Of a stretch of 37,165 nucleotides of DNA, positions 1 through 37,165 are shown piece by piece. Position 1 is the first letter of the stretch, and each line of letters opens with the position of its first letter. The notes beneath the pieces are model-generated. The model was not told the origin of the DNA and made no database searches. It saw only the letters and a program-made list of their open reading frames with translations. The position numbers and the translations under genes were made by a program. Where the stretch lies: NCBI GenBank assembly GCA_012512805.1, contig JAAZDN010000058.1:1-37165 (forward strand), written 5' to 3'. The stretch is from Erysipelothrix sp. Lineage in GTDB: Bacteria > Bacillota_I > Bacilli_A > Erysipelotrichales > Erysipelotrichaceae.

Positions 1-848
1 GCGTGATCTAAAAATCCAAGTAAGGAGTGTTTCACTTGTTTACTTTGAAGTGTTTCTAAGAGCTCTAAGTTAGAAAGTGCATTGTAGTCAAGTTTTAAAT
101 ATCCATCATTACTGATAAGTTGTACAGGGCGTAAGTGATAAAGAGCCTTCATTTGTGTTGCATGTAAATAGCTAAGTAAGAGTTGAATGGCTTCAACATT
201 AAATTGATTGTCTATATGGTTATACAGTGGTGTACTCTCATTTAGAATTTCAACAGTCTCTACTTCTGATACTGTCATCTCATTTAAAAATTGAAGACGA
301 CGCTTAAGGCCTTGATCAAGATCTTTTTGTACTACAACTTCCTTCGTATTGTAGTTAAGTAAACTTGCGATCAGTTTGTCTACATCATGTTCAACATTAA
401 AACTGATCAACTTTCCACTCGACATATCATTTAAACAGAGGGCATAGCCATAATCATAGTCATGAACACCCGCAATAAAAATACTTTCACTCTGATCACT
501 CAACTCATCCATGATCGTTCCTGGTGTCACAATTTTTACGACACCACGTTTCACAATCCCTTCAGCCTCAGCTGGATTTTCTAACTGTTCGACAATCGCA
601 ATCTTATATCCTTTGGATGCTAGGCGATAAATGTATGAGGCAGAAGCATGATGGGGAACACCACACATTGGAATTTTCTCATCGGAGTTATTACGTGCTG
701 TTAAGACTAAATTTAACTCCTGTGATGCAACTTCAGCATCTTTAAAAAAGAGTTCATAAAAATCGCCTAAACGATAGAACAAGAGTGCATCTTCATGATC
801 TTTTTTAATTTCAAGATACTGACGTATCATCGGTGTGTATTTTTTCAT
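1..848 (-). CDS. mutS: DNA mismatch repair protein MutS, N-terminal part (cut by window edge)
   Basis: MutS recognises mismatches and small loops in DNA and recruits MutL. The reverse strand from the ATG at 848 reads without interruption for 282 codons to the window edge, so only the 5' third of a usual ~850-codon gene is present. The start of the protein carries the mismatch-recognition domain with the F-x-E wedge (GDFYELF, F30 and E32), then VLTARN and the P-M-C-G-V-P-H-H motif. The end of the visible part (YLKLDYNALSNLELLE) matches the beginning of the lever/clamp region. The ribosome site GAGGT lies 6 bases before ATG. It follows a terminator, so it is probably transcribed apart from the ABC operon upstream. 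The ATPase domain, and mutL if adjacent, would lie to the left of this window. Confidence 0.95.
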   Translation of the reverse strand, partial: MKKYTPMIRQYLEIKKDHEDALLFYRLGDFYELFFKDAEVASQELNLVLTARNNSDEKIPMCGVPHHASASYIYRLASKGYKIAIVEQLENPAEAEGIVKRGVVKIVTPGTIMDELSDQSESIFIAGVHDYDYGYALCLNDMSSGKLISFNVEHDVDKLIASLLNYNTKEVVVQKDLDQGLKRRLQFLNEMTVSEVETVEILNESTPLYNHIDNQFNVEAIQLLLSYLHATQMKALYHLRPVQLISNDGYLKLDYNALSNLELLETLQSKQVKHSLLGFLDH

Positions 849-872
849 AATCTACCTCAACTTCTTGCCTAT

Positions 873-901
873 ATTGTAACAAAAAAGCCCACCATTATAA
901 A
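873..901 (-). promoter_or_regulatory. possible mutS promoter
   Basis: On the minus strand, TTTATA (896–901) and TACAAT (873–878) are separated by 17 bases, about 25 bases before the mutS start. The -35 box falls inside the preceding terminator hairpin, which is a compact but credible arrangement. The -35 match is poor (4 of 6). Confidence 0.35.
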
Positions 902-909
902 GGCAGGCT
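881..909 (-). terminator. terminator of the ABC exporter operon
   Basis: Minus-strand hairpin AGCCTGCC / GGTGGGCT (8 pairs, two of them G-U) with an 8-base AT loop followed by six T. It lies just after the last permease gene and before mutS. Confidence 0.75.
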
Positions 910-937
910 ACTGTATTCAGTGTTTATACAATCATCT

Positions 938-2392
938 TTAATTCAAAAAGTCATGACGTTTTAAGATGAGTCCAATCGCACCTATTATTCCAACAATCCA
1001 GATGCTCACCATCAGCACACCATGGATAAACGTATAGGGTGTTAGATTCATTAACAACTTAATCGGATTCATAAAGGTAAAGGGTAAGAACTCTAAGAAT
1101 TTCTGTCCGATAAAGAGATCGGTTAAGATTAAACTGACGCCTAAAATACCGACGAGGGCTATCAGATTAAGTAGCGCTGTTTTAAACTTCAAACTGAGTA
1201 AGGTATTTAAACTGGCCATCAACATAAAGATTAAGAGTAGGTATGATACAAGTAGTGAAATATAATGACCGACAGTAATCGATTGGAAGCCTATAACATC
1301 AGGAGAACATACCAAAGCACCACCATAACCGATTCCATAACGATCTGTTGTAAACTGAGTAATTGGTCCAAAATTACAGACGTTTTTAAAGGTGGAAAAG
1401 TCTGATGCTAGGATATATTTATTCACAATGTATGAATATTGTTTATGCGGTGCAAAACTACTGAGTGTATGCTTACTAATATGTATAGGATAATTCCAGG
1501 CTGTATAGCCATCGATCATCGTTAATACAAGTGCACATATGAGTATTGGAACAAAGAGAACGATCATCATGCTACTATATGCCGATAATACCTTAATGAT
1601 AAAATAGCGCATCCGTCGCATTGGTGATGACATGATCGTCTTAATGACTCCCGAGTTAACGTCCTTATAAATACTGTCAAAGACAATGACGGTTGATAAG
1701 AAGACAAGCATGACAAAGGCCATATCTAAGTATTTCGTAACAAAGAAACTCGCAGGAAACTTTTGATCAAGATCATAGGGCTGTCCTGTTTTTAAGGCAT
1801 ACATATAATTATTAAAATTGAGAATAAGATTTGAGTAAATGCTTGGATTTACGAAACCTACCTTAAGCTTATGCGACATAACTTCGATCATTTTATGATC
1901 TTCAAGATAGGCGAGCTGAACCTCTAAACTATCATAGTCCAAAAGCTTCTCACCAATAAGTTTTTGATACTCACTGTTTCCACTTTGAATACTTTCTCTT
2001 ACTCCACTAAAATATATATGGCTCAAACTAAAGTATGTCTTTACTTTTTCTTCTTCATCCATTTCATTAAGAAAACGATAGGCAAGGTGATCAAAGTTCT
2101 GTGTATACTCTTTCTCCGCCTCACATCCTGGATTGTCACTATTTAATCCAAGGCAATCAAGATCTAAACGGAGGCGGTTTTGTTCATCTAAAAACATAAT
2201 ATCACGTATTAAGAAGTGATGAATTTCAGTAACTTTATCTTCTACAAAAACACGATATCCCTTCTCTTCTGGAAGTTTTAAACGATTGGGAATGACCAGC
2301 ATTAAAATGGATGCAAGTACAACGACTAGAATAAAGAGTACCTTACGACTTTTAAGTGTACGCACAACATCTTGAAGGATCCATTTAAGCAT
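938..2392 (-). CDS. ABC-2 type transporter permease, tandem paralogue 3
   Basis: Predicted membrane subunit of an ABC exporter, 484 residues. I start it at the ATG at 2392, because GGAGG lies 8 bases upstream and both paralogues begin with the same M-(L/I)-K-W-I-L-Q-D sequence; the reading frame stays open further upstream. Features: short basic N-terminus, TM1 at about 18–38, a large outside domain to about 215, TM2 near 222–242, a cytoplasmic S-G-V-I-K-T-I-M-S-S-P-x-R-R loop typical of ABC-2 permeases, then about four more membrane helices and a KRHDF tail. The ectodomain has C80-x9-C90; a second pair, C339 and C362, lies in the later outside loop after N-C-N-F-G-P-I-T-Q. All four cysteines are kept in the two upstream paralogues. 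Last gene of the operon, ending in a terminator. Substrate unknown. Confidence 0.85.
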   Translation of the reverse strand: MLKWILQDVVRTLKSRKVLFILVVVLASILMLVIPNRLKLPEEKGYRVFVEDKVTEIHHFLIRDIMFLDEQNRLRLDLDCLGLNSDNPGCEAEKEYTQNFDHLAYRFLNEMDEEEKVKTYFSLSHIYFSGVRESIQSGNSEYQKLIGEKLLDYDSLEVQLAYLEDHKMIEVMSHKLKVGFVNPSIYSNLILNFNNYMYALKTGQPYDLDQKFPASFFVTKYLDMAFVMLVFLSTVIVFDSIYKDVNSGVIKTIMSSPMRRMRYFIIKVLSAYSSMMIVLFVPILICALVLTMIDGYTAWNYPIHISKHTLSSFAPHKQYSYIVNKYILASDFSTFKNVCNFGPITQFTTDRYGIGYGGALVCSPDVIGFQSITVGHYISLLVSYLLLIFMLMASLNTLLSLKFKTALLNLIALVGILGVSLILTDLFIGQKFLEFLPFTFMNPIKLLMNLTPYTFIHGVLMVSIWIVGIIGAIGLILKRHDFLN

Positions 2393-2393
2393 A

Positions 2394-2480
2394 TTAAATA
2401 CCTCCATAAGAAAGGATACCTTGTTTACATTCTGGTAAAACAAGTACTGTTTGTCTTCTTTTAATGTTTTGTACAATCAT
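2394..2480 (-). CDS. possible 28-residue small ORF before permease paralogue 3
   Basis: In the 126-base gap between two permease genes, an ATG at 2480 preceded by AGGAG (9-base spacing) opens 28 codons and ends in TAA one base before the ATG of the next permease (TAA-T-ATG). This layout would couple its translation to the downstream gene. The product would be basic at the N-terminus (KRR) with a hydrophobic middle and one Cys; I recognise no family. It may be a chance ORF: the gap also stays open in the permease frame. Confidence 0.3.
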   Translation of the reverse strand: MIVQNIKRRQTVLVLPECKQGILSYGGI

Positions 2481-2518
2481 ATGCCACTACTCCTATCTGA
2501 ATAGAATGCGCACTTTAA

Positions 2519-3982
2519 TTAGTCACTAAAGTCATGTCGTTTTAATGCAAAGATGGCCCATCCATTAATTAAAATCAACCAACCTCCTAGGGTGAATATG
2601 CCATTTAAATACGTATAGGGAATCGTCTCCATAAGTAATTGTGGTCCATTCATAAAGGTAAAGGGTAAGAATTTTAAGAAGGCTTTGCCAATATTTAAGT
2701 CGGTCATAAATAAACTAATACCAACAATACTACACAGTACAACTATATTAATTAATGCTGACTTCACATAAAGGCTCATAAGGTTATTAATACTTGCGAG
2801 CAGGGCAATAAGTAGTATTAAGTGTACTAGAATAAGTATTAAATACTGGCCCAGTGAGATCGTCATAAAACTGGTGAAATCCGGTAAACATGGTGTATCT
2901 GCTGCAAAGGCACCCGTTGCGATATCTGAAACATACTGTGTAATTGGACCAATGTTACAGATTGTTTGATACGTACTAAAATCAGCTGCCGGTTTTTCTA
3001 AATTTACTACCGCAGTATACTGTTTAAAAGGTGTAAAGCCTGTAAGACTTGATCTACTAATTTGGATTGGATAGCCAAGCCCTATGACGCCTTCCATTAA
3101 ATAGAGTATGATACTCATAAGTAAAAGTGGGATGAGTACAACGATAGTAATGCTAAGCATTGCGGATGAGAACTTTAAGATAAAGTAATGCACCCGTCTT
3201 TTTGGACTCGACATTATGGTCTTAATGACACCTGATTGATAGTCTTTATATAGGCTATCAAAGATGATCACAATCGCAATGAATACGATAAGCATTAAAC
3301 TATACTGAAGATATGTCGCTAAAAAGTATGCCGCTGAGTTCACAATATTAAAGTTTTCAGGAATACTGTGCTCATGGTAATACAACTGTGTCGCAATACT
3401 CACCATTGATTCTGAAAATATTATCGGACTAATAAAGCCTGTTTGTAATTGATATGGAAAGGGTTTATGAAGTTTCTGTGTTTCAATATAATTTAGAATC
3501 GTATCAATCTTATGATAATCAAGGAGTTTTGGCTTTAATAAGAATTGATAGTCCTCATTTTCTGCTTCAACCTGATCTTTTATATTCGTTAAGTAAATAT
3601 GAACTAAACTATAATAGTCTCGTTCTACATCTTCACTCTCTAAATCAAAAATATGAATACTGTTGTCATAGATGCTGAAACGACGATTATATTCTATTTC
3701 ACCCGCACATTGTATGGGATCCTGTTTATCACCGGTGCATGTAGATAAAAAACGACCTTTTAATTCACTATGAATGTCTAACACTTCACTGCCTAAATTG
3801 GGCATCACCATCATTTGATAACTTCCATCATCGTTGACGATCGTACGTGTTGTTTCATAAGAATTAAGGCGCGACACTATACCTGTTGTTACAAGAATAC
3901 TGACGATGATAACGAGTAATAGAAATACTACTTTACGACTTTTAAGTGTGCGTTTTGTATCTTGAAGTATCCATTTTAACAT
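2519..3982 (-). CDS. ABC-2 type transporter permease, tandem paralogue 2
   Basis: Membrane subunit of the ABC exporter, 487 residues, start fixed by AGGAG 8 bases before ATG. The layout is the same as its neighbours: M-L-K-W-I-L-Q-D then a basic stretch (RTLKSRK), TM1 about 18–38, ectodomain about 40–220, TM2 about 222–242, cytoplasmic S-G-V-I-K-T-I-M-S-S-P-K-R-R loop, TM3 about 272–297, an outside loop with I-C-N-I-G-P-I-T-Q, and three C-terminal helices ending in KRHDF. Cysteines C82-x9-C92 and C342/C365 match those of the paralogues, suggesting two disulfides outside the cell (inference). An 18-base gap separates it from paralogue 1, consistent with tandem duplication in one operon. Substrate unknown. 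Confidence 0.87.
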   Translation of the reverse strand: MLKWILQDTKRTLKSRKVVFLLLVIIVSILVTTGIVSRLNSYETTRTIVNDDGSYQMMVMPNLGSEVLDIHSELKGRFLSTCTGDKQDPIQCAGEIEYNRRFSIYDNSIHIFDLESEDVERDYYSLVHIYLTNIKDQVEAENEDYQFLLKPKLLDYHKIDTILNYIETQKLHKPFPYQLQTGFISPIIFSESMVSIATQLYYHEHSIPENFNIVNSAAYFLATYLQYSLMLIVFIAIVIIFDSLYKDYQSGVIKTIMSSPKRRVHYFILKFSSAMLSITIVVLIPLLLMSIILYLMEGVIGLGYPIQISRSSLTGFTPFKQYTAVVNLEKPAADFSTYQTICNIGPITQYVSDIATGAFAADTPCLPDFTSFMTISLGQYLILILVHLILLIALLASINNLMSLYVKSALINIVVLCSIVGISLFMTDLNIGKAFLKFLPFTFMNGPQLLMETIPYTYLNGIFTLGGWLILINGWAIFALKRHDFSD

Positions 3983-4000
3983 AAGATAAACTCCTTTCTA

Positions 4001-5464
4001 TTAATGTGTAAAATCATGCCGTTTTAACCGATACATGGTAAATACATTGAGTCCAATAAGCCATGATCCTAAGGTTACAAGTCCATTAAGATATGTATAT
4101 GGAATTGTCCCCATTAATAGTTGTACTGGATTGATAAAGGTAAAGGGTAAAAATTTCAAGAAGGCTTGTCCCATAAACAAATCAATAAGCACTAAGCTCA
4201 CACCTAAGATTCCCGTCAGCATTACCATATTTAAAAGTGATGATTTCACATAAAGACTGAGTACATTATTAATACTTACAAGTAGTGCAAAGACTAAGGT
4301 TAAGTGAAGCGTAATCATTCCAAGATACTTTCCGATACTTATCAAATGAAAACCACTAAAGTCTGGATTACACGGAATTGACATTCCAAATGAGCGCTTC
4401 GCAAGCTCCAATGGATACTGTGTCACTGGACCAAAATTACAAATATTTTGATAAGTACTAAAATGAGACGGTGGATTAAATTCGTTAATGACTGATGCAT
4501 ACGCCTTATATGGACTAAAACTGTTCAGTGTTGTCTTACTAATATGAATCGGATAGGCCAAGGATGTTGTTTTATCAATCATATACAATACAGTAGTCAC
4601 AATCAGTAGTGGAACGACAATCACGATGATAATACTAAGAAATGCTGACGCTGCTTTGAGTATAAAGTAGCGAATACGCCGTGTTGGTGTTGACATAATC
4701 GTCTTAATAACACCCGATTTATAGTCCTTGAAAATACTATCGAAAATAATGATGGCAGCCAAGAAAATCAACAGTACAAAAACAGTATTGAAGTATCCTG
4801 CTAAAAAGAAACCTGATGTTTTCGAAATATTATAATACTGTGGAATATCATGTTTCGCAATATAAATATTGTGACTTAAAGAACTCATAATTGTTGAGAA
4901 CTTTTTCGCATTAAATAAATCACTTTCTAATTCATAATCAAATGCTTCAATCTCAACATTTTGCTCAATACTCGCAATATAATCATCGACCAAATGGTAG
5001 TCTAATAGTTTTGGTACTATGAGTGCTTGATAGTCTGCATTTTGCTTGTTTATTTGACTTTGAATCGTTGTGAGATAAGTGTGGGCAAGACTAAAATAGT
5101 TTTTAAGACGTTCTTCGTCATTTAATTGAGGCCTACTATAATCATTGTCATACTGTCCATAGCGTTCCATGTACTCTTTTTCAGCCGTACATTCAACGGC
5201 ATTTAAATCATCTTCTAAGCAATTACGCTTAAAGCGACTTTTTAATTCTTCATGAATCGTAATTGTATCTTCACTCATATTTGGACTGCTACTCATTTGT
5301 GTGCGTACTCCATTTAGGATGTAGGTTTCACCATAATATATTTGACCATATAAGCGTTGTGGAACTAAGGTGACTACAATACTAATGACTACGATTGCCA
5401 ATATAAAAATTACTTTTCGACTCTTTAATACTCGTTTTGTATCTTGGAGAATCCATTTAATCAT
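4001..5464 (-). CDS. ABC-2 type transporter permease, tandem paralogue 1
   Basis: Membrane subunit of the ABC exporter, 487 residues. The start is the ATG at 5464: it overlaps the stop of the upstream permease in ATGATTAA, and the protein then begins M-I-K-W-I-L-Q-D like its paralogues. An in-frame upstream extension exists but would overlap the previous gene by about 50 more bases. It has TM1 about 18–38, an ectodomain with C82-x9-C92, TM2, the S-G-V-I-K-T-I-M-S-T-P-x-R-R cytoplasmic loop, a second outside loop with N-I-C-N-F-G-P-V-T-Q and a partner Cys about 23 residues on, and C-terminal helices ending in KRHDF. Translation is probably coupled to the preceding permease. Substrate unknown. 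Confidence 0.87.
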   Translation of the reverse strand: MIKWILQDTKRVLKSRKVIFILAIVVISIVVTLVPQRLYGQIYYGETYILNGVRTQMSSSPNMSEDTITIHEELKSRFKRNCLEDDLNAVECTAEKEYMERYGQYDNDYSRPQLNDEERLKNYFSLAHTYLTTIQSQINKQNADYQALIVPKLLDYHLVDDYIASIEQNVEIEAFDYELESDLFNAKKFSTIMSSLSHNIYIAKHDIPQYYNISKTSGFFLAGYFNTVFVLLIFLAAIIIFDSIFKDYKSGVIKTIMSTPTRRIRYFILKAASAFLSIIIVIVVPLLIVTTVLYMIDKTTSLAYPIHISKTTLNSFSPYKAYASVINEFNPPSHFSTYQNICNFGPVTQYPLELAKRSFGMSIPCNPDFSGFHLISIGKYLGMITLHLTLVFALLVSINNVLSLYVKSSLLNMVMLTGILGVSLVLIDLFMGQAFLKFLPFTFINPVQLLMGTIPYTYLNGLVTLGSWLIGLNVFTMYRLKRHDFTH

Positions 5465-6725
5465 GGTGGTCACCACCCAAGAGGTCAATCTTTCCAACAT
5501 TGAAGAGATAGGCACGAAGTCCTATAACAATGTAGATGATGATCACAAGCAGATAGACGAGGATATTTACAGAAGATAGTCCACTGATATTATCATTAAA
5601 GCGGTAAGCTAAAAATGGAATAAAGACGCTTAACTTATCCGATACCTCAAATAGTCCTACAAAGAAAATGACGAGTAATCCAAAGAGTGACATCGTTAGT
5701 GTATTTGATGATGAACGAACCTTTGATGCAATAAATTGCATAATGATAATCCATAAACTTAACAGTAACATTCCAGTCGTTAGTGAAAGGATATTATAAA
5801 CAATGAGTGGTACTGTAATATAGATTGGTTGCATATTAAACAAGGTTAAAGGATTAATATTCATTAGCATTGGATGCATAATATTTCCAATACGACTTGG
5901 AGCAACGTTGTATCCAACACGTGTTTGAAGCGCGAGATATATGGACCCAAGTAGAATCGCTATCAAGACTAAGGCAAGTGTATATCCAATTGCAAATAAT
6001 ATTTTTGATATGTAGATTTTCTTACGTGGATACGGTGAGCTAAAGAGTGTTTGATACGTTCTTTGATTGTATTCTTTTGCGAACAAATCATAGTAAAGAA
6101 AGATAACAAAGACCATTGCGATAATTAAGGCGTAGCCTTGAAGTACTTTTCCAGCTAAGTTATTTTGGGTTATCGTAAATTGATTAATATCATCAGGTGT
6201 TAAACTATTCATTAAACTTGTGATACGAACTTGTTCAGCCTTTAAATAGTTTTCTGAGAGATCAAGCTTTGGTAATATCGGTTCCAAATAACTTGGATCA
6301 ATCTGATCTATTAATACTAAAAGTTCTTTATTGATTTCATAGCGATACGGTGTGAGCTCGACGTTTAATCGCCCACCACTAAACTGTGAAGCAAGATTAT
6401 CAAACAAACTAAAAAGTTTTACTGTTTCTATTTCACCACGAAGGCCAGCCAGTAATCCTTTTTCTTTATCTGATAGAGTACTTGGATCTGCCTCCATAAC
6501 CTTTAATGCTTCAGCCTCATGTTCTCTAATTAAATTATACTCAAGACTTTGTAGTGAATAGGCCGTTGATCTTAACTCGACTACTTCTTGAGGTAATATT
6601 GTTAATTCTAAAAAGTCATATACAAAAATTGTTGCGAAAATACTTAAAATAAAGGATAGGGCAACCATTAATTTTACACGGTTACTCAAATAGTATTTTA
6701 AGTCATATTTAATGAGTGTTTTCAT
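5457..6725 (-). CDS. ABC transporter permease (unlike the three tandem paralogues)
   Basis: Second gene of the exporter operon, 422 residues from the ATG at 6725, with GGTGA 5 bases upstream; upstream in-frame TTG and GTG codons overlap the ATPase gene and are less likely. One base separates it from the ATPase stop codon. The protein starts with a short amphipathic segment (MKTLIKYDLKYYL), has TM1 at about 16–36, a long charged outside domain to about 210, a second TM, an F-S-S-P-Y-P-R-K-K cytoplasmic loop typical of ABC-2 permeases, and four further hydrophobic helices. It lacks the cysteine pattern and the WILQD start of the following genes, so it is a distinct subunit, perhaps the constant partner of one or more of them (inference). 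Confidence 0.87.
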   Translation of the reverse strand: MKTLIKYDLKYYLSNRVKLMVALSFILSIFATIFVYDFLELTILPQEVVELRSTAYSLQSLEYNLIREHEAEALKVMEADPSTLSDKEKGLLAGLRGEIETVKLFSLFDNLASQFSGGRLNVELTPYRYEINKELLVLIDQIDPSYLEPILPKLDLSENYLKAEQVRITSLMNSLTPDDINQFTITQNNLAGKVLQGYALIIAMVFVIFLYYDLFAKEYNQRTYQTLFSSPYPRKKIYISKILFAIGYTLALVLIAILLGSIYLALQTRVGYNVAPSRIGNIMHPMLMNINPLTLFNMQPIYITVPLIVYNILSLTTGMLLLSLWIIIMQFIASKVRSSSNTLTMSLFGLLVIFFVGLFEVSDKLSVFIPFLAYRFNDNISGLSSVNILVYLLVIIIYIVIGLRAYLFNVGKIDLLGGDHHD

Positions 6726-6726
6726 A

Positions 6727-7620
6727 TTATTCACCAAATATTTCTAGGTAAATATCTTCTATACTCACAAGATTGTTCTTAATATCTAAAACTCTAACAT
6801 TTTGTTTAACGATCGTATCAATGACCTCAGCAAAGCTCTCACTACTTTCAACCATGAAATTAAGTTTATCATCTTCAACATTCGCTGAGATAACCCCATT
6901 AATGTTAGCGACAGTCTGATCGATATCTTTCGGTACAGCTTCTAAAAGTAAGGTATAGTTACTGTGCTCCGTAACATTGGTTTTAAAGGGAACAAGTTCA
7001 CCATGGTTAATACAAATGATGCGATCTGCTACACGTTCAATTTCACCCAATTGATGGGATGAGAAGAGAACAGATGTTCCACTTTTCGCAACATCTAAGA
7101 TTAGATTACGCAGCTCACGAACACCGGTAGGATCCAGTCCATTTGTTGGCTCATCTAAAATAATAAATTTTGGATCAGACAGCAAAACAAAACCTAAGGC
7201 CAATCGTTGTTTCATCCCTAAAGAATACTCAGAAACCTTGCGATTAATAAAATGTCCGATGTTAATGATCTCAACAATTTCCGCAATACGCTCACTACTT
7301 ACACTACGCAGTTGGCCAAATAGCTTAAGATTGTCGATTCCTTTTAAGTCCAAATAGAGTCCAGGTGATTCAATTAAAGATGCCTGATGCTTCAATGCCT
7401 CTTCACGGTCCTTTACAATATCATAGCCAAGAATTTCCACCGTTCCTGAGCTTGGAATTAATAGACTCGCAATACATTTCATCGTTGTGGACTTTCCCGA
7501 TCCGTTCGGTCCAATAAACCCTACGACTTCACCTTTTTTAACCTCAAAACTAACATCCTTCAGTGCATGAAATTTCTTATAATACTTGTTTAAATTTTGT
7601 ACGCTTAAAACAACTTCCAT
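6727..7620 (-). CDS. ABC transporter ATP-binding protein
   Basis: Cytoplasmic ATPase that should power the exporter encoded by the four following genes; 297 residues from the ATG at 7620, preceded by AGGAG. Walker A is GPNGSGKST (37–45), the signature is a degenerate SLGMKQR (about 133–139, replacing LSGGQ), Walker B is FIILDEP (152–158) and the switch His is in FSSH (H189). The C-terminal ~90 residues form the extra domain common in drug, bacteriocin and lantibiotic-type exporters of the BcrA/CcmA-like group. First gene of the operon, directly behind a strong promoter. It is the only ATPase in the operon, so it probably works as a homodimer. Confidence 0.93.
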   Translation of the reverse strand: MEVVLSVQNLNKYYKKFHALKDVSFEVKKGEVVGFIGPNGSGKSTTMKCIASLLIPSSGTVEILGYDIVKDREEALKHQASLIESPGLYLDLKGIDNLKLFGQLRSVSSERIAEIVEIINIGHFINRKVSEYSLGMKQRLALGFVLLSDPKFIILDEPTNGLDPTGVRELRNLILDVAKSGTSVLFSSHQLGEIERVADRIICINHGELVPFKTNVTEHSNYTLLLEAVPKDIDQTVANINGVISANVEDDKLNFMVESSESFAEVIDTIVKQNVRVLDIKNNLVSIEDIYLEIFGE

Positions 7621-7664
7621 AATAAAGCTCCTTTCACGTCTTTGTAAATTTTCTTCTTGAAACA

Positions 7665-7693
7665 AGTATAGCAAACCACTACAAGGATGTCCA
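7665..7693 (-). promoter_or_regulatory. promoter of the ABC exporter operon
   Basis: Minus strand: -35 TGGACA (7688–7693, 5 of 6), a 17-base spacer, and -10 TATACT (7665–7670), about 45 bases before the ATPase start. The -35 box overlaps the end of the 18-bp inverted repeat at 7689–7725. Confidence 0.75.
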
Positions 7694-7725
7694 CATTTTT
7701 ATTGTTTAACAATAAAAATGTGGAC
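7689..7725. repeat. perfect 18-bp inverted repeat at the exporter promoter (probable operator)
   Basis: GTCCACATTTTTATTGTT (7689–7706) is followed after one base by its exact reverse complement (7708–7725). The repeat covers the upstream edge of the -35 box, so it is not transcribed from that promoter and is more likely a protein-binding site than an RNA hairpin. No regulator gene lies next to it. Confidence 0.7.
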
Positions 7726-7761
7726 AAGGTCCTCTTCATTTCACTTTAATCTTGAGATAAT

Positions 7762-7790
7762 AAAAAAATCATACTTTTCAATATGATTTT
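7762..7790 (-). terminator. terminator after the SGNH hydrolase gene
   Basis: Minus-strand hairpin AAAATCATA / TATGATTTT with an 8-base loop and a run of seven T. It overlaps the stop codon of the hydrolase gene and ends the mnmG–parB unit. AT-rich but symmetrical. Confidence 0.7.
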
Positions 7791-8916
7791 ATAAGTCTAA
7801 TAAGGTATAGATTGATTGTAAGTCAATTTGATCTGCTAACATCTGGCCACCAAGTGCATCCCAGTGTAGATAGTCATCACCAATATAAGGGCTGTCCAAT
7901 TGTTTTGGATTGTTTGGATCTTTTACTACCTCATCAATATCAAGTACAAGATCAAAGTCACTTTGTGTTCGTATCCAAGCATTAAGTGCCTGTCTTATTT
8001 TTTCTGCAGCTGCTAAGGTACTGACCTTATAGCCTTCAAAGGGTGTAATCGTACAAATAATTGCCTTTGCATGATGACCTTTTATTTGTTTTAGTAAATC
8101 TAAATATCCCGCTTGCATCGCTTCGAACGTTGGAAGTTCATCTTGGGGTACTGTTGATCCTGGATGAATTAAATCATTAATTCCAAGTGCCACAACGACT
8201 GCGTCTGGTTGATTAAAATCAAAGACATCGTGTTGTATCCGTTTGAGTCCACTTATTCCAAACTCATTTTTCATTAGGTGTCGACCATCACGTAAGAGTC
8301 GATTTCCAGAGTGTCCAGCATTAAGTATTGTTAAAGCTTTATTATCTTGATGCATACGCACTTGTAAAGGCTGCGTATAATGTCCATGATTTGTTAATGA
8401 ATCTCCAAACCATGTGATGCTCTTTAATTCAGTGATCGCTTCCACCTGTTTAATGAGTGCTACTAGTTGAAGATTCGGTTTACTGATTGATTTTGTTGCG
8501 AGTCCAATATTTTTGGGGCTATTAAACATATCCATATGGTCGACAGCATGAATCTTAATACTGTTAAAATCACTCACTGTATAGGCACGATTAAAGAAGG
8601 CAAACTTAACACTAATAAGTATTGCGACAACATCCTCTTCATCTATTTCAATCTCATCACTGTATACTTCCTTAAATGGTTTTATTGAAAACTTAGTTTT
8701 TCCATTCAGTGTAATCGGATAGTAGTTTCCATTAATGATGATCTCAACCTTCTTTATGCGAAGGCGATGTGAGTTGTATAAGTTTGTAAAGAGCAAACGA
8801 AAACGCTGTGCTTTAATGGGCATCGCAATCTTTAAGTTTTGCTTCACTCCACGTAGTCGAATCTTATGATGAGCATAGTCCTTACTCTTGTAGCTGTATA
8901 TTGGTGTAAATTTCAT
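7789..8916 (-). CDS. SGNH/GDSL-family hydrolase, cytoplasmic
   Basis: Predicted esterase or lipase-like hydrolase of 375 residues. The four SGNH blocks are visible: GDSL with catalytic S173 (ITWFGDSLTNHG), the oxyanion Gly in NAGHSGNRLL (about 201–204), GIND with N247, and D348-Y-L-H351 for the Asp/His pair. About 160 residues precede block I and look like a beta-rich N-terminal domain (KKVEIIINGNYYPITLNGKT), an arrangement known in carbohydrate-ester esterases. There is no signal peptide or membrane helix, so it should act inside the cell. It starts 2 bases after the parB stop with a weak ribosome site, so its translation probably depends on parB. Substrate unknown; deacylation of a sugar is one guess. 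Confidence 0.88.
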   Translation of the reverse strand: MKFTPIYSYKSKDYAHHKIRLRGVKQNLKIAMPIKAQRFRLLFTNLYNSHRLRIKKVEIIINGNYYPITLNGKTKFSIKPFKEVYSDEIEIDEEDVVAILISVKFAFFNRAYTVSDFNSIKIHAVDHMDMFNSPKNIGLATKSISKPNLQLVALIKQVEAITELKSITWFGDSLTNHGHYTQPLQVRMHQDNKALTILNAGHSGNRLLRDGRHLMKNEFGISGLKRIQHDVFDFNQPDAVVVALGINDLIHPGSTVPQDELPTFEAMQAGYLDLLKQIKGHHAKAIICTITPFEGYKVSTLAAAEKIRQALNAWIRTQSDFDLVLDIDEVVKDPNNPKQLDSPYIGDDYLHWDALGGQMLADQIDLQSIYTLLDL

Positions 8917-8918
8917 CT

Positions 8919-9788
8919 TTATTTCTCTAATAAATCAAGGATTTCTAAAATTCGATTTAAATCACGTGTATCCGTATAGTTAATGATTATTTTCTTATCG
9001 TTAATAACAACCTTAGTTCCAAGTTTGCTTGTAACAGCTTGGGCAACGGCCAAGAGTTGTGGATCCTTTGTTTTTTCGTTTGGTTCGGGTTTACCTTCCT
9101 TATCCTTACGCATTAATTGTTCAATCGCACGTACTGATAAGTTTTTTGCCACGATTTCATCAGCATAGTATTTAATTTCAGCCTCATCATTGAGTGTAAT
9201 GAGTGGTCGAACATGTCCCATTGACAGTTCATTGTTCACTACCATTTGTTGGACACTTTCTGGAAGTTTTAAAAGGCGTGAGATGTTCGCAATGTGTTCA
9301 CGTGTTTTCCCGACACGTTCCGCAAGTTGTACTTGTGTGTAGCCAAAGTGTTCACGCATTTTTGCGTAGGCCATTGCTTCTTCAATAACGTTTAAGTCTT
9401 CACGTTGAATGTTTTCTAAGAGTCCAATTTCCATCATCATTTCATCATCAAATTCGACGATAATGGCAGGAATGGTTTTAAGATCAGTACGGCGGGCAGC
9501 CAAGACACGGCGCTCACCGGCAACAAGTTCAAAACCTTGAAGTGCTTCACGTACTAAAATCGGTGTAAAGACACCGTGTTGACGGATGGACGTTGCCAAT
9601 TCATCTAGTTTTTCTTCATCGAAAATCTTACGTGGTTGATACGGATTGCTATGAATTTTCGCCAAATCAATATCAGCCTTCTTACCCGTAGTTGATGTTT
9701 CAGCACCTTGTTGAATGTCTTCTAATGCCGCTTCAATGCCTTCACCAAAGATGGCACCAAGGCCACGACCTAATTTTTTTTCACTCAT
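8919..9788 (-). CDS. parB: Chromosome-partitioning protein ParB (Spo0J)
   Basis: CTP-dependent DNA clamp that loads at parS, stimulates the ParA ATPase and recruits SMC to the origin region. About 289 residues. I take the second of two consecutive ATGs (9788), which is better spaced from GGGGTG. The N-terminal LGRGLGAIFG box (ParA-activating peptide, residues 6–15) is intact. It is followed by N-P-Y-Q-P-R, the CTP-pocket motifs GERR and ENIQRED, a helix-turn-helix (YTQVQLAERVGKTREHI) and a C-terminal dimer region. Its stop lies 2 bases before the SGNH hydrolase gene. I found no convincing parS in the window. Confidence 0.95.
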   Translation of the reverse strand: MSEKKLGRGLGAIFGEGIEAALEDIQQGAETSTTGKKADIDLAKIHSNPYQPRKIFDEEKLDELATSIRQHGVFTPILVREALQGFELVAGERRVLAARRTDLKTIPAIIVEFDDEMMMEIGLLENIQREDLNVIEEAMAYAKMREHFGYTQVQLAERVGKTREHIANISRLLKLPESVQQMVVNNELSMGHVRPLITLNDEAEIKYYADEIVAKNLSVRAIEQLMRKDKEGKPEPNEKTKDPQLLAVAQAVTSKLGTKVVINDKKIIINYTDTRDLNRILEILDLLEK

Positions 9789-9798
9789 CATTACACCC

Positions 9799-10566
9799 CT
9801 ATTCGTTCGCTTTAATTACTTCTTTCGCCAATGATGCATATGCCATTGCTCCTGGCGATTTTACGTCATATTCAAAAATAGTTTGTCCACGAGATGGAGC
9901 TTCTGATAAGCGAATGCTTCGTGGAATGTGTGTTGCATACGTACTTTCTTTAAAGTACTTACGGACTTCTTGTTGAACCTCTAAACTTAAATTCGTTCTG
10001 GCATCAAACATTGTCAGTAAGACACCTTCAATGATTAATTTATTGTTAAATAAACGTTGGACTAAACGGATTGTTGATAAGAGTTGTGTTAATCCTTCCA
10101 GTGCATAATACTCGCATTGTACAGGTATTAAGACCGAGTCCGCTGCGGTAAATGCATTTGTATTTAAGAGTCCAAGTGATGGTGGACAGTCAATAAGAAT
10201 ATAGTCATAGTCATCACGAATCATATCTAATCTATTTTTAAGAATGACTTCTTTTCCAACCTTATATTCTGACATTTCTAAGTCAGCACCAGCGAGGTCT
10301 ATCGTTGCGGGAATAATTGAAAGTGGTGGAATGGACAGTTTCTTCACAACATCTTTGGGATGTATTTCAGCAAACAATAAATCATAGCTGTTTTTATTTA
10401 CCCCAATATTGTATGCCCCCACACCTTGCGTTGCGTTTGCCTGCGGATCAAAATCAACAATTAATATCTTCTTATTTAAGTATGCTAAAGCTGCCGCTAA
10501 ATTGACGGTCGTTGTTGTTTTTCCAACGCCACCTTTTTGATTCGCAATCGCAATAATTTTTCCCAT
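9799..10566 (-). CDS. parA: Chromosome-partitioning ATPase ParA (Soj)
   Basis: Deviant-Walker ATPase that forms nucleoid-bound dimers, drives origin segregation with ParB and modulates DnaA. 255 residues. Walker A is KGGVGKTT (11–18) with the ParA-type signature Lys, followed by Walker A' (IVDFDPQANATQG) and Walker B (YILIDCPPSLG). It sits between the two ParB-like genes noc and parB, the same order as in Bacillus. The stop codon forms part of the ribosome site of parB (TAGGGGTG). Confidence 0.96.
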   Translation of the reverse strand: MGKIIAIANQKGGVGKTTTTVNLAAALAYLNKKILIVDFDPQANATQGVGAYNIGVNKNSYDLLFAEIHPKDVVKKLSIPPLSIIPATIDLAGADLEMSEYKVGKEVILKNRLDMIRDDYDYILIDCPPSLGLLNTNAFTAADSVLIPVQCEYYALEGLTQLLSTIRLVQRLFNNKLIIEGVLLTMFDARTNLSLEVQQEVRKYFKESTYATHIPRSIRLSEAPSRGQTIFEYDVKSPGAMAYASLAKEVIKANE

Positions 10567-10578
10567 AAACTATCCTCT

Positions 10579-11337
10579 CTACTTTTTAATAATTATCGAC
10601 ATAATTATTTGATCGTCTTGATCTTCTTCTTTAATAATCGCTTCAAGTCCCATCTTATTGATCATCCCTACAGCTTGTTTTATTGTATTCACCGCTAGTA
10701 AATGGTTTTTACTGTAGCCTTTGACAACACGTTTCTTCGCTTTAGGCTCTGTATGTTTATTGACCATTTTTTCAGTTTCACTCACTGTTAACTTTTTATT
10801 TACAATTTCTTGTAAGGCCATGACTTGTTCTTCTGGATTTAACTTTAATAAACTACGAGCATGGCGTTCACTTAATTGACGATTGACGACTGCATCTTGG
10901 ACATCTGTTTCAAGTTTTAAAAGTCTAAGTTTATTCGCAATTGTTGACTGTGATTTCCCAACACGTTTTCCAAGTTCATTCTGAGTAATTCCAAATTTTT
11001 CACGTAAGAGAACGTAGGCACGTGCTTCTTCAACGGCTGTTAAATCTTCACGTTGAATGTTTTCTACTAAGGCCATCTCACTTAATTCTTGTGGATTCAC
11101 ATCACGTACAATTGCACTCACTTCAGTAATACCAGCTAAGATGCTTGCACGATAACGGCGTTCTCCCGCAATTATTTCATAGCCATCATCAACCTTCGTA
11201 ACAACGATCGGTTGAATGAGCCCATTATTTCTAATTGACTGTGAGAGTTCCACAATTTTATCATCATCAAACGCTAAGCGCGGCTGATAACGATTTGGTT
11301 TAATTAAATCGATTGATATACTTCTAATTTCTTGCAT
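10579..11337 (-). CDS. noc: ParB-family nucleoid occlusion protein Noc
   Basis: ParB paralogue, 252 residues, in the position Noc occupies in Bacillus (rsmG–noc–soj–spo0J). It has the N-R-Y-Q-P-R start of the CTPase domain (15–20), GERRYRAS (58–65), ENIQRED (92–98), a helix-turn-helix around 117–140 (ITQNELGKRVGKSQSTIANKL) and a basic C-terminus. Noc of Bacillus spreads from ATTTCCCGGGAAAT-type sites and inhibits FtsZ assembly over the nucleoid. The protein begins directly with the CTPase domain: the N-terminal amphipathic membrane-anchoring helix of Bacillus Noc is not visible, nor is the LGRGL box of ParB. So Noc is assigned mainly by synteny; a second ParB role is possible. Confidence 0.82.
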   Translation of the reverse strand: MQEIRSISIDLIKPNRYQPRLAFDDDKIVELSQSIRNNGLIQPIVVTKVDDGYEIIAGERRYRASILAGITEVSAIVRDVNPQELSEMALVENIQREDLTAVEEARAYVLLREKFGITQNELGKRVGKSQSTIANKLRLLKLETDVQDAVVNRQLSERHARSLLKLNPEEQVMALQEIVNKKLTVSETEKMVNKHTEPKAKKRVVKGYSKNHLLAVNTIKQAVGMINKMGLEAIIKEEDQDDQIIMSIIIKK

Positions 11338-11346
11338 ATGTTCCCC

Positions 11347-12039
11347 TTACAATGGTTTCTTCTTAATTTGGCCAAAATTTCGTGGATACTTTGGATGTGT
11401 TGCTTTAAGCTTCTTAATCTTTAAAATAGCCCGTTGTGCGTCCTCAAGTTCAAGTGTATGTATTTCACTTACAGTAGCATTCAAAACGTTTAAAGCATTT
11501 TTACTCTCATCCAATTCTTCTTGATATTTTTGACCCTTAAGTGCGATAAAATACCCATCAACCTTAACAAAGGGAAGACACAGTTCAAGTAGAACGGGTA
11601 AATTCGCCACCGCGCGTGCAAAAGTGAAGTCAAAACGTTGTGTTGTTTCTTTAATATAATCTTCAGCACGTTGCTCAACTATCTTAACATTTATTTCAAG
11701 CTTTTGACATAAATCTGTAAGAAATCTTACCCTTTTATTGTTTGGTTCTAAAATCGTTACGTTTAAGTTTGGATTTAATATTTTTAATGGAATACTTGGA
11801 AAGCCAGCTCCAGCCCCAACATCTAAAAGATCACCATGTAAGTCAATAAATAATGCTGGGATTAAACTATCATAAAAATGTTTTATATATATTTCTTGTG
11901 TATCAAGAATTGCTGTTAAGTTCATGATCTTACTGTATTCTTGTAACATTTCGCGATACGTTTGAAACTGAGCAATTTGTCTTTCATTTAAAACAATCTC
12001 ATGTTTTGCTAATTCATTGATTAATCCCTGTGCTTCCAT
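11347..12039 (-). CDS. rsmG: 16S rRNA (guanine527-N7)-methyltransferase RsmG
   Basis: Methylates N7 of G527 in the 530 loop of 16S rRNA using S-adenosylmethionine; loss gives low-level streptomycin resistance in many bacteria. 230 residues, normal for the family. The SAM-binding glycine-rich loop is LLDVGAGAGFPSIPL (71–85), preceded by the family stretch M-N-L-T-A-I and followed by EPNNKRVRFL. A strong GGAGG sits just before ATG at 12039. It is 13 bases downstream of mnmG and 9 upstream of noc, in the classical gidA–gidB order. Confidence 0.96.
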   Translation of the reverse strand: MEAQGLINELAKHEIVLNERQIAQFQTYREMLQEYSKIMNLTAILDTQEIYIKHFYDSLIPALFIDLHGDLLDVGAGAGFPSIPLKILNPNLNVTILEPNNKRVRFLTDLCQKLEINVKIVEQRAEDYIKETTQRFDFTFARAVANLPVLLELCLPFVKVDGYFIALKGQKYQEELDESKNALNVLNATVSEIHTLELEDAQRAILKIKKLKATHPKYPRNFGQIKKKPL

Positions 12040-12052
12040 AGTTCCTCCTAAA

Positions 12053-13897
12053 TTACTTATTCATGTGAAATGATAATAAGGTAACATCAGATGGTGTTAC
12101 TCCTGAAATACGTGATGCTTGACCTAATGTTTCTGGACGAATAAGTGATAATTTTTCACGTCCTTCTTGGGATAGGTGTTCTATTTCATTATAATCTAAT
12201 TGTGTCGAAATTTTAACCATTTCCATCTTCTTTAAGCGTTCTGCTTCACGTTTTGCTTTCGCAATATAACCTTCATATTTAATTTCAATTTCATTAAACT
12301 GTGCAATGTCTACATCAAGATCAAAGTCTAAGAACGGTTTGATCACATCAATCGTAATTTCTGGACGACGTAAGAGATCATAAGCACTCGTACGCTCATT
12401 TAAATCTTTAAAGCCAAGCTCTACAAGTTTCGCATTGATTGCATCTGATTTAATGAAGGTATTCTTTTTAAGTTGTTCATTAATATATTCCATTTGTTCA
12501 AGCTTATTTAAATAGTGTGCGTATTGTTCATCTTTAACCGTATTCACTTGACGACCATATTCTGTCAAACGAAGATCGGCATTATCATGACGTAAGAGTA
12601 AACGATACTCTGAACGACTCGTTAAAAGACGGTACGGCTCTTTAGTACCTTTTGTTACAAGATCATCAATCATAACACCAATGTATGCTTCATCACGACG
12701 TAAAATTAAAGGCTCCTTACCTAAAAGTTTTAACCCCGCATTAATACCAGCCATAATACCTTGTCCCGCAGCTTCTTCATAACCTGAGGTTCCATTAATT
12801 TGTCCGGCAAAGAAGAGGTTATTGATCAACATACTTTCAAGTGTTTTCTTAAGCTGAATTGGATTGATTGCATCGTATTCAATTGCATATCCATAGGCTG
12901 TGATTTCTGCATCCTCAAGTCCTGGAATGAGCTTAAACATTTCATCTTGAACATTTGCAGGAAGTGATGTAGAAAGTCCTTGAACATAGACCGTTTCCAT
13001 TTCTAATGATTCTGGCTCAATAAACAATTGATGACGTTCTTTATCCGCAAAACGGACAATCTTATCTTCAATTGAAGGACAATAACGTGCACCTTCACCT
13101 GTAACTTTTCCACCATACATTGCAGACTTGTCAAGGTTTGCTTCAATGAGCTCATGTGTTGGAATGTTTGTATACGTGAGGTAACAATCAAGTTGTGGAA
13201 GGGTAATGTCTTCAGCTTTCGTTTTCCATGAGAAGAAGTTATACTTCTCATCACCTGGTTGAACTTCAGTACGATCAAAATGGACACTAGAGCGTTTAAT
13301 ACGGGCAGGTGTTCCTGTTTTTAAGCGAATTAAATCTAATTTCCCACTGCTTAAGGCATTAGAAATACCTTGAGTTGTTTCCTGATTATCCGATGCACTA
13401 TCCGTAACATCATGTCCAATCATAATTTTTGATGCAAGGAAGGTTCCGGCTGTTAAGATCGTAATCTGTGATAAGAGTTGTGTACCATCTTTTAATTGCA
13501 CACCCTTCACTTCATTATTCTCAATAATTAAGGTTTCAACCTGATCTTCAATGAGTTCAATTAAGGGCTCATTTAAAACAAGTTGTTTCATATCACGAAC
13601 ATACTTGACCTTATCAATTTGATTTCTTAAAGCCCGAACGCCTGGTCCCTTGGCCATATTTAACATTTTAATTTGTAAGGCATTAAGATCAGCCATGCGT
13701 CCCATGACACCACCTAAGGCATCCACTTCACGCACCACAATCCCCTTAGCCGGTCCACCAATTGATGGATTACACGGCAAGGTTGCCATTAAATCACTAT
13801 TTAAGGTAATTAATGTTACCTTAATTCCCATATTCGCAGCTGCAAAGGCTGCTTCGATACCGGCATGTCCGGCCCCAACAACGATAATATCGCGCAT
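12053..13897 (-). CDS. mnmG: tRNA uridine-5-carboxymethylaminomethyl modification protein MnmG (GidA)
   Basis: FAD-dependent partner of MnmE that installs the carboxymethylaminomethyl group at wobble U34 of certain tRNAs. 614 residues from ATG 13897, which has AGGAG upstream; the frame is open further back, but an N-terminal extension would displace the FAD motif. The dinucleotide fold GAGHAG is at residues 8–13, followed by T-L-P-C-N-P-S-I-G-G and G-A-R-Y-C-P-S-I-E-D-K, the two regions holding the family's conserved cysteines. The C-terminal MnmE-interacting helices end in LRPETLGQASRISGVTPSDV. mnmE is not in the window. First gene of the mnmG–rsmG–noc–parA–parB–hydrolase unit, with a long leader. 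Confidence 0.97.
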   Translation of the reverse strand: MRDIIVVGAGHAGIEAAFAAANMGIKVTLITLNSDLMATLPCNPSIGGPAKGIVVREVDALGGVMGRMADLNALQIKMLNMAKGPGVRALRNQIDKVKYVRDMKQLVLNEPLIELIEDQVETLIIENNEVKGVQLKDGTQLLSQITILTAGTFLASKIMIGHDVTDSASDNQETTQGISNALSSGKLDLIRLKTGTPARIKRSSVHFDRTEVQPGDEKYNFFSWKTKAEDITLPQLDCYLTYTNIPTHELIEANLDKSAMYGGKVTGEGARYCPSIEDKIVRFADKERHQLFIEPESLEMETVYVQGLSTSLPANVQDEMFKLIPGLEDAEITAYGYAIEYDAINPIQLKKTLESMLINNLFFAGQINGTSGYEEAAGQGIMAGINAGLKLLGKEPLILRRDEAYIGVMIDDLVTKGTKEPYRLLTSRSEYRLLLRHDNADLRLTEYGRQVNTVKDEQYAHYLNKLEQMEYINEQLKKNTFIKSDAINAKLVELGFKDLNERTSAYDLLRRPEITIDVIKPFLDFDLDVDIAQFNEIEIKYEGYIAKAKREAERLKKMEMVKISTQLDYNEIEHLSQEGREKLSLIRPETLGQASRISGVTPSDVTLLSFHMNK

Positions 13898-14121
13898 AAA
13901 ATCACTCTCCTGATTCACTTTCTCAAAGTAAAAGATCGATTGTAACTTAAAGATAAACTCTATCTTCAAACTCCACAAAATCAGCTCTTTGACAGCTCAT
14001 CAAAACCAGTTTTTTACACAAACTACTTATTTTTAATAAATAATGTGCGACATGGTAGTGGTATAAAAGTTAACGACTTCTTTCTCACTTTTATCTTATA
14101 TTTTGAACACCTAGTATAACA
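13898..14121 (-). promoter_or_regulatory. mnmG operon promoter and ~205-base leader
   Basis: An extended -10 (TGT-TATACT; TATACT at 14113–14118, TG-n at 14119–14121) lies right after metG. No good -35 is seen. Transcription would start near 14106, leaving about 205 bases before mnmG. The leader can form TAAAAGT/ACTTTTA with a 17-base loop and a smaller AAGATA/TATCTT hairpin nearer the gene. I see no T-box, known riboswitch core or terminator in it. Confidence 0.5.
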
Positions 14122-14139
14122 TATTTTTTACTTCACTTA

Positions 14140-16041
14140 TTATTCGATACTTGATCCTACTGGAAGATCTGAACTTAAGAGTTCCATCACCTTACCATTT
14201 TTCGCAACAAGTAACATTCCAGCACTTTCAACACCACGTAATTTCACCGGTTGTAAGTTAGTTACAACGATGACTTTTTTACCTACAGGCTCAGACGGAT
14301 CTTGCCAATCCGCAATCCCACTGACCACTTGAACGATACCCGTTTTCACATCGACTTCAGAAATTAATAACTTCTTAGCATCTGGATGTTTACGCGATGA
14401 TACAACCTGTCCCACAACCATTTCCACCTGTTTAAAATGATCAAAGTCAATAAGTGGTAATGTATTAATTTGTGGGTTTGTATCAGCTTCAATTTCTTCA
14501 ATCTTTTTCGCATGATCAATGCGTGAGAAAATAATCTCTGTTTCTTCTACAACATTATATTCAGTATTTACATTTTCAATGTTTAACTCTTCATAGACCA
14601 TCGTACTCTTTAACATGTCTAAGTACTTCTGTGCACTACTTGGAATAATTGGCTCTAACATGATCGTTGCCTTATTAATAACTTCTAAAAGGTTATAAAG
14701 CACATCATTGAGACGATCACTTTGTGCTTCATCCTTAGCCAAGATCCACGGTGTTGTTTCATCAATGTATTTGTTTGCCTTACGTAAGAGTTCAATAACA
14801 ACACTGATAGCGTCTGCCACCTTATACTCATCAAACTTCGCCTCATATTTTGAAATTGCATCTAGAGTATCTTGTTTAAGTGCACTATCTAAATCATTAG
14901 TGTTTGTTGGACGTGTTACATGTCCACCCTTGTATTGATTCGTCATTGAAATCGTACGATTCACAAGGTTACCGTATACGTTTGCTAAGTTTGTATTGAT
15001 TTGATCAATCATTAAATCATAGGTTAAGGTTCCATCATGTGCATATGGAATTTCTTTTAAGACATAGAAACGTACGGCATCAACACCAAAGTAGCTCGCA
15101 AGCTGATCTGGATAAATCGTATTTCCCTTTGACTTACTCATCTTTCCATCACCAATTAAAAGCCATGGGTGTCCAAACATTTGTTTTGTTTGTTCTAAAC
15201 CTAAAGCCATCAGTAAGATTGGCCAATAAATCGTATGGAAGCGAACGATATCTTTTCCAATTAAAATGAGGTCCGCAGGCCAATATTTTTTAAACTGTTC
15301 AGAATGATTTCCATCAGCATCATAGACTAGTCCTGTAATATAATTACTTAAGGCATCAATCCATACATAGATGACATGATCCTTATCAAAGGGAACATCA
15401 ATACCCCATTTAAAAGAAGAACGGCTGACTGATAAGTCTAAGAGGCCTGGTTTAATGAAGTTATTCAACATCTCATTTTTACGTGATGTTGGAACGATGA
15501 AATCCGGATAGTCAGCATAGTATTGTTCTAGACGATCTTGATACTTCGCAAGATTAAAGAAGTAAGTTTCTTCTTTTGTTTTTTCTACATCACGACCACA
15601 GTCTGGACATTTTCCATCGACAAGTTGTGCATCGGTAAAGAAGGACTCATCCGGTACACAGTACCATCCTTCATAGACGCCCTTATAAATATCTTCTTGG
15701 TCGTATAGCTTTTGGAAGATCTTTTGAACACTTAAGACATGTTGTTCATCTGTCGTACGCACAAACTGATCATAACTAATATTAAACTGGTCGTAAATAT
15801 CACGAATAACTCCTGCTTGTATATCAGTAAATGCCTTTGGACTAATGCCTTGTTCCATTGCTTTTTCTTCTATCTTTTGTCCATGTTCATCTGTACCCGT
15901 TTGAAATAAAACATCAAAACCACGATTACGTTTATAGCGCGCAATCGCATCGGCTAAGATTGTTTCATAGACATTTCCAATATGCGGTTTACCTGAAGTA
16001 TAGGCAATCGCTGTCGCTAAATAAAATTTTTCTTTACTCAT
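14140..16041 (-). CDS. metG: Methionyl-tRNA synthetase
   Basis: Class I synthetase that charges tRNA-Met. 633 residues from ATG 16041 (GGAG 8 bases upstream; three further upstream in-frame ATGs have no better site). HIGN (20–23) is the HIGH motif and KMSKS lies at 300–304. The C-terminal ~110 residues form an EMAPII/Trbp111-type tRNA-binding OB-fold (VEMVVGQVVSSRKHPDAKK), giving the long dimeric form usual in Bacillota. The zinc-knuckle region keeps C128 and the pair C145-P-D-C148, but the expected fourth Cys is replaced (C-V-P-D-E), so the metal site may be altered. In Bacillus metS also lies near rsmI, holB and tmk. Confidence 0.96.
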   Translation of the reverse strand: MSKEKFYLATAIAYTSGKPHIGNVYETILADAIARYKRNRGFDVLFQTGTDEHGQKIEEKAMEQGISPKAFTDIQAGVIRDIYDQFNISYDQFVRTTDEQHVLSVQKIFQKLYDQEDIYKGVYEGWYCVPDESFFTDAQLVDGKCPDCGRDVEKTKEETYFFNLAKYQDRLEQYYADYPDFIVPTSRKNEMLNNFIKPGLLDLSVSRSSFKWGIDVPFDKDHVIYVWIDALSNYITGLVYDADGNHSEQFKKYWPADLILIGKDIVRFHTIYWPILLMALGLEQTKQMFGHPWLLIGDGKMSKSKGNTIYPDQLASYFGVDAVRFYVLKEIPYAHDGTLTYDLMIDQINTNLANVYGNLVNRTISMTNQYKGGHVTRPTNTNDLDSALKQDTLDAISKYEAKFDEYKVADAISVVIELLRKANKYIDETTPWILAKDEAQSDRLNDVLYNLLEVINKATIMLEPIIPSSAQKYLDMLKSTMVYEELNIENVNTEYNVVEETEIIFSRIDHAKKIEEIEADTNPQINTLPLIDFDHFKQVEMVVGQVVSSRKHPDAKKLLISEVDVKTGIVQVVSGIADWQDPSEPVGKKVIVVTNLQPVKLRGVESAGMLLVAKNGKVMELLSSDLPVGSSIE

Positions 16042-16100
16042 AACATTACTCCATTTCATCATCATTACTAACAAATATATCTCTCATATTATTATCTATC

Positions 16101-16129
16101 ACTATACACTAAAAGCCTTACTTTTTAAA
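16101..16129 (-). promoter_or_regulatory. possible metG promoter
   Basis: Minus strand TTTAAA (16124–16129), a 17-base spacer and TATAGT (16101–16106), about 60 bases before metG. The matches to consensus are moderate. The upstream gene rsmI ends at 16177, so a promoter is expected here. Confidence 0.4.
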
Positions 16130-16161
16130 GGGATAGCCCATCTAAATAGAGCCCTCACTTC

Positions 16162-16190
16162 ATAAATAAACAAGTCTTAATTGACTTGTT
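16162..16190 (-). terminator. possible terminator after rsmI
   Basis: Perfect 8-bp inverted repeat AACAAGTC (16169–16176) / GACTTGTT (16183–16190) straddles the rsmI stop codon. On the minus strand it is followed by TTATTTAT, not a clean T run, so termination may be weak. Confidence 0.45.
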
Positions 16191-17031
16191 CATTATGATA
16201 AATCTGATATAAATCATTACGCTTAACCTTCGTTAAACGGGCGACATCTTTAATCGCTTCACTGCGTGTCTTTCCCATTTTTAATTGTTCATTGACCATA
16301 CGAATCAAATCAATGTTTAAGTAGTCTTCCTCAATAGCCTTATAGCCATCCACAACAATAACCACTTCACCCTTAATACCTTCAAGCTCAGCAATTATAT
16401 CTGACACATTACCACGGATAAATTCTTCATAACGTTTACTAATTTCCCGGGCAATAACGATGGGACGATTGCCTAAGAAAAACTCAATCGATTCTAAGGT
16501 ATCCATAATTCGGTGTGGTGATTCATAGAAGATCAGTGTATCTTCACGCTCCGCTAACATTTCAAGTTTCACTTTTAACTCACTCTTTTTAAGTGGTAAA
16601 AAGCCAACAAATGAAAAGGCATGGGTCGCAAGTCCTGATGCCACAAGTGCATTCAGTAGGGCACTGCTTCCTGATATTGGAACCACATTAAAGTCATGGG
16701 CAATGGCCTTACTGACGAGTGTATGCCCTGGATCTGAAATGAGGGGATAGCCCGCATCACTTACAAGTGCGACATCATTTCCAGCTTCTAGTAGGGCAAT
16801 AATACCATCACTACTCTTATTCTCATTGTGTTTATGGTGCATGATCATCTTTGTATCAATGTCAAAATGATGCAAGAGTTTTCCAGTAACCCGTGTATCT
16901 TCAGCCGCAATGACATCGACATTTTTTAAGACATCAATGGCACGTGGACTCATCTCACTCAGATTTCCAATCGGTGTTGCGACAATGTATAAGGTGTTTC
17001 TATCATTATTAAAATTTAAATTTCGTTTCAT
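16177..17031 (-). CDS. rsmI: 16S rRNA (cytidine1402-2'-O)-methyltransferase RsmI
   Basis: SAM-dependent methyltransferase of the tetrapyrrole-methylase fold that adds the 2'-O-methyl group to C1402 in the ribosomal decoding centre. 284 residues, normal length. Visible motifs are LYIVATPIGNL near the start, AAEDTR, VSDAGYPLISDPG, the GSSALLNAL loop and FYESPHR. It starts 4 bases after the ricT stop with GGTGAG as ribosome site, so it is the last gene of tmk–holB–ricT–rsmI. In Bacillus several small genes (yabA, yabB, yazA) lie between ricT and rsmI; here there are none. Confidence 0.96.
   Translation of the reverse strand: MKRNLNFNNDRNTLYIVATPIGNLSEMSPRAIDVLKNVDVIAAEDTRVTGKLLHHFDIDTKMIMHHKHNENKSSDGIIALLEAGNDVALVSDAGYPLISDPGHTLVSKAIAHDFNVVPISGSSALLNALVASGLATHAFSFVGFLPLKKSELKVKLEMLAEREDTLIFYESPHRIMDTLESIEFFLGNRPIVIAREISKRYEEFIRGNVSDIIAELEGIKGEVVIVVDGYKAIEEDYLNIDLIRMVNEQLKMGKTRSEAIKDVARLTKVKRNDLYQIYHNEQVN
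16442..16455. promoter_or_regulatory. candidate Noc-binding site inside rsmI
   Basis: ATTTCCCGGGCAAT matches 13 of 14 bases of the Noc-binding palindrome described in Bacillus (ATTTCCCGGGAAAT). It lies about 5 kb from the noc-like gene. A single copy inside a coding region can occur by chance, and the DNA specificity of this Noc is unknown. Confidence 0.4.
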
Positions 17032-17035
17032 CTAC

Positions 17036-17905
17036 TCACCCGTTTTTCTTTGGACAATTACACTGTTTTTCTGGCATGTTTGCAAGTTTTTGTTGATAAT
17101 CCACAAAGGCTTCATCAAATTTAACGAAGAGGACTTCTTCCTTATTTTGGAGTTTAGCTTCTTCTGCCAAATAATTCATCGATGCAATGTGATAACTGTT
17201 TCCCTTATACATTATCTTTGTATTTAAAGGGGGATACTCTGCCTTCATTTCATTGTACATTGTATTCTCAAATTTAAGACAACATTTAAACTTTCCACAA
17301 AGACCTGAAAGTTTGGGGATGTTTATGGCCAAACCTTGGTTTTTAGCCATATTAATGGAGACCGTTTCAAACTCACCAATAAAACGACTGCAGCAGGTTT
17401 CCATTCCACAGGGTCCAAGTGATCCGATCGCCTTTGCCTTATCACGTTCACCAATTTGTTTCAGTTCAACTCTTACTTTTAAACTATTACTTAAATGGCG
17501 TAAGAGTTCTCGAAAATCTACCCGTTCTTCCGCAACATAAGTGATTAAGACTTTACGAAGATCAATAGAATACTTTGCACTTAAGGGATTCATGTTTAAC
17601 TTAAGTTCTTCAATTTTTTCCTTTACAAGTTCCATCGTTGTTTTTGCATCACGTTCAGACTGCTCATAATTTCTTAAATCACGAGCATTCGCCTTACGCA
17701 CAACATTTAAAAGTTTACCCTCTGGCATCTTTAAATCCTCTAAAGCGTGGACTTCACTGACCACATCCACAACTTCTAAACCTAAGTCAGAACTGATGAC
17801 GGCCTCATCACCATAATGTAGTTCAAGATTATTAACACGTGCAAAATATGTCTTCGGATAATCTTTATAATTAATCGCGACATATTTATCATTTTCACTA
17901 TGCAT
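17036..17905 (-). CDS. ricT: PSP1-domain protein RicT (YaaT)
   Basis: 289-residue protein with the PSP1 domain in its middle. In Bacillus RicT (YaaT) forms the Fe-S-containing Y-complex with RicA and RicF, which helps RNase Y mature selected mRNAs. The cysteine clusters expected for the family are visible: G-P-C166-G-M-E-T-C171-C172 and G-L-C203-G-K-F-K-C208-C209. There is also a C-terminal CNC near 282–284. The start overlaps the holB stop (ATGCATAG) and has GGAGG upstream. No RicA or RicF candidate lies in the window. Confidence 0.93.
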   Translation of the reverse strand: MHSENDKYVAINYKDYPKTYFARVNNLELHYGDEAVISSDLGLEVVDVVSEVHALEDLKMPEGKLLNVVRKANARDLRNYEQSERDAKTTMELVKEKIEELKLNMNPLSAKYSIDLRKVLITYVAEERVDFRELLRHLSNSLKVRVELKQIGERDKAKAIGSLGPCGMETCCSRFIGEFETVSINMAKNQGLAINIPKLSGLCGKFKCCLKFENTMYNEMKAEYPPLNTKIMYKGNSYHIASMNYLAEEAKLQNKEEVLFVKFDEAFVDYQQKLANMPEKQCNCPKKNG

Positions 17906-18851
17906 ACATTACCCTCCTTAAATTATAAGTTAACTGATCTAGTAATAAGGGGTGGTTAATACTATTGTTAAGCTTCCCCTTACTTTCTAATACGACTTCT
18001 AATAAGCGTGGAACATTTAGTTTTTCTAAATAACTGGCAGCCATCGCTTTATACATTTCATCATGACCACTGTGTGATAGAGCATCATTGAAGAAGACGA
18101 TTAACATATCCATAAACAGTTGAATGACATCATGATTTGCTTGACGATCACTATCACTAAGTAACTCTTTTGATACACGCAACATTGCATAATCAGGATC
18201 ACTCATAAAGTACTTTACAAAGGTTTCAAAACTTGTTTTAAAACGGATGTAATCGACATGTTCAATATACTCTTCTTTACTAAAGCGATGATGTGCAACC
18301 TTATGGTAATAATATTGATCACGACTCAGATTATCCCCTAAACTTTTAACAGGTCTAAAATTTAATTCGGTACATCTTGACTTAATCGTAGGTAAGAGAT
18401 TTCCTGTTTGATCACTGATTAAGATACCGGTGACTGCATTGCTTGGCTCTTCTAAAAATTTCAACAGTGCATTCGCAGCACTCGCTGTCATATTATGGGC
18501 ATTTTTAATCATAAAGATCTTTGAAGAAACACTACCCAGGGCCGTCATAGAAAATTGGTTTTGAAGGGCAAGTACATCAGCCTTCTTAATGACACTGTAG
18601 CCACCATCCAAGACTTGTAAGTCAACATAGGTTTCATGTTTTATTTGAAGACAAACATCACACTCACCACATCCCCATATTCCCTTTTCACAGACTAAAC
18701 TTTGGGCAAGTTTCATTGCGAACTCTTGTTGGAGCGATCCCTTCTCACCCGCAAACAAATAGGCATGCGCTAGCTTGTTTGCCTTTAAACTATTATCTAG
18801 TATTTTAAAGACGACGGGTTGTTTCTGCTGTAAAAACGTGAGGCTACTCAT
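17898..18851 (-). CDS. holB: DNA polymerase III delta' subunit HolB
   Basis: Clamp-loader subunit of the replicative polymerase; 317 residues from ATG 18851, chosen because it overlaps the tmk stop (ATGAGTAG) and has AAAGGA upstream. The N-terminal AAA+ fold has a four-Cys zinc module (C54, C61, C64, C67) and the SRC sensor motif (IKSRCTEL). The P-loop position is degenerate (AGEKGSLQQEF), as expected for a delta' subunit that does not hydrolyse ATP. It lies between tmk and ricT as in Bacillus, but without darA and yaaR in between. Confidence 0.94.
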   Translation of the reverse strand: MSSLTFLQQKQPVVFKILDNSLKANKLAHAYLFAGEKGSLQQEFAMKLAQSLVCEKGIWGCGECDVCLQIKHETYVDLQVLDGGYSVIKKADVLALQNQFSMTALGSVSSKIFMIKNAHNMTASAANALLKFLEEPSNAVTGILISDQTGNLLPTIKSRCTELNFRPVKSLGDNLSRDQYYYHKVAHHRFSKEEYIEHVDYIRFKTSFETFVKYFMSDPDYAMLRVSKELLSDSDRQANHDVIQLFMDMLIVFFNDALSHSGHDEMYKAMAASYLEKLNVPRLLEVVLESKGKLNNSINHPLLLDQLTYNLRRVMYA

Positions 18852-19476
18852 TCTTAAATCCTTTAATAATAATCTCGACTGCTTCATTTACAATATCATC
18901 AATTGCACGTTCTGCGTCAATAACAACCATACGTTCCTTAAATTGTTTTAAGACCATTTGATAGCCATCATAAACACGTTGATGAAAGTCTAAACTTTCT
19001 AAGTCCAAACGATCCTTATGATCACGACCTTCAATACGCGCTAATCCTTCTTCAGCACTAATATCTAAAAATAACGTAATATCTGGATAGTGTCCTTCAA
19101 TCGCAAATTCATTAATCTTTAATACATCTTCAATACCTATATCTCGGGCATATCCTTGATAGGCGAGTGAACTATCAATAAAGCGATCACAGATCACAAT
19201 CTTATTTTCAAGAAGGGCCGGTACAATCTTCTCTTGTAAATGTTGACGACGGCTCGCAGCATATAGCAGTGCTTCCGTACGAATATCCATGTTGACGTTA
19301 TCCACGTCTAAAATGATATCGCGAATACTTTCGGATATCCGATTACCACCAGGTTCTCGTGTATATAAACTAGCATAGCCACATTGTTCTAAGCGTTCTG
19401 CTACTAACTTACTAATTGTGGTCTTCCCACTTCCATCTGGACCTTCAAATGTTATAAATAACCCCTTATTTCGCAT
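18844..19476 (-). CDS. tmk: Thymidylate kinase
   Basis: Phosphorylates dTMP to dTDP with ATP, the last specific step toward dTTP. 210 residues. P-loop is EGPDGSGKTT (11–20); DRF (97–99) with the following SSLAYQG is the nucleotide-binding region, and REPGG contacts dTMP. GGTGATTAG precedes ATG. First gene of the tmk–holB–ricT–rsmI unit, divergent from the B12/ribonucleotide reductase operon. Confidence 0.97.
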   Translation of the reverse strand: MRNKGLFITFEGPDGSGKTTISKLVAERLEQCGYASLYTREPGGNRISESIRDIILDVDNVNMDIRTEALLYAASRRQHLQEKIVPALLENKIVICDRFIDSSLAYQGYARDIGIEDVLKINEFAIEGHYPDITLFLDISAEEGLARIEGRDHKDRLDLESLDFHQRVYDGYQMVLKQFKERMVVIDAERAIDDIVNEAVEIIIKGFKNE

Positions 19477-19503
19477 CTAATCACCTTTATATTTATATAT
19501 TTA

Positions 19504-19509
19504 ATTATA
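19504..19509 (-). promoter_or_regulatory. -10 box for the tmk operon
   Basis: Perfect TATAAT on the minus strand, 27 bases before the tmk ATG. I see no good -35 at 16–18 bases. The surroundings are very AT-rich. Confidence 0.45.
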
Positions 19510-19727
19510 TCATTTAATAGGCAATACTAAAAATAATAGTCAGAAATTCATCCCTTTGTCCTTTTTTTAATCTGTGCACAAGTTGGGCATGGCATGAAAC
19601 ACCATTGAACATCATACTTTATACCTCAAATTTAGAATTTGAATTCAATATTTCACAAAAACAAACATACTTGTTAAAAATTTATCTTTATTTTGATGGA
19701 CGTTATAAATTATAATCTATATTATTA

Positions 19728-19736
19728 TGCTATAAT
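19728..19736 (+). promoter_or_regulatory. extended -10 promoter of the B12/class II reductase operon
   Basis: TGC-TATAAT (TATAAT at 19731–19736) lies 26 bases before the DUF4430 gene start. No -35 match is seen, so it is probably an extended -10 type. The leader would be only about 20 bases long, leaving no room for a riboswitch. The 220 bases between this and the tmk promoter are AT-rich; I note only CAAATT-TAG-AATTTG (19627–19641) and TTATAA-A-TTATAA just upstream of the -10. Confidence 0.6.
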
Positions 19737-19762
19737 TTGTTTACTTTGAGAGGAGATTTTGA

Positions 19763-20194
19763 ATGAAAAATAATAGAAAGACAGTGGGGATTAGTCTTAT
19801 CTTTATTATCGCTTTAATCGCTACTTATTTCATTGTTAAGCCACTTTTAAATCCAGCTGATAATGATAGTGATAAAACTATTTCAATTGAGATTTACGAT
19901 GTTGAACAATCATTAATCTATAGTGAAAAACATGAAACAAATGTGAATACACTTGGACTATTACTGGATGAAATGAACAGTGAAACTGAAATGTTTAGCT
20001 TAGATGGGGATGCATCATCAGAATTTGGACGTTATCTTAGTGCTATTGATGCCATTGAACTTCCAGCTAATAGCTTTTGGGTTTATGAGTCAGATAATAA
20101 TAAAATGTGTTTAAGTGAAGCCTACTGTCCTGGAATAGATTATCTCGCAATTGAGGATGAAGATGTCTTTGTCTTTAAAGTTTTATTACCTTAG
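19763..20194 (+). CDS. DUF4430 (transcobalamin-C-like) membrane-anchored protein
   Basis: 143 residues. One N-terminal membrane helix (about 8–28, after a basic KNNRK start) should anchor a ~110-residue outside domain; there is no lipobox Cys. The domain fits DUF4430, the fold shared with the C-terminal domain of cobalamin carriers: ISIEIYDV strand, TLGLLLDEM helix, S-F-W-V-Y-E-S-D-N-N turn and an E-D-E-D-V-F-V-F-K-V end. Two Cys in M-C-L-S-E-A-Y-C could form a disulfide. It is followed without a gap by an ECF S-component gene and then B12-dependent nrdJ, so I infer it captures cobalamin at the surface. The DUF4430 call is by pattern recognition and not searched. AGGAG lies 8 bases before ATG. 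Confidence 0.75.
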   Translation: MKNNRKTVGISLIFIIALIATYFIVKPLLNPADNDSDKTISIEIYDVEQSLIYSEKHETNVNTLGLLLDEMNSETEMFSLDGDASSEFGRYLSAIDAIELPANSFWVYESDNNKMCLSEAYCPGIDYLAIEDEDVFVFKVLLP

Positions 20195-20692
20195 ATGAGA
20201 AATAAAACAGTCCTTATTGCATTTCTAAGTGCCCTCTTAATTGTTTCGAAAGAATTACTAAGCGCCATTCCAAACGTGGAACTTGTGAGCTTACTTATTA
20301 TTGTTTATACGTATACGGTTGGACTTAAGACAACCCTATCGATCACTGTAATCTTTACACTGGTACAAGCCTTTATCTATCCGCCACATCTTTGGATAAT
20401 TACTTATTTAATCATTTGGCCATTACTCGCTTTCATCAGTTCATTGTTACAGAAAGTTCAAGTATCAACGGTTATGATTGCCTTGACTGCAGGATTATTC
20501 GGACTTGCCTTTGGAGCCATAGATAGTGTGACAAACATTATTCTCTACGGTCCCACAATGTTTCTTCCGATGTGGATTCGTGGTCTTCCATGGGACATCA
20601 TACATGCCATTTCAAATTACTTAACAGTGCTCTTATTGTTTAATCCCATTGTCCGTAATTTGGAAAAAATATTAACGACGAAAGGAAATTGA
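20195..20692 (+). CDS. ECF-type transporter substrate-binding (S) component, probably for cobalamin
   Basis: 165-residue, very hydrophobic protein with about five to six membrane helices, the usual size and layout of an ECF transporter S component. Its ATG directly follows the stop of the DUF4430 gene, and its stop overlaps the region just before nrdJ. No energy-coupling ATPases or T component are in the window, so it would use a shared ECF module encoded elsewhere (group II ECF). Vitamin specificity cannot be read from sequence alone; the flanking DUF4430 and B12-dependent reductase genes point to cobalamin, like CbrT of lactobacilli. Confidence 0.78.
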   Translation: MRNKTVLIAFLSALLIVSKELLSAIPNVELVSLLIIVYTYTVGLKTTLSITVIFTLVQAFIYPPHLWIITYLIIWPLLAFISSLLQKVQVSTVMIALTAGLFGLAFGAIDSVTNIILYGPTMFLPMWIRGLPWDIIHAISNYLTVLLLFNPIVRNLEKILTTKGN

Positions 20693-20694
20693 TT

Positions 20695-23205
20695 ATGTAT
20701 TCAAAGCAATCTATTGAAAAACTAAACCAAGATATAAAGGAAAATTTCCCACACTTATATCCTATTGAAGCAGATGATAAACTAACGTACGAAGGGGTAA
20801 GCCGCCTTGTTATGTTAGATCGTTACGCACAAAAAGACCTTGCGCTCTTAACACTTGCAACAGACGATATCGTCTTAACCGTTGTCCGTGAGGATCCTAA
20901 ATATCCAGCACGTGGACTTGGACGTGTTATTGAAATAGACTATGAAAATGAACAGGTCACCTTACTCATTGATAAAGAATTCCGTGCAACCTTAGAAGAC
21001 AGCACTGAATCTACAACTGGTGTTGTGACACGTGAATTTAAAGCAATTGATAAACCATTAGAACTTTACTTTGAACAAATTGCTCGTCGTGTAGGATCTG
21101 CCTTAGCACAGGTTGAAGCAACTCCAGAACTACGTGAGAAATACGGAAAACTATTTGCTGAGCAAATTGGAGACTTAAATACAATTCCAGCGGGACGTGT
21201 ATTATATGGAGCCGGAAGCTTAAGTGAGGTTACCTTCTTTAACTGCTTCGTTATGCCATTTATTGAAGACAGCCGTGGCGGTATTGCGGATCACCGTAAA
21301 GAAGTTATGGAAATCATGTCTCGTGGTGGTGGCGTTGGAACAAACGGATCAACACTTCGACCTAAGGCTTCTCCTGCAAAAAGTGTTGGAGGAAACTCAA
21401 GTGGTGCGGTCAGTTGGTTAAATGATATTGCGAACTTAACACACCTTGTTGAACAAGGGGGATCACGCCGTGGTGCCCAAATGATCATGATGGCTGATTG
21501 GCATCCTGATGTTATAGAATTCATCGTATCAAAGATGCAAAATCCAAAAGTATTAAAATGGTTAGCTGACAATTCAAAAGATGAAGTCGTCAGACTCCAA
21601 GCAAAGGCTAAATTAAAATTCACGCCACTCACAAAAATGGAAAGTGACATTTATGAAGCGGTCGTCAACAATGATGATTCTGCTGAAGATCTATTACAAT
21701 TTGCAAAAGGTAAATTACTTGATGGTGGAACACTCGAAGTTAACGATCCAGAATTCTTATCTGGAGCAAACATCTCTGTTACGATTACCGATGAATTTAT
21801 GAATGCTGTTGAAAATGACGCTGAGTTTGCGCTTCGTTATCCAGATCTTGAAAATTATACTGATGAGCAAAAGGCTTACTACGATGCGCACTGGCATGAA
21901 GTTGGTGACATCCATGAATGGGAAGCGATGGGTTATCCCGTTAAAGTTCACCGCACAATGCGTGCCCGTGATCTTTGGGACTTAATCAGCTTCTGTGCTA
22001 CTTACTCTGCAGAACCGGGTATCTTCTTTATTGATAATGCCAATGAAATGACGAACGCTACTTCATATGGTCAAAAAGTTGTCGCAACAAACCCATGTGG
22101 TGAACAACCACTTGCACCATACAGTGTATGTAACTTAGCCGCAATTAACCTTGCGAACTTCGTTGATCATAAAACAGGTGAAATCTTACATGATAAACTA
22201 GAAGAAACCGTTTCAATTCAAGTACGTATGCAAGATAACGTTATTGATAGTACGCCTTACTTCTTAGAAGCAAACAAAAAACAAGCCCTTGGTGAGCGCC
22301 GTGTTGGACTTGGTGTAATGGGTTTACATGATCTCTTAATATATAGTGGTGTTCGTTATGGTAGTGATGAATCCATCGATATCATTAACGATGTCTTTAA
22401 AACAATTGCTGAAGCTGCATACAATGCTTCAATCGATATCGCAGTTGAAAAGGGTTCATTCCCATTCTTAGAAGACAATAGTAAATTCTTAGAAACAGGA
22501 TTTAGTAAACACTTGAGTGATGATGTTCGTGCCCGTATTAAAGAACACGGTATTCGTAACTCACACCTACTCACCATTGCACCAACAGGGTCTACAGGAA
22601 CAATGGTTGGAGTATCAACGGGACTTGAGCCTTACTTCTCATTCTCATACTTCCGCTCAGGACGTCTTGGGAAATTCATTGAAGTGAATGCCGCAATCGT
22701 AGATCAATGGTTAGAGCACAATCCTGAATATGTTGGAAAAGACTTACCGGACTACTTCGTTAGTGCGATGGAATTAACTCCTGCAGAACATGCTCGTGTA
22801 CAAACAACGATTCAATACTGGATTGACTCATCAATCTCAAAAACAGTGAATGCTCCACGTGGCTTCTCTGTTGAACAAGTTCAACATGTATATGAAGATC
22901 TTTACAAAAATGGTGCCAAAGGTGGAACCGTCTACGTTGATGGATCACGTGATTCACAAGTATTAAGCTTAAGCAACGAAGAAAATGACTGGGATCAATT
23001 AGATCTTGTGAAAGACTTCGGAGCAGTGGTCAGTGAAAAACAAGAACCAGAAAAACAAACAGACTTACGATCAGATCGTTTAGACCGTGAAATCGGAGTT
23101 GAAGTTGGAAACTTATGCCCAATCTGTTTAGAAGGACAAGTTGAAGACCTTGGTGGATGTAACACATGTACAAACTGTAACGCTCAGTTGAAGTGTGATA
23201 TCTAA
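20695..23205 (+). CDS. nrdJ: Adenosylcobalamin-dependent (class II) ribonucleotide reductase
   Basis: Reduces ribonucleotides to deoxyribonucleotides with a B12-generated thiyl radical and needs neither O2 nor a second subunit. 836 residues from ATG 20695 (AAAGGA 8 bases upstream; an in-frame TTG at 20689 is less likely). The active-site pair is C184 (F-F-N-C-F) and C479 (S-V-C-N-L); the radical Cys is C468 in N466-P-C-G-E470. The phosphate loop is APTGSTGTMVGVSTGLEPYF. The C-terminus has a Cys-rich tail (C808, C811, C822, C825, C828, C834) that should carry reducing equivalents or zinc. I see no N-terminal ATP-cone. Last gene of the operon, before a strong terminator. Confidence 0.94.
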   Translation: MYSKQSIEKLNQDIKENFPHLYPIEADDKLTYEGVSRLVMLDRYAQKDLALLTLATDDIVLTVVREDPKYPARGLGRVIEIDYENEQVTLLIDKEFRATLEDSTESTTGVVTREFKAIDKPLELYFEQIARRVGSALAQVEATPELREKYGKLFAEQIGDLNTIPAGRVLYGAGSLSEVTFFNCFVMPFIEDSRGGIADHRKEVMEIMSRGGGVGTNGSTLRPKASPAKSVGGNSSGAVSWLNDIANLTHLVEQGGSRRGAQMIMMADWHPDVIEFIVSKMQNPKVLKWLADNSKDEVVRLQAKAKLKFTPLTKMESDIYEAVVNNDDSAEDLLQFAKGKLLDGGTLEVNDPEFLSGANISVTITDEFMNAVENDAEFALRYPDLENYTDEQKAYYDAHWHEVGDIHEWEAMGYPVKVHRTMRARDLWDLISFCATYSAEPGIFFIDNANEMTNATSYGQKVVATNPCGEQPLAPYSVCNLAAINLANFVDHKTGEILHDKLEETVSIQVRMQDNVIDSTPYFLEANKKQALGERRVGLGVMGLHDLLIYSGVRYGSDESIDIINDVFKTIAEAAYNASIDIAVEKGSFPFLEDNSKFLETGFSKHLSDDVRARIKEHGIRNSHLLTIAPTGSTGTMVGVSTGLEPYFSFSYFRSGRLGKFIEVNAAIVDQWLEHNPEYVGKDLPDYFVSAMELTPAEHARVQTTIQYWIDSSISKTVNAPRGFSVEQVQHVYEDLYKNGAKGGTVYVDGSRDSQVLSLSNEENDWDQLDLVKDFGAVVSEKQEPEKQTDLRSDRLDREIGVEVGNLCPICLEGQVEDLGGCNTCTNCNAQLKCDI

Positions 23206-23225
23206 AACATTAGAAACACATATTA

Positions 23226-23266
23226 AATAGCCTATGAGTGTTATTCACATTCATAGGCTATTTTTT
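23226..23266 (+). terminator. terminator of the nrdJ operon
   Basis: AATAGCCTATGA (23226–23237) pairs perfectly with TCATAGGCTATT (23251–23262). The stem can extend three more pairs and ends in a run of six T. A strong intrinsic terminator. Confidence 0.95.
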
Positions 23267-23300
23267 GACGATTAAAGCGCTATCTGTTAAACATATTCGT

Positions 23301-23306
23301 TATAAT
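23301..23306 (+). promoter_or_regulatory. -10 box for the DUF4261 gene
   Basis: Perfect TATAAT 48 bases before the ATG at 23354. No clear -35 box. Confidence 0.4.
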
Positions 23307-23353
23307 GTGCTTAAGTTAATAGACATTCTATTAAACAAGAAGGAAGGTGCTTT

Positions 23354-24151
23354 ATGGACATATTTAAAAGCTATAAATTAAAAAATGACGATGTGCCGGT
23401 ATGGGCAGCTGAACCATTTCGAAGCACAATATAACTCACAGATAAACAATTTGATATTAAGGACTTAAAGGCAAATTTAGAGAAGGACTGGAACATACTT
23501 ATTACCGATGAGGTTGTTGATGAGAAGATAATCCGCTTCATATATAATGATTATGTCATTACAATCGAGCATCATCTAGACAATCTTGATCGAGAAACAA
23601 TGCTTCAAAACTCAACGACGAACTATTTCTGGGATGAAGCAATCATCGCAGCCCTACAGTATGAAAGTGAACTGCGTATTAGTGTTTATCCAAAGAAACA
23701 TACGGCCGTTGAAGCCGGCAGTTTTGCATCACAAGTGAATGCCAGTGCTGTGAAACTAGAGAACGCAAGTGCAATCAACATTGTTGGAACAGTATACGAA
23801 CCTTCGCTTTATCGTGATGCAGCAGCCCGTGTTGATGACCATGAGTTTCCAGTACTCGCACAAGTCTTTATTCGGATTTATGAAAATGATGAGAGCATGC
23901 TTAATGCCTACACGTACGGACTTGAAAAGTTCGGTAAACAAGAAATTGAACTATTAAACTCAAGTTTAGATTTGTACGAACTCTTTAATCTGATTCGCAA
24001 TATATGTGCTGATGTTATTAATGAAAAACCAAATCTCTTCAGTGAACAAATCAACTTATCACGCTGTGGTAAACACTTCACCTTTGAAGAATCCGCTTCA
24101 AATATCTTTGCCGTTGATACGATGAAGATCTCCGTACAAAATCAAGTTTAA
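23354..24151 (+). pseudogene. DUF4261-family protein gene interrupted by an in-frame TAA
   Basis: An ATG at 23354 with AAGGAAGG upstream opens 26 codons (ending R-S-T-I) and meets TAA at 23432–23434. The same frame then stays open, with protein-like sequence, to the stop at 24149–24151. Removing one codon gives about 264 residues, the usual size for DUF4261 proteins. Family-like stretches are N-Y-F-W-D-E-A-I, the GSFASQVNASAVK region and N-A-Y-T-Y-G-L-E-K-F-G-K-Q-E-I. A shorter product from an internal ATG at 23600 would lack the N-terminal third and shows no strong ribosome site. One base change (for example CAA or AAA to TAA) explains the break; a sequencing error or recoding is possible. 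Function of the family is unknown. Confidence 0.75.
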
Positions 24152-24173
24152 AAGCCAGTCATCTGGCTTTTTT
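24150..24173 (+). terminator. terminator after the DUF4261 gene, possibly bidirectional
   Basis: AAAAGCCAG / CTGGCTTTT with the four-base loop TCAT, then further T. It overlaps the stop codon. On the minus strand it also gives a hairpin plus a short T run and could stop transcription from the 92-codon gene. Confidence 0.85.
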
Positions 24174-24253
24174 AATTATTGAGTGAGTATCAAATATGCA
24201 TTACATTCAGTATTAATTTATACAATTTTATTTGTTGCGACTATTTCACGCTT

Positions 24254-24532
24254 CTAGTTGTCTTTCAAATATGTATATTTAAGCTCTAGATGCCTATCAC
24301 TGTTCAACGTTTGAAATACTTCTGTATTTCTTATGGATAGTTTGTTAATACGTTCTTTTAATTTTCTAATTTCTGGTGTATTAAGATAAAATAGTGTATG
24401 TATATTTCCTTGCCACGCTTTAAATTGAAATGGGAGTATCATTGCCTGCTCACTCTTAAAACGTTGCTCATATACTTTTTGATGAGTCGTCATTGACGTT
24501 TTATAAAATAATTTAGTTAAGCTTTCATACAT
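24254..24532 (-). CDS. 92-residue hypothetical protein, possibly a Fic-protein N-terminal remnant
   Basis: The ORF has a good ribosome site (AAAGGTG, 5 bases before ATG), so it is probably translated. The product is basic and has no signal peptide or membrane helix. The pattern M-Y-E-S-L-T-K-L-F-Y, then Y-E-Q-R-F, then F-Y-L-N-T-P-E-I reminds me of the N-terminal region of some Bacillota Fic-family proteins, but the catalytic HPFxxGNGR domain is absent here and downstream in any frame. It could therefore be a leftover stub or an unrelated small protein. I do not recognise it with certainty. About 100 bases downstream hold nothing else I can name. Confidence 0.5.
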   Translation of the reverse strand: MYESLTKLFYKTSMTTHQKVYEQRFKSEQAMILPFQFKAWQGNIHTLFYLNTPEIRKLKERINKLSIRNTEVFQTLNSDRHLELKYTYLKDN

Positions 24533-24611
24533 AGTTTCACCTTTTCTTAGTTTAACTGTATCATATTATCTTGAGTTATAGTAAAGGATTACATATACAT
24601 TCATTTGTTTT

Positions 24612-24636
24612 AAAAAAGACCACACGATGTGGTCTT
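24612..24636 (-). terminator. terminator of the nrdB–nrdA operon
   Basis: Minus-strand hairpin AAGACCACA / TGTGGTCTT with the three-base loop TCG and a run of T. It lies 10 bases after the nrdA stop. Confidence 0.95.
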
Positions 24637-24646
24637 AGTTTAAAAT

Positions 24647-26317
24647 TTATGCTTCACAGTTTACACATAGTTTATCTTTACTAAATTGTTGTGCTGCATT
24701 TGTACTGTGTTGGTAGTATAGTGATTTAATGTTATTTTCCCAAGCGAAGATGTACAGTTCGTTAATTTCTTTTGCACTCATTGATGGGTTGATCATTAAG
24801 TTTAATGATTGTGATTGATCTAAGAATTGTTGACGCGTAGATGCTTGATCTAAGATTACGTATTGATCAATTTCACTGAATGTTTTGAATACTTCTTTCT
24901 CATGGTCACTTAAGAAATCTAAGTGTTGAACGGATCCATCATTATCACGAATGTTGTTCCAGATTTCACGCGTATTTTTTCCTTTTGCTTCAAGAATTTC
25001 CATTAAATGTGGGTTTCTAATTGTAATCTTTGTCTTCGCAACATCTTTAACATAGTTGTTTGACCAGATGGGTTCAATACTTTGTGATACTTGTCCTAAG
25101 ATAAATGATGAAGATGTTGTTGGAGCGATCGCAGTTAAGGTTGTGTTACGACGACCATATCCTTTAAGAACAGATGGTTCACCTAATAATTCTGCAAGTG
25201 CTTTGGATGCATTTAAGGCACGGCCTTGAATGGTTCTAAAGATTTCAGCGTTTAATTTGAAGGCGTCCATACTTTCAAAAGGAATCATCTTAGATTGTAG
25301 GTATGAGTGCCAGCCTAAAGCACCAAGTCCAAGCGCACGATTATCAAGCGCAAACTTATGTGCTTTTTCCATAAAGTAGAAGGCAAGGTTATCTTCTTTA
25401 TCGTCAGAATCACGTAAGTCTTCTAATTTTGTAATAAAGTCACTCATGACTGCATCAAGGAAGTAGACCATAGTTTCAACTGCATCTGTATCCTTCCATG
25501 CATCGTAGTGAAGAATGTTCATTGAAGATAAGTTACATACAAATGACCATTCTTCATTATCAGGAAGTGCAATTTCAGAACAGAGATTACTATGTGTAAT
25601 TTCTAGTCCCTTATCTTTATAAACATCAACGGTGTTGTTGTTTACTGTATCTTTAAAGAAGATGTATGGATATCCAATTTCAACACGACGTTGAATGACC
25701 TTTGCCCATAGTGCACGTTTTTCAGCATCGCCCGCAATCATGGCACGCATCCAATCATTCGTAACGGTAACACCATGTGTTAACTCTTGAATCGGATCTC
25801 CTTCTGTACCAATCTTTAAAAATTCCTCAATATCTGGATGTTCAATGGGTAAATAAGGTGCAAAGCGTCCACGACGTGTTGATCCTTGTGATACAACATC
25901 AATAATTGTCTCAAATAACTTCATAAAGTGGACAGATCCTGATGATACACCATTGTCTTTAATTGGAGCTCCACGATGACGTAGATTACCAAAGTATCCT
26001 GATGTTCCACCACCAAACTTACTCATCATCCCAACTTCAGATTGTGTATAGAGTATTCCACCCATATAGTCTGGTAAGTTTGATCCAAAACATGAGATTG
26101 GAAGTCCCTTATCAATTCCAAAGTTTGACCAAATTGGTGAAGAAAGTGAATAATATCCTTCTGACATGTAGCCATAGAATTTATCTGAAAATCCTTCAAT
26201 GCCTAATATTTCTTCTGCCTTATCTGCAATAAAGCGTACACGATCTTCTGCTGTAACACCTTCTGTAAGGTAGCCACGCGATAAGAATAATTTACTATGT
26301 TCATTTAACCATTTCAT
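24647..26317 (-). CDS. nrdA: Class I ribonucleotide reductase, catalytic (alpha) subunit without ATP-cone
   Basis: Reduces ribonucleotides with a radical delivered by the NrdB neighbour. 556 residues, clearly shorter than the usual 700–760. The protein begins directly with the catalytic domain and no N-terminal ATP-cone. C76 (ISCFGS) and C261 (F-V-C-N-L-S-S-M-N) form the active-site pair, the radical Cys is C246 in N244-L-C-S-E248, the tyrosine relay is Y534-Y535, and the C-terminal C551-V-N-C554 tail passes electrons. The phosphate-binding part is TAIAPTTSSSFILGQ. ATG at 26317 has AGGGGGAT upstream and lies 15 bases after the nrdB stop. Known short alpha subunits of this kind pair with ATP-cone NrdB proteins. 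Confidence 0.92.
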   Translation of the reverse strand: MKWLNEHSKLFLSRGYLTEGVTAEDRVRFIADKAEEILGIEGFSDKFYGYMSEGYYSLSSPIWSNFGIDKGLPISCFGSNLPDYMGGILYTQSEVGMMSKFGGGTSGYFGNLRHRGAPIKDNGVSSGSVHFMKLFETIIDVVSQGSTRRGRFAPYLPIEHPDIEEFLKIGTEGDPIQELTHGVTVTNDWMRAMIAGDAEKRALWAKVIQRRVEIGYPYIFFKDTVNNNTVDVYKDKGLEITHSNLCSEIALPDNEEWSFVCNLSSMNILHYDAWKDTDAVETMVYFLDAVMSDFITKLEDLRDSDDKEDNLAFYFMEKAHKFALDNRALGLGALGWHSYLQSKMIPFESMDAFKLNAEIFRTIQGRALNASKALAELLGEPSVLKGYGRRNTTLTAIAPTTSSSFILGQVSQSIEPIWSNNYVKDVAKTKITIRNPHLMEILEAKGKNTREIWNNIRDNDGSVQHLDFLSDHEKEVFKTFSEIDQYVILDQASTRQQFLDQSQSLNLMINPSMSAKEINELYIFAWENNIKSLYYQHSTNAAQQFSKDKLCVNCEA

Positions 26318-26332
26318 TTTTATAATCCCCCT

Positions 26333-27604
26333 CTAGAATAGATCATCTCCGGTAATACTTTGTGTTCGTTTACTATAATTTATTGATCGTTTAACAAAGA
26401 AGTCCACGTGCTTTGTCGCCACGACTTCATCATCAAACCAATCGGTTGTTTCAACTAATGCTTCATCTACATCAAAGATGCGTGCATAGCCAATATCTGA
26501 TAGTGAATTGTTCAAGCGATTCTTAACAAATTCTTTAATGACATTTGCCGGTAAGAAATCAAGTTCACCGTTCTCAAAGATCCAATCAATGACGACTTCT
26601 TCTGACGCATAGGCTTCACGTGCTGCTTTTAAAACCGTCACTTCAAGCTCAGCATCAAACCACTCTGGATGTTCATCACGAATAATATTAATCAGTTCAA
26701 TACCAAAGAGACCATGGATTTGTTCTTCCTTTGATGTTGCCTCAATCGCATTACTCATACCCTTAAATATATTCTTATACTTATTAAAGGACATAATAAT
26801 TAAGAATTGTGAGAACAGTGATACGTGTTCAATAAAGAGTGAGAAGAGTAGAATTGATAAGGTATAATCACGATCATCTTCCGTACGGGCTAAGATGGCA
26901 CTTTGATTCAAATAATTCACTCTTTGCATCAGTTCAGGAATATCTTTAATGCGCTCAAACTCATGATTCAAGCCTAATATTTCTAATAGGTGAGCATAGG
27001 CATCTTGATGACGCACTTCACTTTCCGCAAAGGTAAAGCCAACACTTCCAACTTCAGGTTTTGGAATGCGTTTATATAAGTCTCCCCAGAACGTCTTCAC
27101 CGCAACTTCAACTTGGGCAATCGCAAGCATTGCATTTTTAATCGCACTGCGTTCAACCTCATCAATATGAACCTTAAAGTCTTGTATATCTGAGGTGTAG
27201 TTAAACTCAGTATGTAACCAATATGAATGTTGAATGGCTTCCTTATATTCCGCAAGCTCTGGATATTCATAGGGTTTTAAGTTTAATCTAAATTTAAATA
27301 AATCAGGCTTGCGTGCCTGTGTACGCTCAGCACGATATAAGATATATGCCTTTGCGGTTTGTTTATATTCTGATTCTAATAAGACAAGCTCCACAATATC
27401 TTGAATGCCTTCAACTGTAAGTTGGGTTGTAGCTTCATTTGAGATCTTAGTGAGGACTGCCTCTGTTAATACAAGTGCTTCATCTTGATCAAACTCCCCA
27501 GTTTGAACACCAGCCTTAGCAATTGCATTCGTTATTTTTACCGGAATAAATTCCGTAATTGCTCCATTACGTTTAATAATTGTTTTATTCATTATGCTAC
27601 TCAT
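26333..27604 (-). CDS. nrdB: Class I ribonucleotide reductase radical subunit with N-terminal ATP-cone
   Basis: 423 residues from ATG 27604, chosen for AAGGAG 7 bases upstream; the open frame extends 50 codons further, through a promoter-like region. Residues about 7–95 are an ATP-cone (T-I-I-K-R-N-G start, R-A-E-R end), a module normally found on the alpha subunit. The ferritin-like domain has metal ligands E166 (Q-V-E-V-A-V-K), E196-x2-H199, E259 (F-I-E-H) and E294-x2-H297, plus Y203 where the radical Tyr of other classes lies. Glu as first ligand and the AVKTFWG sequence fit class Id enzymes that use a dimanganese cofactor (from family knowledge). dATP would then switch the enzyme off by oligomerising beta. 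First gene of nrdB–nrdA. Confidence 0.92.
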   Translation of the reverse strand: MSSIMNKTIIKRNGAITEFIPVKITNAIAKAGVQTGEFDQDEALVLTEAVLTKISNEATTQLTVEGIQDIVELVLLESEYKQTAKAYILYRAERTQARKPDLFKFRLNLKPYEYPELAEYKEAIQHSYWLHTEFNYTSDIQDFKVHIDEVERSAIKNAMLAIAQVEVAVKTFWGDLYKRIPKPEVGSVGFTFAESEVRHQDAYAHLLEILGLNHEFERIKDIPELMQRVNYLNQSAILARTEDDRDYTLSILLFSLFIEHVSLFSQFLIIMSFNKYKNIFKGMSNAIEATSKEEQIHGLFGIELINIIRDEHPEWFDAELEVTVLKAAREAYASEEVVIDWIFENGELDFLPANVIKEFVKNRLNNSLSDIGYARIFDVDEALVETTDWFDDEVVATKHVDFFVKRSINYSKRTQSITGDDLF

Positions 27605-27680
27605 ATTCCATCTCCTTGCAACTAGTACTATCATATCTAAGATGGAGGTTTCATACAATTTTAAGACCTTGTATTTTTTA

Positions 27681-27709
27681 ATTATATTAATCACAAAGTC
27701 CATCTTGTG
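27681..27709 (-). promoter_or_regulatory. possible nrdB promoter with an overlapping palindrome
   Basis: TATAAT on the minus strand (27681–27686) lies about 77 bases before nrdB. The -35 position coincides with the right arm of CACAAAGTCCATCTTGTG (27692–27709), whose ends CACAA/TTGTG are inverted repeats. This could be an operator, but it does not match the NrdR box consensus well. Confidence 0.4.
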
Positions 27710-27747
27710 TATTTCTGGCATATTTTCACGATATCCAAGTATCTTAT

Positions 27748-27776
27748 TGGACATTAGTTTTAATTCGTAATACTAT
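27748..27776 (+). promoter_or_regulatory. possible promoter of the monooxygenase–reductase operon
   Basis: TGGACA (27748–27753), a 17-base spacer and TACTAT (27771–27776), about 28 bases before the monooxygenase ATG. The repeat CCAA-8-TTGG (27735–27750) overlaps the -35 box. Confidence 0.45.
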
Positions 27777-27804
27777 GATAGTGCACAAAGAAATGAGGAA
27801 TACT

Positions 27805-28866
27805 ATGAAAGATTTTGAAATTGGAATTTATACCTTAGGTGACTATGTCACAAATGCTGAAACGGGTAACATTGTTTCGGAACAACAAAGAATTGAAGAT
27901 ATTATTAGTTATGCAAAACTTGCGGATGAGGTGAATCTAGACGTTATAGCACTTGGTGAAAGTCATCAGGAACACTTTATCTCACAAGCCCATGCTCTTA
28001 TACTTGCTGCTATAGCCCGCGAAACAAAGAACATTCGTGTTTCAAGCTCTGCAACAATTGTTTCAACATCAGATCCAGTTCGAATTTATGAGAACTTCAG
28101 TACCTTAGATATTCTTTCTAATGGTCGCGCTGAAATCGTTGGTGGACGTGCCTCACGTATTGGTCTCTTTTCATTATTAGGTTTTGACGTAGCGGACTAT
28201 ACCGAGCTCTTTGAAGAAAAATTTGAACTCCTCTTAAAACTCAACAAAGAAGAAATCATCAACTGGCAGGGACACTTTAGACCTGCATTAAAAGATGCTG
28301 TTCTCTATCCAAAACCATTACAAGATAGCCTTCCTATATGGCGTGCTGTGGGTGGACCAGCAGAGAGTGCACGTAAGGCGGGAATCCAAGGGGTTCCGAT
28401 GATGCTTGCGACACTAGCAGGACCGGTTACACACTTTAATCGTACCGTTGATTCATACCGTACGACCTTTAAACAATACCATCAAGACTTAAGCAATATG
28501 CGTGTGGGAATTACAAACATGATGCACGTTGCAGATACTGACGAACTTGCATACAACCGCTTCTATAAATACATGAACCATTCCTTTAAACAAGCAAATG
28601 GACATGGACTCAATCCTGAAGTATACAGTACCGCACTAGATCTTCGTAATGCTGTTTTGATCGGATCAGCAGAAACAATTATTGAAAAAATTGTCTATCA
28701 ATATGAAGTGTACGGACATACAAGACAAATGCTACAAATTGATATCGGAGGACTTGAAGCCGATGAAGTACGTAAACAAATTGAAGTTATTGGAAACGTC
28801 ATTGCTCCAGAAGTAAGACGTCGTATTGCTGCACTAGGAGATAATAATGAAGATTCTAGCAATTAA
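27805..28866 (+). CDS. Luciferase-like flavin-dependent monooxygenase
   Basis: 353-residue TIM-barrel enzyme of the bacterial-luciferase family, which uses reduced FMN and O2. I start it at ATG 27805 (MKDFEIGIYTLGDY), spaced correctly from GAGG; two earlier in-frame ATGs are possible. Family stretches include A-L-G-E-S-H-Q-E-H-F, the S-S-S-A-T-I-V-S-T-S-D-P-V-R strand, G-R-A-E-I-V-G-G-R and P-I-W-R-A-V-G-G-P. It overlaps by 20 bases the gene for an FMN reductase, which should feed it reduced flavin. The pair resembles the CE1758/CE1759-type duo of Actinobacteria and Bacillota. The substrate is unknown. Confidence 0.9.
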   Translation: MKDFEIGIYTLGDYVTNAETGNIVSEQQRIEDIISYAKLADEVNLDVIALGESHQEHFISQAHALILAAIARETKNIRVSSSATIVSTSDPVRIYENFSTLDILSNGRAEIVGGRASRIGLFSLLGFDVADYTELFEEKFELLLKLNKEEIINWQGHFRPALKDAVLYPKPLQDSLPIWRAVGGPAESARKAGIQGVPMMLATLAGPVTHFNRTVDSYRTTFKQYHQDLSNMRVGITNMMHVADTDELAYNRFYKYMNHSFKQANGHGLNPEVYSTALDLRNAVLIGSAETIIEKIVYQYEVYGHTRQMLQIDIGGLEADEVRKQIEVIGNVIAPEVRRRIAALGDNNEDSSN

Positions 28867-29389
28867 TAGTTCACTCAGTGGAAGCAGTACTTCCAAAGCA
28901 CTCGCTCATCTAAACTTTGACGAAACAATAGACTTTGAACTCATTAATCTCAAAGACTTAAACATGAGCTTTGCGGACGGACGTGACTATCGTGAATATG
29001 ACAACGACAATACAGACCTCATTGAAAAAATGATCAATGCTGACGCCATCATAATTGGAACACCTATCTTTCAAGCATCAATTCCTGGTGTATTAAAAAA
29101 CGTCTTTGATCTTCTACCGATTAATGCTCTAAGTAATAAACCAGTTGGAACAATCATAACAGCCGGATCAGCTAGACATTATCTTGTAGCGCAACAACAA
29201 CTTCTTCCTATTCTCAATTACTTGAAAATGGATGTAGTTCCTAAATACGTCTTTATTGAAAGTGTAGACTTCAATAATGACATTCTACGTGATGATCTTG
29301 TCATGCGTATCGAAGCCTTAAGCAAAGAACTCATCACACGTACACAGAAACAAGCAGAAAGCTTACAAAGTAAATACAGTTTCTTATAA
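28847..29389 (+). CDS. NAD(P)H-dependent FMN reductase partnered with the monooxygenase
   Basis: 180-residue flavodoxin-fold protein. It starts MKILAINSSLSGSSTSKAL, the FMN-phosphate loop, followed by D-A-I-I-I-G-T-P-I-F-Q-A-S-I-P-G-V-L-K-N-V-F-D, the typical FMN reductase motif. ATG lies inside the end of the monooxygenase gene (20-base overlap) with GGAG upstream, so translation is coupled. The likely role is to reduce FMN with NAD(P)H and pass it to the monooxygenase. Confidence 0.9.
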   Translation: MKILAINSSLSGSSTSKALAHLNFDETIDFELINLKDLNMSFADGRDYREYDNDNTDLIEKMINADAIIIGTPIFQASIPGVLKNVFDLLPINALSNKPVGTIITAGSARHYLVAQQQLLPILNYLKMDVVPKYVFIESVDFNNDILRDDLVMRIEALSKELITRTQKQAESLQSKYSFL

Positions 29390-29402
29390 GCACTGTGTTT
29401 TG

Positions 29403-29425
29403 AATAAATAGTCTTATTTATTTTT
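29403..29425 (+). terminator. weak AT-only hairpin after the FMN reductase gene
   Basis: AATAAATA (29403–29410) and TATTTATT (29415–29422) with the loop GTCT, then TTT. It is 14 bases after the stop codon. All pairs are A-T, so efficiency is doubtful. Confidence 0.4.
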
Positions 29426-29435
29426 GTTAACGTGA

Positions 29436-29506
29436 TATACTTAATTTAAAGAAAGAGAAACACTCGTGGTCCACTTGGACTTCTTGCGTGTATTTCTTTC
29501 TTTTTA
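29436..29506 (+). ncRNA. candidate ~60-nt hairpin RNA with its own extended -10 promoter
   Basis: TGA-TATACT (TATACT at 29436–29441) is an extended -10; transcription would begin about 29448. Exactly there starts the stem AAAGAAAGAGAAACAC (29448–29463), which pairs with GTGTATTTCTTTCTTT (29488–29503) with a single mismatch. An inner GTCC/GGAC hairpin lies between, and five T (29501–29505) end it. It could be a small RNA or simply a long terminator of the monooxygenase operon with a chance promoter. The rest of the 183-base gap holds only the terminators listed on either side. Confidence 0.35.
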
Positions 29507-29529
29507 ATATTCAGTAGGCCTAAGCATAG

Positions 29530-29557
29530 AAAAAGAACCCATATGAGTAGGGTTCTT
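29530..29557 (-). terminator. terminator of the ahpC–ahpF operon
   Basis: Minus-strand hairpin AAGAACCC / GGGTTCTT with a 9-base loop, followed by a T-rich run (TTTTC). It lies 15 bases after the ahpF stop. Confidence 0.85.
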
Positions 29558-29572
29558 ACTTTGTCCAAAGGA

Positions 29573-31105
29573 CTATTTTTTATTGTGCATTATGTAATCA
29601 AAGGCACCAAGGGCAGCAGTTGCTCCAGATCCCATTGAAATGATAATTTGTTTGTATGCACTGTTTGTACAATCACCAGCTGCAAAGATTCCAGGAATAC
29701 TACTTTCACCTTTCGCATTCACGATGATTTCACCCATTGGTGTTTTTTCTAAGGTATCACCTAAGAATTCAGTATTGGGTACAAGCCCAATTTGGATGAA
29801 GACACCGTCTGTATCAATCGTATGTTCAACGCTTGTTTCACGGTCAACATAGTTTAAACCCGTTACGGTTTGTTCTCCATTGATCGCAGATGTTTGTGCA
29901 TTCTTAACAATATTTACATTATTGAAGGTGCTAAGACTATCTTGTAAGATCGAGTCTGCTTTTAAGGTATCCGCAAATTCTAAGACCGTAACGTGCTTCG
30001 CAATGTTTGCTAAGTCAATAGCAGCTTCAACACCAGAGTTTCCCCCACCAATAACCACAACATCTTTTCCTTTGTATAAGGGACCATCACAGTGTGGACA
30101 GTAGGCAACACCTTTGTTCTTAAGTTCTTTCTCACCTGGAACATTAACATCACGCCAACGTGCTCCTGTCGCAATAATAAGTGCTGTAGTTTGAAGTGTT
30201 TGATCATTGTCTAAGACAACATGTACCATGTCTGTTTTTTCAACACTTACAACACGGTATCCATCAATTATTTCAATATTATTATGTTGCATGTGAACAT
30301 TTAAACTGTCCGCAAATTTCTCACCTTCAGTATGTGGTGTTCCAATAATATTTTCAATTGCAGATGTTTCAAGCACTTGTCCACCGATACGGTCTGTAAT
30401 CAATCCAACTTTTAGACCTTTACGTGCAGCATAGATTGCGGATGATGCACCTGCTGGTCCACCTCCTACAACTAAGATGTCGTATGGGACTTCTGTATCA
30501 ATGTTAAGTTGTTCTTGACCTAAGATTTGATCAAGTATTTCAATAATACTCACACGTCCCGCAACAAACTCTTCACCATTCATCATGACAGTTGGTACGG
30601 CCATAATGTTTTTTTCTTCAACTTCAGCTTGGAAGAGTGTTCCATCAATAATTGTATGGGTTACATTTGGATTTAATACTGCAATCATGTTTAATGATTG
30701 AACAACATCAGGACAAATATTACATGATAGTGTTATGTATGATTCAAAATGTATCTTTTGATCAATTGCTTTTATTCGCTTAATGATATCTTCTTCAATC
30801 TTTGGTGGTCGACCACTTGTTTGAACAAGTGCAAGTACAAATGATGCAAGTTCATGTCCAAGTGGAATGGCCGCAAAGCTGATTCCAACTTCTTGATCAT
30901 GACGATCAAGTTTAAAACTTGGTGTACGATCTAAGACTGCTTCTTTTAATTGTATCTTATCTGAAAGACTGACGATTTCTTCAACAAAGTTTTTCATCTT
31001 TACTGATGAGTCGCTGTGATCACCACTGAAGGTAATCACAACGTCTTGTTCTAATAGTTCTGTATAGCTCGCAATTTGATTGCGAATGGTAGCATCTAGT
31101 GCCAT
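29573..31105 (-). CDS. ahpF: Alkyl hydroperoxide reductase subunit F
   Basis: NADH-dependent flavoprotein disulfide reductase that recharges AhpC. 510 residues. The N-terminal tandem thioredoxin-like domain has the redox pair C128-N-I-C131; the FAD motif GGGPAG is at 214–219; the second disulfide C336-P-H-C339 lies in the NADH domain, followed by the NADH motif GGGNSG. The C-terminus has the FAD-contact sequence [12 protein letters not shown] is 3 bases after the ahpC stop, so the two are co-translated, in the standard ahpC–ahpF order. Confidence 0.96.
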
Positions 31106-31108
31106 TAA

Positions 31109-31672
31109 TTAAATCTTTCCAACAAGGTCAAGACCTGGCGTTAATGTTTCTTCGCCTTCTTGCCATTTTGCTGGGCATACTTCGTTAGGGTTTTTACGAA
31201 CGTATTGTGCTGCTTTGATTTTTGGAATGATTGTACTTGCATCACGTCCAATACCATCAGCGTTGATTTCCATTGCTTGGATTACTCCATCTGGATCAAT
31301 GATAAATGTTCCACGTTGTGATAGTCCTGATTCTTCATCTAAGACATCAAACATGTTTGAAAGTGTATGTGATGGATCCCCAATCATTGGGAATTGTAAT
31401 GTGTTTATGACATCTGATGTATCGTGCCATGCTTTATGTGTAAAGTGTGTGTCTGTTGATACTGAATAGACTTCAACACCTAATTTTTGTAATGCATCAT
31501 ATTGAGTTTGCATATCTCCAAGTTCAGTTGGACATACGAAAGAAAAGTCAGCTGGATAGAAAATAACCACACTCCATTGATCTTTCAAATTATCTTGAGT
31601 TACCTCGATAAATTCCTCATTAAAATATGCTTGAGCTGTAAAATCTTGAATCTGTTTTCCTACTAATGACAT
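31109..31672 (-). CDS. ahpC: Alkyl hydroperoxide reductase subunit C (peroxiredoxin)
   Basis: 2-Cys peroxiredoxin that reduces H2O2, organic peroxides and peroxynitrite. 187 residues, usual size. Peroxidatic C47 lies in F-S-F-V-C-P-T-E and resolving C166 in E-V-C-P-A-K-W; an R near the active site and GGLGG/YF-type segments characterise the family, of which only the two Cys motifs were checked closely. AAGGAGG precedes ATG. First gene of ahpC–ahpF; a 333-base region upstream holds a candidate small RNA and promoter. Confidence 0.97.
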
Positions 31673-31703
31673 TATTTATACCTCCTTATGAAATAAGTCC
31701 CTT

Positions 31704-31734
31704 ATATTATGCAATGAATATACCTTACATTCAA
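31704..31734 (-). promoter_or_regulatory. possible ahpC promoter/operator region
   Basis: TAATAT (31704–31709, minus) lies about 32 bases before ahpC; TTGAAT (31729–31734) is 19 bases further up, a long spacer. An inverted repeat TGAAT-9-ATTCA (31715–31733) lies over this spacer. It does not match the PerR box (TTATAATNATTATAA). Confidence 0.3.
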
Positions 31735-31792
31735 TTTATATGACCATTTTTTCACTAGTTTAAAAACATCAAACTTTCACGAGTGAAACCAC

Positions 31793-31936
31793 AAAAAAAG
31801 ATGCATATTATGGTTGCATCTTTTCAAGTTATTTCTTTAAAGGGATAGAATTATGTTAAATCAAATAAATAGGGATATTTATCAGGGATATGATTCAACT
31901 GTAAGTTCTTATCTAACTTACATACTAAGTATAACA
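31793..31936 (-). ncRNA. candidate small RNA or attenuating leader upstream of ahpC
   Basis: Minus strand: TGT-TATACT extended -10 (TATACT 31928–31933) puts the start near 31921. The RNA would open with a perfect hairpin (TGTAAGTT 31922–31915 with AACTTACA 31907–31900, 7-base loop). An AT-rich single-stranded stretch follows, carrying UAUCCCU three times (centred near 31887, 31874 and 31844). It ends in AAAAGATGCA/TGCATCTTTT with seven T (31793–31824). It has no ORF. Promoter, 5' hairpin, C-rich repeats and terminator in about 130 bases look like a small regulatory RNA using C-rich anti-Shine–Dalgarno motifs. Alternatively it is a terminator-controlled leader of ahpCF, which starts 120 bases further on. 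The rest of the 333-base gap holds only the possible ahpC promoter and a TTTCAC-GA-GTGAAA repeat. Confidence 0.55.
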
Positions 31937-32005
31937 GTGAAAATACGAGATAATGTCGTATAATCTTAGAAGGTTTTTATGAATTCATATAAAACAAAGA
32001 GTTCA

Positions 32006-32359
32006 TTAAAATTTCATATTTTTAAAGAGTCCCATACTTTGAATCACGTTTAAGTCTTCTTCTGTCTTAGGTCGATATCCTCTGTACGTAACTTTAACTA
32101 CTGCAAACATCTTCGTATATATAAACGAGAATAATAAATGTAGAAGAAAGCCCATTATGATTATTTCATAACGCTTATCCACGATTGTTAGATAGATCAA
32201 TAATAGATACAGTGCAAGAAGAAACAATCCCCATTCATAATCCTTATGTCTTATCATTGCAATGGGGCCATAAACAAGTATTTCCTTTGAAAATCCTTTT
32301 TCAACTGTTACTTCATGATCATCTTTTACGAGTGTAAATGTTTCTTGTTTGTTTGACAT
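32006..32359 (-). CDS. 117-residue hypothetical membrane protein
   Basis: Start at ATG 32359, with AGGAG 9 bases upstream; the open frame extends further back into the dps terminator. Residues about 1–45 are hydrophilic (K-E-I-L-V-Y-G-P, R-H-K-D-Y-E-W), then come two membrane helices (about 45–60 and 66–82) and a basic tail (V-T-Y-R-G-Y-R-P-K). The G-F-S-x10-I-R-H-K-D-Y pattern before the first helix is reminiscent of DUF2628-type small membrane proteins, but I would not assign it. It lies alone between dps and ahpC; no terminator directly follows it. Confidence 0.7.
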   Translation of the reverse strand: MSNKQETFTLVKDDHEVTVEKGFSKEILVYGPIAMIRHKDYEWGLFLLALYLLLIYLTIVDKRYEIIIMGFLLHLLFSFIYTKMFAVVKVTYRGYRPKTEEDLNVIQSMGLFKNMKF

Positions 32360-32428
32360 TGTGTCTTCTCCTTTGTTATTAGATTTATTATACCATTGTA
32401 TCTTTAGATTATAAGTTCGACTTCTGCA

Positions 32429-32459
32429 TAAAAAAACTACATCGATTAAATGTAGTTTT
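32429..32459 (-). terminator. terminator of dps
   Basis: Minus-strand hairpin AAAACTACA / TGTAGTTTT with a 9-base loop and a run of seven T, 10 bases after the dps stop. Confidence 0.93.
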
Positions 32460-32469
32460 AAATTTGAAT

Positions 32470-32904
32470 TTATTTTGCCATTTGGACAGCAAACCAAACA
32501 TACTTACTGTATACTGCTGTGTAGTCTTCAAATGATGCTACGATTTCGAAATCGCCTTCTTCATCTGCAGTGTTTCTAATGTTTACTGCAAGATCACGCA
32601 TTGTTGTTAAGTCGTTATTTAAGATTTCGATCACTTCATTAACGCTAAAGTCACGTCCTACTACTTCTTCAATTGTTGTTTTCGCAACATATTCATTTAA
32701 TGTTGCTAATGGATATTCGCCACGCATTTTTAATGCTTCAGCGACTTCGTCTACTTGAGCTGCTAATAAATCATGAATTTCTTCTGGTAATTCGTGGTAA
32801 CGCACAAATTGAACTCCAACAACATTCCAGTGTAAATTCAATAACTTAGTGTTAATAACATTTAAGTTAGCTAAGTATGTTTGTAATAAATCGTAATGTT
32901 TCAT
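32470..32904 (-). CDS. dps: Dps-family ferritin-like DNA protection protein
   Basis: Forms 12-subunit shells that oxidise Fe(II) with H2O2 and store iron, protecting DNA; 144 residues from ATG 32904 (AGAGGG upstream; an earlier in-frame ATG lies in front of the promoter). Ferroxidase residues by alignment to Listeria Dps are H25 (N-L-H-W-N-V), H37, D52 and E56 (D-E-V-A-E); the fifth position is Glu (E41) rather than Asp. The short N-terminus lacks the Lys-rich tail of E. coli Dps, so direct DNA binding is doubtful, as in Listeria. Single gene with its own promoter and terminator. Confidence 0.95.
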   Translation of the reverse strand: MKHYDLLQTYLANLNVINTKLLNLHWNVVGVQFVRYHELPEEIHDLLAAQVDEVAEALKMRGEYPLATLNEYVAKTTIEEVVGRDFSVNEVIEILNNDLTTMRDLAVNIRNTADEEGDFEIVASFEDYTAVYSKYVWFAVQMAK

Positions 32905-32931
32905 AATTAATACCCTCTTTCTTTCCCCTAT

Positions 32932-32940
32932 ATTATAGCA
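32932..32940 (-). promoter_or_regulatory. extended -10 promoter of dps
   Basis: Minus strand TGC-TATAAT (TATAAT 32932–32937), 27 bases before the dps start. There is no clear -35. Confidence 0.65.
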
Positions 32941-32972
32941 CAAATATTGCCTTACAATTTTAATATGCAAAG

Positions 32973-33008
32973 AAAAAAACCCCTTATTACAAAGATGTTT
33001 AAGAGGTT
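32973..33008 (-). terminator. terminator of the ftsH–hslO–dusB–lysS run
   Basis: Minus-strand AACCTCTTA / TAAGGGGTT (one G-U pair) with a 13-base loop and seven T, 30 bases after the lysS stop. Confidence 0.9.
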
Positions 33009-33038
33009 CAAACTTAAAGTATTAGTTTATCTTTTTTT

Positions 33039-34520
33039 CTACTTCGTACGCATGAGTGGGAAGAGAATAACGTCACGAATGGACTCACTGTTTGTAAGTA
33101 ACATAACGAGACGGTCAATTCCAAGACCCATTCCACCTGTTGGTGGCATACCGTATTCTAGTGCTTCTACGTAGTCAATATCCATTTCTGTTGCTTCTTC
33201 ATCACCAAGATCTTTTAAATCCACTTGATGTTGGAAACGTTGTTCCTGATCGATTGGATTGCTTAATTCAGTATAAGCATTTGCATATTCACGACCATCA
33301 ATAAATAACTCAAAACGATCTGTGAAACGCTCATCAACTTGGTTACGACTTGCGAGTGGTGAAATTTCAATTGGATAATGATAAACAAAGGTCGGTTGTA
33401 CGATTGTATGTTCGACATATCTCTCAAAGAAGAGATTAATAATATGTCCATATGACATTTCGTGTTTCTCTGGATTTAATCCATGTGCTTTTGCTGCAGC
33501 GAGCGCATCTTCAAACTCTGTCATACTTTCAAGATCAACACCGGTTGCCTCTTTAATTGCATCCGTCATTTTTAAACGTTTAAACGGTGCTTTTAATGAG
33601 ATTTCTTTATCTCCATATACAACTTCTGTAGTGTTTAATACTTTCTCTGCAACCGTTGCGATAAGATTTTCAGTAATGTCCATCATACCTTCCATATTGC
33701 TATATGATTGGTATAACTCTAACATTGTATACTCTGGTGAGTGACGTGTTGACATTCCTTCATTTCTAAACATCCTTCCAATTTCATAAACACCATCGAA
33801 TCCACCGACGATTAATCGTTTTAATGGAAGTTCTGGAGCAATACGAAGATTGTATTGTTGATCCAAAGTATTATGATGCGTTAAGAATGGTTTTGCTGAA
33901 GCCCCCCCTAAGATAGTATGTAACATTGGTGTTTCAACTTCAACTAAGCCCTTATCATCAAGATAGTTTTGAATTGCACGAATAATACGTGGACGTAAAT
34001 AGGCAACACGACGGCTGTCTTCATTCATAATTAAGTCTACATAACGACGGCGATAGCGTTCTTCAACATCTTGAAGACCATGGAACTTATCTGGAAGTGG
34101 TTTTAATGCTTTTGTTAGGTGGACATATTTTTCAACTTTAATTGATAGTTCATCTTTATTTGTTCTAAAGACTGTCCCTTCAACTCCAATAATATCTCCA
34201 ATATCTGATAGTTTAAAAATATCAAATTCATCTTCAATTGCATCCTTACGAATGTATGCTTGAACTTGTCCATGCATGTCTTTAATGTGAACAAAGGCCG
34301 CCTTACCCATCTCACGTTTTGTCATAATACGACCTGCATATTTTACATGCTTGTCTAAGGCTTCTAATTCTTCTTTTGTATATTTATCATAGGTTTCAAA
34401 TAGTGTTACACTATCGATATCTGGCGTAAAGAAGTTTCTAAAAGGATCAATTCCTAAAGCTTCATAGCTTGCGAGCTTCTCACGTCGTACTTGTTCTTGT
34501 TCTGTAAATTCTCTTTTCAT
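33039..34520 (-). CDS. lysS: Lysyl-tRNA synthetase (class II)
   Basis: Charges tRNA-Lys; 493 residues, standard length. N-terminal OB-fold anticodon-binding domain (about 50–150, R-I-M-T-K-R-E-M-G-K-A-A-F), then the class II catalytic core: Y-R-R-R-Y-V-D-L, motif 1 near R-P-R-I-I-R-A-I-Q, motif 2 F-R-N-E-G-M-S-T-R-H-S-P-E-Y-T, and motif 3 G-M-G-L-G-I-D-R-L at the C-terminus. The ribosome site (GGTG) is modest. It follows dusB by 38 bases, as in many Bacillota. No T-box leader is visible upstream. Confidence 0.97.
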   Translation of the reverse strand: MKREFTEQEQVRREKLASYEALGIDPFRNFFTPDIDSVTLFETYDKYTKEELEALDKHVKYAGRIMTKREMGKAAFVHIKDMHGQVQAYIRKDAIEDEFDIFKLSDIGDIIGVEGTVFRTNKDELSIKVEKYVHLTKALKPLPDKFHGLQDVEERYRRRYVDLIMNEDSRRVAYLRPRIIRAIQNYLDDKGLVEVETPMLHTILGGASAKPFLTHHNTLDQQYNLRIAPELPLKRLIVGGFDGVYEIGRMFRNEGMSTRHSPEYTMLELYQSYSNMEGMMDITENLIATVAEKVLNTTEVVYGDKEISLKAPFKRLKMTDAIKEATGVDLESMTEFEDALAAAKAHGLNPEKHEMSYGHIINLFFERYVEHTIVQPTFVYHYPIEISPLASRNQVDERFTDRFELFIDGREYANAYTELSNPIDQEQRFQHQVDLKDLGDEEATEMDIDYVEALEYGMPPTGGMGLGIDRLVMLLTNSESIRDVILFPLMRTK

Positions 34521-34558
34521 TTCAACACCGTATTTTCTCTATACATCATAGCAAATAT

Positions 34559-35596
34559 TTATGCTTTTTTATACTGATTCACTAGCATTTGTATGCTTTC
34601 ATTAACATTTTCATCATTTCTTATTATTTCAAAATACTCATGAATTAATGCATCCATTGTATTTTTATCCTCACATTGATTAATGCAGTCTTTCATTCTT
34701 TTACTTAAGGGGAGTCCCGCAATGTACCAGGCAATGTGAGCACGCATTTCACGCACCGCTACATCTTCACCTTTTAATGAAATTAAACTATCAAATTGTT
34801 TGTTTATATAATATGCAATACTGTCGACACTCTTAATCGACTTTACCTCAAGTCCCGCTAAGCCATCAATGATTTCCTTTAATACCCAAGGATTTCCAAA
34901 GGCTGCACGTCCAACCATCACAGCATCACATCCTGTTTCATTTAACATCCGCTCTGCATCTTCAAGCGAGGTAATATCACCATTTCCAATGACCGGTATA
35001 CTGACTGCTTCTTTAGTCTGACGAATAAGATCATAGTCTGCCTTGCCCGTATACATCTGTGTTCGTGTACGTGGATGGATTGTGATTGCGGATACACCGG
35101 CCTTTTCTAACATCTTAGCACATTCAACGGCATTAATATGATCATGATCATAACCTGATCTAAACTTTACTGTAACTGGCTTCTTTACATTTTGAACAAT
35201 ACCACTCACAATTTCATAAGCATTATCTAAGTCTAACATTAAGGCACTTCCAGCACCATTTTTCACAATCTTTGGTGCAGGACATCCCATATTAAAATCA
35301 ATAATGTCACAGTGACAATGCTCATCTAAATACTTTGCGGCTTCAATTATACTATCTTTATCACTACCAAAGAGTTGCATTGATAATGGATGCTCATGCG
35401 GAGATACGTCTAACATCTTTAAGGTTTTTTCATTACGATAGTTTATTGCCTTATCCGACACCATTTCAGCACAGACAAGTCCAACACCAAACTCTTTCGC
35501 TATGAGTCTAAAACTTTGATTGCTAATGCCTGCCATTGGAGCAAGGATTACATTGTTGTCGAGTTCGACATTACCGATCTTAAGCTTCGCGCTCAT
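34559..35596 (-). CDS. dusB: tRNA-dihydrouridine synthase (DusB-type)
   Basis: FMN-dependent enzyme that reduces uridines of the tRNA D-loop. 345 residues. [12 protein letters not shown] (19–30) is the FMN-binding start, the catalytic C105 lies in [10 protein letters not shown], followed by K-x-G-A-G-S-A-L-M, then H-P-R-T-R-T-Q-M-Y and G-N-G-D-I-T. Its ATG overlaps the end of hslO by 17 bases, with no strong ribosome site of its own, so translation is probably coupled. Confidence 0.96.
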
Positions 35597-36452
35597 CTAC
35601 GATCCGTTGTAAGTCTAAAGGAGTAAATAAGTATTTCTCTTGGCAATAATGACAGACTGTTTCAATAATTTCATCGTCCATAATCATTTCCGTTAATTCC
35701 TTAGTATCTAATGTTGCTAATCCGTTCATCATTTTTTGACGGCTACATTCACATTTGAACTGTACATCACGCTCTTCAAGAACACGTGCATCTTCAAAGA
35801 GATCTTCAATGATTGATCGTGCAGTTGCACCATTATTAATCATTGTTGAAATCGGTAAGAGTTTTCCAAAGGCCGTTTCTGTTGCGACAATATCTTCTTC
35901 CGTAGCACCTGGTAAAAGTTGGATGATTAAACCTCCAGCTGCTTGAACATGGTTGTCCGTTTCAACTAAGACTCCTAGTGAGACAGCAGATGGTGTTTGT
36001 TCACTCACATTAAAGTAGTAGGCAAAGTCTTCAGCAATTTCACCACTCACAAGATCAACAGTTCCAACAAAGTCACTCTTTAATCCCATTGATTTCGTTA
36101 CGTTTAAAAATCCACTCCCTACAGCTAAGCCAACTGCAAGTTTGTTCTTATCATGATATGAAAGCATAACATGTGGTTCACCAACATAGCCTCGAACATT
36201 TCCACTATTACTCGATGAGGTCATGATCGTTTTGATTGGACCATCACCATTTATTTGAATACTCACTTTTTCCTTATCATTTTTACTCATTGCACCCATC
36301 ATGAGGTTAACGGCCATTGTACGACCTAGTGCTGCAGCTGATGTTGGCCATAAATCATGACGAACACGTGCTTCTTCAGTAAGCTTCGTACTTACAACAC
36401 TGTATATTCTTATATTGCCACCTCTGGCAATTCCTATTGCTAATTTATCCAT
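35580..36452 (-). CDS. hslO: Redox-regulated chaperone Hsp33
   Basis: Holdase chaperone activated by oxidation and unfolding. 290 residues. The C-terminal zinc-binding switch is intact: C234-E-C236 and C267-H-Y-C270. The N-terminal substrate-binding core has the family sequences [11 protein letters not shown] and Q-I-N-G-D-G-P. AGGAG precedes ATG. It lies between ftsH and dusB, as in Bacillus (without coaX), and fits the other oxidative-stress genes of the window. Confidence 0.97.
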
Positions 36453-36470
36453 AATTTTCTCCTAGCGTAG

Positions 36471-36495
36471 AAAAAGATGATTTTCATCATCTTTT
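36471..36495 (-). terminator. terminator between ftsH and hslO
   Basis: Minus-strand AAAAGATGAT / ATCATCTTTT with the loop GAAA and five T, just after the ftsH stop. It ends only about 14 bases before the hslO ribosome site, leaving no room for a promoter, so hslO depends on readthrough or on a promoter inside ftsH. Confidence 0.8.
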
Positions 36496-36499
36496 AAAT

Positions 36500-37165
36500 T
36501 TAATCTACTTGATCTTCATTTACAACTTCAGCATCCAATACTTCTGTATAGTCTAAAGGACGACCTGCTGCAATATTTTCGATTTCTTCTTGCGTTAATG
36601 TTTCTTGATCGATTAACGTTTCCGCAATAAGATTTAATTGATCACGATGTTTAGTAATTATTTCAGTTGCTTGTGCATGTGCTTCATCAACAATCTTACG
36701 AACTTCTTGGTCGATTTGAGCTGCTACTGATTCAGAGTATTGACGTCCACTACCATAGTCACGTCCTAAGAAGACTTCTTGTGATGCTTTTTGGTATTGA
36801 ATTGGTCCAAGATCACTCATACCCAGTTCCACAACCATCATGCGTGCAATACGTGTTACACGTTCAATATCGTTGTGTGCTCCAGTTGAGATATCATCTA
36901 AGACGATTTCTTCAGCGACACGTCCACCTAATAGAGCAGTAATTTCTGCAAGTAAGTGACCTCGTGTTTGCATGTACGTTTCTTTTTCTGGAAGCATTAA
37001 GTTGTATCCACCAGCATCTCCACGTGGGATGATTGTGATCTTCGCAACCTTACTTGCTTTCGGTAAGTTAATTCCGATAACAGCATGTCCTGCTTCATGG
37101 TATGCAACGAGTTTTTTCTCTTCATCACTATAAGCACGTGATGTTTTTGCAGGTCCCATCATAAC
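36500..37165 (-). CDS. ftsH: ATP-dependent zinc metalloprotease FtsH, C-terminal part (cut by window edge)
   Basis: Membrane AAA+ protease that degrades misfolded membrane proteins and regulators. Only the last 221 residues are in the window; the frame continues to the right edge (V-M-M-G-P-A-K-T-S-R). The zinc site H-E-A-G-H is present, and the third ligand Asp lies in S-T-G-A-H-N-D-I-E-R-V-T. The peptidase domain ends with the usual helical region and an acidic tail. The membrane helices and AAA+ domain lie outside the window. Confidence 0.96.
   Translation of the reverse strand, partial: VMMGPAKTSRAYSDEEKKLVAYHEAGHAVIGINLPKASKVAKITIIPRGDAGGYNLMLPEKETYMQTRGHLLAEITALLGGRVAEEIVLDDISTGAHNDIERVTRIARMMVVELGMSDLGPIQYQKASQEVFLGRDYGSGRQYSESVAAQIDQEVRKIVDEAHAQATEIITKHRDQLNLIAETLIDQETLTQEEIENIAAGRPLDYTEVLDAEVVNEDQVD

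Follow-up and report, generated by a model that had tools for sequence, protein, structure and literature searches.

The window analysed here, a 37,165-nucleotide stretch of DNA from Erysipelothrix sp., carries on its reverse strand a small RNA gene which, judged from its sequence and those of its relatives, is one copy of a multi-copy small RNA (sRNA) family undescribed in Rfam and in the papers searched. We assign a probability of roughly 0.7 to the reading that it is an independent gene whose product is a small regulatory RNA acting in trans, and that it belongs to a new family present in several copies in this bacterial family. An earlier note on this DNA had suggested either a small RNA or an attenuator of the ahpCF genes. 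Its observation is largely real and is confirmed in part, the "small RNA" reading being right and the attenuator reading not; the former is strongly supported by the presence of several copies, by compensatory changes, by a promoter region and a terminator belonging to the RNA itself, and by varied neighbours.

The elements of the locus are listed in Table 1. The extended -10 element described earlier is present, as are the three TATCCCT motifs and the terminator with its T run, whose stem measures 11 bp, and a conserved open reading frame was found in none of the frames, in agreement with the reported absence of one. No consensus -35 hexamer was found at the correct spacing from this -10. The perfect hairpin noted at the start of the RNA (GTAAGTT/AACTTAC) also exists, but the 8 bp attributed to it are reached only by counting position -1, and otherwise it has 7 bp. 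The description of the motif-bearing region as an unstructured linker was wrong, as motifs 1 and 2 fall within a longer second hairpin, whose internal loop holds one of them and whose apical loop holds the other, and only the third is single-stranded. The RNA of the window folds with -27.3 kcal/mol (z = -5.9), and none of 200 shuffled sequences was equally stable.

Table 1. Features of the small RNA locus and its surroundings in the window.
Feature	Position	Strand	Basis or remark
Candidate ahpC promoter, TTGAAT-17-CATAAT	31706..31734	(-)	consensus match only
Small RNA gene, ~129 nt	31793..31921	(-)	copy 1 of 2 in the genome; second copy and matches of the covariance model (R1-R3)
Intrinsic terminator, stem and T run	31793..31825	(-)	folding; compensated stem changes between the two copies of the genome
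Single-stranded linker with near-invariant seed UUCUAUCCC(C/U)UUA	31826..31854	(-)	conservation and unpaired probability
UAUCCCU motif 3, inside the linker	31847-31841	(-)	sequence
Stem-loop 2, UCCC shown in internal and apical loops	31855..31899	(-)	folding and covariation
UAUCCCU motif 2	31871..31877	(-)	sequence
UAUCCCU motif 1	31884..31890	(-)	sequence
Stem-loop 1 (5' hairpin)	31901..31921	(-)	folding and covariation
-10 hexamer TATACT with TG extension, TGTTATACT	31928..31933	(-)	sequence
Upstream box ACGACATTATCTCGTATTTT (-38 to -19), possible regulator site	31940..31959	(-)	putative function

A pattern search with 19 specified bases across the genome of the window (G000) also matched contig C29 at 5994-5975, where a second copy occupies positions 5901-6025. 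Both copies share the first 85 nt of the RNA without change. Their terminator stems differ (GATGCA/TGCATC versus GACGCT/AGCGTC) with pairing retained, and their upstream regions differ except for a box, ACGAyAATTTnnCGTAAATT, located directly before the -10. Three genomes of the genus, G000, G032 and G077, contain 2, 3 and 3 copies, respectively, a total of eight, all of which have this box; some copies in the three genomes sit 3' of sufB and the gene encoding a 5-formyltetrahydrofolate cyclo-ligase, and at this location G077 has its three copies in tandem. The eight copies were aligned with a model built from five of them, and in this alignment 12 pairs were altered on both sides, which 0 of 500 shuffles reached, compared to 5.1 in shuffles and 0 to 4 when the pairing partners were slid.

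The covariance search in related genomes that the earlier note had proposed revealed that the hairpins and the motif-bearing linker are kept in all three genomes of the genus and in most genomes of the family. A model built from the eight genus copies (R2) retrieved full-length relatives from many genera, of which 58 copies were read, and the model rebuilt after this wider collection (R3) matched 193 of 273 genomes (~70%) of the GTDB family, apparently Erysipelotrichaceae, and, elsewhere in the order, 1 of 43 genomes. In a class-wide sample, matches were found in 27 of 36 family genomes (the 36 being counted among the rows listed) versus 3 of 359 others. At least 120 viral-contig stretches carry the 14-base seed, and among the matches listed 80 were retained as loci, not one of which fits the model. 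At the Rfam gathering score, nothing was detected in the window, and the only hits in 20 related loci were two tRNAs, with no sRNA. A T-box leader slightly under its gathering score (89.1 vs 93 bits) was also seen at 1412-1654 (-) of locus L175. Full-text literature searches returned no description of an sRNA for Erysipelothrix, Erysipelotrichaceae or Erysipelotrichales, and a 2024 survey of 50 genomes mentions the group solely for a different motif (PMC11109978).

Nearly all of the 58 copies have a common architecture, in which the first hairpin is followed by a second one whose loop is C-rich, then by the linker UUCUAUCCCCUUA or a near form of it, and finally by a terminator whose loop frequently bears UCCCCU. 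The linker columns of the alignment (165-177) are 86-100% identical, and the stem columns vary and covary: 27 of 27 pairs were altered on both sides (7 of 7 for stem-loop 1), and 96.8% of cells were paired versus 63.8% after shuffling, in an alignment that was itself fitted to the model. Folds made without the model for 61 copies gave a mean z of -6.9, three hairpins in 48 copies, 2.4 unpaired UCCC per copy and a mean unpaired probability of 0.86 for the linker. Copies often stand in tandem, and the genes flanking them change from genus to genus.

Several copies per genome, at times in tandem, would also fit a small mobile or repetitive element with hairpins and a terminator and no regulatory role. 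We regard this as highly improbable, as there are merely one to six copies per genome, compensatory changes occurred between genera, the promoter repeat described below keeps a fixed distance, and the spread is restricted according to the class-wide counts given above.

The attenuator reading, in which the terminator would govern read-through into ahpC as part of an ahpCF leader, took its appeal from the position of the RNA on the same strand as ahpC and about 120 nt 5' of its start. However, the same RNA is present elsewhere in the same genome, and copies in this genome and its relatives stand before, beside or behind unrelated genes. A conserved position 5' of ahpC was not found, the linkage being unique to the genome of the window: G032 (84% complete) carries three copies, and ahpC was not detected in it; the ahpC of G077 lies on a different contig from the copies and its upstream region gave no match, and in Erysipelothrix anatis the region 5' of ahpC is devoid of a copy. 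The varied neighbours and the unlinked ahpC of the relatives are a strong argument against attenuation. In addition, no conserved antiterminator was seen, and ahpC has a candidate promoter of its own beyond the terminator, so that attenuation of ahpCF was not supported and its probability is, in our estimate, minimal. The TTTCAC/GTGAAA repeat reported past the terminator does exist, as a perfect palindrome (TTTCACTCGTGAAA) at 31775-31789 between the terminator and ahpC, the sole such site in the window and perhaps an ahpC operator. The sequence 5' of ahpC in E. anatis (L004, ~2700-2860) holds a different sRNA-like element, unmatched by R3, which combines a -10 of the TATACT type and a T-run terminator with a stem-loop (CACACG..CGTGTG) whose loop is CU-rich.

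Outside the genus of the window, most copies are preceded by a direct repeat of the TCACATAATTTCACATAATT type beginning 59-63 nt 5' of the RNA. The pattern (A/C/T)ACA(T/C)-N5-6-(A/C/T)ACA was found in 34 of 59 non-redundant copies, compared to 3.1 expected from shuffles, with every instance starting at -59 to -63. Because this repeat lies outside the sequence of the model, it provides independent support for the matches as genes with a defined start. Its arrangement suggests a response-regulator site for a dimeric activator of the OmpR type. Two observations count against this part of the preferred reading: the genus of the window has lost the outer repeat and retains another box, with a related repeat closer to the -10, and a gene for an OmpR-type regulator stands next to copies only in E. 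anatis and a single further genus. E. anatis, a member of Erysipelotrichaceae, has about six copies, two of which adjoin a response-regulator and sensor gene pair. On its contig C6 (L207, L209), tandem clusters of 2 and 3 copies lie beside response-regulator genes, one of the clusters also with an ABC transporter, and these regulator genes are candidate regulators of the RNA. The promoter box of the genus was also tried as a regulon marker and discarded, its 13 matches versus 11 for reversed controls being mostly chance.

For a trans-acting regulator of this kind, we propose that an OmpR-type response regulator would bind the upstream 10-11-bp direct repeat and turn the gene on under some stress, that the C-rich seed and loops would base-pair with several mRNAs at their G-rich ribosome-binding sites (AAGGGGAU type), and that translation of these mRNAs would thereby be blocked; multiple copies would give added dose or fine specificity. 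By analogy with known sRNAs, the conserved C-rich stretch probably pairs with mRNAs and shuts off their translation. Searches of the three genus genomes and 20 further genomes yielded no convincing conserved target, which counts against this reading, so the pairing step is drawn by analogy. In the three genus genomes, ARGGGAT-N3-12-ATG gave 51, 42 and 43 matches versus 13, 14 and 5 for reversed controls, an excess of the kind expected for any Shine-Dalgarno-like word. An ARGGGAT ribosome site is common only to smc (AAAGGGGATAT in two genomes) and a DnaD-like gene (AAAGGGATAG and AAGGGGATAG in two genomes), each in 2 of the 3 genomes, and these two genes are the best target leads. The ribosome site of the DnaD-like gene reads AAAAGGGATAG in L252 (G077) and AAAGGGGATAG in L318 (G032), with about 10 bases complementary to the seed. 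In the 20 further genomes, AAGGGGATA-N2-11-ATG matched mostly scattered genes, the recurrent matches being mainly codons within rpoB and secA. The earlier note had pointed to a GGGAU-type site before nrdA; the site (AGGGGGAT) exists, but at 26332-26325 instead of 26322-26329, and nrdA as a target was not supported: when the 31 gene starts of the window were ranked by duplex energy it came third, behind two other genes. The gene 5' of nrdA (26333-27754, (-)) reads in translation as the small subunit of ribonucleotide reductase, with a region resembling an ATP cone at its N terminus.

A 13-nt linker conserved at 86-100% over many genera in the absence of a conserved target could alternatively belong to a protein-binding or titrating RNA, whose near-invariant linker and C-rich loops hold an RNA-binding protein instead of mRNAs; titrating RNAs typically have repeated identical motifs. 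We know of no C-rich-RNA-binding protein of such kind in this bacterial group, and in LhrC, RsaE and FsrA, C-rich motifs like these have been proven to act as seeds that pair with mRNAs (PMC4132741), and we therefore consider a titrating RNA unlikely. The related idea that a C-rich-RNA-binding protein (or both such a protein and mRNAs) would be bound by the linker and the repeated UCCC loops, so that the multi-copy RNA, induced by stress, would serve as a sponge for some global RNA regulator of the family, is likewise doubtful.

The preferred reading, a trans-acting regulator that pairs with mRNAs, gains interest from the organisms concerned, a group that includes both gut commensals and Erysipelothrix, a pathogen of animals, and for which neither Rfam nor the papers searched yielded a described trans-acting sRNA family. 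The presence of the RNA in about 70% of genomes, the fixed promoter repeat and the almost invariant seed make it a likely central post-transcriptional regulator there. It would also be a directly testable case of the UCCC solution arising again outside Listeria, Staphylococcus/Bacillus and Streptococcus, where UCCC seeds mask ribosome sites in LhrC (PMC4132741), RsaE/RoxS (PMC4409812) and the csRNAs (PMC3091779). The comparison with csRNAs and RsaE made in the earlier note was apt for the mode of action, but neither family was matched.

LhrC1-5 of Listeria, which are under a two-component system and show LisRK-dependent induction upon envelope stress, resemble the new family in being multi-copy, in their intrinsic terminator and in having three UCCC sites in loops and a single-stranded linker (PMC4132741), a trait seen here as 2-3 unpaired UCCC in most copies. 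Unlike LhrC, the new family has two hairpins before the seed, another upstream box and another taxon, and neither the window nor the 20 related loci matched an Rfam sRNA at the gathering score. RsaE/RoxS (RF01820) shares C-rich regions with an AUCCCCUU-like seed and has a regulator site, that of ResD/SrrA, ~60-65 nt upstream (PMC4409812); near this position the new family has the direct repeat beginning at -59 to -63, a putative regulator site. The new family usually has several copies and an extra hairpin. That the new family is a distant branch of RsaE/RoxS and not independent would be in line with weak matches to RsaE over its full length (window copy, 20.1 bits; L155, 29.1 bits), with the similar seeds AUCCCCUUU/AUCCCCUUA and with the response-regulator site near -65 of RoxS (PMC4409812). 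We nevertheless hold it to be quite improbable, given that the RF01820 gathering score of 79 bits was passed by 0 of 268 family genomes and by the B. subtilis control, that the R3 search of the class returned no RsaE-like locus, and that the hairpin arrangement and copy number differ. The csRNAs of Streptococcus also come in several similar copies with a direct-repeat activator site and an unpaired region complementary to ribosome sites (PMC3091779), and model-free folds of the new family likewise contain such an unpaired C-rich region. They differ in sequence and structure and in the CiaR box, in place of which the new family has a (T/C)ACAT-type repeat at -60; TTTAAG-N5-TTTAAG was not seen before the -10 in the upstream regions listed. 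Since RsaE scores remain at 20-30 bits, Rfam gives no LhrC match and no CiaR box was seen, the RNA was filed as a separate family. The best reading is thus of a putative trans-acting, Shine-Dalgarno-masking sRNA that would work like LhrC, RsaE/RoxS or the csRNAs while being, by the available tests, a member of none of them.
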